Origin: Shinella sp. PSBB067
GTDB lineage: Bacteria > Pseudomonadota > Alphaproteobacteria > Rhizobiales > Rhizobiaceae
NCBI RefSeq assembly: GCF_016839145.1
Contig: NZ_CP069303.1
Location: 1,178,001-1,242,000 of the forward strand
Direction: 5' to 3'
DNA: 64,000 nucleotides
This document shows, one piece after another, positions 1 through 64,000 of the stretch. The position numbers and the translations under genes are program-made. The notes under the pieces are model-generated. The model was not told the origin of the DNA. It did not search any database and was given only the letters and a program-made list of their open reading frames with translations. Position 1 is the first letter of the stretch. Every line of letters begins with the position of its first letter.

Positions 1-449
<449 letters not shown>

Positions 450-573
450 GCCTGATCTGGTGCGCGCCTTGTGGGGCGCGCACCGTTACCGCCTCCGCCG
501 GTCGGCGAGGGGCGGCTCATCCGTTTCAGGCAGCCTTGCGGCACCCGGGTATCGCCGCAATTGGTTGCTAGGA

Positions 574-617
574 GCAATTCCGGGAAAAGTGTGCAGCGGT
601 TTTCCGTCCGGAATTGC
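574..617. repeat. Rhizobial-type palindromic repeat in the rpoB-rpoC spacer
   Basis: A long imperfect inverted repeat. GCAATTCCGG at 574-583 pairs with CCGGAATTGC at 608-617, and just inside it GGAAAA at 583-588 can pair with TTTTCC at 600-605. The text resembles a palindromic intergenic repeat that I recall as frequent in Rhizobium and Sinorhizobium genomes; no search was possible. It ends 42 bp before the rpoC start and would form a hairpin in the rpoBC message. Confidence 0.7.
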
Positions 618-658
618 GTCAGACAAATGAGGGCCACTGGCCCACGAAGGAGATAGGC

Positions 659-4870
<4,212 letters not shown>

Positions 4871-4894
4871 GTACTGCCGTATATTTGACGATTG

Positions 4895-4928
4895 AAAAAG
4901 CCGCCCGAAATATTTCGGGCGGCTTTTT
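4895..4928 (+). terminator. Rho-independent terminator of rpoBC
   Basis: A near-perfect hairpin with stem GCCGCCCGAAA (4900-4910) against TTTCGGGCGGC (4914-4924), followed by TTTTT. The A tract on the left side means it could also work on the opposite strand. It starts 25 bp after the rpoC stop codon. Confidence 0.95.
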
Positions 4929-5027
4929 GTTTAAGCGCAAGGACAGGGCAGGGTGGATTGATCTGGCGCAACCGCTCAGTTTCGAGCGGTTCTAAAGTCC
5001 ATTCGTACACAACGAATGGAGGTAGCC

Positions 5028-6077
5028 ATGAAATTCCTGCTGGCGACTGTCGCCGCGTCGGTCCTTGCGACCGCCGCCTTTGCCGCCGATCCGGTCCCGG
5101 CCGATCTGCGCGCGACGGCGCTCGAGATCTTCAAACCCTTGCCCTCGACCCATCCCGCGGTCAGTGACAATCCCATCACCCAGGAGAAGATCGATCTCGG
5201 CAAGGCGCTGTTCTTCGATCCGCGGCTGTCGGCCTCGGGCGTCTTCTCGTGCAACTCCTGTCACAACCTGGCGACCGGCGGCGACGACAACCTCGAGACG
5301 TCGATCGGCCACGGCTGGCAGAAGGGCCCGCGCAACTCGCCGACCGCATTGAACGCGGTCTTCAACGAGGCGCAGTTCTGGGACGGCCGCGCGGAAGACC
5401 TGAAGGCACAGGCCAAGGGACCGATCCAGGCAGGCGTCGAGATGGCGAACACGCCGGCACAGGTCGTCGCCACGCTGAAGTCGATGCCGAAATATGTCGG
5501 GTGGTTCAAGGCCGCATTCCCGGACGAGGCCGATCCGGTCACCTTCGACAACATGGCCAAGGCCATCGAGGCCTTCGAGGCGACGCTGATCACGCCCGCT
5601 CCCTTCGACGCCTTCCTCAACGGCGACGACGGTGCGATGACCGCGGAGCAGAAGGAAGGGCTCGCGCTCTTCATGGACAAGGGCTGCGCCTCCTGCCACA
5701 GCGGCATCAACATCGGCGGTAACGGTTACTATCCGTTCGGCCTGATCGAGAAGCCTGGCGCCGAGGTTCTGCCGGAAAACGACAAGGGCCGCTTCGCTGT
5801 CACGGCGACGGCGGACGACTCCTACGTCTTCCGCGCCGCACCGCTGCGCAACGTCACGCTGACGGCGCCGTACTTCCATTCGGGCAAGGTATGGAACCTG
5901 AAGCAGGCCGTCGCCATCATGGGCACCTCGCAGCTCGGCGAAGACCTGTCGGAAACCGACGTCGACAGGATCGTCGCCTTCCTCGGTTCGCTGGAAGGCC
6001 GCATGCCTGATATCGTCTATCCGGTCCTGCCGGCAGAAACGAGCGATACGCCTCTGCCGAGCGGTGAAGTCAAGTAA
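5028..6077 (+). CDS. Di-haem cytochrome c peroxidase (CcpA/MauG family)
   Basis: Predicted periplasmic enzyme that reduces hydrogen peroxide to water with electrons from a small c-type cytochrome. The 349-residue product has a Sec signal peptide (residues 1-20, ending AFA-AD) and two c-type haem sites, CNSCH at 75-79 and CASCH at 220-224, spaced as in bacterial di-haem peroxidases. The start is ATG 5028, preceded by GGAGG; an ATG four codons upstream would overlap that ribosome site. The gene follows the rpoC terminator and is probably transcribed alone. Two small inverted repeats lie just upstream. MauG-like enzymes share the architecture, but no maturation substrate is encoded nearby, so peroxidase is preferred. 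Confidence 0.93.
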   Translation: MKFLLATVAASVLATAAFAADPVPADLRATALEIFKPLPSTHPAVSDNPITQEKIDLGKALFFDPRLSASGVFSCNSCHNLATGGDDNLETSIGHGWQKGPRNSPTALNAVFNEAQFWDGRAEDLKAQAKGPIQAGVEMANTPAQVVATLKSMPKYVGWFKAAFPDEADPVTFDNMAKAIEAFEATLITPAPFDAFLNGDDGAMTAEQKEGLALFMDKGCASCHSGINIGGNGYYPFGLIEKPGAEVLPENDKGRFAVTATADDSYVFRAAPLRNVTLTAPYFHSGKVWNLKQAVAIMGTSQLGEDLSETDVDRIVAFLGSLEGRMPDIVYPVLPAETSDTPLPSGEVK

Positions 6078-6095
6078 ACGAAGACGTGGCGGTCA

Positions 6096-6392
6096 TCACG
6101 CGAAGCGGATGATCGCCACTTCCCCCTCGAGGGCGCCCTTGTAGGCGGAGGCATGCGGTTCGTCCTCGGGCGCGCCGTTCAGCGTGCCGATCTGGTCGAG
6201 GTCGGCCTCCAGGAATCCTTCCTCCGAAAGCGCATTCAGCGCCTCGCGCACGGCGGTGTCGTCGTCTGGCGCGCTCAGCATGACGTGGATGTCGATGCCA
6301 TCGGCGCCCTCGCGCTCGTAGGCCTTGCCGATGATGATGAAGACCATCGGCTCGTCGAGCGTATTGTTGTCGTTGTCGGCGCTTGACGCCAT
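6096..6392 (-). CDS. Conserved hypothetical protein, 98 aa
   Basis: A small acidic protein beginning MASSADNDNN, with an alternating hydrophobic core (PMVFIIIGKAYE, GEVAIIRFA) that suggests a compact alpha/beta fold. I do not recognise a family. I chose ATG 6392 because AAAGGAG lies just upstream; a longer reading to 6548 is Arg/Pro-rich and looks non-coding. There is no signal peptide, membrane segment or cysteine cluster, so it is probably cytoplasmic. It converges on the peroxidase gene with an 18 bp gap. Confidence 0.7.
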   Translation of the reverse strand: MASSADNDNNTLDEPMVFIIIGKAYEREGADGIDIHVMLSAPDDDTAVREALNALSEEGFLEADLDQIGTLNGAPEDEPHASAYKGALEGEVAIIRFA

Positions 6393-6678
6393 GGCGGGCT
6401 CCTTTCGGGATCGGGTTGTGCTCGTTCTATAAAGGGTAGGGCGGCCGGACCCAAACGCAAAATCGCGCCTGCTTCCAAAAGAACGGAAAGGGAATCGGTG
6501 AGGGGACCTGCCGGGCTCCCGACTCTTTCCGGTTGATTCCGTCTTCATGCTTTCTTAATGTCTTCACACGAAGGATCGGGCGCTCCGCGAGCCGTCGAAA
6601 CGGGGCGGGGCAGGGGAGAAAAGCCCTGCTTTTCAGGCAGGCCGGCCATCCCGCTCCCGGATTCTTTAGCGCCGCCCC

Positions 6679-6707
6679 TTGACCTTTGGCCCTTAAGTCA
6701 GTATTCC
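6679..6707 (+). promoter_or_regulatory. Candidate sigma70 promoter of the str operon (rpsL)
   Basis: TTGACC at 6679-6684 and TATTCC at 6702-6707 are separated by exactly 17 bp, 270 bp upstream of rpsL. It is the best promoter match in the 583 bp gene-free interval 6393-6975 and would give rpsL a 5' leader of roughly 260 nt. Placement rests on sequence only. Confidence 0.5.
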
Positions 6708-6910
6708 GCACGCCATCAGAGCCTATGTGAGGCTGGCTGGTTCGGAACGACTCGTTCTGAAGTTCGCCTCAAACAGGGCTCGACGCACGTTGAGAACATG
6801 AATGCTGCACGCATGACGCGGTTATAGCGCGTCCTCTGCCTAACGGGGTCATCCGCCAGAAGCGGATCGGCCTTTTATTGCGCATGAACACGCGTGTGGC
6901 CATGGACTCG

Positions 6911-6950
6911 CCCGTGAGGGTGACGATTTATCCGCCCGCAAGGGTAACGA
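6911..6950 (+). repeat. Tandem imperfect repeat in the rpsL leader
   Basis: CCCGTGAGGGTGACGA (6911-6926) recurs as CCCGCAAGGGTAACGA (6935-6950) with a 24 bp period, ending 25 bp before the rpsL start. Each copy can form a tiny CCC/GGG hairpin in the leader RNA. Confidence 0.55.
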
Positions 6951-6975
6951 GACTAGATTTGCAAGGGATGGTTAT

Positions 6976-7347
6976 ATGCCTACCGTAAACCAGTTGATCC
7001 GCAAGCCGCGCCAGGCGTCGGTAAAGCGCAACAAGGTTCCTGCCCTGCAGGAAAACCCCCAGAAGCGCGGCGTTTGCACCCGCGTCTACACGACGACCCC
7101 GAAGAAGCCGAACTCGGCTCTGCGTAAGGTCGCCAAGATCCGCCTGACCAATGGCTTCGAAGTCATCGGCTACATCCCGGGCGAAGGCCACAACCTGCAG
7201 GAACACTCCGTCGTCATGATCCGTGGCGGCCGCGTGAAGGACTTGCCGGGCGTGCGTTACCACATCATCCGCGGCGTTCTCGACACCCAGGGCGTCAAGA
7301 ACCGCAAGCAGCGCCGCTCCAAGTACGGCGCGAAGCGTCCGAAATAA
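6976..7347 (+). CDS. rpsL: 30S ribosomal protein S12
   Basis: S12, 123 residues, sits at the decoding centre of the small subunit and helps control accuracy. The conserved [13 protein letters not shown] loop (with Lys43) and the [12 protein letters not shown] loop (with Lys88 and the normally methylthiolated Asp89) are intact and carry the wild-type residues, so the gene shows no classical streptomycin-resistance change. It opens the str operon and is followed by rpsG after 55 bp. Confidence 0.98.
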
Positions 7348-7387
7348 TACAGTAACCGGCGCCATTTCGCTGGTCGGAACCTTTTGA

Positions 7388-7873
<486 letters not shown>

Positions 7874-7903
7874 CCGAAACTAGACGTCTCGAAAGGAGCT
7901 CCC

Positions 7904-10003
7904 ATGGCTCGCGAATACAAAATCGAAGACTACCGAAATTTCGGTATCATGGCGCATATCGACGCCGGCAAGACCACGACGACCGAACGCATCCTCTACT
8001 ACACCGGCAAGTCCCACAAGATCGGCGAAGTCCACGACGGCGCCGCCACGATGGACTGGATGGAGCAGGAGCAGGAACGCGGCATCACGATCACGTCCGC
8101 TGCCACCACGACCTTCTGGAAGGGCCGTGACGGCAAGACCCGCCGCTTCAACATCATCGACACCCCCGGCCACGTCGACTTCACCATCGAAGTCGAGCGT
8201 TCGCTGCGCGTTCTCGACGGTGCCATCGCCCTTCTCGACGCCAATGCCGGCGTCGAGCCGCAGACGGAAACCGTCTGGCGCCAGGCCGAGAAGTACAACG
8301 TTCCGCGCATGATCTTCTGCAACAAGATGGACAAGACCGGCGCGGACTTCTACCGCTCGGTGTCCATGATCAAGTCGCGCCTCGGTGCGACCGCCGTCGT
8401 CATGCAGCTGCCGATCGGCGCTGAAAGCGACTTCAAGGGCGTTATCGACCTCGTCGAGATGAACGCTCTCGTCTGGCGCGATGAATCGCTCGGCGCCCAG
8501 TGGGACGTCGTCGAAATTCCGGAAGACATGAAGGAAAAGGCCGAGGAATACCGCGAGAAGCTCATCGAGACCGTCGTCGAAATCGACGAAGCCGCGATGG
8601 AAGCCTATCTCGAAGGCAACTACCCGGACAACGACAAGATCCGCGAACTCGTTCGCCGCGGCACCATCGACGTGAAGTTCCACCCGATGTTCTGCGGTAC
8701 CGCGTTCAAGAACAAGGGCGTCCAGCCGCTCCTCGACGCCGTCGTCGATTACCTGCCGTCCCCGGCGGACATCCCGGCGATCAAGGGCATCGACGTCAAG
8801 ACGGAAGCCGAGATCGAGCGTCATGCCGACGACAGCGAGCCGCTTTCCATGCTCGCCTTCAAGATCATGAACGACCCCTTCGTCGGTTCGCTCACCTTCG
8901 CCCGCATCTATTCCGGCAAGCTCGAAAAGGGCACGTCGGTCATGAACACGGTCAAGGAAAAGCGCGAGCGCGTCGGCCGCATGCTGCAGATGCACTCCAA
9001 CTCGCGTGAAGACATCGAAGAAGCCTTCGCGGGCGACATCGTTGCTCTCGCCGGCCTCAAGGACACGACGACGGGCGACACGCTCTGCGACCCGCTGAAG
9101 CCGGTCATCCTCGAGCGCATGGAATTCCCCGAGCCGGTCATCCAGATCGCCATCGAGCCGAAGACCAAGAACGACCAGGAAAAGATGGGCCTCGCCCTCA
9201 ACCGCCTGGCCGCCGAAGACCCGTCCTTCCGCGTCAAGACCGACGAAGAGTCCGGCCAGACGATCATCGCGGGCATGGGTGAACTTCACCTCGACATCAT
9301 CGTCGACCGCATGCGTCGCGAGTTCAAGGTCGAAGCGAACGTCGGCGCTCCGCAGGTCGCCTACCGCGAGACGATCACGCGCAAGACCGAGAAGGACTAC
9401 ACGCACAAGAAGCAGACCGGTGGTACCGGCCAGTTCGCCCGCGTGAAGCTCGTCTTCGAACCGAACCCGGACGGCGAAGATTTCGTCTTCGAATCCAAGA
9501 TCGTCGGTGGTGCCGTTCCGAAGGAATACATCCCGGGCGTTCAGAAGGGTATCGAAAGCGTCCTGTCCTCGGGTCCGCTCGCAGGCTTCCCGATGCTCGG
9601 CGTCAAGGCGACGCTCATCGACGGCGCCTTCCATGACGTCGACTCCTCGGTCCTCGCCTTCGAAATCGCCTCGCGCGCCTGCTTCCGTGAAGCATCCCGC
9701 GAAGCCGGCGCCCAGCTTCTGGAGCCGATGATGAAGGTCGAAGTCGTGACGCCGGAAGACTATGTCGGCGACGTCATCGGCGACCTGAACTCCCGCCGTG
9801 GCCAGATCCAGGGCCAGGAATCGCGCGGCGTCGCCGTCGTGATCTCCGCCAACGTGCCGCTGGCCAACATGTTCAAGTACGTCGACAACCTGCGCTCCAT
9901 GTCGCAGGGCCGCGCCCAGTACTCGATGGTCTTCGACCACTACGCGCCGGTTCCGTCGAACGTCGCACAGGAAATCCAGGCAAAGTACTCCGGTCAGAAG
10001 TGA
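7904..10003 (+). CDS. fusA: Elongation factor G
   Basis: EF-G, 699 residues, is the GTPase that drives translocation and, with ribosome recycling factor, ribosome recycling. The GTP-binding P-loop AHIDAGKT (residues 17-24) is followed by DTPGHVDF and NKMD boxes. Domains II to V follow, including the domain IV segment [14 protein letters not shown] and the C-terminal GDLNSRRG block. AAAGGAG lies 6 bp upstream of the ATG. It is the third gene of the str operon, 65 bp before tuf. No truncation or unusual residue was seen. Confidence 0.98.
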
Positions 10004-10068
10004 CCGGGGTGCACCCCTCAAGAATTTGAACGAATTTCCCCTCGGGGATCAGGAACGGAGAGCCGGAA

Positions 10069-11244
<1,176 letters not shown>

Positions 11245-11275
11245 GTCTCAAGGCCTCAGGCCGCTGAAATAGGAA

Positions 11276-11296
11276 GGGCAGGGATCAACCCTGCCC
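11276..11296 (+). terminator. Hairpin between tuf and rpsJ (attenuator-like)
   Basis: GGGCAGGG (11276-11283) pairs with CCCTGCCC (11289-11296) around a 5-nt loop, 31 bp after the tuf stop. There is no T tract, so it is more likely a processing, stabilising or partial-termination structure between the str and S10 units than a full terminator. Confidence 0.5.
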
Positions 11297-11431
11297 CTCC
11301 GGTCTTTGATAATTTAGCGGACTGGCCTTTCGGCATTGTGTTTTCGTGTGCGTTCCGTTATGGGAACCGCCAGAATCAAGAAACGCGCATTTCCCTGAGA
11401 ATCGCGCGAAAACGAACTAAGGAAAAGTCGT

Positions 11432-11740
11432 ATGAACGGCCAGAACATCCGCATCCGCCTCAAGGCGTTTGACCACCGGATCCTTGATGCCTCCACGCGT
11501 GAAATCGTGTCGACGGCAAAGCGCACCGGCGCCAGCGTCCGCGGTCCCGTTCCGCTCCCGACCCGTATTGAAAAGTTCACGGTCAACCGCTCGCCCCACG
11601 TCGACAAGAAGAGCCGTGAACAGTTCGAGATGCGCACCCACAAGCGCCTGCTCGACATCGTAGATCCGACGCCACAGACGGTCGATGCTCTCATGAAGCT
11701 CGACCTTGCGGCCGGTGTAGACGTAGAGATCAAACTCTAA
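11432..11740 (+). CDS. rpsJ: 30S ribosomal protein S10 (NusE)
   Basis: S10, 102 residues, is part of the 30S head and also serves as NusE in transcription antitermination. It has the conserved [19 protein letters not shown] start and the [20 protein letters not shown] loop. AAGGAAAA precedes the ATG. It opens the S10 gene block, with a 159 bp spacer before rplC. Confidence 0.98.
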
Positions 11741-11899
11741 GTCCGGCGCAAGCCGAAATAACAAGGAAGGTACGTGGCGTTAAGCCGACGTCTTCTGAAA
11801 ACGGGAAACCCGACGGCCTTCGAGCCCGAGTGGAATCCTTAAACCAAGAGGCATGACGGGACGTCACGATCCCGCCAGGACTTCTAAGAGGATTGAACC

Positions 11900-12583
11900 A
11901 TGCGTTCAGGTGTGATTGCACAGAAAGTAGGGATGACTCGCGTCTATAACGACGCAGGTGAGCACATCCCGGTAACAGTACTGCGACTGGACAACGTCCA
12001 GGTCGTTGCCCAGCGTACGCAGGAAAAGAACGGCTACACGGCCGTTCAGCTCGGCGCCGGCTCTTCCAAGGTGAAGAACACGGCAAAGGCGCTGCGCGGC
12101 CAGTTTTCCGCCGCAAGCGTGGAGCCGAAGGCCAAGCTCGTCGAGTTCCGCGTTTCGGAAGACAACCTGATCGACATCGGCGCGGAACTGACCGCCAGCC
12201 ACTTCGTCGCCGGCCAGCTCGTCGACGTCACCGGCACCACGATCGGTAAGGGCTTCGCCGGTGCCATGAAGCGCCACAACTTCGGCGGTCTTCGTGCAAC
12301 GCACGGCGTGTCCGTTTCGCACCGTTCGCACGGTTCGACGGGTAACAACCAGGATCCGGGCAAGGTCTGGAAGGGCAAGCGCATGGCTGGTCACATGGGC
12401 CAGACGCGCGTCACCACCCAGAACCTCGAAGTCGTCTCCACCGACGAAGAGCGCGGTCTCATCCTCGTCAAGGGCGCAGTCCCGGGCTCCAAGGGCGCCT
12501 GGATCGTCGTTCGTGACGCCGTCAAGTCCGGCACCCCGTCCGACGCTCCGCGTCCGGCCGCCGTGCGCGCCGCAGCCAAGTAA
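11900..12583 (+). CDS. rplC: 50S ribosomal protein L3
   Basis: L3, 227 residues, binds 23S rRNA early in assembly and reaches toward the peptidyl transferase centre. It begins [18 protein letters not shown] and carries the conserved [17 protein letters not shown] loop with the glutamine of [17 protein letters not shown], the site methylated by PrmB in E. coli. The Ala/Pro-rich tail is slightly extended. rplD begins 12 bp downstream, so the two are certainly cotranscribed. Confidence 0.98.
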
Positions 12584-12595
12584 GGGAGCCTGATC

Positions 12596-13216
12596 ATGGA
12601 TCTCAAAGTCACGACCCTCGAAGGGAAGGACGCCGGCAAGGTCTCCCTCTCCGACGCGATCTTCGGCCTCGAGCCGCGCGAAGACATCATTGCCCGCGTC
12701 GTCCGCTGGCAGCTCGCCAAGAAGCAGCAGGGCACGCACCAGTCGCTGACCCGCGGCGAAGTCGCTCGCACCGGCTCCAAGATGTACAAGCAGAAGGGTA
12801 CGGGCCGCGCTCGTCACCATTCGGCGCGCGCTCCGCAGTTCCGCGGCGGTGCCAAGGCTCACGGCCCGGTATCCCGCAGCCACGCCCACGACCTGCCCAA
12901 GCAGGTTCGCGCGCTCGGCCTGCGTCACGCCCTCTCGGCCAAGATTAAGGCTGACGACGTCATCATCATCGACGACCTCGTCGCCTCGGAAGCAAAGACG
13001 AAGGCCCTGGCCGGCGCATTCGCTTCGCTCGGCCTCACCAACGCCCTCTTCATCGGCGGCGCGGAACTTGACGGCAACTTCAAGCTCGCAGCGCGCAACA
13101 TCCCGAACGTGGATGTCCTGCCGATCCAGGGCATCAATGTTTACGACATCCTGCGCCGCGGCAAGCTCGTGCTCTCCAAGGCTGCTGTAGAAGCCCTCGA
13201 GGAGCGGTTCAAATGA
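12596..13216 (+). CDS. rplD: 50S ribosomal protein L4
   Basis: L4, 206 residues, lines the peptide exit tunnel; the extended loop is visible as [21 protein letters not shown]. In E. coli, L4 represses its own S10 operon through the leader; whether that holds in alphaproteobacteria cannot be judged here. Its last 4 bases overlap the start of rplW, so the two are translationally coupled. Confidence 0.98.
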
Positions 13217-13506
13217 CGGATCTTCGCCACTACGATGTGATCGTATCTCCTTCGATCACCGAAAAGTCGACGCTGGTATCCGAAAACAACCAGATCGTCT
13301 TCAACGTTGCCAAGCGCGCTTCCAAGCCTGAGATCAAGGCTGCCGTCGAAGCACTCTTCGGCGTTAAGGTCACGGCTGTGAACACGCTCGTCCGCAAGGG
13401 CAAGGTAAAGCGTTTCCGCGGCTTCGCCGGCCGGCAGGGAGATGTCAAGAAGGCTATCGTCACGCTCGCTGACGGTCAGTCCATCGACGTCTCCACCGGG
13501 CTCTAA
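13213..13506 (+). CDS. rplW: 50S ribosomal protein L23
   Basis: L23, 97 residues, sits at the tunnel exit and is the docking site for trigger factor and signal recognition particle. It shows the typical [21 protein letters not shown] start and [16 protein letters not shown] block. It overlaps rplD by 4 bp and is followed by rplB after 31 bp. Confidence 0.98.
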
Positions 13507-13537
13507 TCGGGCACTCGGCTAAAAGGGAAACAAGAAA

Positions 13538-14374
13538 ATGGCATTGAAACACTTCAATCCGACCACTCCGAGCCAGCGCCAGCTGGTCATCGTCGACCGG
13601 TCGGGCCTTTACAAGGGCAAGCCCGTCAAGGCTCTGACCGAAGGTCTCTCCAAGAGCGGCGGCCGTAACAACCTCGGCCGCATCACCGCCCGCTTCATCG
13701 GCGGCGGTCACAAGCGCACCTACCGTATCATCGACTTCAAGCGTCGCAAGTTCGACGTCGAGGGCACGGTCGAGCGCCTGGAATACGACCCGAACCGCAC
13801 CGCGTTCATCGCGCTGGTGAACTATGCCGACGGCGAGCAGGCCTACATCCTGGCCCCGCAGCGCCTGGCAGCCGGCGACAAGGTCGTCGCGTCCGACAAG
13901 GCCGTCGACGTCAAGCCCGGCAACACCATGCCGCTGCAGTACATCCCGGTCGGCTCGATCGTTCACAACGTCGAGATGAAGCCGGGCAAGGGCGGCCAGA
14001 TCGCCCGTTCGGCCGGCACGTTCGTCCAGCTCGTCGGCCGCGACCAGGGCATGGCGATCCTTCGCCTGAACTCGGGCGAACAGCGCCTGGTTCACTCGTC
14101 CTGCCTCGCAACGATCGGCGCCGTCTCCAACGCGGATCACGGCAACATCAACGACGGCAAGGCCGGCCGCACGCGCTGGCGCGGCAAGACCCCGCACAAC
14201 CGCGGCGTCGTCATGAACCCGGTCGACCACCCGCACGGCGGTGGTGAAGGCCGCACCTCCGGTGGCCGCCATCCGGTGTCGCCGTGGGGCAAGCCCACCA
14301 AGGGCAAGCGTACCCGCTCGAACAAGTCGACCGACAAGTTCATCATGCGCTCGCGCCACTTGAAGAAGAAGTAA
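13538..14374 (+). CDS. rplB: 50S ribosomal protein L2
   Basis: L2, 278 residues, is needed for subunit association and for the peptidyl transferase centre. The C-terminal signature [13 protein letters not shown], with the conserved histidine, is present, as is the basic tail [31 protein letters not shown] precedes the ATG. rpsS follows after 15 bp. Confidence 0.98.
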
Positions 14375-14389
14375 GAGAGGTAGTCAGGA

Positions 14390-14668
14390 ATGGCTCGTTC
14401 AGTATGGAAAGGCCCGTTTGTTGACGGCTATCTTCTCAAGAAGGCTGAGAAGGTTCGTGAAGGCGGTCGCAGCGAAGTAATCAAGATCTGGAGCCGTCGC
14501 TCCACGATCCTGCCGCAGTTCGTAGGTCTCACCTTCGGCGTCTACAACGGCAGCAAGCACATCCCGGTGGCCGTCAACGAAGACATGGTCGGCCACAAGT
14601 TTGGTGAATTCGCTCCGACCCGGACCTATTACGGTCACGGCGCGGACAAGAAGGCGAAGAGGAAGTAA
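14390..14668 (+). CDS. rpsS: 30S ribosomal protein S19
   Basis: S19, 92 residues, binds the 30S head beside S13 and forms bridges to the large subunit. The [20 protein letters not shown] start and [25 protein letters not shown] tail are typical in content. The gene ends 2 bp before rplV. Confidence 0.98.
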
Positions 14669-14670
14669 CG

Positions 14671-15060
14671 ATGGGTAAGGCTAAAGCCGAACGTCGGCTG
14701 AAGGATAACGAGGCGCAGGCCATCGCGCGCACGATCCGCGTCAGCCCCCAGAAGCTCAACCTGCTTGCTGCGCTCATCCGCGGCAAGAAGGTGGACCGCG
14801 CTCTCGCCGAGCTCGAGTTCTCGCGCAAGCGCAGCGCCGAGACCGTCAAGAAGACGCTCGAGTCCGCGATCGCCAACGCAGAAAACAACCACGACCTCGA
14901 CGTCGATAGTCTGATCGTCGCAGAGGCCTATGTCGGCAAGTCGATCGTCATGAAGCGCTTCGCCGCTCGTGGCCGCGGCCGTGCATCGCGGATCGAGAAG
15001 CCTTTCTCGCATCTGACGATCGTCGTCCGTGAAGTCGAAGCCAAAGGGGAGGCCGCATAA
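14671..15060 (+). CDS. rplV: 50S ribosomal protein L22
   Basis: L22, 129 residues, contributes the second tunnel-constriction loop together with L4; the loop region reads [19 protein letters not shown]. It begins 2 bp after rpsS, and its TAA stop shares its last A with the rpsC ATG, indicating translational coupling. Confidence 0.98.
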
Positions 15061-15791
15061 TGGGCCAGAAGATTAATCCGATCGGTTTCCGCCTCGGCAT
15101 CAACCGTACCTGGGACAGCCGCTGGTTCGCCGATAACGCCGAATACGGCCAGCTGCTCCACGAAGACCTGAAGATCCGCAAGTTCGTCATGGACGAGCTG
15201 AAGCAGGCCGGTATCGCCAAGGTCGTCATCGAGCGCCCGCACAAGAAGTGCCGCGTCACGATCCACTCGGCTCGCCCGGGTCTGATCATCGGCAAGAAGG
15301 GTGCGGACATCGAGAAGCTTCGCAAGAAGCTTGCCGAGATGACGAATTCGGAAACGCACCTCAACATCGTCGAAGTGCGCAAGCCCGAAGTCGACGCGAC
15401 CCTCGTCGCCCAGTCGATCGCCCAGCAGCTCGAGCGCCGCGTGGCTTTCCGTCGTGCGATGAAGCGTGCTGTCCAGTCGGCCATGCGTCTTGGCGCCGAA
15501 GGCATCAAGATCACCTGCGCCGGCCGTCTCGGCGGCGCGGAAATCGCCCGTACGGAATGGTACCGTGAAGGTCGCGTTCCGCTTCACACGCTGCGTGCGG
15601 ACATCGACTACGGTACGGCGGAAGCCGAAACCGCATTCGGCATCTGCGGCATCAAGGTCTGGATCTTCAAGGGCGAAATCCTTGAGCACGATCCGATGGC
15701 CTCTGAACGTCGCGCCAGCGAAAGTGACAGCCAGGGTCCCGCAAGCCGTGAACGCGGCGACCGCGGCGACCGTCGTCGTGAAAACGCGTAA
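15060..15791 (+). CDS. rpsC: 30S ribosomal protein S3
   Basis: S3, 243 residues, forms part of the mRNA entry tunnel. It has the KH-domain motif [20 protein letters not shown] and the conserved [16 protein letters not shown] start. The C-terminal tail is extended and rich in Arg, Asp and Gly ([14 protein letters not shown]), an extension seen in many alphaproteobacteria. It overlaps rplV by 1 bp. Confidence 0.98.
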
Positions 15792-15829
15792 CAGTCGCGT
15801 TTGGCAGCCAATATCGGAGAAGTAAAAAA

Positions 15830-16243
15830 ATGTTGCAGCCAAAGCGTACCAAGTACCGCAAGCAGTTCAAGGGCCGCATCAAGGGTGTCGCCAAGGGCGG
15901 CTCCGACCTCGCTTTCGGCGAGTTCGGCTTGAAGGCTCAGGAACCGAATCGCGTGAACGCTCGCGAGATCGAAGCGGCCCGCCGCGCGATCACCCGTTAC
16001 ATGAAGCGTGCCGGCCGTGTGTGGATCCGCGTGTTCCCCGACGTGCCCGTCACCGCAAAGCCCACGGAAGTCCGTATGGGTAAGGGTAAGGGTTCGGTCG
16101 AATACTGGGCGGCCAAGGTCAAGCCCGGCCGTATGATGTTCGAGATCGACGGTGTTTCCGAGGAAATCGCGCGTGAAGCGCTTCGCCTCGGCTCGGCCAA
16201 GCTCTCGGTCAAGACGCGCTTCGTACAGCGCATTGCAGAGTAA
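15830..16243 (+). CDS. rplP: 50S ribosomal protein L16
   Basis: L16, 137 residues, lies near the A site of the large subunit. [19 protein letters not shown] and [20 protein letters not shown] are the family signatures. rpmC follows after 12 bp. Confidence 0.98.
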
Positions 16244-16255
16244 GGAGCGAGCGCC

Positions 16256-16456
16256 ATGAAAGCCGCAGACGTCAAGGCGCTGAGCGCCGACCAGCTCAAC
16301 GACGAGCTTGCCAAGCTGAAGAAGGAGCAGTTCAACCTGCGCTTCCAGAAGGCCACCGGCCAGCTTGAGAAGACCTCGCGCATCAACGAAGTCCGCAAGG
16401 ACATCGCGCGCGTCAAGACCATCGCCCGCCAGAAGGCGGCAGAAGCCAAGGCTTAA
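16256..16456 (+). CDS. rpmC: 50S ribosomal protein L29
   Basis: L29, 66 residues, is a small helical protein at the tunnel exit beside L23. The family pattern [20 protein letters not shown] is present. It is spaced 12 bp from both neighbours, rplP and rpsQ. Confidence 0.97.
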
Positions 16457-16468
16457 AGGAAGAAAAAT

Positions 16469-16705
16469 ATGCCGAAACGCATTCTGCAGGGCACCGTAGT
16501 CAGCGACAAGAACGACAAGACCGTTGTCGTTCGCGTCGAGCGCCGTTTTGCCCACCCGCTGCTTCAGAAGACCGTTCGCCGGTCCAAGAAGTACAAGGCG
16601 CATGACGAGAACAACCAGTACAAGATCGGCGATGTCGTATCCATCGAGGAATGCGCGCCGATTTCCAAGGACAAGCGCTGGACCGTCGTATCGGCCCACG
16701 CCTAA
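16469..16705 (+). CDS. rpsQ: 30S ribosomal protein S17
   Basis: S17, 78 residues, is a primary 16S rRNA binder with an OB fold; [20 protein letters not shown] is the family signature. It is the last gene of the S10 block: a hairpin and then a strong terminator follow, and rplN starts 236 bp later. Confidence 0.98.
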
Positions 16706-16716
16706 AAACATCGGAT

Positions 16717-16746
16717 TTGGCGCCAGGCCCTTGCGTCTGGCGCCAA
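16717..16746 (+). other. Strong hairpin after rpsQ
   Basis: TTGGCGCCAG (16717-16726) pairs perfectly with CTGGCGCCAA (16737-16746) around a 10-nt loop, 11 bp past the rpsQ stop. It has no T tract. It may protect the 3' end of the S10 message or act with the terminator immediately downstream. Confidence 0.7.
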
Positions 16747-16767
16747 AATCTGTATGAAGCAGCGCAA

Positions 16768-16800
16768 GGACGCTCGGAATCGCGAGCGTTCTTTTGCTTT
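16768..16800 (+). terminator. Terminator of the S10 gene block
   Basis: Stem GGACGCTCG (16768-16776) pairs with CGAGCGTTC (16783-16791), one G-U pair included, and is followed by TTTTGCTTT. It separates rpsQ from rplN, where E. coli also divides its S10 and spc operons. Confidence 0.85.
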
Positions 16801-16941
16801 GAGCGCAGGGAAGGTCCAGTGGGCAACCAACGTGGAAACCACCTTGGCAACACACCACCCCGCGCGAAAACATGAATTTTCATAAGCTGGAACAGGGGGC
16901 TGACACCCAACCGGTCCGGTAAAACAAGAAGGCGACCTGAC

Positions 16942-17310
16942 ATGATTCAGATGCAGACTAACCTCGACGTCGCGGATAATTCCGGCGCACGTCGTGTCAT
17001 GTGCATCAAGGTGCTGGGCGGCTCCAAGCGCAAGTACGCTTCTGTCGGCGACATCATCGTCGTCTCGATCAAGGAAGCGATCCCGCGCGGCCGCGTGAAG
17101 AAGGGTGACGTGATGAAGGCGGTCGTCGTGCGCACCGCCAAGGACATCCGTCGCGCCGACGGCAGCGTCATTCGTTTTGACAACAACGCAGCCGTCCTGA
17201 TCGACAACAAGAAAGAGCCCATCGGCACCCGTATCTTCGGACCGGTTCCGCGCGAACTCCGCGCCAAGAACCACATGAAGATCATCTCGCTGGCTCCCGA
17301 AGTGCTGTAA
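16942..17310 (+). CDS. rplN: 50S ribosomal protein L14
   Basis: L14, 122 residues, forms an intersubunit bridge. [20 protein letters not shown] and [14 protein letters not shown] are diagnostic. It is the first gene of the spc block, after the S10 terminator, so a promoter is expected within 16801-16941. TTGGCA at 16842 is a weak candidate for its -35. Confidence 0.98.
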
Positions 17311-17322
17311 GGAGCGATGGCT

Positions 17323-17634
17323 ATGCAGAAGATTCGTAAGGGCGACAAGGTCGTCGTGCTCACCGGCAAGGACAAGGGCCGTACCGGTGAAGTTGTTCAG
17401 GTCATGCCGAAGGAAGACCGTGCGGTCGTCAAGGGTATCAACCTGGTGAAGCGTCACCAGCGCCAGACCCAGACCCAGGAAGCCGGCATCATCACCAAGG
17501 AAGCTTCGATCCACCTGTCGAATATCGCGATCGCCGACCCCAAGGACGGCAAGCCGACCCGCGTCGGTTTCAAGGTCGAGGGCGACAAGAAGGTTCGTGT
17601 AGCAAAGCGTTCGGGAGTGTCGATCGATGGCTGA
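17323..17634 (+). CDS. rplX: 50S ribosomal protein L24
   Basis: L24, 103 residues, starts large-subunit assembly by binding the 5' end of 23S rRNA. The KOW motif [18 protein letters not shown] is visible. I chose ATG 17323 because it lies 8 nt after GGAG (17311-17314); the ATG at 17317 is only 2 nt from it. The last 8 bases overlap rplE. Confidence 0.96.
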
Positions 17635-18184
17635 CACCAAGTATGAGCCCCGGCTCAAGAAGGAATATGTCGAGCGCATCCGCGCGGCGCTGAGGGAGCA
17701 GTTCTCCTACGCCAACGAGATGCAGATCCCGCGCCTCGAAAAGGTCGTCATCAACATGGGTGTTGGTGAATCGACGGCCGATTCGAAGAAGCCCAGCGTA
17801 GCGGCCGGCGACCTCGCATCGATTGCCGGCCAGAAGCCGGTCATCACGCGCGCCCGCAACTCCATCGCCGGCTTCAAGCTGCGCGAAGGCATGCCGATCG
17901 GCGCGAAGGTGACCCTTCGCGGCGCGCGCATGTATGAATTTCTGGATCGCCTCGTGAACATCGCGCTGCCGCGCGTACGCGACTTCCGTGGTCTGAACCC
18001 GAAGTCCTTCGATGGCCGTGGCAACTTCGCCATGGGCATCAAGGAGCACATTGTGTTCCCTGAGATCAACTACGACAAGGTTGATCAGATGTGGGGCATG
18101 GACATCATCGTTTGCACGACGGCACCGACGGACGACGAAGCACGGGCTCTTCTGAAAGAGTTCAACTTCCCGTTCCGCGCCTGA
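17627..18184 (+). CDS. rplE: 50S ribosomal protein L5
   Basis: L5, 185 residues, carries 5S rRNA into the large subunit. It shows [16 protein letters not shown] and [20 protein letters not shown]. It overlaps rplX by 8 bp, suggesting coupled translation, and is followed by rpsN after 33 bp. Confidence 0.98.
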
Positions 18185-18217
18185 CCGTAACGACAAGCGT
18201 AAAGAAGGATAACTGTT

Positions 18218-18523
18218 ATGGCGAAAACCAGCGCAGTAGAAAAGAATAACCGCCGCCGCAAGCTGGTCGCCAGCCAGGCTGCCAAGCGTGCCGCCCTCAA
18301 GGCGATCATCCAGAACCAGTCTCTTCCGATCGAGGAGCGCTTCAAGGCTACCCTGAAGCTTGCCGAAATGCCGCGCAACGGCTCCAAGACCCGCATTCGC
18401 AACCGTTGCGAAGTCACGGGCCGTCCGCGCGCTTTCTATCGCAAACTCAAGATGTCGCGTATTGCGCTTCGCGAACTGGGCAATTCCGGCCGCGTGCCGG
18501 GCATCGTCAAGTCGAGCTGGTAA
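18218..18523 (+). CDS. rpsN: 30S ribosomal protein S14, zinc-free type
   Basis: S14, 101 residues, belongs to the long form that lacks the CxxC zinc pairs: only one Cys is present, in [16 protein letters not shown]. It binds the 30S head next to S3 and S10. AAGGATAACTGTT precedes the ATG. Confidence 0.98.
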
Positions 18524-18535
18524 GGAGACGGGTAC

Positions 18536-18934
18536 ATGGCAATGACTGATCCCCTGGGCGATATGCTCACCCGTATCCGCAACGGCGCCGCTCGCCGCAA
18601 GTCGAGCGTTTCCACGCCGGCTTCCAAGCTGCGTGCACGCGTCCTGGATGTCCTTCAGTCCGAAGGCTACATCCGCGGATATTCCGAAGTCGAGTTCGGC
18701 AACGGCAAGGCCGAGCTGAACATCGAACTCAAGTACTACGAAGGCGCGTCGGTGATCCGCAAGATCGACCGCGTGTCCAAGCCGGGCCGCCGGGTCTATG
18801 TCTCGGTAAAGTCCATTCCGCAGGTCGCGAACGGCCTCGGCATCACCATCCTTTCGACCCCGAAGGGCGTGATGGCCGATCACCAGGCACGCGAACAGAA
18901 CGTTGGTGGCGAGATTCTTTGCTCCGTCTTCTAA
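18536..18934 (+). CDS. rpsH: 30S ribosomal protein S8
   Basis: S8, 132 residues, is a central-domain 16S rRNA binder and the translational repressor of spc operons in enterobacteria. It has [20 protein letters not shown] and the C-terminal [10 protein letters not shown]. It lies 12 bp after rpsN and 42 bp before rplF. Confidence 0.98.
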
Positions 18935-18976
18935 GACAGGGCAGGGATCTCCATAACGAACAGACAGGATAAAACA

Positions 18977-19510
18977 ATGTCTCGTATCGGTAAGAAGCCC
19001 GTTCCGGTTCCCGCTGGTGTCACCGCGACCGTCGACGGTCAGAAGGTTACCGCCAAGGGCCCGAAGGGCGAACTGTTCTTCGTCGCCAATGACGAAGTTT
19101 CGGTCAAGCTCGAAGACAACGCCGTTGTCGTTCAGCCGGTCAACCAGTCCAAGGATGCGCGTTCGAAGTGGGGCATGTCCCGCACGATGATCGAAGGCAT
19201 CTTCAAGGGCGTCAAGGACGGTTACGAGCGCAAGCTCGAAATCAACGGCGTCGGCTACCGCGCGTCTCTGCAGGGCAAGAACCTGCAGCTCGCTCTCGGC
19301 TTCAGCCACGACGTGGTCTACCAGACGCCGGAAGGCATCTCGATTGCTGTGCCGAAGCCGACGGAAATCATCGTTTCCGGCATCAGCAAGCAGCAGGTCG
19401 GCCAGGTCGCCGCGGAAATCCGCGAATATCGTGGCCCCGAGCCCTACAAGGGCAAGGGCGTCAAGTATGCCGAAGAGCGGATTGTCCGCAAAGAAGGCAA
19501 GAAGAAGTAA
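18977..19510 (+). CDS. rplF: 50S ribosomal protein L6
   Basis: L6, 177 residues, is made of two related domains and sits near the factor-binding site. [15 protein letters not shown] and the C-terminal [16 protein letters not shown] are diagnostic. rplR follows after 12 bp. Confidence 0.98.
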
Positions 19511-19522
19511 GGATCACGCGAA

Positions 19523-19885
19523 ATGGCTAGCAGGAAAGAAGCTCTCCAGCGCCGCGCCAACCGCGTGCGCCGTTCCATCAAGTCGGTCGCCAATGGCCGT
19601 CCGCGCCTGTCGGTTCATCGCTCGTCGAAGAACATCTACGTACAGGTCATCGATGACGTGGCCGGCAAGACGCTTGCGTCCGCCTCCACGCTCGACACCG
19701 ATCTGCGTCCGTCGCTGAAGACGGGCGCCGACACGGCAGCAGCCGCTGCCGTCGGCAAGCTCATTGCAGAGCGCGCCGTCAAGGCAGGCGTCAAGGAGGT
19801 CGTTTTCGACCGTGGCGCCTTCATCTATCACGGCCGCATCAAGGCTCTCGCCGAAGCTGCCCGTGAAGGTGGTCTCAGCTTCTGA
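19523..19885 (+). CDS. rplR: 50S ribosomal protein L18
   Basis: L18, 120 residues, binds 5S rRNA with L5 and L25. It contains [18 protein letters not shown] and the C-terminal [21 protein letters not shown] 130 bp spacer with a GNRA-capped hairpin follows, which is long for this operon. Confidence 0.98.
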
Positions 19886-19890
19886 TCGAT

Positions 19891-19916
19891 CGGCGGGCGC
19901 CGCAAGGCGCCTGCCG
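19891..19916 (+). other. GNRA-capped hairpin in the rplR-rpsE spacer
   Basis: CGGCGGGCGCC (19891-19901) pairs with GGCGCCTGCCG (19906-19916), one G-U pair, across the tetraloop GCAA. There is no T tract. It lies 5 bp after the rplR stop and would be a very stable structure within the spc message. Confidence 0.7.
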
Positions 19917-20015
19917 GCCGGATCAGCAGGGTATCCGTCGCTTCCATTCGCCTGAAATGGGGGCGGCTTTCGTCAATCTGCCGATTGCACCCGGAAAAGA
20001 AAAAGGAAAAGGACA

Positions 20016-20582
20016 ATGGCACAGGAAAAGCGCGGTCGCGATGACCGCCAGAACCGCGAAGAGCGCGACAGCGAGTTTGTCGACAAGCTCGTCGCGATCA
20101 ACCGCGTCGCGAAGGTCGTCAAGGGCGGCCGTCGTTTCGGTTTTGCAGCTCTCGTCGTCGTCGGCGACCAGAAGGGCCGCGTCGGCTTCGGCCACGGCAA
20201 GGCTCGTGAAGTTCCCGAAGCGATCCGCAAGGCCACGGAAGCGGCCAAGCGCGACCTCATCTTCGTTCCGCTGCGCTCCGGCCGCACGCTGCACCACGAC
20301 GTGCACGGCCGCCACGGCGCCGGCAAGGTCCTGCTTCGCTCGGCCAAGGCCGGTACCGGCATCATCGCCGGCGGCCCGATGCGCGCCGTCTTCGAAACGC
20401 TCGGCGTTCATGACGTCGTCGCCAAGTCGACCGGTTCCTCGAACCCGTACAACATGATCCGTGCGACGTTCGACGCTCTCAAGAGCCAGATGCACCCGAA
20501 GGACATCGCAGCTCAGCGCGGCATGAAGTACGCCACGCTGCAGGCGCGTCGTCAGTCGGCCGGCGTTGCTGCTGAAGAATAA
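20016..20582 (+). CDS. rpsE: 30S ribosomal protein S5
   Basis: S5, 188 residues, lies at the mRNA entry site and contributes to accuracy. [20 protein letters not shown] and the double-stranded RNA-binding fold are evident. AAAAGGAAAAGGACA precedes the ATG. rpmD follows after 13 bp. Confidence 0.98.
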
Positions 20583-20595
20583 GGAGCACTGATCC

Positions 20596-20799
20596 ATGGC
20601 CAAGAAAGAAACCGCCAAGAAGACGGTGACTGTCGAGCAGATCGGCAGCCCCATCCGCCGTCCGGCCGTACAGCGCGCAACGCTCGTCGGCCTGGGCCTC
20701 AACAAGATGCACCGGGTTCGCACGCTGGAAGACACGCCGTCTGTCCGCGGCATGATCCGTGCCGTCCAGCACCTCGTTCGCGTCGTCGACGAGAAGTGA
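20596..20799 (+). CDS. rpmD: 50S ribosomal protein L30
   Basis: L30, 67 residues, is a small large-subunit protein. The family pattern [20 protein letters not shown] and the segment [18 protein letters not shown] are present. It lies 13 bp from each neighbour, rpsE and rplO. Confidence 0.97.
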
Positions 20800-20812
20800 G
20801 GGAGTAGAGATC

Positions 20813-21292
20813 ATGAAGCTTAACGAAATCAAGGACAACGAAGGTTCCACGAAGGGTCGCAAGCGCCTCGGTCGCGGTATCGGCTCCGGCAAGGGCAAGA
20901 CCGGTGGTCGCGGTGTCAAGGGTCAGAAGGCTCGTTCGGGCGTCGCCATCAACGGCTTCGAAGGCGGTCAGATGCCCATCTACCGTCGCCTGCCGAAGCG
21001 CGGCTTCAACAACATCTTCGCGTCCGACTTCGTCATCGTTTCCCTGGACCGCGTCCAGAAGGCGATCGATGCCGGCAAGCTCGACGCCAAGGCGACCGTT
21101 GATGCCGCCGCCCTCAAGGCAGCCGGCGTCATCCGTCGCGAAAAGGACGGTGTGCGGATCCTCGCCGACGGCGAACTGAAGGCCAAGGTGGCCTTCGAGG
21201 TCGCCGGCGCCTCCAAGCCGGCGGTCGAGAAGATCGAAAAGGCCGGTGGTTCTGTAAAGCTGCTGGCAGCCGCCGCGGAAGCCGCGGAATAA
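20813..21292 (+). CDS. rplO: 50S ribosomal protein L15
   Basis: L15, 159 residues, is a late-assembly protein of the large subunit. The glycine-rich N-terminus [20 protein letters not shown] is typical. I start it at ATG 20813 ([11 protein letters not shown]) after GGGAG; an 18-codon extension into rpmD is not credible. A strong terminator follows 12 bp after the stop. Confidence 0.97.
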
Positions 21293-21304
21293 TTCGACAA
21301 ATAG

Positions 21305-21335
21305 TCGCCCGGTGTGCTTCACACCGGGCGATTTT
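21305..21335 (+). terminator. Terminator of the spc gene block, after rplO
   Basis: A perfect 11-bp stem, TCGCCCGGTGT (21305-21315) against ACACCGGGCGA (21321-21331), with loop GCTTC and a following TTTT. It separates rplO from secY. Confidence 0.85.
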
Positions 21336-21422
21336 GCTCCCATATGTGAGCCTCACAACGACGGCCCGGATTCGCTTCCCCGCTGTTGTCCGGAAGAAAA
21401 ACCAGGGTGAGGCCGGGATTGC

Positions 21423-21451
21423 TTGACAATCCGCGTTTCAACCGGTTTAGG
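21423..21451 (+). promoter_or_regulatory. Candidate promoter of secY-adk
   Basis: A consensus -35 TTGACA (21423-21428) and TTTAGG (21446-21451) with 17 bp spacing, located between the rplO terminator and secY. The -10 is weak. It fits secY-adk forming a separate unit in this organism. Confidence 0.5.
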
Positions 21452-21608
21452 CTCCATCCGCCCGATTTGCTGCAATGGCAGAAGGGCACGACCAATTTCA
21501 GCATCGGCGTCGTCGGTCCGGGGAGGGCCGGTCGCGGGTGCCAACGGATCAGCCATTCCGGACCTGGCCGGGCTTCACCGCCGCCGGATCGGCTACGCGG
21601 AGAAATGC

Positions 21609-22949
21609 ATGGCTTCGGCAGCGGAACAACTCGCCTCTAATCTCAACTTCTCGACTTTCGCCAAGGCGGAAGACCTGAAGAAGCGTCTCTGGTTCACGCT
21701 GGGCGCGCTGCTCGTCTATCGTCTCGGCACCTACATCCCGTTGCCGGGTCTCAATCCCGATGCCTTCGCGCAGGCCTTCCGCGGCCAGTCGAGCGGCATT
21801 CTCGGCCTCTTCAACATGTTCTCCGGCGGCGCCGTCGAGCGCATGGCGATCTTCGCGCTCGGCATCATGCCGTACATTTCCGCGTCGATCATCGTGCAGC
21901 TCATGACCTCGGTCGTTCCGTCGCTGGAGCAGTTGAAGAAGGAGGGCGAGCAGGGCCGCAAGATCATCAACCAGTATACCCGCTACGGCACCGTGCTGCT
22001 CGGCGCGCTGCAGGCCTACGGCATTTCCGTCGGCCTGGAGAGCGGGGCAGGGCTGGTCAACGATCCGGGCTGGTTCTTCCGCATCTCCACCGTCATCTCG
22101 CTGCTCGGCGGCACCATGTTCCTGATGTGGCTCGGCGAGCAGATCACCTCGCGCGGCATCGGCAACGGCATTTCGCTGATCATCTTCGCCGGCATCGTCG
22201 CGGCGCTGCCCCGCGCCCTCGGCAACACGCTGGAACTCGGCCGCACCGGCCAGCTTTCGATCGGCGTCGTGCTGGCGGTCGTCGTCATGGCGGTCTGCGT
22301 CATCGCCCTCATCGTCTTCGTCGAGCGCGCCCAGCGCCGCCTGCTGATCCAGTATCCCAAGCGCCAGGTCGGCAACCGCATGTTCCAGGGCGACACCTCG
22401 CACCTGCCGCTGAAGCTCAACACCTCGGGCGTCATCCCGGCGATCTTCGCCTCCTCGCTGCTGCTGCTGCCGGCAACGCTCGCGGGCTTCTCGAACACCT
22501 CGGAAATGCCCGCCTGGGCGACGTCGGTCATCGCGTCCCTCGGCCACGGCAAGCCGCTCTACATGGTGCTCTATGCCGGCATGATCGCCTTCTTCGCCTT
22601 CTTCTACACGGCCATCGTCTTCAATCCGAAGGACACGGCCGACAACCTGAAGAAGCACGGCGGCTTCATCCCCGGCATCCGTCCGGGCGAGCGCACCGCC
22701 GAGTATATCGACTACGTGCTGACCCGCATTACGGTCGTCGGCGCGGCTTACCTGATGTTCGTCTGTATCCTTCCTGAAATACTCATCGCGCAGACCGGCG
22801 TGCCATTCTACCTTGGTGGTACGTCGCTTTTGATTGTTGTCAGCGTGACCCTGGATACTGTAGCACAGATACAGGGCCACCTGATTGCCCAGCAGTATGA
22901 GGGGCTGATCAAGAAGTCGAAGCTGCGTGGAGGAAAGAGGGGACGATGA
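21609..22949 (+). CDS. secY: Protein translocase subunit SecY
   Basis: SecY, 446 residues with ten predicted membrane helices, is the channel subunit of the Sec translocon. The signatures [11 protein letters not shown] and [16 protein letters not shown] (helix 2) and the cytoplasmic loop [16 protein letters not shown] segment [19 protein letters not shown] are present. I chose ATG 21609 ([15 protein letters not shown]), which gives the expected rhizobial length; a 62-codon upstream extension is basic and non-homologous. It overlaps adk by 4 bp (ATGA), so the two are translationally coupled. Confidence 0.97.
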
Positions 22950-23530
22950 GACTGATTTTTCTGGGGCCGCCGGGCGCTGGCAAGGGAACGCAAGCCAAGC
23001 TCCTGACGGAGAAGTACGGTATTCCGCAGCTTTCCACGGGTGACATGCTGCGCGCGGCCGTCGCCGCCGGCACGGATGTCGGCCAGCGGGCGAAGGCCGT
23101 CATGGATGCCGGCCAGCTCGTCTCCGACGCGATCGTCAACGAGATCGTGTCCGACCGCGTCGATTCGCCGGACTGTGCCAGGGGCTTCATCCTCGACGGC
23201 TATCCGCGCACGGTTCCGCAGGCCGAGGCGCTCGACCGGATCCTCGCCGGCAAGGGCATCGCGCTCGACGCCGTGATCGAATTGAAGGTCGACGAGGACG
23301 CGCTGGTCAAGCGCATGGAGAATCGCGTGGCGGAAACGGTCGCCGCCGGCGGCACGGTCCGTTCCGACGACAATCCGGAGGCCTTCAAGCGCCGCCTGAC
23401 TGAATACCGCGAAAAGACCGCGCCGCTGTCGAACTACTACGCTTCGACGGGCAAGCTTCAGACGGTCGACGGCATGGCCAATGTCGACAAGGTGACCGCC
23501 GAGATCGCGGGAATCCTCGAGAACGCCTGA
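22946..23530 (+). CDS. adk: Adenylate kinase
   Basis: Adenylate kinase, 194 residues, interconverts ATP and AMP with 2 ADP. The P-loop [10 protein letters not shown] lies at residues 7-16, and the NMP-binding and [10 protein letters not shown] motifs follow. The LID domain is short and lacks zinc-binding cysteines, as in other alphaproteobacterial enzymes. It is coupled to secY, the arrangement seen in many bacteria. Confidence 0.98.
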
Positions 23531-23558
23531 TACAGGGTTAAAAAGGACGGCCGGGGAG

Positions 23559-23587
23559 TTGACTTTTTCGGCCGATTCCCCTTAAGA
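23559..23587 (+). promoter_or_regulatory. Candidate promoter of rpsM
   Basis: TTGACT (23559-23564) and TTAAGA (23582-23587) are separated by 17 bp within the 228 bp adk-rpsM spacer. It would start a short unit ending at the terminator downstream of rpsM. Confidence 0.4.
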
Positions 23588-23758
23588 CAGCGCCAACTCG
23601 CGACATACCATTGCGATCGGCGCGGATTTCAGAGAGTGAAGTCCGGGTACGGTCGTTTTCGACATGTCCCGAACATCGGATTGAGCAGCGGCTTTCGTGG
23701 CCGTATCGAATGAAGAAGACCACTTGCCGGATGGCAACTGGAAGCAAGGAGAACAGGC

Positions 23759-24127
23759 GTGGCACGTATCGCTGGCGTCAACATCCCGACCGCGAAGCGC
23801 GTCGTAATCGCGCTCCGTTACATTCACGGGATCGGCCCGAAGTTTGCACAGGAAATCATCGAGAAGGTCGGTATCCCGGCCGATCGCCGCGTGCATCAGC
23901 TCACGGACGCAGAGATCCTGCAGATCCGCGAAGCCATCGACCGCGACTACCAGGTCGAAGGCGACCTGCGTCGCGAGACCTCGATGAACATCAAGCGTCT
24001 CATGGACCTCGGCTGCTACCGTGGCCTGCGTCACCGTCGTGGCCTTCCGGTCCGCGGTCAGCGCACGCACACCAATGCCCGCACCCGCAAGGGTCCGGCC
24101 AAGGCCATCGCAGGCAAGAAGAAGTAA
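23759..24127 (+). CDS. rpsM: 30S ribosomal protein S13 (GTG start)
   Basis: S13, 122 residues, forms head bridges to the large subunit and contacts P-site tRNA. The start is GTG 23759, preceded by AAGGAGAACAGGC, giving [30 protein letters not shown] sequence. The basic tail [24 protein letters not shown] is intact. Unusually, a good terminator follows directly, separating rpsM from rpsK. Confidence 0.98.
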
Positions 24128-24148
24128 TTTCCCGGAAACGGGGAACGG

Positions 24149-24177
24149 GAGGCTGGCGCTTCGCGCCGGCCTCTTTT
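24149..24177 (+). terminator. Terminator between rpsM and rpsK
   Basis: GAGGCTGGCGC (24149-24159) pairs with GCGCCGGCCTC (24163-24173), one G-U pair, with loop TTC and a following TTTT. It lies 21 bp after the rpsM stop. Confidence 0.8.
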
Positions 24178-24218
24178 GAGTTTCGAGCGGGGCCTCGCAT
24201 TCGTCAAGAAGCCCCGGT

Positions 24219-24347
24219 CGGTGGAGCTGCTGGCATTACGGCAGTGACGATATCGCCGCAGACGGAAGCCTTCGGGCCTGTCTGCAATTACTGTTCAGGG
24301 CAGGGGTTTCGACCCGGCCCGGTGGAGCCGCTGGCATTACGGCGGTG
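24219..24347 (+). repeat. Two copies of a 28-nt hairpin motif before rpsK
   Basis: Copy 1 is at 24219-24246 and copy 2 at 24320-24347, a period of 101 bp. Each reads CGGTGGAGC(Y)GCTGGCATTACGG then C(R)GTG in spirit: they differ at two positions only. In copy 1 the stem is GCTGCTG / CGGCAGT and in copy 2 GCCGCTG / CGGCGGT, both around loop GCATTA. The two substitutions face each other, turning a U-A pair into C-G. Confidence 0.75.
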
Positions 24348-24371
24348 TCGAGATCAACGAAAGGACTATCC

Positions 24372-24761
24372 ATGGCCAAGGAAGCCGCACGCGTCCGCCG
24401 TCGCGAACGCAAGAACATCACCTCGGGTGTTGCTCACGTCAATTCTTCGTTCAACAACACGATGATCACCATCACCGACGCGCAGGGCAACGCCATTGCC
24501 TGGTCGTCCGCTGGTGCAAAGGGCTTCAAGGGTTCGCGCAAGTCGACCCCGTTCGCCGCCCAGATCGCCGCCGAAGACTGCGCCAAGAAGGCCCAGGAAC
24601 ACGGCATGAAGTCGCTGGAAGTCGAAGTCTGCGGTCCGGGTTCCGGCCGTGAATCGGCTCTGCGCGCCCTCCAGGCTGCCGGCTTCATGATCACGTCCAT
24701 CCGCGACGTGACCCCGATCCCGCACAACGGTTGCCGTCCGCGCAAGAAGCGCCGCGTCTGA
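24372..24761 (+). CDS. rpsK: 30S ribosomal protein S11
   Basis: S11, 129 residues, lies in the platform of the 30S subunit at the Shine-Dalgarno helix. It carries [20 protein letters not shown] and the basic C-terminus [11 protein letters not shown]. The start is ATG 24372, after AAGGA; a nine-codon extension lacks support. It opens the rpsK-rpoA-rplQ unit behind the paired hairpins. Confidence 0.98.
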
Positions 24762-24861
24762 TCATCGCATTCGAACAACCGTGGAGGCCTTCCGGCGTCC
24801 ACGGTACTTCAGGGCTCGGCCGCCACGATTGGATGGTGGCGGCGAACGGAAGGCAAAACAC

Positions 24862-25872
24862 ATGATCCAGAAAAACTGGCAGGAACTGATCAAGCCGAAC
24901 AAGGTGGAGTTCTCCTCCTCCGGCCGCACCAAGGCAAGCCTTGTTGCAGAGCCGCTGGAGCGTGGCTTCGGCCTGACGCTCGGCAACGCGCTGCGGCGCG
25001 TGCTCCTGTCGTCGTTGCGCGGTGCGGCTGTGACCGCCGTGCAGATCGACGGCGTCCTGCACGAGTTCTCCTCCATCCCGGGCGTCCGGGAAGACGTGAC
25101 GGACATCGTGCTCAACATCAAGGAAATCGCCATCAAGATGGATGGCGACGATGCCAAGCGCATGGTCGTGCGCAAGCAGGGTCCGGGCGTCGTGACGGCT
25201 GGTGACATCCAGACGGTCGGCGACATCGAGATCCTGAACCCCGACCACGTCATCTGCACCCTCGACGAGGGCGCGGAAATCCGCATGGAGTTCACGGTCA
25301 ACAACGGCAAGGGCTACGTCCCGGCCGACCGCAACCGCTCCGAAGACGCGCCGATCGGCCTCATCCCGGTCGACAGCCTCTACTCGCCGGTCAAGAAAGT
25401 GTCCTACAAGGTGGAAAACACCCGTGAAGGCCAGGTTCTCGACTACGACAAGCTGACGATGACCATCGAGACCGACGGTTCCGTCACGGGCGAAGACGCG
25501 ATCGCGTTCGCGGCCCGCATTCTCCAGGACCAGCTCTCGGTCTTCGTCAACTTCGACGAACCGCAGAAGGAAGCCGAGGAAGAATCGGTCACGGAACTGG
25601 CGTTCAACCCGGCGCTCCTCAAGAAGGTCGACGAACTGGAACTTTCCGTCCGTTCGGCGAACTGCCTGAAGAACGACAACATCGTCTATATCGGCGATCT
25701 CATTCAGAAGACCGAAGCCGAAATGCTTCGCACTCCGAATTTTGGTCGCAAGTCGCTCAACGAGATCAAGGAAGTTCTCGCTTCCATGGGCCTGCACCTC
25801 GGCATGGAAGTGCCCGCATGGCCGCCGGAGAACATCGAAGATCTCGCCAAGCGCTACGAAGACCAGTACTAA
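24862..25872 (+). CDS. rpoA: RNA polymerase alpha subunit
   Basis: Alpha subunit, 336 residues. The N-terminal domain (about 1-230) dimerises and nucleates core assembly and includes [22 protein letters not shown] sequence; the C-terminal domain (about 255-325) contacts UP elements and activators and shows [21 protein letters not shown] start at ATG 24862 (MIQKNWQEL) after GGAAGG. A 27-codon extension into the rpsK-rpoA spacer is not credible. Confidence 0.99.
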
Positions 25873-25910
25873 GGCCGCACGCGCCCCTCGGGGCGCGTGA
25901 CGCTGGCCTT
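25871..25910 (+). other. Nested inverted repeats between rpoA and rplQ
   Basis: An outer pair AAGGCC (25871-25876) / GGCCTT (25905-25910) encloses ACGCGCCCC (25879-25887) / GGGGCGCGT (25890-25898). It begins at the rpoA stop codon and has no T tract, so it is a candidate message-stabilising or processing structure rather than a terminator. Confidence 0.6.
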
Positions 25911-26012
25911 AGCATCTATGAACTGCGCATATACCTTTGTCCCGCACGGCGGGACGGACATGCGCCACCATCAAACGGCAGGCCACCTGCCTGCATGTGA
26001 AGGAGAATCGAG

Positions 26013-26438
26013 ATGCGCCACCAGAATTCGGGTCGCAAACTCAACCGTACCGCCAGCCACCGCAAGGCGATGTTCGCCAACATGGCTGCCTCGCTCATCC
26101 AGCATGAGCAGATCGTAACGACGCTGCCGAAGGCGAAGGAAATCCGCCCGATCGTCGAGAAGCTCGTCACCCTCGGCAAGCGCGGCGACCTGCACGCTCG
26201 CCGCCAGGCGATCTCGCAGATCCGCGACGTTGCCGTCGTTTCGAAGCTCTTCGACGCGATCGCAAGCCGCTATGCCAACCGCAACGGTGGCTACCTGCGC
26301 ATCATGAAGGCCGGCTACCGCCACGGCGACAACGCCCCGCTCGCCGTCATCGAGTTCGTCGACCGCGACGTCGATGCCAAGGGCGCGGCCGACAAGGCCC
26401 GCGTTGCCGCTGAAGCGGAAGCTGCCGAAGCCGCCTGA
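26013..26438 (+). CDS. rplQ: 50S ribosomal protein L17
   Basis: L17, 141 residues. [20 protein letters not shown] is the invariant family N-terminus, and [22 protein letters not shown] is typical. It is the last gene of the ribosomal cluster, ends in an Ala/Glu-rich tail, and is followed by a perfect terminator. Confidence 0.98.
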
Positions 26439-26461
26439 TCCCTTCGGGACACGGAATGAAG

Positions 26462-26491
26462 AAGGCCGGGAGAGCGATCTCCCGGCCTTTT
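26462..26491 (+). terminator. Terminator of the rpoA-rplQ unit
   Basis: A perfect 12-bp stem, AAGGCCGGGAGA (26462-26473) against TCTCCCGGCCTT (26478-26489), with loop GCGA and T-rich end TTTTCGTTT. The A-rich left side suggests it may also end the convergent msrPQ transcript. Confidence 0.95.
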
Positions 26492-26517
26492 CGTTTGCAT
26501 CGCGCTCTCGGCGTCGA

Positions 26518-27162
26518 CTACGCCCTGTTGAACTGCGCCCTGCCGCCGCTCCCCCGCTTCCAGCGGTTGAAGGGCGTTCGCACGAGGCGCCAGGAGACGA
26601 GCAGGACCACCAGAACGATATAGGTCCACGGCTCCAGCCCGACGACCTTCACCGACATGGCGAAATGCAGCGCCCCGGCGGCCGCGATGACGTAGACGAG
26701 CCGGTGCAGTTTCGTCCAGCGCGGCCCGAGCCTGCGGATCGACCAGGTGTTGGAGGTCAGCGCCAGCGGGATCAGCATCACGAACCCGGCCATGCCGATG
26801 GTGATGAAGGGGCGCTTGGCGATGTCGGCGAGAACGGCGGAGAAATTCAGGTACTGGTCGAGCACCATATAGGTCAGGAAGTGCATCAGCACGTACCAGA
26901 AGGCGAGCAGGCCGAGCGCGCGGCGGTAGCGGATCCAGTTTAGGCCGACGAGGTCGCGAAGCGGGGTGATCGCCAGCGTGGCGACGAGGAAGCGCAGCGC
27001 CCATAGCCCGAGCAGGTGCTCGAACTCCTTGACCGGGTTGCCGGGAAGCCGCCCCGTCGCTCCGAGCCAGAACCCATAGGCCGCAGGCGCAAGCCCGGCG
27101 ACATAGAGCAGCCAGATCGACGCCGCATGGTATTTGCGGGGCAGGGCGGGGATGGCGGCCAT
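26518..27162 (-). CDS. msrQ: MsrQ, haem-binding membrane subunit of methionine sulfoxide reductase
   Basis: Inner-membrane b-type haem protein, 214 residues, that passes electrons from the quinone pool or a flavin reductase to periplasmic MsrP. About six hydrophobic helices are visible, with candidate haem-ligand histidines at 94, 153 and 166, matching the pattern of E. coli YedZ. ATG 27162 overlaps the msrP stop (TGATG), indicating coupled translation. A longer in-frame reading on this strand is the antisense shadow inside msrP. Confidence 0.95.
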   Translation of the reverse strand: MAAIPALPRKYHAASIWLLYVAGLAPAAYGFWLGATGRLPGNPVKEFEHLLGLWALRFLVATLAITPLRDLVGLNWIRYRRALGLLAFWYVLMHFLTYMVLDQYLNFSAVLADIAKRPFITIGMAGFVMLIPLALTSNTWSIRRLGPRWTKLHRLVYVIAAAGALHFAMSVKVVGLEPWTYIVLVVLLVSWRLVRTPFNRWKRGSGGRAQFNRA

Positions 27163-28103
27163 CAGTAGTTTGCCCTGAGGTCCATGCCGGCATAGAGGTC
27201 GGCGACCTCGTCCCCGTAGCCGTTGAAGGGCAGGGTCGGGCGGCGGTTTGCCCCGAAGAAGCCGCCCTCGCCGATTCGGTTCTCGCTCGCCTGGCTCCAG
27301 CGCGGATGGTCGACCTCCGGATTGACGTTGGCGTAGAAGCCGTACTCGTTCGGCGCGGAGATGTTCCAGGTCGAAGGCGGCTGCTTGTCCGTGAGCGTGA
27401 TCTTCACGATCGACTTGATGCCCTTGAAGCCATATTTCCACGGCACGACGAGCCGGATCGGCGCGCCGTTCTGGTTCGGCAGCGTCTTGCCGTAGACGCC
27501 GACGGAGAGGATCGTCAGCGGATGGCGCGCCTCGTCGAGCCTCAGGCCCTCGACATAGGGCCAGGGCAGCGACTGGAAATAACCCGACTGGCCCGGCATT
27601 TCCGCCGGCCGGACGACCGTCTCGAAGGCGACATATCTGGCATCGCCCAGCGGCTCGACCTTGTCGAGGAGCGCGGCGAGCGGAAAGCCGACCCACGGGA
27701 TCACCATGGACCACGCCTCCACGCAGCGCATGCGGTAGACCCGGTCCTCGAGCGGCATGGCAAGCAGCTCTTCGAGCCCGAATTCCCTGGGCTTGCCGAC
27801 GAGGCCGTCGACCTTGACCGTCCATGGCGTCGGCTTGAATTTTTCCGAGTTTGCCAGCGGGTCGCCCTTGCCCATGCCGAACTCGTAGAAATTGTTGTAG
27901 CTGGTCACGTCCTTTTCGGGCGTCAGCGTCTCGTCGACCGCATAGCGGCTCTTCGACGCCTTCAGCGCTTCCGCGAAGGCGGGCGTTCCCGCCGCCATCA
28001 GCGCGCCCCCGGCCGCCGCGGCCAGAAATGAGCGGCGATCGAGGAAACAGTGCTCGGGCGTGATTTCCGAGGCGGCTATACGGGGCGGGCGATAGAGGGA
28101 CAT
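27162..28103 (-). CDS. msrP: MsrP, periplasmic protein-methionine-sulfoxide reductase
   Basis: Molybdopterin enzyme, 313 residues, that repairs oxidised methionines in periplasmic proteins. The N-terminus carries a twin-arginine signal ([12 protein letters not shown] at 22-33, cleavage after AFA about 44), and the sulfite-oxidase-fold core has the molybdenum-ligating cysteine in MRCVEAWSM (Cys127). It is the first gene of msrPQ. It diverges from the Do-like protease gene across a 203 bp spacer, which fits two envelope-protection systems side by side. Confidence 0.96.
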
Positions 28104-28306
28104 GACGGGGCTCGATCTGCTGGATTTTTTCCTGCTATCTACGTAAACGAGCGGCGTGTCGTTTCAACGGCCGGGCAGGGCGGCCGCGACCACTTTTTCG
28201 TGCACGCCGCGTGAGGCTTCGCGAGCGGAAGATGCTTGGCGGCGGTTTGCCTTTTTTCCTGCGAGATCCTATCTCATCGTGACGCGGAAACGAAGGAGAC
28301 TCGTCC

Positions 28307-29710
28307 ATGCCGAATGCCCGCATCCTGCTTGCCGCCCCCGTTGTCATGGCGCTAGCGTTCATGACGCCCGCAACGGCTCAGGAGCGCACCGTTCCCCAGT
28401 CGCGCACGGAGATGCAGCTCTCCTTCGCCCCGCTCGTCAAGCAGGTCGAGAATGCCGTCGTCAACGTCTATGCCGAGCGCGTCGTCGAGCGCCGCTCGAT
28501 CTTCGAGGGCGATCCCTTCTTCGAGGAGTTCTTCGGCCAGCGCATGCCGAACCGCAGCGAGAAGCAGTCCTCGCTCGGCTCGGGCGTCATCGTCGGCCCC
28601 AAGGGCTTCGTGGTGACGAACAACCACGTCATCGAGGGCGCCAGCGACATCAAGGTGGCGCTGGCCGACGGCCGCGAATTCGAAAGCACCGTCGTGCTCA
28701 AGGACGAGCGCGTCGACCTCGCCGTGCTGAAGATCAAGTCGGATGCCGATTTCGCCACCCTGCCGCTCGGCGACAGCGATGCCGTTCAGGTCGGCGATCT
28801 CGTGCTGGCTATCGGCAACCCGTTCGGCGTCGGCCAGACGGTGACGAGCGGCATTGTCTCGGCGCTTGCCCGCAACCAGGTGCGCTCGGGCGATTTCGGC
28901 TTCTTCATCCAGACGGACGCCTCCATCAACCCCGGCAATTCCGGCGGCGGCCTCATCAACATGAACGGCGAGCTGATCGGCATCAACACCGCCATCTTCT
29001 CGCGCGGCGGCGGTTCGAACGGCGTCGGCTTCGCCATTCCGGCCAATCTCGTGAAGACTTTCGTCGCCAGCGCCGAGAACGGCAACGCCACCTTCGACCG
29101 CCCCTTTGTCGGCGCGACCTTCGACGCGGTGACCTCCGAGGTCGCGGAAGCCCTCGGGCTTGAACGCGCCCGCGGCGCGCTCGTCTCGCAGGTCCAGCCC
29201 GGCAGCCCGGCGGAAAAAGCCGGCATGAAGGCCGGGCAGGTCGTCACCGCCGTCAACGGCATCCAGGTCGAGCATCCCGATGCGCTCGGCTATCGCCTCA
29301 CCACCGTCGGCATCGGCGGCACGGCGCGCATCACCGTCATCGCCGACGGCAAGGAGCAGGAGCTGACGCTTTCCCTCGACCGTGCGCCCGAGACGACGCC
29401 GCGCGACGAGCGGCTGATCGAGGGCCGCAATCCCTTCTCCGGCGCCGTTGTCGCCAACCTCTCGCCGCGCGTCGCGGAAGAGCTGCGCATGCCGACCAAC
29501 AAGACGACGACCGGCGTCGTCGTCACCGAGGTCAACCGCGGCTCGCCGGCCGCCCGCATCGGCCTCCAGCCGCGCGACATCGTCGTTGAGCTGAACGGCA
29601 CGCCGGTGACCACGAGCGAGAAGCTCGCCGCGCTCGTGAACGAGGACCCCTCCATCTGGCGCGTCGAGATCGAGCGCGACGGCCAGCGCATCCGCCAGTT
29701 CTTCCGATGA
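28307..29710 (+). CDS. Do-like periplasmic serine protease (DegP/DegQ family)
   Basis: Trypsin-fold protease with two PDZ domains, 467 residues, predicted to degrade misfolded periplasmic proteins. A signal peptide spans residues 1-24 (ending ATA-QE). The catalytic triad is His107 (NNHVIEG), Asp137 (VDLAVLK) and Ser212 (GNSGGG); PDZ1 spans about 255-345 and PDZ2 about 370-465. GAAGGAGA lies upstream of the ATG. Its last four bases overlap rarA. Rhizobia carry several paralogues, so I do not assign a numbered deg symbol. Confidence 0.95.
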   Translation: MPNARILLAAPVVMALAFMTPATAQERTVPQSRTEMQLSFAPLVKQVENAVVNVYAERVVERRSIFEGDPFFEEFFGQRMPNRSEKQSSLGSGVIVGPKGFVVTNNHVIEGASDIKVALADGREFESTVVLKDERVDLAVLKIKSDADFATLPLGDSDAVQVGDLVLAIGNPFGVGQTVTSGIVSALARNQVRSGDFGFFIQTDASINPGNSGGGLINMNGELIGINTAIFSRGGGSNGVGFAIPANLVKTFVASAENGNATFDRPFVGATFDAVTSEVAEALGLERARGALVSQVQPGSPAEKAGMKAGQVVTAVNGIQVEHPDALGYRLTTVGIGGTARITVIADGKEQELTLSLDRAPETTPRDERLIEGRNPFSGAVVANLSPRVAEELRMPTNKTTTGVVVTEVNRGSPAARIGLQPRDIVVELNGTPVTTSEKLAALVNEDPSIWRVEIERDGQRIRQFFR

Positions 29711-31023
29711 GCGACCTCTTCGCCCCGCGTGAACCGGAGGAGATGGCGGCAAAGCGGCCCCTGGCCGACCGCCTGCGCCCCCGCACGCTGGGCGAGGTCT
29801 CCGGACAGGAGCACCTGACCGGCCCGGACGGCGTGCTCTCGCGCATGATCGAGGCGGGCTCGCTCGGCTCGATGATCTTCTGGGGCCCGCCCGGCACCGG
29901 CAAGACCACGGTGGCGCGGCTGCTGTCCGGCGAGACCGGCCTTGCCTTCGAGCAGATCTCGGCGATCTTCTCCGGCGTCGCCGACCTCAAGAAGGTCTTC
30001 GAAGCCGCACGCCTGCGCCGCATGGGCGGCCGCCAGACCCTGCTCTTCGTCGACGAAATCCATCGCTTCAACCGCGCCCAGCAGGACAGCTTCCTGCCGG
30101 TCATGGAGGACGGCACGATCGTGCTCGTCGGCGCGACGACGGAGAACCCGTCCTTCGAGCTCAATGCCGCTCTTCTCTCGCGCGCCCGCGTGCTGACCTT
30201 CAAGCCGCATGACGAGCAAAGCCTGGAGGAGCTTCTGAAGCGCGCCGAAGCCATCGAGGAAAAGCCCTTGCCGCTCGACGAGGAGGCGCGCGCCTCGCTG
30301 CTGCGCATGGCCGACGGCGACGGGCGGGCGGTGCTGACACTGGCCGAGGAGGTGTGGCGTGCCGCACGCTCGGGCGAAGCCTTCGGCCAGGACGATCTCT
30401 TCCGCATCGTCCAGCGCCGCGCGCCGGTCTACGACAAGTCGCAGGACGGCCACTACAACCTCATCTCCGCCCTGCACAAGGCCGTGCGCGGCTCCGATCC
30501 CGATGCCGCGCTCTACTATCTCACCCGCATGCTGGATGCCGGCGAGGACCCGCTGTTCCTCTGCCGCCGCATGGTGCGCATGGCGGTGGAGGATATCGGC
30601 CTTGCCGATCCTCAGGCGCTCGTCGTCTGCAACGCCGCCAAGGATGCCTACGATTTCCTCGGCTCCCCGGAGGGCGAGCTGGCGCTGGCGCAGGCCTGCG
30701 TCTATCTCGCCACCGCCCCGAAATCCAACGCCGTCTACACCGCCTACAAGTCCGCCATGCGGGCGGCGAAGGAAAACGGCTCCCTGCTGCCGCCCAAGCA
30801 TATCCTCAACGCCCCGACCAAGCTGATGAAGGGCGAGGGCTATGGCGAAGGCTACCGCTACGACCATGACGAGCCGGAGGCCTTTTCCGGCCAGGACTAT
30901 TTCCCCGAAAAGATGGGCCGCCGCACCTTCTACGATCCGCCGGAACGCGGCTTCGAGCGGGAGCTGCGCAAGCGGCTGGAATGGTGGGCGAAGCTGCGCC
31001 GGGAGAAGGGCGGGAACGGCTAG
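29707..31023 (+). CDS. rarA: Replication-associated recombination protein A (AAA+ ATPase)
   Basis: RarA/MgsA, 438 residues, is a clamp-loader-like ATPase that acts at stalled replication forks with RecA and SSB. The Walker A motif GPPGTGKT lies at 60-67 and Walker B LLFVDEIH at 112-119, followed by sensor and C-terminal tetramerisation regions. It overlaps the protease gene by 4 bp (ATGA), so the pair is translationally coupled despite unrelated functions. Confidence 0.97.
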   Translation: MSDLFAPREPEEMAAKRPLADRLRPRTLGEVSGQEHLTGPDGVLSRMIEAGSLGSMIFWGPPGTGKTTVARLLSGETGLAFEQISAIFSGVADLKKVFEAARLRRMGGRQTLLFVDEIHRFNRAQQDSFLPVMEDGTIVLVGATTENPSFELNAALLSRARVLTFKPHDEQSLEELLKRAEAIEEKPLPLDEEARASLLRMADGDGRAVLTLAEEVWRAARSGEAFGQDDLFRIVQRRAPVYDKSQDGHYNLISALHKAVRGSDPDAALYYLTRMLDAGEDPLFLCRRMVRMAVEDIGLADPQALVVCNAAKDAYDFLGSPEGELALAQACVYLATAPKSNAVYTAYKSAMRAAKENGSLLPPKHILNAPTKLMKGEGYGEGYRYDHDEPEAFSGQDYFPEKMGRRTFYDPPERGFERELRKRLEWWAKLRREKGGNG

Positions 31024-31026
31024 GAC

Positions 31027-31157
31027 CGATCGACCCTCAGCCCTGCAAACGATAGTTTTCCCGGCTTCCAGTGCTCACGTACCGAACGTACGCTGCCCTC
31101 CCGATCCCGGAAAAGCACCATTTTCGGCTCAGCCGGAACTGAATGTCGATCGACCCT
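31027..31157. repeat. Interval bounded by 11-bp direct repeats, rarA-DUF1883 gap
   Basis: CGATCGACCCT occurs at 31027-31037 and again at 31147-31157, 120 bp apart in the same orientation, around a gene-free convergent spacer. The second copy runs into the stop codon of the DUF1883 gene. No ORF or transposase is present. Confidence 0.5.
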
Positions 31158-31470
31158 AGGCCGCGCTGAAGTGCGGCGCCGGCTTCCGCGGCGCCTGCGG
31201 CACCAGCCTGATCGAGGATTCCGCCTTTCCGGCATGACCCTCCATGTCCACCACGACATGCCAGTGTCCGCTTTGCGGTATCTTCAGCCGGATCGGAGAC
31301 TGCCTGGCGACGCCGCCGAGAAACCTGTGCTGGCGGGCGTTCCTGAAGAGGTCGAAATTGCCGTGGCTCATCAGGCGCACATTGGCGACGGCCGAGAGCG
31401 TGATCTCGATCATTGTGCCGCCGCGCTGCATGTCGAGGTCGTAATGCGTATAGGAAAAGCTGTGCGCCAT
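31156..31470 (-). CDS. DUF1883 family protein
   Basis: A 104-residue protein with the family pattern YTHYDLDMQRGGTMIEITL, SAVANVRLMSHGNFDLFRN and SGHWHVVVDMEGHAG. The function is not known to me; the fold is predicted to be all-beta, and no signal peptide is present. ATG 31470 gives the usual family start; ATG 31491 is an alternative seven codons upstream, and neither has a strong ribosome site. It converges on rarA. Confidence 0.8.
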   Translation of the reverse strand: MAHSFSYTHYDLDMQRGGTMIEITLSAVANVRLMSHGNFDLFRNARQHRFLGGVARQSPIRLKIPQSGHWHVVVDMEGHAGKAESSIRLVPQAPRKPAPHFSAA

Positions 31471-31491
31471 GGATTGCCCGGGTCGTCTCAT

Positions 31492-31924
31492 GTGCCGGCA
31501 TGATCACATGTGCCGGTTAACGTTCCCTTCCCGCTGACGATATGGTTGCTTGATAATAGTGACGCACATTCAATTGGTTGCCTAGGAGAGCGGATTCAAT
31601 TCCGCAGCGACTTGATTCAAAATCGCAGGCGCATCGGATGAGAATGTCGATGTCAAAGAGCCATCATTGCAAAGCGAATCTTCCACGCTCGCAAACGCCG
31701 GCTAATTGGTGGATGAAATCTCCTCAAAGGCCGAAGCCCGGATGCGGAGAGATGCATCCAGTGTCGCCGCGCCCATGAACGCGCCTGCTGACCGGGCCTC
31801 GCCGCCTGGCGTGTATGAGGCTCGCTCAATGGCAGACGTGGATACGTTTCGGGCGGAGGGCAGGAGCCATCAGGGGGGAAATGTCGCATGGGCTGCATTG
31901 GCGCGCGTTTTCACGCCGAACAAC
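31492..31924. other. Gene-free interval upstream of the DUF1883 gene
   Basis: About 430 bp, more AT-rich than its surroundings near 31500-31700. Short ORFs exist on both strands but none has a ribosome site or a recognisable product. It must hold the promoter of the DUF1883 gene. I see no repeat or hairpin of note. Confidence 0.5.
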
Positions 31925-32560
31925 TCAGAGCGTGTCCGTCCAGGCCTTCACCCTCTTGGCCATCGTGGCAAGGTGGTCGGCGGCGGAGAAGCCGGAAATG
32001 GTCTTGCGCGGCTTGAGGTCATGGTCGCCGTCCTCGAGCCAGAGGAAGTCGATGCGCGCCGGCAGGCCATAGGCCGGCACCTCGTCGCTTGTGCCGAAGG
32101 GATCGCGCGTGCCCTGGCAGATCAGCGTCGGCACCTTGAGCGTCATCAGGTGCGCGGTGCGCAGTTGGGCCGGCTTTTCCGGCGGGTGGAAAGGATAGCC
32201 GAGGCAGAGGAGGCCGGCGATGCGCCCTTCCGCGTAAAGCCCGTCCGCCACCATGCTGGCGACGCGCCCGCCCATCGATTTGCCGCCGATGACGAGCCTG
32301 CCGCTCGCGCGGAGCTCGGCGACGGCGGCGCAAAATTCCGGGTTCAGCGTCTCGGCTTTCGGCGGCGGCCTGCGGCTGCCCTGCGTGCGGCGGGCGGCCA
32401 TGTAGGCGAACTCGAAGCGGGCGACGCGCAAGCCCTCGGCCGCAAGCGCCAGAGAGGCCGCATTCATCGACGGCGAATCCATCGGCGCGCCGCTGCCATG
32501 GGCAAGGAGCACGGTGACGCGCCCGCCCGCGGGGCCGGTGAAGAGGAAGGGCAGGCTCAT
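31925..32560 (-). CDS. Alpha/beta hydrolase (TEX30/KANL3-like family)
   Basis: A 211-residue alpha/beta hydrolase. The nucleophile elbow is GKSMGGR with Ser95; the likely triad is completed by Asp153 (QGTRDPFG) and His180 (EDGDHDLKP), and an oxyanion segment LLAHGSGAPMDS lies near the N-terminus. The substrate is unknown; the protein lacks a signal peptide. The gene lies 9 bp downstream of the small FPASDP gene on the same strand, so they are probably cotranscribed. Confidence 0.88.
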   Translation of the reverse strand: MSLPFLFTGPAGGRVTVLLAHGSGAPMDSPSMNAASLALAAEGLRVARFEFAYMAARRTQGSRRPPPKAETLNPEFCAAVAELRASGRLVIGGKSMGGRVASMVADGLYAEGRIAGLLCLGYPFHPPEKPAQLRTAHLMTLKVPTLICQGTRDPFGTSDEVPAYGLPARIDFLWLEDGDHDLKPRKTISGFSAADHLATMAKRVKAWTDTL

Positions 32561-32569
32561 GCGGCCGTC

Positions 32570-32740
32570 CTACTTCGCATGGTCCTTGACGTCGCCGGGC
32601 GCGATCGGGTCGCTGGCCGGGAAGGTCTCCTCCAGCGCCTCTTCCAGATAGTCGTCCTGCTCGGCCTTGCGGCTCTTTTCCTTCTGCCGGGCCTGCTCCT
32701 TCTCCAGCGATGCCTTGGGGCTGTCCTTTTCCGTCGCCAT
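32570..32740 (-). CDS. Small charged protein with FPASDP motif, 56 aa
   Basis: A 56-residue, highly charged protein: a Lys/Glu/Gln-rich helical N-terminal half, then LEEALEETFPASDPIAPGD. The ALEETFPASDP motif is shared, to my recollection, by many small proteobacterial proteins of unknown role. ATG 32740 follows GAGGAG. The larger ORF containing it in this frame is a shadow of the EEP gene upstream. Confidence 0.75.
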   Translation of the reverse strand: MATEKDSPKASLEKEQARQKEKSRKAEQDDYLEEALEETFPASDPIAPGDVKDHAK

Positions 32741-32799
32741 GGTCGTCTCCTCGGTATCCTGTTTCCTAAGATAGCGTGTTTTTGCCCGAGGGCGAGGGC

Positions 32800-33792
32800 T
32801 CAGCTCTCCGGCACGGAAAGTTCGGCGATGACGGGAAGGTGGTTCGAGCCGAAGGCCGGGCCGACGTGCCGGGCCAGCACCGCGATGTCCGGCGACACGA
32901 CGATATGGTCGATCGAGGCGCCGATATAGGCGAGCCTGTCGAGCTTCATGCTGAAGCGGGTCACCGGCTGCAGCCAGCCGCCGGCCGTGGAAGCAAGGCC
33001 CGCCTGCCGGAGAAAGTTGCGGAAGAAGGGTGACCAGGTGGGCGTGTTCCAGTCCCCCGCGACGATGACCGGCGCCGTTTCGAGATCGCCCTTCACCGCG
33101 TCTGCGGCGGCGGAAAGATAGGCGTTGCGATCGCGCCACTTCCACGGCCGGCGCGGCGTTTCGGGATGGAAGGCATAGAGGAAGAGCGGCTTGCCGTTCA
33201 GCTCCAGTTCCAGCCGCAGGGGCTGCTTGTAGGCATATTCCTCGGTGAAGGCGCGCTTCAGCTCGGTTTCCGCGCGGATCGGCAGCCGGGAGAAGACCTT
33301 GAGGTCGTCGCGCGCGCGGCTTTCGGCGCTGCTTTCGTGGGGATAGAGCCCGGAGGCGGACAGCGCCTGTTCCCACGTCGCCGTCGTTTCCTGCAGCACG
33401 ACGATGTCGGGCTTTTCCCGGCGCAGGATGTCGATGAAGACGGCGGGGTCCTTCTCGTTATCGACGTAGAGATTGGCGGTGAGCACCTTCAGCCCGCTGC
33501 CGGGGCCGAAGGAGCGGGCGGTCGGCACGTCGAAGGCGGGAATGAGCGCGACGGCGACGCCGAGAAGCGCGATCGCGATCGCCTTCAGACGACGCGTCAC
33601 GAGGGCGCCGACGAGGAAGAAGGCACCGGCGGTCACCACATAGGGCCAGGCGAAGGTGAGGAGATCGACGAGCCAGAACCGGTCGGCGGCAAGCACGACC
33701 ACGCTCACGGCGAAAAGGTAGGCAATGACGCCCGGCAGGACGAGGACGCGGTAGGCGAGGGCGACCGGTCCCCGGCGGCGTTCTGTCGGCAT
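32800..33792 (-). CDS. Endonuclease/exonuclease/phosphatase-fold membrane protein
   Basis: A 330-residue protein with two or three N-terminal membrane helices (about residues 10-90) followed by an EEP domain. The domain shows LKVLTANLYVDN, PDIVVLQET, IVAGDWNTP and IDHIVVS with the final SNHLPVIAEL, which carry the expected metal-binding and catalytic Asn, Glu, Asp and His residues. The enzyme domain probably faces the periplasm. The substrate cannot be told from sequence. ATG 33792 follows AAGGAA; two upstream ATGs are less likely. Confidence 0.88.
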   Translation of the reverse strand: MPTERRRGPVALAYRVLVLPGVIAYLFAVSVVVLAADRFWLVDLLTFAWPYVVTAGAFFLVGALVTRRLKAIAIALLGVAVALIPAFDVPTARSFGPGSGLKVLTANLYVDNEKDPAVFIDILRREKPDIVVLQETTATWEQALSASGLYPHESSAESRARDDLKVFSRLPIRAETELKRAFTEEYAYKQPLRLELELNGKPLFLYAFHPETPRRPWKWRDRNAYLSAAADAVKGDLETAPVIVAGDWNTPTWSPFFRNFLRQAGLASTAGGWLQPVTRFSMKLDRLAYIGASIDHIVVSPDIAVLARHVGPAFGSNHLPVIAELSVPES

Positions 33793-34518
33793 CGACTGTT
33801 CCTTCTGCATCGCGGGATTCGGGTCAGGTCGATTCCCGTAACGGGAGGTTTGCATGTACCGCGCTCATGCCGATGCTGCAATGCATTGCGGGCTTGCCGG
33901 GAAAGAGGGCCGCCGGTTCGTCGCTTCCGGCCGTACGAATGCGCCCCGCATGCCGCACGCCGGGGTTTGTCGCTCCTATCGGACGGGGCGCTGCAAGCTG
34001 CCTCGACTGATTGTTTGATGTGGTACCTTTCAGCGTCCCTTTCGGCGGTTTGTGCCCGCGACTTGGGTGCCTCTGCGAAGACAGAAAAGGGGACGTTGCT
34101 CTCCGGTTTCCGGCATGGGCCTTTCCGTTTTCGCATCCGCCTCGCGCTCCATGGCGAAACGGATGGAAGGGGTCTCCTTCCGGACGGTATCCATCCCGGC
34201 GGACGATGCCGACGCATCCGCCATTTCCTGCCCCTTATGTGCCGCACAGGCACGCCCGGCGCGCCGTCCGGGGGCTTGTGAAGCGAAAGGCCGGTCCGAC
34301 GCCCCCCGCTTCCCCCGTGTCGCCGGAGGGAGACCATTTTCCGCGGGCCCCATGGTGAAGGCGCACGTCCTTCCCCCACCACAAGCGCCGACCCCGCCTC
34401 GCTGCAACGCCTTGCAGTGTATCCGCGGCGGGATGGGGGATTGTAGGCACGGGTTCGCAGGGCGGCGAAAAGGCGGGGGTTGTTTTTCCTGGAATTGAGG
34501 GGGCGCCATGGGGCCTGG

Positions 34519-34541
34519 ATCCTCGGGTCGAGCCCGAGGAT
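34519..34541. repeat. Palindromic intergenic repeat, copy 1
   Basis: ATCCTCGGG (34519-34527) and CCCGAGGAT (34533-34541) flank a 5-nt loop, followed by GACGA. It belongs to the same family as the copies at 34677-34699 and 62621-62643, a rhizobial intergenic mosaic (RIME-like) pattern. Confidence 0.75.
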
Positions 34542-34676
34542 GACGAAAAAAGGGAAGGTGAGGGAGAAAGGCAGCACCGCCCATGCCGCGCCGTTTGAAA
34601 GAGGGGGGCGGGCGCCGTGATCGTTCCACATGTCGCACCGCTCATTTGACGGGAAACCGTTTACCACTCCTCCGTC

Positions 34677-34699
34677 ACCCTCGGCCTTGAGCCGAGGGT
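34677..34699. repeat. Palindromic intergenic repeat, copy 2
   Basis: ACCCTCGGC (34677-34685), loop CTTGA, GCCGAGGGT (34691-34699), preceded by CGTC. The loop is identical to that of the copy at 62621, and the stems differ by paired changes. Confidence 0.75.
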
Positions 34700-34772
34700 C
34701 CCCAGCCGCGCACGCCTGCCTGACGGCATTCGAAGGCATGCCCATGCCGTATGATGACTGACGTTGAAACGG

Positions 34773-34800
34773 AAAACCCGGGGATCGCTCCCCGGGTTTT
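34773..34800 (-). terminator. Terminator of nrdJ
   Basis: A perfect 12-bp stem, AAAACCCGGGGA (34773-34784) with TCCCCGGGTTTT (34789-34800), loop TCGC. On the minus strand the stem ends in TTTT, as needed to stop nrdJ, whose stop codon lies 26 bp upstream. Confidence 0.9.
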
Positions 34801-34826
34801 CGTTTGTCGGGTCAATCGGTGCAGGC

Positions 34827-37800
34827 TCAGCTGCAGCCGCTCGTTGCGCCGCAGGTGTCGCACTTCTCGCAGGTGCCGTTGCGCACCATTGTGAAGTTCT
34901 GGCACTCGGAGCACATGTTGCCCGTGTAGCCCTGCGCGATGGAGCGCATGCGGCGTTCGGCTTCCAGCTTCTTGGCGTCGGCCTTGGCGCTGGCGGCTTC
35001 GGCGGCGGCCTTGTCGGAGAAGAGGGCGGTCACGCCTTCGGGAGCAGCCTCCTCGACGGTTTCGTCCGCGATCTCCTCGGCAAGCTCGGCGGCGCGTTCC
35101 TCATAGTCCCGCTTGAAGGCGACGATTTCGGACGTGGCGGCGGCGATTGCCGGTTCCAGCTTGCGGGCGGCGTTGCCGGCGAAGGAAGTGACGTTGCCGG
35201 ACGAGGCTGCCTTGGCGGGCGCGGCGGTGGCGGCGCCCTTCGGCTCGGAAAGCGGGCGCTCGCTCTGGCCGCCCTGGACGAGGGTCGGCTTGTGGCCGCG
35301 CGTCCAGCCGGTCGAGATCAGGTTGGTCTTGCCTTCCTGGATGCCCTTGCCGAGCGCCGTGTTGCCGAAGTCGGAGGTATCGACATGGGCAAGGTCGTGG
35401 CGGCCGAGATAGGAGACGGCAAGCTCGCGGAACACATAGTCGAGGATCGACGTGGCGTTCTTGATCGCGTCGTTGCCGATGACCATGCCGGCCGGCTCGA
35501 ACTTGGTGAAGGTGAAGGCCTCCACATATTCCTCAAGCGGCACGCCGTATTGCAGGCCGAGCGAGATGGCGATGGCGAAGTTGTTCATCATCGCGCGGAA
35601 GGCGGCGCCTTCCTTGTGCATGTCGATGAAGATCTCGCCGAGGCGGCCGTCGCCGAATTCGCCTGTGCGCAGGTACACCTTGTGCCCGCCGATGACGGCT
35701 TTCTGGGTGTAGCCCTGGCGACGGTTCGGCAGCTTCTCGCGGTCGCGCACCAGGCGCTCGACGATCCGCTCGACGATCTTCTCCGTGACCTGCACGGCCT
35801 GGGCGGCGGCAGGCGCGGCGACCAGCGCCTCGACGGCATCGTCCTCGTCCTCCTCGTCCTCGATCAGCGAGGAATTGAGCGGCTGCGAGAGCTTGGAGCC
35901 GTCGCGGTAGAGGGCATTGGCCTTCAGCGCGAGCTTCCAGGAGAGCATGTAGGCGTTCTTGCAGTCCTCGACGGTCGCCTCGTTCGGCATGTTGATCGTC
36001 TTGGAGATGGCGCCGGAGATGAACGGCTGGGCGGCCGCCATCATGCGGATGTGGCTTTCGACCGAAAGGTAGCGCTTGCCGATCTTGCCGCAGGGATTGG
36101 CGCAGTCGAAGACCGGCAGGTGCTCGGCCTTGAGGAAGGGCGCGCCTTCCAGCGTCATCGCGCCGCAGACATGGATGTTGGCGGCCTCGATCTCCTTCTT
36201 CGTGAAGCCGACATGCTCCAGAAGGTTGAAGGATATGTCGGAAAGCTGCTCGTCCGAGACCTTCAGCACATCCTTCAGGAAGTCGGCGCCGAGCGTCCAC
36301 TGGTTGAAGGCGAACTTGATGTCGAAGGCCGACTTGAGGCCGGAATTGACGGCCTCGATCTTCTCGTCGGTGAAGCCCTTGGCCTTCAGCGAGCCGGGAT
36401 TGACGCCCGGTGCCTGGTTCATGTTGCCGTGGCCGACCGCATAGGCCTCGATCTCGGCGATCTGGGCTTCCGAATAGCCGAGCGTGCGCAGCGCTTCCGG
36501 CACGGCGCGGTTGATGATCTTGAAGTAGCCGCCGCCGGCGAGCTTCTTGAACTTCACCAGCGCGAAGTCGGGCTCGATGCCGGTCGTGTCGCAGTCCATG
36601 ACGAGGCCGATCGTGCCGGTCGGCGCGATGACGGTCGTCTGGGCGTTGCGGTAGCCGTGCTTCTCGCCAAGCTCGACGGCCTTGTCCCAGGCCGCGACGG
36701 CATGGGCCACGAGCGCCTCGTCCGTGCAATCGGCATGGACGAGCGGAACCGGGTTGACGGACAGCGCCTCATAGCCGGCCGCTTCGCCATAGGCGGCGCG
36801 GCGGTGGTTGCGCATGACGCGCAGCATGTTGTCGCGATTCGGCGCGAAGTTGGGGAACGGACCGAGCTCGCCGGCCATCTCGGCCGAGGTCGCATAGGCG
36901 ATGCCCGTCATGATGGCGGTCAGCGCACCGGCGATGGCGCGGCCTTCGGCCGAGTCGTACGGGATGCCGGAGGACATCAGCAGGCCGCCGATATTGGCGT
37001 AGCCGAGGCCGAGCGTGCGGTACTCGTAGGAGAGTTCGGCGATCTGGCGCGAGGGGAACTGCGCCATCATGACCGAGACCTCGAGCACGATGGTCCACAG
37101 GCGCACGGCATGTTCGTAGTCGGCGATGTTGATCTTCTTCGTCGCCGCGTCCTTGAACTGGAGAAGGTTCAGCGAGGCGAGGTTGCAGGCCGTGTCGTCG
37201 AGGAACATGTATTCCGAGCACGGGTTCGACGCGCGGATGGGTCCGGCCGCCGGGCAGGTGTGCCAGTCGTTCATCGTCGTGTTGAAGTGCAGGCCCGGAT
37301 CGGCCGACGCCCAGGCGGCGTGGGAGATCTGCTCCCAGAGGTCGCGCGCCTTCAGCGTCTTCATGACCTTGCCGTCCTTGCGGGCGGTGAGGTTCCAGGT
37401 GCCGTCATTCTCGACGGCCCGCAGGAAGTCGTCCTTCAGCGAGACGGAATTGTTGGAGTTCTGGCCGGAGACGGTGAGATAGGCTTCCGAATCCCAGTCC
37501 GTGTCATAGGTCTTGAACTCGATGTCCTTGTAGCCCTGCCTGGCGAACTGGATGACGCGCTTGATGTAGTTTTCCGGAACCTGGCTCTTCTTGGCGGCGC
37601 GGATTTCGCGCTTGAGGGCCGGGTTCTCGGCGGGGTCGTAGCAGCGCTCGCCCTCGGCCGAGCAATTGATGCAGGCCTTCATGATGGCCTTGAGGTGGCC
37701 GGCGACGATCTTCGAGCCGGTGACGAGCGCCGCCACCTTCTGCTCTTCCTTGACCTTCCAGTTGATGTAGTCCTCGATATCGGGATGGTCGATGTCGACC

Positions 37801-38645
37801 ACGACCATCTTGGCCGCGCGGCGCGTCGTGCCGCCCGACTTGATGGCGCCCGCCGCCCGGTCGCCGATCTTCAGGAAGCTCATCAGGCCGGAGGAGCGGC
37901 CGCCGCCCGAAAGCTTTTCGCCTTCGCCGCGCAGGTGCGAGAAGTTGGAGCCGGTGCCGGAGCCGTATTTGAAGAGGCGCGCTTCACGCACCCACAGGTC
38001 CATGATGCCGTTCTCGTTGACGAGGTCGTCCTCGACGGACTGGATGAAGCAGGCATGCGGCTGGGGATGCTCGTAGGCCGACTTGGATTTGGTCAGCTTG
38101 CCGGTGAAGGGGTCGACATAGAAATGGCCCTGGCCGGGACCGTCGATGCCATAGGCCCAGTGCAGGCCCGTGTTGAACCACTGCGGCGAGTTCGGCGCGA
38201 CGCGCTGCGTGGCGAGCATGTAGGCGAGTTCGTCCTTGAAGGCGGCAGCATCTTCCTCGGAAGCGAAATACTTGCCCTTCCAGCCCCAGTAGGTCCAGGT
38301 GCCGGCGAGGCGGTCGAAGACCTGGCGGGCGTCGGTTTCCGAGCCGAAGCGCTCACCCTCGGGGAGCGCCTTCAAGGCTTCGGTATCCGGCACGGAGCGC
38401 CACAGGAAGGAGGGAACGTCGTTCTCCTCGACCTTTTTCAGGCGCGCCGGCACGCCGGCCTTGCGGAAATATTTCTGCGCGAGGATGTCGGCGGCGACCT
38501 GGGAGAACTGGGCCGGCACGTCGATATCCGCGAGCCGGAAGACGATGGAGCCGTCCGGGTTCTTGATCTCGCTGGTGGCCTTGCGGAACTCGATCTCCGC
38601 ATAGGCCGACTGGCCGGGTTTGGTGAAACGACGTTCTATGCGCAT
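34827..38645 (-). CDS. nrdJ: Vitamin B12-dependent ribonucleoside-diphosphate reductase (class II)
   Basis: Adenosylcobalamin-dependent ribonucleotide reductase, 1272 residues, which makes deoxyribonucleotides with or without oxygen. Recognisable blocks are [10 protein letters not shown] (Cys199, expected redox cysteine), [11 protein letters not shown] near 227, [38 protein letters not shown] and a Cys-rich tail with CSEC, CEKCDTC and CS, where zinc and redox cysteines are expected. ATG 38645 follows AGGACAAGG; a 16-codon extension is unlikely. Two NrdR boxes lie 128-174 bp upstream. No cobalamin riboswitch was seen. A 1348-codon ORF on the opposite strand is a shadow. Confidence 0.97.
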
Positions 38646-38772
38646 CTTGCCTTGTCCTCTTCTGCCGCATCCTGCCATGAAAACAGGGCGCAATTATCCC
38701 CGTCCGGCCGCAATGCCCTTGCAGCCAGCCCCGATCTTCCTGTGCTTGTGGGAAACCCGATCGATCTCGGAT

Positions 38773-38819
38773 GTCCTGTATCTTGTGTCGAGTTTGGCTG
38801 CAAACACTAAATATAGTAT
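38773..38819 (-). promoter_or_regulatory. Tandem NrdR boxes upstream of nrdJ
   Basis: ACACTAAATATAGTAT (38804-38819) is a near match to the NrdR box consensus ACACTATATATAGTGT. A weaker match, GTCCTGTATCTTGTGT (38773-38788), lies 31 bp away centre to centre, which is the helical spacing usual for paired NrdR boxes. NrdR is the zinc/ATP-cone repressor of ribonucleotide reductase genes. The CTATAT within the first box on the minus strand could be the -10, so binding would block the polymerase. Confidence 0.8.
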
Positions 38820-39043
38820 TAACAGTTTCTTTATTCCAGACCCAATGGTCGCTCGGGCGCATCAAAAATCAGACGCAGAAACATCCTTGCGGCAAGCGGA
38901 TCATCCGCCCGCCACATATGCAGGAAACGCGATTTCGTGATGGGAACCGACCTCGTAACAATACGGTCCGTCGCCGCCGCAACTTGGGCTTCATTAACCT
39001 CATCAGGCCGATTCCCGTCAAGGGCTGGTTTGTGAATGAAGTT

Positions 39044-39134
39044 TGAACCCCATATCTAGTGGGTTCATGCTGTGGAAAATGGGGACATCGCGCAAGTCCT
39101 GAAAAATCAGCGGGTTCAGGGCAAAATATGAACC
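39044..39134. repeat. Four GGGTTCA-type elements in two inverted pairs
   Basis: TGAACCC (39044-39050) and GGGTTCA (39061-39067) face each other across 10 bp. GGGTTCA (39112-39118) and TGAACC (39129-39134) form an everted pair, again with a 10 bp gap. Equal spacing suggests operators for a dimeric DNA-binding protein. Confidence 0.55.
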
Positions 39135-39455
39135 GGCGACAAGCTTGTCTGTGGAAAAGCGGAAAAAATTACAGGTGAAAAGACGGGGATTTTCGATGCC
39201 CCGACATCAGGGAATAGCCAGCCTCGCCGGGTTGTGATCCGTGGATAAAGTGATTCTCTCCCGTTACGTCAGGATCGACCGCGCCGGTCAGGGGATCCCG
39301 GACCGGAAGGCGCCTGCGGTCGTGTCAACCGGGGAAAACTGCAGGAATAGCAACACGGCCGGACAGGCGAAGAAACCTCCGCCGATCTGGAAAAAAAAGC
39401 CATATCAATGGGATGTAACGCGAAACCTCGCGTGGTTTCCAGCCGGGGCGGCCTG

Positions 39456-39953
39456 TCAGCCGCGCGCGCCCTTGGCGATCGGCTCCTGGTAGGTGAAGCC
39501 CATGTCCCAGGGGAAATAGATCCAGGTGTCCTGACTGACCTCGGTAACGAAGGTATCGACCAGCGGCCGGCCCTTCGGCTTGGCATAGACGGCGGCGAAA
39601 TGCGCCTTGGGCAGCATGGCGCGGACCTGCGCGGCCGTCTTGCCGGTATCGGTGAGGTCGTCGACGATGAGGATGCCTTCGCCGCCCTGCTGGGTGAGCT
39701 CCGGCGATATGCCCTTGAGGACATGCATCTCGCCCTGCGAGACATAGTCGTGATACGAGGCGACGCAGACCGTCTCGATCAGGCGGATGTTGAGCTCGCG
39801 CGAGATGACGGCCGCCGGAACGAGGCCGCCGCGGGTGATGCAGACGATCGCCTTCCATTCGCGGTCGCCGTCCGCCAGCCGCCAGGCGAGCGCGCGCGCA
39901 TCGCGGTGGAACTGGTCCCAGGATACGGGGAAGGCTTTGTCGGGCAGCGACAT
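39456..39953 (-). CDS. gpt: Xanthine-guanine phosphoribosyltransferase
   Basis: Purine-salvage enzyme, 165 residues, that makes XMP and GMP from xanthine or guanine and PRPP. The PRPP-binding motif is [33 protein letters not shown] and [10 protein letters not shown] are also family features. ATG 39953 follows AGGAG. The longer ORF to 40058 lacks a ribosome site. A hairpin separates it from the upstream universal stress gene, so it is probably its own unit. Confidence 0.96.
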
Positions 39954-40022
39954 GACGGGCTCCTGATAGGCGGAAAAAGCAGATTCCTTCTCTCTAATGC
40001 AGTTCGCCGGCCAAGGAAATCG

Positions 40023-40047
40023 TCGCCCGGCCGCAGGGGCCGGGCGA
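40023..40047 (-). terminator. Hairpin after the universal stress protein gene
   Basis: TCGCCCGGCC (40023-40032) pairs with GGCCGGGCGA (40038-40047). On the minus strand it follows the universal stress protein stop by 18 bp, and ATTTCC comes after it; the T tract is poor, so termination is likely but may be incomplete. Confidence 0.55.
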
Positions 40048-40065
40048 TCCACAGGCAAGTCCGCC

Positions 40066-40908
40066 TCAGCGCGACATCAGCACCGGCACGCGGGCATCGC
40101 GCATCATGGCGCTGGTGACGCCGCCGAAGAGGCGCTGGCGCAGCCGCGAATGGCTGTAGGCGCCCATGACGATGAGGCCGGCATCGATTTCCGTCGCGCG
40201 GCGGTTCAGCGTCTCGGCCACCGAATGGCTGCCGGACGTGCCGGAGGCGACGGTGGTCTTGATGCCGTGCCGCGCAAGGGTCGCGGCGAGCTCCGCCCCG
40301 CAGAGGTCGCGCGACTGCATGGCGGTTTCCGGCGGGTCGACCGTGAAGATTTCCACCTCCTTCGCGCCGGTGAGGAAGGGCAGGGCGTCGAAGGCGGCGC
40401 GGGCCGATTCCCGCGAGCCGTTCCAGCCGAGCAGCACGCGCTCGATCGGCGCGGGGCCGGCCGGCGCGTTGGAGACGAGATAGACGGGGCGGCCGCTCTC
40501 GTAGAGCAGGTCCTCGATGTCCTCGCGCGCCGGGCCGTCGAGGTCCGGGTCGAACTGGCCGGCAATGACGATGTCGGCGCCGCGGGCGCTGTCGATGACG
40601 CCGGCCGAGGCATAGCCGGCGGTGCCGGTGAAGAGGCGCCATTCATAGGAGATGTCGTCGCGTTCGCAGCGCGACCGGAAGGCCTGCTCGACCTCGCGCG
40701 ACTGGCGCTGCGCCCGCTCCTGGAGGTCGAGAACCGCGTTCGGATCGGGATATTCCATGGGCGCGATCAGCGTGACGACGACCGGGGATTCCGCGTGAAT
40801 GCCGATGACGTGCCCGCCCGTGCGGCGCGCCAGCGCCAGCGCATGCTCCGTCACCTTGCCGGTGTCCTCGGTGGCGCTCAGCACCGCCACGATGGTCTTG
40901 TAGCTCAT
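40066..40908 (-). CDS. Universal stress protein, two-domain form
   Basis: A 280-residue UspA-superfamily protein, about twice the single-domain length, so probably two tandem alpha/beta domains. The second carries the nucleotide-binding pattern [20 protein letters not shown]; the first ([19 protein letters not shown]) lacks that loop. Such proteins act in the cytoplasm in stress tolerance. AGGAGG lies upstream of the ATG. The signal that induces it cannot be told from sequence. Confidence 0.92.
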
Positions 40909-40972
40909 ATCGGCCTCCTGTCTTCGTTAAGGCGAGCCTGCGCCTGCCGTGCCGCGCAAACCTTGATCCCGA

Positions 40973-41728
40973 TCAAGACGCGGCCTTGCTCGCGGCGATT
41001 TCGGCAATCATCGCAAGTATATCACGTTCGGCCGCCTGCGCCGGGGATTCCTCCCGGCTGCGGATGACGATCTCGGTCGAGAAGCGGTTTTCCGTAAAGC
41101 GCGGATAGGAGCCGATGCTGGTTTCGGGATGGTTCTTCTGGATCGCGGCGAGCGCGCTGCCGATGTCGCCTTCGCCGAAGGGCGAGGCGACGGAGCGCTG
41201 GAGCATGGGCTGGCCGCCCTTGAGCTTCGGCACGACCGTGCCCAGCATGGCGGTGAAGACCTGCGGCACGCCGGCCATGACATAGACATTGCCGATGTTG
41301 AAGCCCGGCGCCGTGGAGACGGCGTTCTCGATATGGACAGCCCCTTCAGGCATGCGCGCCATGCGCTGGCGGGCCTCGTTGAACTCGACGCCGCGCCGCG
41401 CATACATGGCGCCGAGCAGCTCCATGGCGAGCGGGTCGTGCAGGCACGGCACGCCGAAGGCCTTCGAGACCGCGTCGGCCGTGATGTCGTCATGCGTCGG
41501 GCCGATCCCGCCGGACGTGAAGACATAGGTGTGGCGCGCGCGCAGCGCATTCAGCGCCTCGACGATGGCGTCCTCGTCGTCGCCGACGATGCGCACCTGC
41601 TTGAGGTCGATGCCGGCGAGGAAGAGCACGTCGGCGAGCTGGCCGATATTCCTGTCCTTGGTGCGCCCGGTCAGGAGTTCGTCGCCGATGGCGAGCATGG
41701 CGGCGGTGGCGATGGGAGCGTTGCTCAT
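40973..41728 (-). CDS. Molybdopterin-binding (CinA N-terminal-like) domain protein
   Basis: A 251-residue stand-alone MoCF-biosynthesis domain protein related to the N-terminal half of CinA. It has [19 protein letters not shown], the nucleotide-binding [19 protein letters not shown] and [16 protein letters not shown]. It lacks the C-terminal amidase domain of CinA. ATG 41728 is chosen by homology; the longer ORF upstream is antisense to wrbA. It is divergent from wrbA, with a 168 bp spacer that must hold both promoters. Confidence 0.9.
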
Positions 41729-41896
41729 GGGCGTTCTCTGGATTTCGGCAGCAATGCCGACCGGAATCGGCGACATTGTCAATGGCGGGTGAACAGTCTG
41801 TCGACCGGGCGGCTCCGTGTCGCCGCCGCCTTGAAGTGCTACATCCAAGGCGATACCGCGATCAAGCGGAAAGGCACCCCAAGTCAGGAGACGACG

Positions 41897-42496
41897 ATGG
41901 CGAAAGTTCTGGTTCTTTACTACTCGGCCTACGGCCACATCGAAACGATGGCCTATGCCGTTGCGGAAGGCGCAAAGTCGGCCGGTGCCGACGTGACCGT
42001 CAGGCGCGTCCCCGAACTGGTGCCGGAAGACGTCGCCAAGGCCTCCTACTACAAGGTCGACCAGAAGGCGGAGATCGCCACCGTCGACGAGTTGCAGAAC
42101 TACGATGCCATCATCGTCGGCGCCGGCACGCGCTACGGCACGGTCGCCTCGCAGATGCGCAATTTCTGGGATCAGACGGGCGGCCTGTGGGCCGAGGGCA
42201 AGCTGGTCGGCAAGGTCGGCTCGGTCTTCACCTCCACCGCCACCCAGCACGGCGGCCAGGAATCGACCATCCTCGGCTTCATCCCGACGCTGCTCCACCA
42301 CGGCCTCGTGGTCGTCGGCCTGCCCTACGCCTTCCAGGGCCAGATGGGCGTGGAGGAGGTCAAGGGCGGCTCGCCCTACGGCGCTTCCACCATCACCGGC
42401 GGCGACGGCTCGCGCCAGCCCTCCGAAGTGGAACTCGATGCCGCCCGCTACCAGGGCGCCCATGTCGCGAAGATCGCGGGCAAGCTTTCGGCCTGA
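41897..42496 (+). CDS. wrbA: NAD(P)H:quinone oxidoreductase, WrbA type
   Basis: Flavodoxin-fold FMN protein, 199 residues, catalysing two-electron reduction of quinones and so avoiding semiquinone radicals. It contains [20 protein letters not shown] (FMN phosphate loop), [21 protein letters not shown] and [13 protein letters not shown] 41897 follows CAGGAG. It is followed by a strong terminator and then by the left end of the integrated element. Confidence 0.97.
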
Positions 42497-42523
42497 CGTT
42501 CTCCTGAAACGTCGCTGAAAAAG

Positions 42524-42558
42524 AGGGTGCGGCCAGCGTCAGGGGCCGCACCCTTTTT
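42524..42558 (+). terminator. Terminator of wrbA
   Basis: AGGGTGCGGCC (42524-42534) pairs with GGCCGCACCCT (42544-42554) and is followed by TTTTT. It lies 28 bp after the wrbA stop and 22 bp before the tRNA-Leu 3' fragment. Confidence 0.95.
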
Positions 42559-42579
42559 GTTGTCCGCACGGAAGGAAGC

Positions 42580-42634
42580 TGGTGCGGGCGGCGGGGATCG
42601 AACCCGCACAGCCAAGGCCGAGAGATTTTAAGTC
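42580..42634 (-). pseudogene. Host tRNA-Leu(UAA), detached 3' half (left element junction)
   Basis: On the minus strand this reads, from the anticodon loop onward, the 3' anticodon stem, long variable arm, T arm (GCGGGTTCGATCCCCGC), acceptor strand CGCCCGC and ACCA. The 5' half is missing: beyond the 11-bp core (42624-42634) the next bases are element DNA that does not restore the anticodon stem. The matching 5' half lies at 51453-51493. Joined at the core they make a textbook tRNA-Leu(UAA). Confidence 0.93.
42624..42634. repeat. attL core
   Basis: The 11-bp sequence GATTTTAAGTC, identical to the right-end copy at 51453-51463. It covers the anticodon loop (TAA anticodon on the minus strand). 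Flanking bases differ between the two ends. Confidence 0.88.
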
Positions 42635-42693
42635 CTGTGGACGATTTTCCGGCATAATAAAAACAATATGTTAGACGGGCATCTGCGACCATT

Positions 42694-42736
42694 TGGTCAC
42701 AGGATGGGGCACAACTGGTCACAGGTTGGTCACGAG
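42694..42736 (+). repeat. Candidate integrase arm-type sites, left end
   Basis: TGGTCACAGG at 42694-42703 and 42716-42725, and the variant TGGTCACGAG at 42727-42736, all in the same orientation, 60-102 bp inside the left core. The same decamer occurs twice inside the right end. Such short repeats on both sides of a core are the pattern expected of arm-binding sites for a lambda-type tyrosine integrase. Confidence 0.65.
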
Positions 42737-42738
42737 TT

Positions 42739-42767
42739 TTGACGTGCCCCAATGCAAGAGATATACA
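42739..42767 (+). promoter_or_regulatory. Promoter of the element tRNA-Leu
   Basis: TTGACG (42739-42744) and TATACA (42762-42767) with exactly 17 bp between, 15 bp upstream of the tRNA. It is among the strongest sigma70-type matches in the window. Confidence 0.75.
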
Positions 42768-42782
42768 ATTTAGGGAATCGTT

Positions 42783-42865
42783 GCGGGCGTGGTGAAAGGG
42801 TAAACACAGCAGACTTAAAATCTGCCGCCGATGGCTTGCGGGTTCAAGTCCCGCCGCCCGCACCA
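42783..42865 (+). tRNA. tRNA-Leu, anticodon UAA, carried by the element
   Basis: A complete 83-nt type II tRNA with encoded CCA. The acceptor GCGGGCG pairs with CGCCCGC; the anticodon stem GCAGA/TCTGC encloses loop CTTAAAA (anticodon TAA, reading UUA and UUG); the variable arm is GCCGATGGC; the T arm is GCGGG TTCAAGT CCCGC. It is distinct from the split host tRNA-Leu(UAA), for example TTCAAGT against TTCGATC in the T loop. It has its own promoter. Its 3' end overlaps the antisense 79-codon ORF by 22 bp. Confidence 0.95.
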
Positions 42866-43083
42866 ACGGCGATGAGAGACCACACATTGCGCAAGGTCAG
42901 CTTGTCGCGCTCGACTTCCTTAGCCCACGTTTTCTTGAACGCCAGCCACTCGTTCCACTCCATGGGGCGGATAGGCTTCCCGTCTCGGTCGAACAGGAAG
43001 GAAACCCGCTTCCGCTTGAACATACGGATCGTGGAGTGAGTGCCGTGGTTTTCCACTAGGAACTGGGTCTTGGCGAGGTCCAT
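42844..43083 (-). CDS. Small element protein, 79 aa
   Basis: A hydrophilic protein, MDLAKTQFLVENHGTHSTIR..., that I do not recognise. Its start overlaps the stop of the upstream gene (TGATG), a sign of a real coupled gene. Its last seven codons and stop are antisense to the tRNA T arm and acceptor, so its C-terminus (GAGGGT) seems to come from the tRNA sequence and the gene may be truncated. Confidence 0.55.
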   Translation of the reverse strand: MDLAKTQFLVENHGTHSTIRMFKRKRVSFLFDRDGKPIRPMEWNEWLAFKKTWAKEVERDKLTLRNVWSLIAVGAGGGT

Positions 43084-43307
43084 CAGATTTCATCCAGAAT
43101 GATGGTGTCAGCGCGGGTTCCATGAATGCGAGACACCTGTTGCGGGTTCGGGCCGGGTGTGCGGCCCCGAAAGTCCACAAAGGCATGACCGTAGATGATC
43201 GCCTTGGTGAGAAGATCGGCGTAGTCCTTGAGGGACACCGCCCTCGGGGGGAAGTTGAACTCCAGTTGCCGGGGATCGGGCCTCGGCTTGACTCCTCGGA
43301 CGTTCAT
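43083..43307 (-). CDS. Small element protein, 74 aa
   Basis: Begins MNVRGVKPRPDPRQLEFNFP and contains SLKDYADLLTKAIIYGHAFVDFRG. No family recognised. I chose ATG 43307 because GGAGG lies 9 nt upstream; a start nine codons earlier would include that site. The stop overlaps the next ATG by one base. Confidence 0.65.
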   Translation of the reverse strand: MNVRGVKPRPDPRQLEFNFPPRAVSLKDYADLLTKAIIYGHAFVDFRGRTPGPNPQQVSRIHGTRADTIILDEI

Positions 43308-43461
43308 GCTGTTCGCCTCCAATGGCTGTTGCAAGGGTGCGAGCCGCCGAAGCGGCGCGCGGGGTGTTAATCATGATCTCCATGAGGAGGAGCTTGGTGT
43401 CCGCGTAGGAAAACCCCGCACGATTGGCGAGGATATGGACCCCTGTGCGGTTCTCAGCCAT
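43108..43461 (-). CDS. Hypothetical element ORF, 117 aa, C-terminal half doubtful
   Basis: It starts with an ATG overlapping the preceding stop codon (TAATG) and gives MAENRTGVHILANRAGFSYA then DTKLLLMEIMINTPRAASAA, which looks coding. After about residue 55 it becomes Arg/Pro-rich and runs 200 bp inside the next gene in another frame. A frameshift after residue 55 is the likely explanation; the true product may be about 55 residues. Confidence 0.4.
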   Translation of the reverse strand: MAENRTGVHILANRAGFSYADTKLLLMEIMINTPRAASAARTLATAIGGEQHERPRSQAEARSPATGVQLPPEGGVPQGLRRSSHQGDHLRSCLCGLSGPHTRPEPATGVSHSWNPR

Positions 43462-43850
43462 TACCAACCCTTGGTGATCTTCGGCTTCGGGGCGGCGTAG
43501 CCCTTCTTCCAAAACAGGCAATACTTGGTCTTGGCTGCGGCCACTTCCGGGTAGTCCCGGTCCTTCATCAGGGCCATGCAATCGCCGTGCTTGGTCCAGC
43601 CGGAGGAGACGGCGCGGTAATCGGCTTCGTTCTTGACCACGATTTCCTTCGGGTAGTTGAACCGCTTGTGGAACTCGGCAGGGAACTTTGTGGCGCGGGG
43701 CTGGAGACCGGGCGCGCGGCAATGGGTTCCCGCTGCGTTGCAGGACCAGTCGAACGGAACCTCGAACGCCTTGGCCGGTCGGGTGGCGGCGGCGACGGAG
43801 AGGACGACGGAGGCGGCAATGGCGATAGCGATAACGGTGGAGGTCTTCAT
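43461..43850 (-). CDS. Secreted or periplasmic element protein, 129 aa
   Basis: It has a clear Sec signal peptide (residues 1-28, MKTSTVIAIAIAASVVLSVA then ATRPAKA) followed by a soluble domain with four cysteines that could pair as disulfides. AAAGGACC precedes the ATG. No family recognised. A secreted product in a lysogenic region suggests alteration of the host envelope or surface, as an inference only. Confidence 0.7.
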   Translation of the reverse strand: MKTSTVIAIAIAASVVLSVAAATRPAKAFEVPFDWSCNAAGTHCRAPGLQPRATKFPAEFHKRFNYPKEIVVKNEADYRAVSSGWTKHGDCMALMKDRDYPEVAAAKTKYCLFWKKGYAAPKPKITKGW

Positions 43851-43865
43851 GTTGGGGTCCTTTCG

Positions 43866-44003
43866 TTAGGGCGTGTTTCCGCCCGGAAGCGTCACCCAAA
43901 TGGTCACGCAGGGGATGAGGTTGAGGCACAGTCGGCGGTTGAACGGGGACCAGTGGGCCCCCATCCAGAAGCTGGCGAGGCGGAACAGAACTCCGGCCTT
44001 CAT
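43866..44003 (-). CDS. Small hydrophobic element protein, 45 aa
   Basis: This gene reads MKAGVLFRLASFWMGAHWSP then FNRRLCLNLIPCVTIWVTLP to GGNTP. It starts one base after the stop of the SPFH gene, within a tight cluster, and has a hydrophobic C-terminal half with two Cys. I recall similar short proteins ending in TIWVTLPGG in other phages of proteobacteria, but cannot name a function. Confidence 0.65.
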   Translation of the reverse strand: MKAGVLFRLASFWMGAHWSPFNRRLCLNLIPCVTIWVTLPGGNTP

Positions 44004-44004
44004 G

Positions 44005-44853
44005 TCACTTCCCGACGTTCACGAACGGGAGGGACGCACCGGGAACCATCGTGGTCGGGAGGACTCCGCTCCACTTCTCGACGGCGGTGAGGTCCACCAG
44101 CGAGGGGTTGTCACGGAGGGCTGCGCCTCGGGCGCGGATTGCGTCGGCTTCGGCCTCGCCCTTGAGGCGTACTGCATCGGCTTCTGCCTGTGCCTGTGCG
44201 CGGGTGGCGTCGGCGGCGGCGCGGGCCTGTGTGACGGTGATCTCGGCCTGAACCTTCTCACGCTCGGCGTTCTGTCGGAGCTTCTGGACCTCGATCTCGG
44301 CGCTCATGCGCTCCTCGATCTTGGCCTCGTAGGTGTCCGAGAAGTCGATATTCTCGATCTGAACGCTCTCGATCACGACAGGGCCGACAACGGCGTCCTG
44401 CAAGGTCATCTGAATGTCGGCGTTCAGCTTTCCGCGCTCGGTGATCGCCCGCTGCGCGTTGTAGCCGCCGAAGACGTTCTTGACCTGCGCCATCAACTGG
44501 CGCTCAACCAGTCGGGACATAAGGTTGTCTTCCGTGCCGTATTCCGAATAGACGAGACCTGCCTTGTCGCCGGGGATCGAGTAGTTGATCGAGACGTGGA
44601 GCGCCGCCGTCTGCTGGTCCGCCGAGTAGGCCATGACGTTCTCGTAGGTCTTGGCCTTCGAGCGAATATCGACGGTGCGAACGCCGTCCACGAACGGCAT
44701 CTTGAAGTGAAGGCCGGGCTCCGCGACGGTCATGATCGCGCCGTTGCGGGTGACGACGCCGCGTTCACCCTGATCGACCACAAAGAAGGAGCCGAAGGAG
44801 GTAGCGGCAATTGCGAGGGCGGCGACACCGAGGGCTGCGAATTTAACGGACAT
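44005..44853 (-). CDS. SPFH/prohibitin-like membrane protein
   Basis: A 282-residue protein with an N-terminal membrane anchor (about 5-26), an SPFH domain (FVVDQGERGVVTRNGAIMTV onward to about 180) and an Ala/Glu/Arg-rich coiled coil (about 180-240, with repeats such as ARAAADATRAQAQAEADAVR). Host relatives HflK/HflC and prohibitin assemble as rings that modulate the FtsH protease. On a phage element it may influence FtsH, and so lysogeny, or block superinfection; both are inferences. It overlaps the upstream 45-codon gene by 11 bp. Confidence 0.85.
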   Translation of the reverse strand: MSVKFAALGVAALAIAATSFGSFFVVDQGERGVVTRNGAIMTVAEPGLHFKMPFVDGVRTVDIRSKAKTYENVMAYSADQQTAALHVSINYSIPGDKAGLVYSEYGTEDNLMSRLVERQLMAQVKNVFGGYNAQRAITERGKLNADIQMTLQDAVVGPVVIESVQIENIDFSDTYEAKIEERMSAEIEVQKLRQNAEREKVQAEITVTQARAAADATRAQAQAEADAVRLKGEAEADAIRARGAALRDNPSLVDLTAVEKWSGVLPTTMVPGASLPFVNVGK

Positions 44854-44980
44854 GCTTGGTTCCTTTCTTGGAGGTCTTGGATCGGGTGTTGGTTGCGTCG
44901 TTGAAGAACTTGGCGGCGGCGAAGATGCCGATGATGATGAGGGCCGCGATGACGGCCCGACCGATCAGGGTGGCGATCAT
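44843..44980 (-). CDS. Single-span membrane protein, 45 aa
   Basis: MIATLIGRAVIAALIIIGIF then AAAKFFNDATNTRSK and a basic tail: one membrane helix and a positively charged cytoplasmic end. Its ATG overlaps the preceding stop (ATGA), and its end overlaps the SPFH start by 11 bp, so it belongs to the same translated string and may be its partner. Confidence 0.65.
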   Translation of the reverse strand: MIATLIGRAVIAALIIIGIFAAAKFFNDATNTRSKTSKKGTKHVR

Positions 44981-45372
44981 GCGGTCGCCTCCAGAGCGGC
45001 GTAGGTGAAGCTGCGGAACGGGCCCGGAACCCACTCGGCTTCCGCATCGGTTGCCACGATCACGTCGAGGCCGAGCGCCCCGTCGAACCAGAGGCCGACC
45101 ACTTCCTTGCAGTCCTCGAACGAGTAGTGAGCCCGGATACCGCCGTGCTGGAGGTCGTGGGTCGAGCGGACGAGGTTGTGCAGGAGGTCGAGAAGCGTAT
45201 CCGAGAGGTGGAAGACCGCGGTGTCGCCGGGGATCAGCGAGAGGTCGCCGGACGCGGCGTCGAGCTTGAAGCGAAGGCCGGTGCCGTCGCCGTCAACGAG
45301 GGCTCCGGTGATTACTAGCGTCGGGAAGACGCCCTGCGGCGGGTTGACGTAGCATTCGAGGTCTTTGAGCAT
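44977..45372 (-). CDS. Hypothetical element protein, 131 aa
   Basis: An acidic soluble protein, MLKDLECYVNPPQGVFPTLV, with FHLSDTLLDLLHNLVRSTHD and a central GDLSLIPGD. No family recognised. AAAGGAAG lies upstream. It is the first gene of the small-protein and SPFH string, starting 20 bp downstream of the integrase terminator. Confidence 0.6.
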   Translation of the reverse strand: MLKDLECYVNPPQGVFPTLVITGALVDGDGTGLRFKLDAASGDLSLIPGDTAVFHLSDTLLDLLHNLVRSTHDLQHGGIRAHYSFEDCKEVVGLWFDGALGLDVIVATDAEAEWVPGPFRSFTYAALEATA

Positions 45373-45391
45373 TTGGCTTCCTTTCGGTGCG

Positions 45392-45423
45392 CAAAAGAAA
45401 AGCCCCCGGCGGGACCGAGGGCT
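45392..45423 (-). terminator. Terminator of the MarR-like-integrase unit
   Basis: On the minus strand AGCCCTCGG (45423-45415) pairs with CCGGGGGCT (45409-45401) with G-U help, followed by TTTCTTTTG. It lies 38 bp after the integrase stop and separates the integration module from the SPFH string. Confidence 0.8.
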
Positions 45424-45460
45424 GCGTGGACTTCATCAATGGATGGTTGGTTCGGAGGCG

Positions 45461-46471
45461 CTATGCCGCTTCCAGAACGTGGACGATCTCCTCAAGGGAG
45501 GTCGGTCTGATCTGCATGTAGCGCATGGTCGTGACGATGGCCGAGTGGCCCATCCATTCCATGACGCGCTTCACGTCTACCCCGCCGAGAACCAGCCGGG
45601 TGCAGCAGGTGTGCCGGAGCGTGTGCGGCGTTACGTCCCCCATCTGAAGGGCTTCCCGCATGGTGTCCCATCGGGACCGCATGGCTCCCCGAGCGAAGCC
45701 CTCGAACGGGCCCCATCCCTTCACCTTCTTCCGCTCCTTGAGGATCGCTTGGCATCGCTTGGTGAGCGGAACGGTGCGCGGCTTGTTGGTCTTGGTGTGC
45801 CAGAACGTCACCGACTTGAAATCGGGGCCGAAGGCGTCCCACCTGACCGGGACCATTTCGGAGAAGCAGCGGGCTCCGGTGTCGATCAACAGGATCGTCA
45901 GATCGTGGAGGTCGTCGTAGCCCATGCTCTCCCAGTAGGCGAGCAAGGCGCGCTCCTCTTTGTCGTCCAGATACCGGAAGCGGGTCTGCTCGATCTTGTT
46001 CCACCGGAGGCGCGGTGTGTTGACCACGATGCCGTTGTCCTTTGCCACCTTGAGGAGCTTGGATAGTGCGGCGGTACGCTTGTTGACGGACGACGGCGTG
46101 AGGCCCTTGTCCGCGAAGTGGACCCGCATGTCGGCAGCTTCTGCCGGGGTGATCTCGCTGACTACCTTGTTCCGACCGAAGTATTCGACCACCTGCAAAC
46201 CGTTGCGCAATAGGGACGGTGCGGCTCGCATGTCCTTCCATTCGGTGCGCGCAACGTGGTCGTAGAGGTTCCCGAGGAGGGTAAGGTCGCGGCCTGTCTT
46301 GGCGCGGGGGATCGTGGTGGCCGGAGGGAGAGGCTTCCCCTGTTCAATCGCCAGCTTCGCGGCGGTTTCCCATGCCTCGGCCTCGGCGCGGGTCTTGAAG
46401 GTTGGCCGGAGGCGTTTCCCCTCCGGTGTACGCACGTCTGCTTGAAAGAGGCTACCCCGTTGTCGGGCCAT
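45461..46471 (-). CDS. int: Tyrosine recombinase, phage integrase
   Basis: A 336-residue integrase. The N-terminal about 60 residues form an AP2-like/arm-binding region (MARQRGSLFQADVRTPEGKR), then a SAM-like core-binding domain (about 65-150) and the catalytic domain. All catalytic residues are present: Arg201 (TGARCFSE), the beta-hairpin Lys near 227, His283 and Arg286 (HTLRHT), His309 (MGHS) and Tyr318 (MRYMQ). The enzyme is therefore predicted active. AGGAG precedes the ATG. It should recombine the GATTTTAAGTC core. Confidence 0.95.
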   Translation of the reverse strand: MARQRGSLFQADVRTPEGKRLRPTFKTRAEAEAWETAAKLAIEQGKPLPPATTIPRAKTGRDLTLLGNLYDHVARTEWKDMRAAPSLLRNGLQVVEYFGRNKVVSEITPAEAADMRVHFADKGLTPSSVNKRTAALSKLLKVAKDNGIVVNTPRLRWNKIEQTRFRYLDDKEERALLAYWESMGYDDLHDLTILLIDTGARCFSEMVPVRWDAFGPDFKSVTFWHTKTNKPRTVPLTKRCQAILKERKKVKGWGPFEGFARGAMRSRWDTMREALQMGDVTPHTLRHTCCTRLVLGGVDVKRVMEWMGHSAIVTTMRYMQIRPTSLEEIVHVLEAA

Positions 46472-46841
46472 TCGCTTCTCCTATGATTTCGTCTATGCGG
46501 TCCCCTAAGTTCCGCCCGAGGCGGGTCGGGGCGATGATGTTGGATCGTGTATCGGTTACGTCGGGAACCTGCGTTATCAAGTTCAGTCCATGCTCACGGC
46601 GGCTACCGTCCCCATCATGGGTGAATGCTGTGGACCCCAAGGTGCGGACTGCTCTCGATAGCGCAGACTTCGACAGACCTGTGGCCCGGACCAAATCCGC
46701 TGCGGTTGTTCCGGGCTTGTTTAGTATGTGGAGGAGGACAGAGAGTTGGCTTATCTCCATACGCGGGTAGAGTTCCCTGATCTCCTCCACGATCCTGATT
46801 AGGGCTTTCACCCCCGCGTTATTAGGTTGCTTCTTGGTCAT
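46452..46841 (-). CDS. MarR-like winged-helix protein
   Basis: A 129-residue protein whose centre, YPRMEISQLSVLLHILNKPG then TTAADLVRATGLSKSALSRA, matches the winged-helix reading head of MarR-type regulators. It lies directly upstream of int and overlaps it by 20 bp, and both follow a strong promoter, so it may regulate integration or act as a lysogeny repressor. ATG 46841 follows AAAGG. The C-terminus is not family-like. Confidence 0.7.
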   Translation of the reverse strand: MTKKQPNNAGVKALIRIVEEIRELYPRMEISQLSVLLHILNKPGTTAADLVRATGLSKSALSRAVRTLGSTAFTHDGDGSRREHGLNLITQVPDVTDTRSNIIAPTRLGRNLGDRIDEIIGEANGPTTG

Positions 46842-46873
46842 GGCACCCACCTTTGGTTCCCGTAATGGGTCTT

Positions 46874-46902
46874 TTATAAGCCGCCTCCCTTCCGCCCGTC
46901 AA
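46874..46902 (-). promoter_or_regulatory. Sigma70-type promoter of the MarR-like-int unit
   Basis: On the minus strand TTGACG (46902-46897), 17 bp, TTATAA (46879-46874), then 32 bp to the MarR-like start. It would let the host polymerase express the integration module independently of the phage polymerase. Confidence 0.7.
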
Positions 46903-47087
46903 TTTGGCGGCGAGAGGATTTTCATTCCCTGCTCCAGCTTCGCCTTCGCCCATTGAATGGGTTGCTGAACGTCCTTCCCAGTGGGCTCGGCCCCGTTGGC
47001 AAGGGCACGGATGGCGCACAATAGAAACTCTGCGGAGACCGAGAGAGCTTCGATACCATCCGAAACGGTCTTCGACTGATCCTGCAT
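46899..47087 (-). CDS. Small element protein, 62 aa
   Basis: MQDQSKTVSDGIEALSVSAE then FLLCAIRALANGAEPTGKDV: a short helical, soluble protein with no recognised family. ATG 47087 is preceded by GGAAG; a TTG two codons upstream is an alternative. It follows the candidate phage promoter near 47118-47150. Confidence 0.55.
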   Translation of the reverse strand: MQDQSKTVSDGIEALSVSAEFLLCAIRALANGAEPTGKDVQQPIQWAKAKLEQGMKILSPPN

Positions 47088-47134
47088 GTTCAACTTCCTG
47101 TCTCTTGTTGTCTTTGAGGGACGATTGCCCGTCC

Positions 47135-47239
47135 CTATGGTCGAAAAAACGTGTCATACACGCCCCAGATACCCACCCCCGTCGCGAGGACGAGGAAGGC
47201 GATCTGGATAATACGGAGCAGAACTTCATACGTGGACAA
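47135..47239 (-). CDS. Possible single-span membrane peptide, 34 aa (TTG start)
   Basis: A short ORF reading STYEVLLRIIQIAFLVLATG then VGIWGVYDTFFRP, a convincing membrane helix. The start would be TTG 47239, with AGGAGG 12 nt upstream, inside the end of the peptidase gene. The start and even the existence of the gene are uncertain. Confidence 0.4.
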   Translation of the reverse strand: MSTYEVLLRIIQIAFLVLATGVGIWGVYDTFFRP

Positions 47240-47245
47240 ACTTTT

Positions 47246-48319
47246 TTATCGCCTCCTACGAATCAACCCACTACAGGCACTAACTCGTTTTTCGTAGCCG
47301 TAGAAGAGGGAGACTTGATCCAAAATGTCATGTTTGTTTATGCCGCACCCTTCGAGGAGGTCCACGATCAGGTCCGGGTACTCCAGAACCAGTTCCTTGA
47401 AATCCACATCGGCGGCATAATCGGCCCCTGAAAGTTCGCCGTAGCGGGTGCCGTAGAACGGCAGATAGTCGTCATCATCCCACGGAGCCCGTGTCGGATC
47501 GCGCTCAATGACCAGCGACGAATAGTCAATCGTCAGGAGACGGTCGCGAAGCCAGATCAAAAATTTCACGTCCTGCGTTTCCCCATCTCCGTGCTGTCCG
47601 CGATAGCCGACAGAGACGTTCGTGCATTCGGGAATGATCCCCGCATATTCGTTCGTGTCCGTGTAGCTTCCACCGTCGTCGGGCCTGTAGCTGCCGCCGA
47701 GCGCCGCCGACAGGGACTTCGCGAAGGCGTCGGAGCATGTGCGCCGCCCCATCTGGTGCGTGATAACGTCCGTCTGGTAGGCCCGGTCGAAGGCCATTGC
47801 GAAGCGGAACTGGGACAGCCACATGGGATCGCCCTTGGCAAGGTCGCTGGAACCGATGCAACCGCTCTCCTCGCCGTGGTGGATGATGTAGGTTCCCGGC
47901 ACTCCGGCCTTGACCATTTCCATGATGAGCCAGATGCCCGCCGTGTCGTCGGCCCCAAGGCAGTTCGATCCATTCCGCTTCGCTTTCTTCGACAGGCGCA
48001 GGATGCCGTCATTCCCGTAGTGGAGCGACTGGATGCCCTCCACGTCATGCACCGTGTCCAGATGGGCCGAGAACAACCACGGCGCATCCTCTCCGACCGT
48101 CACGACGAGGTTGTCGAACGGGTCGCGGGTGAAGCCGAGAGGGCGAAGGTATGTGTCCACGAACGCCTGTTCCGTAGGGCTCCCTTTCGGTCGCATGTAC
48201 TTGAACAGGCGGATGATGTTGCGCTCGTCATCGCTCAACTGGGTCGCCGGGGGCGCATAGGGCTCCTCGGTCTTGCGGGCATACTTTCCATAGCCGAACG
48301 CCTTGCGAAGGTTCTTCAC
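47246..48319 (-). CDS. M20/M28-type zinc metallopeptidase carried by the element (GTG start)
   Basis: A 357-residue protein with the binuclear zinc peptidase signature: LFSAHLDTVHD (His and Asp), CLGADDTAGIW (bridging Asp) and IIHHGEESGCIGSSD (catalytic and metal Glu). The N-terminal DERNIIRLFKYMRPKGSPTE resembles aminopeptidases and peptidase T-like enzymes. There is no signal peptide. The start is GTG 48319 after AAAGGAGC. The substrate is unknown; processing of a phage or host peptide is possible. It sits just downstream of the polymerase fusion. Confidence 0.82.
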   Translation of the reverse strand: MKNLRKAFGYGKYARKTEEPYAPPATQLSDDERNIIRLFKYMRPKGSPTEQAFVDTYLRPLGFTRDPFDNLVVTVGEDAPWLFSAHLDTVHDVEGIQSLHYGNDGILRLSKKAKRNGSNCLGADDTAGIWLIMEMVKAGVPGTYIIHHGEESGCIGSSDLAKGDPMWLSQFRFAMAFDRAYQTDVITHQMGRRTCSDAFAKSLSAALGGSYRPDDGGSYTDTNEYAGIIPECTNVSVGYRGQHGDGETQDVKFLIWLRDRLLTIDYSSLVIERDPTRAPWDDDDYLPFYGTRYGELSGADYAADVDFKELVLEYPDLIVDLLEGCGINKHDILDQVSLFYGYEKRVSACSGLIRRRR

Positions 48320-48375
48320 GTTCCGGGCTCCTTTCAGGGAATGTCAGGGGGTGTAGAGGGGCCGAGCGGGCCGCA

Positions 48376-51246
48376 TCACGCGGCCAGCGCCAGTTCGGCT
48401 TGATTGTCGTTGTCGAAGCGCCCGAGCATGGTCACGCCGCGCTCCTCCAGCCATGCGTCAACGTAGCTGGCGATGCAGGGGAGATTGCCGCTGTCCACGA
48501 ACGTCCCGTCCGAAAGCTCCTTGCGGGCATCCTCGTCGTCGGACCACGCCTCGGCGTATTCGCACCAGTAGCAATGCTCCTCGGCCCAATCGGCGGATAC
48601 CGTGCGGCCATCGGAAAGCTCGACGCTTTCGTGACGGCTACCGTCGTACCAGCGCTCGGTTTCCTCGCAGTAGAACCAATTGCCACGCTCGGCTCCCCGG
48701 TCGGACAGCGACGTGCCGCAATCGGTCTCGACCTGCCTGTCATCCGGGTAGTAGTCGTTCATTTCCTCGCAGAAGAAGTACCCGTCATTCAGGCAGCTAG
48801 AGCAGACGTGCCGGTCCACGGTGTCCACATAGGTCCGGTCGTCCTCGTGGGTCGGCTCCTCGCAATCGTCGCAGCGATAGAGTTCGTCGGAGAGCCCGTT
48901 CGTGTTCCGAGCGCTGATCTCGCCCCGAGGGTCGATCACGAGGAACTTCCCGTCGTCGGAAACGCTGTTGCAGGTGTCGAGGTATGGCAGGATGGCCGAG
49001 TGGTGCGCCGTGGTGCCGTAGCTGTCGTGGATCATGGCGAACTTGTTGATCCCCTTGTCCACCGCTGCGCAGACCGTGAGGACCAGCGCGGAGGCGTCGA
49101 GGGAATGGACAAAGTTCGGGGCCACCCCGTTGACCTGACGGCGAGCGTCGATCTGGTCCGGCAGTTCTTCCGACACGCGAGGCGCGAAGCGTTCGCCAAA
49201 CAGGAGCGTGTTGAGGCGCTTCTGCTTCATTTCCGGGTAGAACTGGAAGACCGGGAAGCCGGACGGCGTGGTCCAGTGAAGGGGCTCGCCTTCCTTGACG
49301 ACTGTCCCGGCCACCTTGCGCAGCCAGCCCATAGCCAGACGAGCGGACACGACGGTTTCCCCGATACCCTTCCAGACGATGGAGGCCAACCAGTTGATCG
49401 CTTGGCTTTTCTCCTCGTCGGAGAACGGGAGGTTCCCCTTGTCCATCACGGCGTCGGCAACGTACTTCTGGCACGAGTTAAGGGTGCCGCCATACGGAAG
49501 GACCATGACCGGGCGCTTGGTGATCTTGCGGTCGATCCCGACGTGCCGCCACGCGAAGGCCCATTTCTGCTCCTCCTCGGTGCCGTCGCGGGTGATCCGC
49601 TTGAGTTCGCCCATCACCCAGTCCGCGACAACGCCATAAATGTCCTGCGGCTTGTCCGAGGGGACAAGGTTCACGGCGCGGCCCGCAACCGGGTCTTGGA
49701 GCATGGCCGAGTAGTGCTGGAGGCCGTTGCACGAGCCGTCCATTGCAATCGGGAGCCGGGAAACGAACGGGGTCTCCCGCTGGAGGGGCCACCCCATTTC
49801 CAGATACTCGAAGGCCCACGCGAGGAAGCAGAACGGGCTATCCGCTTCGGTCCACCAAAGGTCGTCTAGTGGGGCCTTTGCGCACGAGAGGATGCGTTCC
49901 CGATTTTCTGCGGTCCAAGCCACTCGCTCATCGAAGGAAACCTTATCAACGCCGAAGCAGTTGGCTCCGTGGATGAGAAACCACCGGAGTTGTTCCGGGC
50001 GGGTGATGGGATCGCCGGAGGAGAACTGGAGCAGTCCTTTCGAGAGGTCCGTTCCCTGCGGGTTAAGGCCAGAGGCAACAGCATAAATGCGCCCCCGGAA
50101 ATCAAGCTGATATGGGAAGTAGATGGCGTCATAGTTTGAGAACTCCGAGGCGACCGCGAGGGTCTTGAAGGCTTGGACCCTCCGGCTCTTGAGGGACGTG
50201 TTGGTTTCGTAGGTGATCGCCGCCAGCCGCCGCCACGCCTTCCGAGCCTCCTCGTTGGTGTCAATGTCGGTAGGCTTGGTGGGCAACGGAAGCACGTCGG
50301 CGGGAAGACCGGCCACGCCAGCCCCGCCACGCATCAAGTGATCGGCCACTTCGAGAACCTTCTGGTTCACCGACCACGGCGTCCGCTGGATCGCATTGAC
50401 CGCCTTGTAGACGAGCGAGAGGTCGGCCTTCTTGAGCAGCCGCATGTGCTTCTTCGAGCGGGTCTTCACGAGGCGCAGCGGATACGCGAAGGCGTCCGAG
50501 TGGTATCCGCCCCCGGTGAGCCCATCCCAGTCCTTCGGCGGCACGATGCACGGCAGGTACTCGGGGAACATGATTTCCGACTGGAGGTTCAACTGGTCGA
50601 GCCACGTCTTGAACCTGTCGGTGATCGAGACCATGGCGATGGGTCGCCGCTTGATCTTGAGCGTTTCGATTTCGATCAGGCCGGTAGCGACGGCGACGAT
50701 CTCGATCAGCTTGATCCCGACGATCACCTTGTCGCTGGTGGACCACGGGGTCCAGCCGTCCTGCCCTTGGGCGCAGATTGCCATGAGGGCGCGGCGGCGG
50801 TGATCCGCGTGACCGGTCCTGCTTTCGAGGAGCCGCTGTGCGTTCTTCACCCCGACCGGGTTCTTCTTCTCGTAGGAGTGCAGCCGCTGTTCGGTTTCGA
50901 TGAATGCCCCGACGCGGTTGGCTAGGACGGTCAACTCCCGGTCCCGCACGATGCCGTCGAGGACCAGCTTGAGGGTGATGTAGGCGACGGACACGGCGTC
51001 CAGCCCGTCGATTGCCTTGACCGCCGAGTGGCGGCGACCGGCCTTCCCGGCAAGGGCCTCCTCACGGAACTGCTCGATGGCGGCGGCGACCGGCTCAATG
51101 GCCGCGTCCAGTGCGGTCTTGACGCTGCGGCTGTCGGAGGCCGCGCCGTGCTGGAGGTTGTCCTGATAGGCATCCCGGTACTTGTCCACCCCGAGGGAAG
51201 CCATTCGTTCTTCCAAGCGAAGCTGCTCGGCCATGAGGTCGGTCAT
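48376..51246 (-). CDS. T7-type single-subunit RNA polymerase with a foreign Cys-rich C-terminus
   Basis: A 956-residue protein whose first ~750 residues are a phage RNA polymerase: DFRGRIYAV (382-390), catalytic Asp503 in MDGSCNGLQHYS, the O-helix pattern R573-K577-M581-Y585-G in RKITKRPVMVLPYGG, and second catalytic Asp741 in IHDSYGT. In T7 about 70 more polymerase residues follow, ending in the FAFA foot. Here, after about residue 755, that part is replaced by ~200 residues with CxxC-like clusters (RCDDC, HVCSSC, FFCEE, WFYCEETERWYDG, CYWCEY). This suggests fusion to another gene by deletion, so activity is doubtful. The start follows AGGAG. Confidence 0.92.
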   Translation of the reverse strand: MTDLMAEQLRLEERMASLGVDKYRDAYQDNLQHGAASDSRSVKTALDAAIEPVAAAIEQFREEALAGKAGRRHSAVKAIDGLDAVSVAYITLKLVLDGIVRDRELTVLANRVGAFIETEQRLHSYEKKNPVGVKNAQRLLESRTGHADHRRRALMAICAQGQDGWTPWSTSDKVIVGIKLIEIVAVATGLIEIETLKIKRRPIAMVSITDRFKTWLDQLNLQSEIMFPEYLPCIVPPKDWDGLTGGGYHSDAFAYPLRLVKTRSKKHMRLLKKADLSLVYKAVNAIQRTPWSVNQKVLEVADHLMRGGAGVAGLPADVLPLPTKPTDIDTNEEARKAWRRLAAITYETNTSLKSRRVQAFKTLAVASEFSNYDAIYFPYQLDFRGRIYAVASGLNPQGTDLSKGLLQFSSGDPITRPEQLRWFLIHGANCFGVDKVSFDERVAWTAENRERILSCAKAPLDDLWWTEADSPFCFLAWAFEYLEMGWPLQRETPFVSRLPIAMDGSCNGLQHYSAMLQDPVAGRAVNLVPSDKPQDIYGVVADWVMGELKRITRDGTEEEQKWAFAWRHVGIDRKITKRPVMVLPYGGTLNSCQKYVADAVMDKGNLPFSDEEKSQAINWLASIVWKGIGETVVSARLAMGWLRKVAGTVVKEGEPLHWTTPSGFPVFQFYPEMKQKRLNTLLFGERFAPRVSEELPDQIDARRQVNGVAPNFVHSLDASALVLTVCAAVDKGINKFAMIHDSYGTTAHHSAILPYLDTCNSVSDDGKFLVIDPRGEISARNTNGLSDELYRCDDCEEPTHEDDRTYVDTVDRHVCSSCLNDGYFFCEEMNDYYPDDRQVETDCGTSLSDRGAERGNWFYCEETERWYDGSRHESVELSDGRTVSADWAEEHCYWCEYAEAWSDDEDARKELSDGTFVDSGNLPCIASYVDAWLEERGVTMLGRFDNDNQAELALAA

Positions 51247-51261
51247 TCAATTTCTCCTAGC

Positions 51262-51283
51262 TGGTCACAGGATTGGTCACAGG
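51262..51283 (+). repeat. Candidate integrase arm-type sites, right end
   Basis: TGGTCACAGG at 51262-51271 and 51274-51283, identical in sequence and orientation to the left-end copies. They lie between the polymerase start and attR. A related TGGTCAAATG occurs at 51345-51354, and an inverted repeat GGGCAC/GTGCCC at 51285-51301. Confidence 0.65.
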
Positions 51284-51452
51284 CGGGCACGATCCGTGCC
51301 CAAATCCACTGGGCACAGAAATTCCGTGCCGATAATGGGACGATCTGGTCAAATGAAAAAACGGCCCGGACGCGGGCGAATAATTCTTGGAAATTCAGGA
51401 AGTTGGGGAGGTTTTGGGAGCGATAGTTTCGCTAATGGGACGGTAAACTGGG

Positions 51453-51463
51453 GATTTTAAGTC
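51453..51463. repeat. attR core
   Basis: Second copy of the 11-bp core GATTTTAAGTC, at the 3' edge of the host tRNA 5' half. Confidence 0.88.
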
Positions 51464-51493
51464 TCTTGCGTCTACCAGTTTCGCCACGCCCGC
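51453..51493 (-). pseudogene. Host tRNA-Leu(UAA), detached 5' half (right element junction)
   Basis: On the minus strand: GCGGGCG acceptor, TG, D arm GCGAAACTGGTAGACGC, then AAGAGACTTAAAATC ending in the anticodon loop core. Next comes CCCAGTTTACC from the element instead of the required TCTCT, so the anticodon stem cannot form. Its promoter is intact upstream. Confidence 0.93.
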
Positions 51494-51502
51494 TTCCGCC
51501 TG

Positions 51503-51531
51503 TGCGTAGCCGAGGCGGCCGGACGGATCAA
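51503..51531 (-). promoter_or_regulatory. Original host promoter of the split tRNA-Leu
   Basis: On the minus strand TTGATC (51531-51526), 17 bp, TACGCA (51508-51503), ten bases upstream of the tRNA 5' end. After integration it reads through the 5' half into the element, toward the RNA polymerase gene about 250 bp away, with no evident terminator between. Confidence 0.6.
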
Positions 51532-51590
51532 GGGGTGGCCTGGGGCGGCGGCGAAATCTGCCTCGATCACGCCGCCGGAGGACGGGCCGG

Positions 51591-52598
51591 TCAACCGAAA
51601 ATGGCGTTCGCGACGAGGTAGAACAGCGCCGAGATCGCCGCTGCCGAGGGCAGGGTGATGATCCATGCCCAGACGATGTTGCCGGCAATGCCCCAGCGGA
51701 CGGCCGAGACGCGGCGCGCGGCGCCGACGCCGATGATGGCGCCGGTGATCGTGTGGGTGGTCGAGACCGGGATGCCGAGCCAGGTGGCGCCGAAGAGCGT
51801 GATCGCCCCGCCGGTCTCGGCGCAGAACCCCTGCATCGGGTTGAGGCGCGTGATCTTCGAGCCCATCGTGTGCACGATGCGCCAGCCGCCCATCAGCGTG
51901 CCGAGCGCCATGGCCGCCTGGCAGGTGATGACCACCCAGAAGGGCACGTAGAACTCGCCGCCGAGATAGCCCTGCGAATAGAGCAGGACGGCGATGATGC
52001 CCATGGTCTTCTGCGCGTCGTTGCCGCCGTGGCCGAGCGAATAGAGCGAGGCCGAGATGAACTGCATGATGCGGAAGGTGCGGTCGACGGCGAACGGCGT
52101 CTGGCGCACGAAGGTCCACGAGACGATGAGCACGAGGACCAGCGCCAGGAAGAAGCCGAAGGCCGGCGACAGGAAGATGGCGCTCGCGGTCTTGAGCAGA
52201 CCGCTCCAGACGACGGCGTCGAAGCCCGTCTTGGCAAGGCCGGCCCCAACGAGGCCGCCGATGAGGGCGTGCGAGGAGCTCGACGGGATGCCGAAGATCC
52301 AGGTGACGACGTTCCAGATGATCGCGCCCATCAGCGCCGCGAAGATGACGAGCGGGCTGACGATGGCGGGATCGATGATGCCCTTGCCGAGCGTCTCGGC
52401 GACATGCAGGCCGAAGAACAGGAAGGCGATGAAGTTGAAGAAGGCCGCCCACATCACCGCATATTGCGGGCGCAGCACGCGCGTGGAAACGATGGTGGCG
52501 ATGGAGTTGGCCGCGTCGTGCAGGCCGTTCAGGAAGTCGAAGATAAGCGCGATGCCGACGAGGCCGACCAGCAGCGGAAGGGCGAGTGTGGCCTCCAT
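51591..52598 (-). CDS. pit: Low-affinity inorganic phosphate transporter, Pit family
   Basis: A 335-residue membrane transporter that takes up phosphate (usually as a metal-phosphate complex) with protons. The duplicated family signature is visible as GLHDAANSIATIVSTRV and GHGGNDAQKTMGII, with IPVSTTHTITGAI near the end and about nine or ten membrane helices. Its ATG overlaps the DUF47 stop (TGATG). The pair matches the orfA-pit operon described in Sinorhizobium meliloti. Confidence 0.96.
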   Translation of the reverse strand: MEATLALPLLVGLVGIALIFDFLNGLHDAANSIATIVSTRVLRPQYAVMWAAFFNFIAFLFFGLHVAETLGKGIIDPAIVSPLVIFAALMGAIIWNVVTWIFGIPSSSSHALIGGLVGAGLAKTGFDAVVWSGLLKTASAIFLSPAFGFFLALVLVLIVSWTFVRQTPFAVDRTFRIMQFISASLYSLGHGGNDAQKTMGIIAVLLYSQGYLGGEFYVPFWVVITCQAAMALGTLMGGWRIVHTMGSKITRLNPMQGFCAETGGAITLFGATWLGIPVSTTHTITGAIIGVGAARRVSAVRWGIAGNIVWAWIITLPSAAAISALFYLVANAIFG

Positions 52599-53242
52599 CA
52601 GACGTTCTCGATCACGATACCGCTGATTTCGTTCGCCACGTCCTCGAAGCGGTCGACGACCTTTTCCAGTTCGCCGTAGATCTCGCTGCCGATGATATAG
52701 GCCATCGGGTCGGACTTGCCGTATTGCTTGAAGAGGTCTTTGAGGCCCTGGTCGTGCAGCTCGTCGGAACGGCCTTCGACACGGGTGACTTCCTCGGCGA
52801 TGGTGCCGAGGCGGCCGGCATGCACGCCGACCTTGTCGAGCAGCGGAATGGCCTCGGCCACGAGATGGGCGGCCTTGACGACGGCCTCGCCCATTTCCTG
52901 CATGCCCGGCTGGAAGCTCGTCTGCTCGTAGAGGCGGATGGTCTTGACCGTCTTGTGCATCATGTCGATGGCGTCGTCCATCGACTGGATCAGGTCCTTG
53001 ATGTCGCCGCGGTCGAAGGGGGTAATGAAGCTGCGGCGCACGGCAAGCAGCACCTCGCGGGTGATGTCGTCGGCCTGGTCCTCGAGCTCGACGATACGGT
53101 CGCAGTGCTTTTCCATGTCCGGGCCGCCGGCCAGGAGCGAGCGGAGGGCCTCGGCGGCGCCGACGACGGTGCGGGAATGCTGCTCGAAGAGATCGAAGAA
53201 TCGGTCCTCGCGCGGCATGAATTTGCGAAACAGCGAAAGCAT
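52598..53242 (-). CDS. PhoU-like DUF47 protein, Pit accessory protein
   Basis: A 214-residue all-helical cytoplasmic protein (MLSLFRKFMPREDRFFDLFE) with paired Glu/Asp-rich segments such as VELEDQADDITREV that bind metal clusters in relatives. It is the partner of Pit, called orfA in S. meliloti, and lies first in the operon. A PHO box sits 25-44 bp upstream, at or near the promoter, consistent with repression by PhoB under phosphate starvation as reported for orfA-pit. Confidence 0.93.
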   Translation of the reverse strand: MLSLFRKFMPREDRFFDLFEQHSRTVVGAAEALRSLLAGGPDMEKHCDRIVELEDQADDITREVLLAVRRSFITPFDRGDIKDLIQSMDDAIDMMHKTVKTIRLYEQTSFQPGMQEMGEAVVKAAHLVAEAIPLLDKVGVHAGRLGTIAEEVTRVEGRSDELHDQGLKDLFKQYGKSDPMAYIIGSEIYGELEKVVDRFEDVANEISGIVIENV

Positions 53243-53266
53243 GGGTGCCCCTTCAGGTGGCTGGGG

Positions 53267-53286
53267 TTGTCATGCGGCTGTCATAA
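53267..53286 (-). promoter_or_regulatory. PHO box before the DUF47-pit operon
   Basis: TGTCAT at 53268-53273 and 53279-53284, an 11-bp period with intervening GCGGC, is the PhoB tandem repeat. It lies just upstream of the operon and probably overlaps its promoter; a third TGTCAC occurs at 53324. Confidence 0.75.
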
Positions 53287-53364
53287 TTGAGCGCAAACGC
53301 GCTGAAAAGCGCTGATTCGGCCTTGTCACAATTCTCTTGCACTGCGGTAAACGGGCATCACCGG

Positions 53365-53943
53365 TCAGGGCACGATCTTGAAGGGCTGCTCGCTGATGGC
53401 GACGGCGCCGCTCGCGCTGTCGCGGAAGCGGTAGCGCAGCACGTAGTCGCCGGCCGGCGGGCTCGTCAGGTTGAGCGTCAGCTTGGCGAAGACCTCCTGG
53501 TTCCGCACGCTGCCCTTGAAGTCGAAGGAGCCGAAGGCCTTCTGCTCGGCAAGCTTGGCGCCCTTGGCGTCGAGCAGTTCGAGGTCGACCGTGAAATGCG
53601 ATTCGAGCGGCCCGCCATCGGCCGCACGCCAGGTGAGGCCAACCGGCTCGACATAGGAGATCAGCGCTTCGCCGGCCTTGAAGCTGGAATCCGGGCGGGC
53701 AGCATACATGCCGTAGCCTTCCGGCGGCGCGGAGACGAAGACAGCCTTGCCGATCGAGAAGGGCAGTGTCGCGGCGAAGGCGCCGTAGGCGTCGCGGATC
53801 GTGTTGTGCGCGCCGACCGTGTCGCCGGCGGCGGCCTGTTCCTCCGCCTTCTTCGCGGCATCGGCGAGTGGGCCGGCAAGCGCGAATGCCGGTGTGAGCG
53901 CGGCGGCAAAGGTCAGACGCATCAGGGACTTCCACGCGAACAT
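53365..53943 (-). CDS. Secreted conserved hypothetical protein, 192 aa
   Basis: It has a signal peptide (MFAWKSLMRLTFAAALTPAF, cleavage near ALA-GP), then a helical stretch and a beta-rich C-terminal half (SHFTVDLELLDAKGAKLAEQ, PPAGDYVLRYRFRDSASG) that looks like an immunoglobulin-type or carbohydrate-binding-like sandwich. GGAGGAAG precedes the ATG. I cannot assign a function. It lies between trkH and the phosphate operon on the same strand. Confidence 0.75.
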   Translation of the reverse strand: MFAWKSLMRLTFAAALTPAFALAGPLADAAKKAEEQAAAGDTVGAHNTIRDAYGAFAATLPFSIGKAVFVSAPPEGYGMYAARPDSSFKAGEALISYVEPVGLTWRAADGGPLESHFTVDLELLDAKGAKLAEQKAFGSFDFKGSVRNQEVFAKLTLNLTSPPAGDYVLRYRFRDSASGAVAISEQPFKIVP

Positions 53944-54018
53944 TCAGTCTTCCTCCAGCCCGATGCCGGTCAAGATGCGGAGAAGCGTGACAACAGTCAA
54001 GGATGCCCGCGAGCTTTG

Positions 54019-55473
54019 TCAGCTCTTCCAGAAGAGCGGCGTCAGGATCACCAGCACGGTGAGGATTTCCAGGCGCCCGAGCAGCATGAGGAAGGAAAGC
54101 ACGTAGAGCGCGGCGTCGTGGAACACCGCGAAGGAGCCGGCCGGGCCGATCTCCGGCGTGACGCCGGGGCCGACATTGGAAAGCGACGTCGCCGCCGCCG
54201 AGACCGCCGTCAGCACGTCGTAGCCCATCAGGCCGAGCAGGATTGCGCCGATCGCGGAGATCGCGACATAGGTGATGAAGAACAGGAAGACGTTGCGCTG
54301 GAGGTCCGCATCGACCGTCATCGGCCCGTAGCGCACCGCGTGGATGCCGTCGGGGTAGATCAGGCGGTAGAGGCCGGTGCGGATGGAGTTGAAGAGGATG
54401 ATGAGGCGGTAGGCCTTGAGGCCGCCGGCCGTCGAGCCCGAGCAGCCGCCGAGAAAGGTGGCGACGAAGGCGAGCGCGACGATGAAGTGCCCCCAGCGTG
54501 TATAGTCGTCGCTGGCAAAGCCCGTCGTCGAGATGATCGACGAGACGGTGAAGAAGGAATGCGCCAGCGCCTCGTGGAAGTCGACGCCCTTGTGCAGGCG
54601 CAGGTAGATGCTGGCCGCCACGGAAAAGAGCACGAGATAGCCGAGGAAGACGCGGATCTGCGGATCGCGCCAGGCATCGAGCCGCTGGCGCACGACGAAG
54701 AGGATCAGCACCGAGAAGGGCAGGCTGCTCAGCGTCATGAAGAAGGTGCCCGCCCACAGCAGCGGCAGGCTCTTGTAGTAGCCGAAGGAGGCGTCGTGGG
54801 TGGAAAGCCCGCCGGTGGCGACGGTGGACATGGCATGGTTCAGCGCGTCGAAGCGGCTCATGCCGAGCGCCGCATAGGTGACGGCGCAGATGAGCGTGAT
54901 CGCCACGTAGATGGCGAGGAAGGCGCGCGTGTAGCTGGCGATGCGGGCAAACGGCTTGTCGGCCGTGTCGGACGATTCGAGCTTGAAGAACGACATGCCG
55001 CCGACGCGCAGATACGGCATGATGAAGAGGCCGAGCGCGAGGATCCCGACGCCGCCGAGCCAGTGCAGCAGTGAGCGCCACATCAGGATGCCGGGCGGCG
55101 CGTTGTCGAGCCCGACGATGACCGTGGAGCCGGTCGTGCTGATCGCCGAGACCGATTCGAAGAGCGCCTGGGCGAAGGTGAGCTTCATCGAGGAGAGCCA
55201 CAGCGGGATCGCGCCGATGACGCAGCCCGAGATCCACAGCATGTTGACGACGAGGAAGCCCATGCGCTTGTTGAAGGGCGGCGGGCCGGCGCGTGTCGCC
55301 GCCGCCGTCGCGAGCGAAAGGCCGCCAGTCATGAAGGCCGAGAGCAGGAAGATTTCCCAGTCGGGATGCCCGTAATAGATGTCGATGAACGCCGGGATCA
55401 GCATCGCAACGGAGAGATAGAGGCCGCTGATGGCGGCGATGTTGATGGCGGACCGGAAGATCGTGGCGTTCAA
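54019..55473 (-). CDS. trkH: TrkH-type potassium uptake protein (TTG start)
   Basis: A 484-residue membrane protein of the Trk/Ktr/HKT superfamily, the potassium-conducting subunit normally gated by cytoplasmic TrkA. Four pore loops are visible: SAISTTGSTVI, MSTVATGGLS, SSIISTTGFAS and ATSLSNVGPGV, each with the selectivity-filter glycine. The start appears to be TTG 55473, with AGGA 8 nt upstream; the next in-frame ATG is 22 codons later. No trkA is nearby. Confidence 0.93.
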   Translation of the reverse strand: MNATIFRSAINIAAISGLYLSVAMLIPAFIDIYYGHPDWEIFLLSAFMTGGLSLATAAATRAGPPPFNKRMGFLVVNMLWISGCVIGAIPLWLSSMKLTFAQALFESVSAISTTGSTVIVGLDNAPPGILMWRSLLHWLGGVGILALGLFIMPYLRVGGMSFFKLESSDTADKPFARIASYTRAFLAIYVAITLICAVTYAALGMSRFDALNHAMSTVATGGLSTHDASFGYYKSLPLLWAGTFFMTLSSLPFSVLILFVVRQRLDAWRDPQIRVFLGYLVLFSVAASIYLRLHKGVDFHEALAHSFFTVSSIISTTGFASDDYTRWGHFIVALAFVATFLGGCSGSTAGGLKAYRLIILFNSIRTGLYRLIYPDGIHAVRYGPMTVDADLQRNVFLFFITYVAISAIGAILLGLMGYDVLTAVSAAATSLSNVGPGVTPEIGPAGSFAVFHDAALYVLSFLMLLGRLEILTVLVILTPLFWKS

Positions 55474-55652
55474 GGAAGTCGTCCTGCGTGCCGGCTGCGC
55501 TCATGGTCCCGTCGCGAAGGGCCGCGCGGCCGGGACGGTCGGTGTCCATCGCTGCGATGGGCAACTTTTTGTTTTTCGCGTCGTTTTTTGCCGAAAACCG
55601 CTGCCCACCCTCCGGCACGATGCTATAGCCTTTGCATTGTCCAAACTCAAGG

Positions 55653-56915
55653 ATGGCATCGAACGGCATGAAACCGGACGTCGACGCAGCCTGCGACGCT
55701 TTGCGCGGGCTCTTTCCAGAAACACCGCTCCAGCTCAACGAGCACCTGTCCGCCCGCTACGGCGCGGAGATCTACCTGAAGCGCGAGGACCTCTCGCCGG
55801 TGCGCTCCTACAAGATCCGGGGTGCCTTCAACTTCTTCCGCAAGGTGCTGGCAAGGCCCGACGGCGCGCGCAGCTTCGTCTGCGCCTCGGCCGGCAACCA
55901 CGCCCAGGGCTTTGCCTTCGTCTGCCGCCATTTCGGCGTGCCGGGCGTGGTCTTCATGCCGGTGACGACGCCGCAGCAGAAGATCGACAAGACGCGCATC
56001 TTCGGCGGCGAGTTCGTCACGATCAGGCTGGTCGGCGACTTCTTCGACCAGTGCTACAAGGCGGCCCGCGACCATGCGGAGGCGACCGGCGCGCTCATGG
56101 TGCCGCCCTTCGACCATGCGGACATCATCGAGGGGCAGGCGACCGTAGCGGCGGAGATCGTCGCGCAGCTCGGGGAGGGCAGGCTGCCGGATCTCGTCGT
56201 GCTGCCGGTCGGCGGCGGGGGCCTCGCCTCCGGCGTCACCGGCTACATGGAGGGCATGGTCGGCCCGTCGAACTTCCTGTTCTGCGAACCCTCGGGCGCC
56301 CCGAGCCTCAAGCGCAGCCTGGAAAGCGGCGCGGTCGTCACGCTCGACCAGGTCGACAACTTCGTCGACGGCGCCGCGGTCGGCCGGATCGGCACGCTCA
56401 ACTTCGCCGCGCTCAGCCGCTTTTCCGCCGACCAGGTCATGCTGCTTTCGGAAAACGTGATCTGCGTGACGATGATCGACATGCTGAACGTCGAGGGCGT
56501 CGTGCTGGAGCCCGCCGGCGCGCTGTCGCTGACGGCGCTGGACGCGCTCGGCCGCGAGGCGCTGGAAGGCAAGACGGTCGTCGCCGTCGTTTCCGGCGGC
56601 AATTTCGACTTCGAGCGCCTGCCCGACGTCAAGGAGCGCGCCATGCGCCATGCGGGGCTGAAGAAATACTTCATCCTGCGCCTTGCCCAGCGCCCGGGCG
56701 CGCTGCGCGACTTCCTCAACATGCTGGGGCCGGACGACGACATCGCCCGCTTCGAGTACCTGAAGAAGTCCGCCCGCAACTTCGGCTCGATCCTCATCGG
56801 CATCGAGACGAAGGCGCCGGAGAACTTCACCGCGCTCAAGAAGGCCTTCGATGCCGCGGGCATGCGCTACCAGGACATCACCGAGAACGAGATTCTCGCA
56901 AACCTCATCATCTAG
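55653..56915 (+). CDS. ilvA: Threonine ammonia-lyase (threonine dehydratase)
   Basis: A PLP enzyme, 420 residues from this start, that deaminates threonine to 2-oxobutyrate, the first step to isoleucine. The PLP lysine is Lys54 in SYKIRGAFNFF; the phosphate-binding loop is GGGGLASG; SAGNHAQGFA is also typical. The C-terminal ~85 residues (ILRLAQRPGALRDFLNML) form one ACT-like regulatory domain. Starts at ATG 55653 and ATG 55668 are both possible; neither has an ideal ribosome site. Confidence 0.94.
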   Translation: MASNGMKPDVDAACDALRGLFPETPLQLNEHLSARYGAEIYLKREDLSPVRSYKIRGAFNFFRKVLARPDGARSFVCASAGNHAQGFAFVCRHFGVPGVVFMPVTTPQQKIDKTRIFGGEFVTIRLVGDFFDQCYKAARDHAEATGALMVPPFDHADIIEGQATVAAEIVAQLGEGRLPDLVVLPVGGGGLASGVTGYMEGMVGPSNFLFCEPSGAPSLKRSLESGAVVTLDQVDNFVDGAAVGRIGTLNFAALSRFSADQVMLLSENVICVTMIDMLNVEGVVLEPAGALSLTALDALGREALEGKTVVAVVSGGNFDFERLPDVKERAMRHAGLKKYFILRLAQRPGALRDFLNMLGPDDDIARFEYLKKSARNFGSILIGIETKAPENFTALKKAFDAAGMRYQDITENEILANLII

Positions 56916-56978
56916 GGACATGGGGCCGGATGGCGCGTTCCCCTTGGAGCGCGCCGCCGCCTGTGCTAGCAATCGGCC

Positions 56979-57293
56979 ATGGCATCGTTCTTTTCAAAAC
57001 TCTTCGGTCGCGCAGGCGATTCGGCAACTCCGGCAAAGGTCGCCGAGGAAACCGAGGCCTATAACGACCTTCTCCTCGTGGCGGCTCCCATAGCGGAGGG
57101 CGGCCAGTACCGTCTTGCCGGGCGTATCGAGAAGCGCGACGGCGACCGGGTGCTGATCCGCACCTTCATCCGCGCCGACCTGTTTTCCTCGCGGGACGAT
57201 ACGGTCGCCTCGACCTTCCGCAAGGCAAGGCAGATCGCCGACCAGCACGGCGCCTCGCTCTTCGGCGACGGCGAGGACAGCCGGCAGGTCTGA
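56979..57293 (+). CDS. HlyU family protein
   Basis: A 104-residue protein (MASFFSKLFGRAGDSATPAK) with the HlyU-domain core LLVAAPIAEGGQYRLAGRIE and VLIRTFIRADLFSSRDD. The family name comes from a Vibrio haemolysin regulator that is not clearly homologous; in alphaproteobacteria these proteins are uncharacterised as far as I know. It lies 63 bp after ilvA and may be cotranscribed. Confidence 0.85.
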   Translation: MASFFSKLFGRAGDSATPAKVAEETEAYNDLLLVAAPIAEGGQYRLAGRIEKRDGDRVLIRTFIRADLFSSRDDTVASTFRKARQIADQHGASLFGDGEDSRQV

Positions 57294-57444
57294 CGGCAAT
57301 TCCGGCCTTCTCCTGAAATTAACGCTGCCGGACGGCGCGAAGACGCTGGAGAACCGGCGCGATTGCCTGTATCCGCAGGAAAACGACTTGTCGCGACCAT
57401 CCTCATCTTATTAAGTGGGGGCGTCGAGAATCTGCGGACCGCTC

Positions 57445-58692
57445 ATGGGAACTGAAAACCTGATCCTGCTTCTCATCGAGGCCGGGTTCTATTTCGTCTT
57501 CATGGTGGGCCTCCTGCACCTGCGCCATCAGGTCGGCATCGGCGTGTTCATCGCCGCGCTCGGCGTGATGCATTTCCTCGAGACCTATCTCGCGGCGGTC
57601 TTCTACATCGAGCTGCCCTTCGGCGTGATCTCGCCGGGCTCCTCGGTGCTGTTTTCCGGCAAGCTGATGATGATCCTCCTCCTTTACGTGAAGGAGGACG
57701 CCGCGGTCGTGCGCGCGCCGATCTACGGGCTGCTGGCCGGCAACTTCCTGACCGTCGGCCTCGGCTTCTTCCTGCGGCACCACCAGACGATCGGCGCGGT
57801 GCCGGGACGTGTCGCGGACCTCGCCTTCATCGACGAGATGGGCTGGCTGATGCTGTGGGGCACGATGCTGCTCTACGTCGATTCGCTCGCCATCATCCTG
57901 ATGTACGAACGGCTCGGACGGGTCTTCAAGCGAAGCATGGCTATGCGCTTCTTCGTCTCGGGCGTCGTCGTGCTGACCTTCGACCAGGTCGGTTTCTTCG
58001 CGGCGCTGCACTTCCTCAACGGCGCGCCCACGGAGGTCTTCTGGGGCGGCTGGATCGCCAAGATGATGGCAGCCTGCGCCTATGCGGTGCTCATCACCGT
58101 CTACTTGCACTATTCGCGCATCTCCGCCATTCCCGTATCGCCCCGGCCGATCTCCGACATCTTCGCCGACCTCACCTTCCGCGAGCGCTACGAAGACCTG
58201 CTCGACCGCTCCGGCCGCGACGCGCTGACAGGCGTCTATGACCGCAGTCGCATGGAATTCGAAGCGCCGCGCATGCTCTCGGCCATGCTGGCGGACGGCC
58301 GGCCGCTGGCGCTGATGATCATCGACGCCGACCATTTCAAGGACGTCAACGACCGCTTCGGCCATCTCGCCGGCGACGGCGTGTTGAAGGACGCCGCCGC
58401 CTGCCTGCAACGGGCGTCGCGCGGCAACGACCGGGTCTTCCGCTTCGGCGGCGAGGAATTCGTGGTGATCTGCGAGGACATCGGGCCGAAGGCCGGCGCC
58501 GAGCGGGCGGAGGCGCTGCGGCGCACCGTGGAGGCGCAGATCCGCCGGCCGGACGGCATGCCGGTCACCGTCAGCATCGGCGTCGCCAACAGCTATGAAG
58601 ACGGCACGACGCTGAACGCGCTGCTTTCGGCCGCCGACGCGCGGCTCTACGCCGCCAAGAGCGCGGGCCGAAACCGCGTGGTTTCCAGCTAG
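57445..58692 (+). CDS. Membrane-anchored diguanylate cyclase (GGDEF)
   Basis: A 415-residue protein: six or seven membrane helices (about 5-225) and a GGDEF domain (about 250-415). The active site is FGGEEF (334-339) with metal ligands in IIDADHFKDVND, and the inhibitory I-site RGND (326-329) lies five residues before the active-site loop. It is thus predicted to make cyclic di-GMP with product inhibition. ATG 57445 is chosen over an in-frame GTG ten codons upstream. The sensor domain is unusual for this class. Confidence 0.92.
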   Translation: MGTENLILLLIEAGFYFVFMVGLLHLRHQVGIGVFIAALGVMHFLETYLAAVFYIELPFGVISPGSSVLFSGKLMMILLLYVKEDAAVVRAPIYGLLAGNFLTVGLGFFLRHHQTIGAVPGRVADLAFIDEMGWLMLWGTMLLYVDSLAIILMYERLGRVFKRSMAMRFFVSGVVVLTFDQVGFFAALHFLNGAPTEVFWGGWIAKMMAACAYAVLITVYLHYSRISAIPVSPRPISDIFADLTFRERYEDLLDRSGRDALTGVYDRSRMEFEAPRMLSAMLADGRPLALMIIDADHFKDVNDRFGHLAGDGVLKDAAACLQRASRGNDRVFRFGGEEFVVICEDIGPKAGAERAEALRRTVEAQIRRPDGMPVTVSIGVANSYEDGTTLNALLSAADARLYAAKSAGRNRVVSS

Positions 58693-58845
58693 GGCAGGGC
58701 CCTTTCAGCGCGGCTTCACGGCTGGATGGCTGTCACAAAAGGGTCATGCGCCCTGCCTATACGGGCAGGCGGCGTCGCGCTTCTCATAGTGCGCGCGGCC
58801 TTGCGCCGGCAGGCCTCTCACCTCCCCAATCGACGGATAGCGCTC

Positions 58846-59754
58846 ATGTTCGACGACCATCACCTGAACCGCATCAAGGCGGAAATTGCCGACAGCTTCG
58901 ACGAGGAGCTGGAAATGCAGATCGAGGAGGAGCGGCTGGACGACCTCATCGCCGAGGGCATGTCCGAAGTGCCTGCCCAGACGCTGGAGCGCCGCGTCTA
59001 TTTCCGCGAGCTGTTCCGCCTCCAGCACGAACTGGTCAAGCTGCAGGACTGGGTGCAGCACAAGAAGCTCAAGATGGTCGTGCTGTTCGAGGGCCGCGAT
59101 TCGGCCGGCAAGGGCGGCGCCATCAAGCGCGTGACCCAGCGCCTCAACCCGCGTGTCTGCCGCGTCGTCGCCCTGCCGGCGCCCACGGAGCGAGAGCGCA
59201 ATCAATGGTACTTCCAGCGCTATGTGCCGCACCTGCCGACGGCGGGCGAAATGGTCCTCTTCGACCGCTCCTGGTACAACCGCGCGGGCGTCGAGCGCGT
59301 CATGGGCTTCTGCTCGGAGGACGAACTGGAGGAGTTCTTCCGCTCGGTGCCGGAATTCGAGCGCATGCTGGTGCGCTCCGGCATCGTGCTCATCAAGTAC
59401 TGGTTCTCGATCACCGACGAGGAGCAGGAGTTCCGCTTCCGCATGCGTATCCACGACCCGCTGAAGCAGTGGAAGCTCTCCCCGATGGACCTGGAAAGCC
59501 GCGTCCACTGGGAAGACTACACCAAGGCGAAGGAGGAGATGCTGGAGCGCACGCATATTCCCGAGGCGCCCTGGTGGATCGTCGAGGCCGTGGACAAGAA
59601 GAGGGCGCGCCTCAACTGCATCGCCCACCTCCTGGCGCAGGTTCCCTACGAGGACGTGCCGAAATCCGCCATCGATCTGCCGGAGCGTGTCCGCCACGAC
59701 GACTATATCCGCAACGAGCCGCCGGCCGAGATGTATGTCCCGGAAGCCTATTGA
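58846..59754 (+). CDS. ppk2: Polyphosphate kinase 2
   Basis: A PPK2-family kinase, 302 residues, that transfers phosphate between polyphosphate and nucleoside diphosphates. Walker A is FEGRDSAGKGG, Walker B lies in MVLFDRSWYNRAGVE with the lid arginines, and KYWFSITDEEQEFRF follows. It is a single-domain (class 1, ADP/GDP-type by length) enzyme. I chose ATG 58846 (MFDDHHLNRIK); the 40-codon extension is not conserved-looking. zntB follows after 45 bp. Confidence 0.95.
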   Translation: MFDDHHLNRIKAEIADSFDEELEMQIEEERLDDLIAEGMSEVPAQTLERRVYFRELFRLQHELVKLQDWVQHKKLKMVVLFEGRDSAGKGGAIKRVTQRLNPRVCRVVALPAPTERERNQWYFQRYVPHLPTAGEMVLFDRSWYNRAGVERVMGFCSEDELEEFFRSVPEFERMLVRSGIVLIKYWFSITDEEQEFRFRMRIHDPLKQWKLSPMDLESRVHWEDYTKAKEEMLERTHIPEAPWWIVEAVDKKRARLNCIAHLLAQVPYEDVPKSAIDLPERVRHDDYIRNEPPAEMYVPEAY

Positions 59755-59799
59755 CGCCGGTCAGCGCACTTGAACCTGCTGGACCAGAGGGAAAGGGGC

Positions 59800-60777
59800 A
59801 TGGCGCCGGGCCTCGTCGGCGCCTACCGGGCGTGCCCCGGCGGGCCGGTTGCGCCCTTGGCGCCGCAGGACATTGACGCGGCGCTTGCCGCCGGGGACGG
59901 CTGGGTCTGGCTGCATGTCGATCTCGTCGACCAGCGCATGCCGGGCTGGCTCGCGGCCCGCTGCCAACTGCCCCTGGCCGCGCGGGCCGTCCTCGAAGGA
60001 CATGACGAAAGCCTCGTCCTCGGCTGCGAGGCGGGCATGGTCCACGGTGTCGTCGCCGATCTCCAGCAGGACATGGAGCGGACCTCCACCACCATCGGCC
60101 GGCTGCATTTCGCCCTCACGGAACGCCTGCTCGTCACCGGCCGGCGCCATCCCGTGGAAGCGGTGAACCGGGTGCGGCGCGCCTTTGCCGATGGCTTCTG
60201 CCCGGCAACCGCCTACGAGCTCTTCGAAGCCATCGTCACGGCCTTCTGCAAGAACACCGCCGTCAGGCTCAAGGAGGCCGCGGGCCTACTCGATGCGGTG
60301 GAGGACCGCCTCGTCACCGAGCGGTTGAGCGACGAACGGCGCGGCCTCAAGGAGGTGCGGCGCCTCGCGGTGTCGCTGCACCGGCCCGTCGCGGGCATGG
60401 TGGCGCTGTTCGAGGAGGAGGACCGGGAAGACTGGACGCTGTCCGAGCACGCCCATGCCGTCCTCAGGCGCCTTTCCCTGCGGCTGGAGCGGCTCGACCG
60501 CGAGATCGTCATGGTCAACGACCGCGCCCGCCTGCTCCAGGAGGAGATGGCGGCCGAGCTCGCGGACGAATCAAACCGCAGCCTGAGGGCGATGGCCGTC
60601 ATGAGCGCGCTCCTGCTGCCCGGCACGCTGGTGGTCGGCGTCTTCGGCATGAACACGGCCGGCCTTCCGCTCAGCGAAGGTAGTTCCGGCTTCTTCTGGG
60701 CGATGATGCTGGGTGTCGGTGCCACGGCGCTGTTCTACTGGCTGCTGCGCCGCGCAGGCATCAGCCTGCGGTTTTGA
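59800..60777 (+). CDS. zntB: CorA/ZntB-family metal cation transporter
   Basis: A 325-residue protein with a large cytoplasmic N-terminal funnel (1-260), and two C-terminal membrane helices with the GMN pore motif in VFGMNTAGLPL between them. ZntB-type members move zinc, CorA members magnesium; the motif context GMNTAGLP favours the ZntB group, but the ion is not certain. ATG 59800 follows GAAAGGGG. It is probably cotranscribed with ppk2. Confidence 0.87.
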   Translation: MAPGLVGAYRACPGGPVAPLAPQDIDAALAAGDGWVWLHVDLVDQRMPGWLAARCQLPLAARAVLEGHDESLVLGCEAGMVHGVVADLQQDMERTSTTIGRLHFALTERLLVTGRRHPVEAVNRVRRAFADGFCPATAYELFEAIVTAFCKNTAVRLKEAAGLLDAVEDRLVTERLSDERRGLKEVRRLAVSLHRPVAGMVALFEEEDREDWTLSEHAHAVLRRLSLRLERLDREIVMVNDRARLLQEEMAAELADESNRSLRAMAVMSALLLPGTLVVGVFGMNTAGLPLSEGSSGFFWAMMLGVGATALFYWLLRRAGISLRF

Positions 60778-60807
60778 GGGGGAAACCCGAGACGTCGCCG
60801 CCCGCCG

Positions 60808-61269
60808 TCAGACCCCGACATTCGGCCGGTCGATGATCTCGCGCAGCGCGAAGCTCGAATTGATCTTCACCACATGGGGCAGGGCCGAGAGCCAGTCGCG
60901 GTGGATGCGCTCGTAGTCCTCCAGGTCCTTGGCGGCGACGCGCAGGATATAGTCGTATTCGCCGGACATCAGGTAGCAGACCAGCACATTGGGACACAAC
61001 TTCACCGCCGCCTCGAACTCCGCCAGCGTCTTGGCGAACTGGCCGGAAAGCGAGATATGCACGATGGCGATCATCTTGTAGTCGAGCGCCTTGGGCGAGA
61101 CGCGGGCGTGGTAGCCGTTGATGACGCCGGATTTTTCCAGGATGTCGAGCCGGCGCGAGCAGGCCGACGGCGACAGCCCGACGCGTTCGGCAAGCTCGGC
61201 ATTGGAGATCCGGCCGTTCTGCTGGACCGCTTTCAGGATCGCAGCATCGATTGCATCCAGGTGCGCCAT
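60808..61269 (-). CDS. Lrp/AsnC-family regulator, likely of alanine dehydrogenase
   Basis: A 153-residue regulator: helix-turn-helix (NAELAERVGLSPSACSRRLD at 23-42) and a RAM ligand-binding domain (about 65-145). It is divergent from ald with a 162 bp spacer that contains three ATTCGAA motifs, so it very probably controls ald in response to an amino acid, as AldR-type regulators do. Confidence 0.93.
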   Translation of the reverse strand: MAHLDAIDAAILKAVQQNGRISNAELAERVGLSPSACSRRLDILEKSGVINGYHARVSPKALDYKMIAIVHISLSGQFAKTLAEFEAAVKLCPNVLVCYLMSGEYDYILRVAAKDLEDYERIHRDWLSALPHVVKINSSFALREIIDRPNVGV

Positions 61270-61315
61270 TCGAATTTTCTCCGGAAATCGTCCCGATATT
61301 CGAAGAATATTCGAA
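61268..61315. promoter_or_regulatory. Probable Lrp-type operator array
   Basis: ATTCGAA occurs at 61268-61274, 61298-61304 and 61309-61315. The last two form the dyad ATATTC-GAA-GAATAT (61296-61310). The first copy overlaps the regulator start codon, so autoregulation is likely. Confidence 0.6.
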
Positions 61316-61431
61316 AATCACTCCTGCGGCAAACGGGCTTTGCAAGGACATTGCACGCGTCCTCTGCTTCCATGGTGTCTCCGCCGAAGCGGCGGCAACA
61401 AAGGGAACACACCACTGGGAAAGGAACGCGC

Positions 61432-62550
61432 ATGCGTGTCGGTTGTCCGAAGGAAATCAAGAATCATGAATATCGGGTCGGTCTGACGCCCGGTGCCGTG
61501 CGCGAATATGTAGCCCACGGCCACGAGGTCATCGTCGAGACCAAGGCCGGCGCCGGCATCGGCGCAGACGACGACGCCTATCGCGCCGCCGGCGCGAAGA
61601 TCGTACCCACCGCCGCGGACATCTTCCAGAAGTCCGACATGGTGGTGAAGGTCAAGGAACCGCAGCCCGCCGAATGGGCGCAGCTCCGCGACGGACAGAT
61701 TCTCTACACCTACCTCCATCTTGCCCCCGATCCGGAACAGACCAAGGGGCTTCTTGCCTCCGGCGTCACCGCCATCGCCTACGAAACGGTGACGGACGAC
61801 CGCGGCGGCCTGCCGCTGCTCGCGCCGATGTCGGAGGTCGCCGGGCGTCTCTCCATCCAAGCCGGCGCCACGGCGCTGCAGAAGGCCAATGGCGGGCGCG
61901 GCATCCTGCTCGGCGGCGTGCCGGGCGTGCTCCCGGCCAAGGTGGCGATCATCGGCGGCGGCGTCGTCGGCCTGCATGCGGCGAAGATGGCCGCCGGCCT
62001 CGGCGCGGACGTGTCGATCCTCGACCGCTCGATCCCGCGCCTGCGCCAGCTCGACGATCTCTTCGGCGGCCGCGTCCACACGCGCTACTCGACCATCGAT
62101 GCGCTGGAGGAGGAGGTCTTCTCCGCCGACCTCGTCATCGGCGCCGTGCTCATCCCCGGTGCCGCCGCCCCGAAGCTCGTCACCCGCGAAATGTTCTCGG
62201 GCATGAAGAAGGGGGCGGTCATCGTCGACGTCGCCATCGACCAGGGCGGCTGCTTCGAGACCTCCCATGCGACGACCCATTCCGACCCGACCTACGAGGT
62301 CGACGGCGTGGTGCACTACTGCGTCGCCAACATGCCGGGCGCCGTGCCCGTCACCTCGGCCCACGCCCTCAACAACGCGACGCTGCACTACGGTCTCCAG
62401 CTTGCCGACAAGGGCCTGAAGGCGATCGCCGAGGACCGGCATCTGCGCGCCGGCCTCAATGTGCACCGGGGCCGCGTCACCAATGGCCCGGTGGCCGAAG
62501 CGCTCGGCTACGAATCCTTCGCGCCCGAGGCGGTGCTGAACGTGGCTTGA
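61432..62550 (+). CDS. ald: Alanine dehydrogenase
   Basis: NAD-dependent enzyme, 372 residues, interconverting L-alanine with pyruvate and ammonia. [20 protein letters not shown], the catalytic Lys and His in [11 protein letters not shown] and YLHLAPD, the NAD fold [16 protein letters not shown] and [16 protein letters not shown] are all present. The start follows AAAGGAA. It is divergent from the Lrp regulator. In rhizobia the enzyme matters in alanine catabolism and bacteroid nitrogen exchange; that is family knowledge. Confidence 0.97.
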
Positions 62551-62564
62551 GAGTGGCAGCGGAA

Positions 62565-62586
62565 GAGCCCGGAAAGGCCCGGGCTC
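62565..62586 (+). other. Hairpin after ald
   Basis: GAGCCCGG (62565-62572) pairs with CCGGGCTC (62579-62586), 14 bp past the ald stop. No T tract; it may stabilise the 3' end, with the terminator at 62725-62750 ending transcription. Confidence 0.5.
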
Positions 62587-62620
62587 GATCTGCCGGGATA
62601 CCCGCCCCGCACGCCACGTC

Positions 62621-62686
62621 ATCCTCGGGCTTGACCCGAGGATCCATGCGTCGCCCGGAGCATGGACGGCCGGGTCGAACCCGGCC
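62621..62686. repeat. Palindromic intergenic repeat, copy 3 (double palindrome)
   Basis: ATCCTCGGG (62621-62629), loop CTTGA, CCCGAGGAT (62635-62643), then a second palindrome GGCCGGGT (62668-62675) / ACCCGGCC (62679-62686), flanked by CGTC and GACGA. Two palindromes within about 70 bp fit the RIME type of element and match the copies near 34.5-34.7 kb. Confidence 0.75.
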
Positions 62687-62724
62687 ATGACGAAGGAGAG
62701 GTGAGGGCGTGCCAGCCGCTTGTG

Positions 62725-62750
62725 AGGCCCGGAGCGATCCGGGCCTTTCT
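62725..62750 (+). terminator. Terminator between ald and the DUF1203 gene
   Basis: AGGCCCGGA (62725-62733), loop GCGA, TCCGGGCCT (62738-62746), then TTTCT. It serves ald on the plus strand and abuts the stop codon of the convergent DUF1203 gene. Confidence 0.65.
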
Positions 62751-63217
62751 CATGCGCGCTCCACGCGGCACTGGTAGCAATTGTTGCGCGCCGAGCGGAT
62801 ATGCAGATAGGCGACATCCTCGCGCGCAAGCAAAGTTTCCGCATAGGCCGGAATCTCGGCATTCGGCACCACCGCTCCGGTGCCGTAGAGGATCCGGTGT
62901 TCCGCCGAATAGCCGCGCACGATATAGTCGCGGCTCGTGAGCATCGGCGGCATCGCATCTGACGGTTCGTGGGCCTTGCAGGGCGCGGCGTGGATGAAGA
63001 TCGGCCCGGTTTCGGCATAGGGCTGGAGCGCCGGGAACGGGCGGTGGGCGAGAATGAGGTAGGGCTCTCCGGCATCGACGAACCGCAGGCAATGCCGACA
63101 GGGCACGCCATCGCCGTCGGAGACATGGCGCTCGGGCGCCATGCCATAGGCATCCGGGCCGCCGCTCCAGTAGGCGGTCGCGGTTTCGGTGGGCATGGGC
63201 AGGAAGCGGATGGTCAT
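62750..63217 (-). CDS. DUF1203 family protein
   Basis: A 155-residue protein with the family features PCRHCLRFVDAGEPYLILAH, RPFPALQPYAETGPIFIHAA, PCKAHEPSD and C-terminal IRSARNNCYQCRVERA. Several cysteines and histidines could bind a metal. The function is unknown to me. ATG 63217 follows GGAGC; a longer reading to 63292 is not supported. Confidence 0.85.
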   Translation of the reverse strand: MTIRFLPMPTETATAYWSGGPDAYGMAPERHVSDGDGVPCRHCLRFVDAGEPYLILAHRPFPALQPYAETGPIFIHAAPCKAHEPSDAMPPMLTSRDYIVRGYSAEHRILYGTGAVVPNAEIPAYAETLLAREDVAYLHIRSARNNCYQCRVERA

Positions 63218-63289
63218 GGCGGTGCTCCGTTTGATGCGGAGAGCATCCATGCAATCCCGCCCGCCCGACACCCGTTTCCTGCCTGGAAT

Positions 63290-63316
63290 CAAAACCGCCG
63301 GCGCGAGGCCGGCGGT
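63290..63316 (-). terminator. Terminator of the OmpA-domain gene
   Basis: ACCGCCGGC (63294-63302) pairs with GCCGGCGGT (63308-63316); on the minus strand TTTTGATT follows. It lies 20 bp past the stop codon at 63336. Confidence 0.8.
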
Positions 63317-63335
63317 GAGAATGAAGCTTAAGCGA

Positions 63336-63896
63336 TCAGCGCACGAATTCGTCGATGCGGCGCAGCGTGACGCGGCGGTTGCGCCATTCCTCGCGCTCGG
63401 TCGGCACCAGCAGGTATTCCTCGCCGTAGCCGACAGTCTCCAGCGCGCGGGAAGGGATGCCGAATTCCTGCACCAGAACCCATTTCAGCGAATCGGCGCG
63501 GCGCTCGGAAAGGATCTGGTTGGAAGCGGCCGAGCCGACGGCATCGGTGTGCCCCTCGATCAGGAAGATGGCGCGGCGGCGGCGGCGCAGGATCTGCTCC
63601 ATGGCGCGGGCGATCTGGCGCACCTTGCGGTATTCCGAACGCGGGATTTCGGCCGAGGCGAAGGCGAAGTTGATCGACTGGATGTCGATGGAGGGTGCGG
63701 CGCGGCGCAGGTCCGAGCGGCGCTTGAACTCGCGCACGGTCACCCGTTCGTCGTTGCGCATGCGGCGGGCGGGCGCGGCATCGAGCCGGCGCAGGATCAT
63801 CTCCTCCGAGGGCGTTTCCTGCGCAAGCGCAAGGCCGGAAAAGGCCGGGGCGGCGAGGGTGGCGGCAAACGCGGTCAGAAAGGCGCGGCGTTGCAT
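63336..63896 (-). CDS. OmpA-domain (peptidoglycan-associated) protein
   Basis: A 186-residue periplasmic protein with a signal peptide (MQRRAFLTAFAATLAAPAFS, cleavage near ALA-QE) and a C-terminal OmpA/MotB domain: INFAFASAEIP, IEGHTDAVGSAASNQILSER and NRRVTLRRI, the pattern that binds diaminopimelate in peptidoglycan. There is no lipobox cysteine, so it is not a Pal lipoprotein. AAGGAGA lies upstream of the ATG. Confidence 0.92.
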   Translation of the reverse strand: MQRRAFLTAFAATLAAPAFSGLALAQETPSEEMILRRLDAAPARRMRNDERVTVREFKRRSDLRRAAPSIDIQSINFAFASAEIPRSEYRKVRQIARAMEQILRRRRRAIFLIEGHTDAVGSAASNQILSERRADSLKWVLVQEFGIPSRALETVGYGEEYLLVPTEREEWRNRRVTLRRIDEFVR

Positions 63897-64000
63897 GGAC
63901 GGTGTCTCCTTCTTGTTTCGTCTATCGGGCTTGTTTCGTCTTTCGGGGCGGAACGTGCCACGGGCGGCCTGAAGGAAAGATGAACCGGCCGTTGGGCGCC

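Follow-up and report, generated by a model that had tools for sequence, protein, structure and literature searches.

tRNA-dependent lysogeny has been published for actinobacteriophages (Guerrero-Bustamante and Hatfull 2024, PMC10865867), and in the sections of that paper drawn on here the phages encode a tyrosine integrase, use a short core in the anticodon region of a single-copy host tRNA gene that is rebuilt at neither junction, and carry a tRNA of the broken isotype. Their common core measures 8 to 17 bp (Table 2 of that paper), and the need of the lysogen for the phage tRNA was demonstrated there by experiment. The phenomenon is also named in PMC12429752 and PMC13015707. Lo5R7ANS-like T7-like prophages of Sinorhizobium meliloti split a host tRNA-Leu gene and bring a replacement, and their authors cite tRNA-dependent lysogeny for them (Vladimirova et al. 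2024, PMC11476347, here and below from the part of the text available to us). Ordinary, Campbell-type integration into tRNA genes uses the same anticodon-loop site but leaves a complete gene at one junction. The locus described here has the listed features in common with the actinobacteriophage cases, and its mechanism is the already published one and not new; unlike those cases, as far as the sections drawn on describe them, it involves a T7-like alphaproteobacterial lineage, a tRNA-Leu(UAA) target and a remnant, and it is known from sequence. The aftermath, a decayed prophage still holding its tRNA, was not found in print among open PMC papers.

In the window, the 64,000-nucleotide stretch of the Shinella sp. 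PSBB067 genome that was analyzed, the host tRNA-Leu(UAA) is interrupted in its anticodon loop by an insert bounded at both ends by an 11-bp core (Table 1). On the + strand of the window the core GATTTTAAGTC is present only at 42624 and 51453, and its single reverse-strand copy, at 42812, lies within the tRNA gene carried by the insert (the cargo tRNA). ARAGORN reported one tRNA in the whole window, this cargo tRNA-Leu(UAA), and none at the left junction, right junction or circle junction, whereas the flanks joined in silico gave an 85-nt tRNA-Leu(UAA). The attB site overlaps the host tRNA gene, the core length falls within the published range, and neither junction carries the reconstituted gene of a Campbell-type insertion. 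The first-pass annotation had located the split gene, core and cargo tRNA correctly, and its claims that neither junction restores the anticodon stem and that precise excision would reconstitute the gene of the host are borne out by the core positions and the ARAGORN calls. A chance origin of the split gene and cargo arrangement is untenable because the same organization recurs in other phages and genomes. Group I introns occur in tRNA-Leu(UAA) of cyanobacteria; an intron was set aside here because of the integrase, the phage genes and the core repeats of the insert. Repeats of TGGTCAC(A) near the left core (42694..42733), and of TGGTCACA, TGGTCACA and TGGGCACA near the right core (51262..51317), are possibly arm-type integrase sites.

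Table 1. Features of the interrupted tRNA-Leu(UAA) locus, in window coordinates.
Feature	Position	Strand	Basis or remark
Host tRNA-Leu(UAA) 3′ half with CCA	42580..42634	-	core 42624-42634
Insert between core copies, 8.8 kb	42635..51452		T7-like temperate prophage remnant, from core positions and phage relatives
Promoter-like TTGACG-17-TATACA	42739..42767	+	consensus match only, 5′ of cargo tRNA
Complete element-borne tRNA-Leu(UAA)	42783..42865	+	only copy found in genome
ORF, 129 aa	43461..43850	-	matches in G021 (65%) and phage Pasto (59%)
SPFH (Band 7) membrane protein, phage gene	44005..44853	-	PF01145; 80% identity in G021 and G022
ORF, 131 aa	44977..45372	-	52% identity in G020 remnant
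Tyrosine integrase, 336 aa	45461..46471	-	PF00589, phrog_1, relatives
MarR-like regulator, overlaps integrase start	46452..46850	-	phrog_9665, PF12802
M28-like peptidase, phage gene	47246..48319	-	phrog_4191, PF04389
Fusion ORF, T7-like RNA polymerase and other phage ORF	48376..51246	-
Host tRNA-Leu(UAA) 5′ half	51453..51493	-	core 51453-51463

The element supplies a tRNA of the kind that it breaks. The cargo gene is well formed (61.7 bits with Rfam, with a tRNA fold) and, as the first-pass annotation had stated, different from the host gene, to which it is identical at 69 of 85 aligned positions. The promoter proposed in front of it is present as a consensus match (9 of 12 bases) beginning 44 nt upstream of the tRNA; the site was missing from the output of a stock promoter scan because the rule used demands a T ending the second hexamer. 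A genome-wide tRNA search (5.77 Mb) gave 45 Rfam matches, all 45 of which were typed by ARAGORN, with the leucine anticodons UAA (on the element only), CAA, UAG, CAG and GAG. The scan for another tRNA-Leu(UAA) that the annotation had asked for found no second intact copy with Rfam, ARAGORN or a separate sequence pattern, the last of which picked up the 3′ half and the cargo gene and nothing else, in an inventory that lacks tRNA-Ile(GAU) and tRNA-Ala(UGC), so that the assembly or the search falls short of exhaustive. Genes for these two tRNAs usually lie within rRNA operons. Among 144 sampled ORFs of 200 aa or longer, UUA accounts for 60 of 63,483 codons and appears in 41 ORFs. The earlier suggestion that decoding is restored in trans fits every test, namely the lack of a second copy in these searches, the well-formed cargo and the restoration of the host gene upon excision. 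It is likely that the cargo tRNA is expressed and charged, and tRNA-Leu(UAA) from this source would then be essential to the strain.

The gene content of the insert identifies it as the remnant of a T7-like temperate phage, a point missing from the earlier note. The integrase retains its catalytic motifs (TGARC, HTLRH and GHSAIVTTMRY). Residues 1-751 of the fusion ORF correspond to a T7-like RNA polymerase that lacks the usual C-terminus, and residues 751-956 to the end of another, distant phage ORF, joined in frame by a deletion; the polymerase match ends near residue 750 in the 20 phage records listed. A complete T7-like member of the Autographiviridae has an intact single-subunit RNA polymerase, here cut at about residue 751, together with replication, head, tail and lysis genes, none of which was detected among the ten ORFs scanned; nor did any of these ORFs resemble a primase or packaging gene. 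The closest complete phage found is Rhizobium phage Pasto (MT708545), a 42.4-kb phage in which a tRNA-Leu(UAA) adjoins a ACTTAAAAT core that fits the same host gene. Its authors, in the part of their report drawn on here, go no further than to propose the tRNA sequence as a possible integration site (PMC8407765). In Pasto, as in Fionnbharth (PMC10865867, in the sections drawn on), the tRNA is antisense to a protein-coding gene. Free phage Pasto and prophage contigs G022 and G021 share the layout of the locus described here, and proteins of the insert are 54 to 80% identical to theirs (for Pasto, integrase 58%, RNA polymerase 54%, SPFH protein 66%, peptidase 59%). The Lo5R7ANS integrase is 35% identical to that of the window, its cargo tRNA lies on the opposite strand relative to the one here, and the Lo5R7ANS-like prophages, as presented in PMC11476347, involve tRNA-Leu(UAG) rather than UAA and were classed as intact.

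Other relatives of the integrase were found in L069, L070, L107, L108 and L109 (Devosia, Kaistia and two others), none of the five with an RNA polymerase match; an 828-aa ORF of L069 is not an RNA polymerase. L069 and L070 have no ACTTAAAAT. Further relatives occur on Pseudochrobactrum plasmids and in L125-L127, where nothing bears on the split-tRNA question.

A rival reading, in which the insert is a phage satellite or an integrative element that regularly lives by tRNA-dependent integration rather than a dead prophage, is highly improbable. The insert has an intact integrase and an intact core at each end, and satellite-like elements with a Prim-Pol primase occupy the same tRNA-Leu(UAA) site in other genomes, yet its gene order and sequence identity follow Pasto, G021 and G022, its polymerase is a cut-off fusion of two phage genes with the match boundary described above, and primase-like and packaging-like genes are lacking among its ten ORFs. 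We also consider it very unlikely that the cargo tRNA serves mainly lytic growth or escape from tRNA-cutting defenses, the splitting of the host gene being a side effect. Such roles of phage tRNAs are discussed in PMC10865867, in the sections drawn on; against them, the cargo anticodon equals that of the broken gene in G000, G020, G022, G358, G431, G511 and G594, the Pasto tRNA adjoins a core fitting that same gene, and in the window the lytic genes are gone and the tRNA is kept.

We conclude that the insert is very probably a gutted T7-like prophage of the tRNA-dependent-lysogeny kind, which split the sole host gene, substituted its own tRNA and later suffered a deletion that spared the tRNA end. 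The integrase would have recombined attP, having only the 11-bp core, into the anticodon loop and destroyed the sole host tRNA-Leu(UAA), with the phage-borne tRNA reading UUA in its stead. A later deletion would have taken out the genes for replication, structure and lysis, leaving the RNA polymerase gene joined to what had been a distant gene of the phage. The tRNA-bearing end would have stayed because its deletion should be lethal while the host gene is split, and precise excision would be harmless.

We surveyed 394 genomes sampled from the family for elements revealed by a second tRNA-like pattern match, a design that is therefore blind to elements that lost their tRNA. A split tRNA-Leu(UAA) with an intact foreign copy was found in 8 of the 394, and at three of these eight loci the element measures only 0.9 to 1.2 kb, with no integrase found. 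At least two matches were present in 51 genomes (hand count), comprising the 8 split genes with cargo, 3 rebuilt genes, 1 ambiguous case and 39 judged unrelated by coordinates and matched letters alone, some of which may be second tRNAs (e.g., G637 contig C126). The ambiguous genome, left uncounted, is G484, with an intact host-like tRNA and a decayed opposite-strand 3′ half about 200 bp away. An ARAGORN call of the G594 5′ half as a tRNA was taken as false, Rfam giving no match. G211, G617, G533 and G548 each have a complete gene at one of the junctions, the other bearing a second 3′ half. In G211 the site holds a 2.7-kb remnant of a related phage (polymerase start, regulator and interrupted integrase), for which an origin by inversion was discounted, since the start of the polymerase comes after the rebuilt tRNA.

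Single-match genomes were inspected within the genus of the window, where 3 of 21 genomes have a split tRNA-Leu(UAA) with a foreign copy, a second remnant at the same site carrying another cargo tRNA, and in a fourth the sole gene is of foreign type and occupies the native place. In the comparison with related strains proposed earlier, 17 of the 21 have an intact gene and at least one matching flank.

Elsewhere, remnants of 0.9 to 3.8 kb keep an intact cargo tRNA, the integrase being a fragment or not found; four other family genomes have remnants of 0.9 to 2.6 kb with intact cargo. In the window about 150 bp separate the cargo tRNA from the core, a proximity that may have contributed to survival of the tRNA. 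It is conceivable, though we think it unlikely, that neighborhood rather than selection explains the pattern, the cargo persisting merely by adjoining the att site and being spared by internal prophage deletions. The distance between cargo and core is about 150 to 250 bp in G000, G020, G022, G358 and G431, and detection by a second tRNA match favors loci that still hold their cargo. Loss of the cargo should, however, be lethal, the host gene being split and the searches having turned up no other copy; the 0.9- to 1.2-kb fragments in G431 and G358, in which no integrase was found, keep well-formed tRNAs (59.9 and 56.2 bits); and none of the three split loci among the 21 genus genomes lacks a complete cargo. 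Selection is the probable reason for persistence of the cargo tRNA, and the family and genus pattern fits retention, in a survey blind to elements without a tRNA. The first-pass description of the element as hard to lose by deletion is supported by comparison: remnants down to 0.9 kb keep the cargo, and the survey could detect only elements with a tRNA. Its label of addiction may suit such retention.

We lean slightly toward a broader reading, a ratchet in which, after a single-copy tRNA swap, the prophage may decay but the tRNA may not, leaving bacteria with fragments of about 1 kb, and in which native genes of this bacterial family have been turned over by two or more unrelated classes of element (T7-like prophages, satellite-like islands) that use the same tRNA-Leu(UAA) site. 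If so, the one evident function of these fragments would be an essential tRNA, loss of the integrase would make the swap no longer reversible by site-specific excision, and the native tRNA-Leu(UAA) would be turned over species by species, G002 perhaps being a full replacement. One would expect deletion to erase prophages; in this case an essential decoding function apparently resides on a broken phage. This offers a simple and testable account of why some prophage remnants persist and of how a foreign gene can take the place of an essential tRNA gene. The range of tRNA-dependent lysogeny would grow by one more isoacceptor among T7-like phages and would take in satellite-like islands. A rule of practical use is that, where the two halves of a split tRNA gene enclose an intact foreign copy, they delimit a decayed element exactly, even one reduced to about 1 kb (G358, G431 and G511). 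The satellite-like islands at tRNA-Leu(UAA) have a slot for restriction-modification or candidate defense genes.

Two halves of the host tRNA-Leu(UAA) gene, each containing an identical 11-bp core, flank the 8.8-kb insert of Shinella sp. PSBB067, confirming the split proposed in the first-pass annotation (see table). Neither junction restores the host gene, as had been claimed: ARAGORN detected no tRNA at the left or right junction, nor at the circle junction of the insert. The joined flanks gave an 85-nt tRNA-Leu(UAA), so precise excision would, as anticipated, rebuild the gene. The element-borne (cargo) tRNA-Leu(UAA) is indeed complete and different, being identical to the host tRNA at 69 of 85 aligned positions, and the promoter-like TTGACG-17-TATACA described for it is present, beginning 44 nt upstream; this site is absent from the output of a stock promoter scan.

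Features of split tRNA-Leu(UAA) genes and their elements
Feature	Genome (locus)	Position or length	Strand	Remark
3′ half, host tRNA-Leu(UAA)	G000 (window)	42580-42634	(-)	contains 11-bp core
5′ half, host tRNA-Leu(UAA)	G000 (window)	51453-51493	(-)	contains identical 11-bp core
Complete tRNA-Leu(UAA) inside insert	G000 (window)	42783-42865	(+)	
Split with cargo	G000	8.8 kb		
Split with cargo	G594	2.6 kb		regulator and integrase present
Split with cargo	G511	1.2 kb		
Split with cargo	G431	1.1 kb		
Split with cargo	G358	0.9 kb		
Split with cargo	G473	14.6 kb		
Split with cargo	G517	14.7 kb		
Split with cargo	G703			halves on two contigs
Slot	G008 (L175)			two methyltransferase-like genes
Slot	G517 (L144)			C5-methyltransferase and SmaI-like endonuclease
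Slot	G473 (L143)			gene of candidate defence family PDC-S28

Decoding of UUA requires tRNA-Leu(UAA). The PSBB067 genome (G000; 5.77 Mb, 4 contigs, completeness 100, contamination 2.33) gave 45 tRNA matches with Rfam, all 45 typed by ARAGORN, an inventory that is not exhaustive because neither tRNA-Ile(GAU) nor tRNA-Ala(UGC) was among them. The leucine anticodons CAA, UAG, CAG, and GAG occur once each and UAA in the element only; no second intact tRNA-Leu(UAA) was thus found among the typed tRNAs. A genome-wide pattern of the UAA anticodon loop plus T-loop had no matches beyond the 3′ half and the cargo gene. UUA is rare yet in use, accounting for 60 of 63,483 codons and present in 41 of 144 ORFs sampled (twelve 20-kb samples; nonoverlapping ORFs of ≥200 aa, taken in order of decreasing length).

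The insert encodes, among others, a T7-like RNA polymerase, an M28-like peptidase, a MarR-like regulator, a tyrosine integrase, and an SPFH protein. Its proteins have relatives in two prophage contigs, G021 (integrase, SPFH protein, and polymerase each 80% identical, peptidase 70%) and G022 (integrase 75%, SPFH 80%), and the closest complete phage found is Rhizobium phage Pasto (integrase 58%, polymerase 54%, SPFH 66%). Judged from its matches in G021, the 956-aa polymerase ORF is a deletion product: its residues 1-751 correspond to the G021 polymerase (1.2-3.5 kb) and its residues 751-956 to a 536-aa ORF located at 50.1-50.7 kb. It lacks the polymerase C terminus common to G021 and Pasto. None of the replication, head, tail, and lysis genes present in Pasto was found among the ten insert ORFs scanned. 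The SPFH gene is complete in both genus remnants, G000 (44005-44853) and G020 (L172 12972-13817), the two SPFH copies being 84% identical, and its completeness while most phage genes are gone may mean that the protein is of use to the host. SPFH-like fragments (L070 8790-8942, L107 4558-4743) also lie upstream of integrases of 58-59% identity in Kaistia defluvii and another genome.

In Pasto, the SPFH and polymerase genes flank a tRNA-Leu(UAA) that adjoins an ACTTAAAAT core. In G022 it lies ∼160 bp from the host 3′ half, on the opposite strand, and G021 starts with host sequence and a 5′ half and finishes in an incomplete tRNA of opposite orientation, truncated where the contig stops. The ordinary design, with the tRNA rebuilt at one junction, is seen at the same site in G211, where a 2.7-kb remnant of a related phage retains the polymerase start, regulator, and an integrase with an interrupting stop near residue 45. 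Integrase matches at E ≤ 1e-60 were found in 5 of 397 genomes searched of the order.

All 21 genus genomes were searched. An intact tRNA-Leu(UAA) was identified in 17 (ARAGORN), and every one of these 3-kb loci contains one or both host flanks of the window. Three carry a split gene plus complete cargo: G000; G020, with 3.8 kb containing an integrase fragment, the SPFH gene, and a different cargo tRNA; and G008, with 14.7 kb of another kind of element. The sole tRNA-Leu(UAA) found in G002 (L178 190-275) is of the cargo type seen in G008, agreeing with it at 83 of 86 positions, and stands near the native left flank shared with the window; neither native half turned up in the 40 kb examined. The native gene of G002 may have been replaced completely, or G002 may instead show where such cargo came from. 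Genus genomes differ in how tRNA-Leu(UAA) is oriented with respect to its flanks (L048, L051, L052, L057, L060, L068, L172; BLAST). An extra tRNA-Leu(UAA) lies on a 16.9-kb contig of G009 (C42; L106 6254-6336) with ORFs whose translations resemble conjugation proteins, and an intact native gene is found elsewhere in that genome.

The second kind of element, at about 14.6 kb, occupies tRNA-Leu(UAA) in L143 (G473), L144 (G517), L175 (G008), and L179-L181 (G703). A Prim-Pol primase is encoded in both G008 and G473, together with an integrase that has an arm-binding domain; the alignment with G008 extends over ∼9.7 kb in G517 and ∼1.2 kb in G703. The cargo tRNA of these elements is on the same strand as the host gene and adjoins its 5′ half, and behind it is a variable slot with restriction-modification or candidate defence genes, whose content differs between genomes. 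"Satellite-like" is our label for these islands.

Among 394 family genomes the tRNA pattern matched in 369; those with at least two matches were inspected, close pairs in detail. Native 5′ and 3′ halves with a complete foreign tRNA-Leu(UAA) were present in 8 of the 394; this number is not a complete tally and does not prove selection, because the pattern requires a second tRNA-like match and elements that lost their tRNA escape detection. Retention of the element through its tRNA, as the first-pass annotation proposed, is the natural reading; the main rival, less probable yet still plausible, is that the cargo tRNA persists by position, adjoining the att site. In G431 and G358, no tRNA-Leu(UAA) was found among the nine other long-arm tRNAs typed in each. 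Integrase was not found in these two (tblastn with window proteins; family scans of one ORF each) or in G511 (comparison with phage relatives), and for these three a T7-like phage origin is suggested by how the att sites are laid out, by the arm-like repeats, and by the cargo tRNAs rather than by proteins. Three family genomes (G617, G533, G548) have rebuilt genes. G484 is ambiguous (L129 5157-5455): a decayed 3′ half, perhaps lost cargo or a duplicate, lies ∼200 bp from an intact host-like tRNA-Leu(UAA), on the other strand.

We found no published account, in the open PMC literature, of the aftermath, that is, remnants, some without recognizable integrase, keeping the sole tRNA. The window element itself matches tRNA-dependent lysogeny (PMC10865867), whose authors showed that efficient, viable integration in Mycobacterium depends on the phage tRNA, and who mention prophage Lj965 of Lactobacillus as a candidate elsewhere. 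According to PMC11476347, an account repeated in PMC12429752, two Lo5R7ANS-like prophages of S. meliloti split tRNA-Leu(UAG) and bring a replacement, whereas the gene split and replaced here is tRNA-Leu(UAA). Since PMC10865867 and PMC11476347 describe the mechanism, the window element is a further case of a published phenomenon. In phage Lo5R7ANS (L096 8569-10050), two genes with the annotation tRNA splicing ligase come after the tRNA-Leu(UAG) gene and may serve the repair of cut tRNAs.
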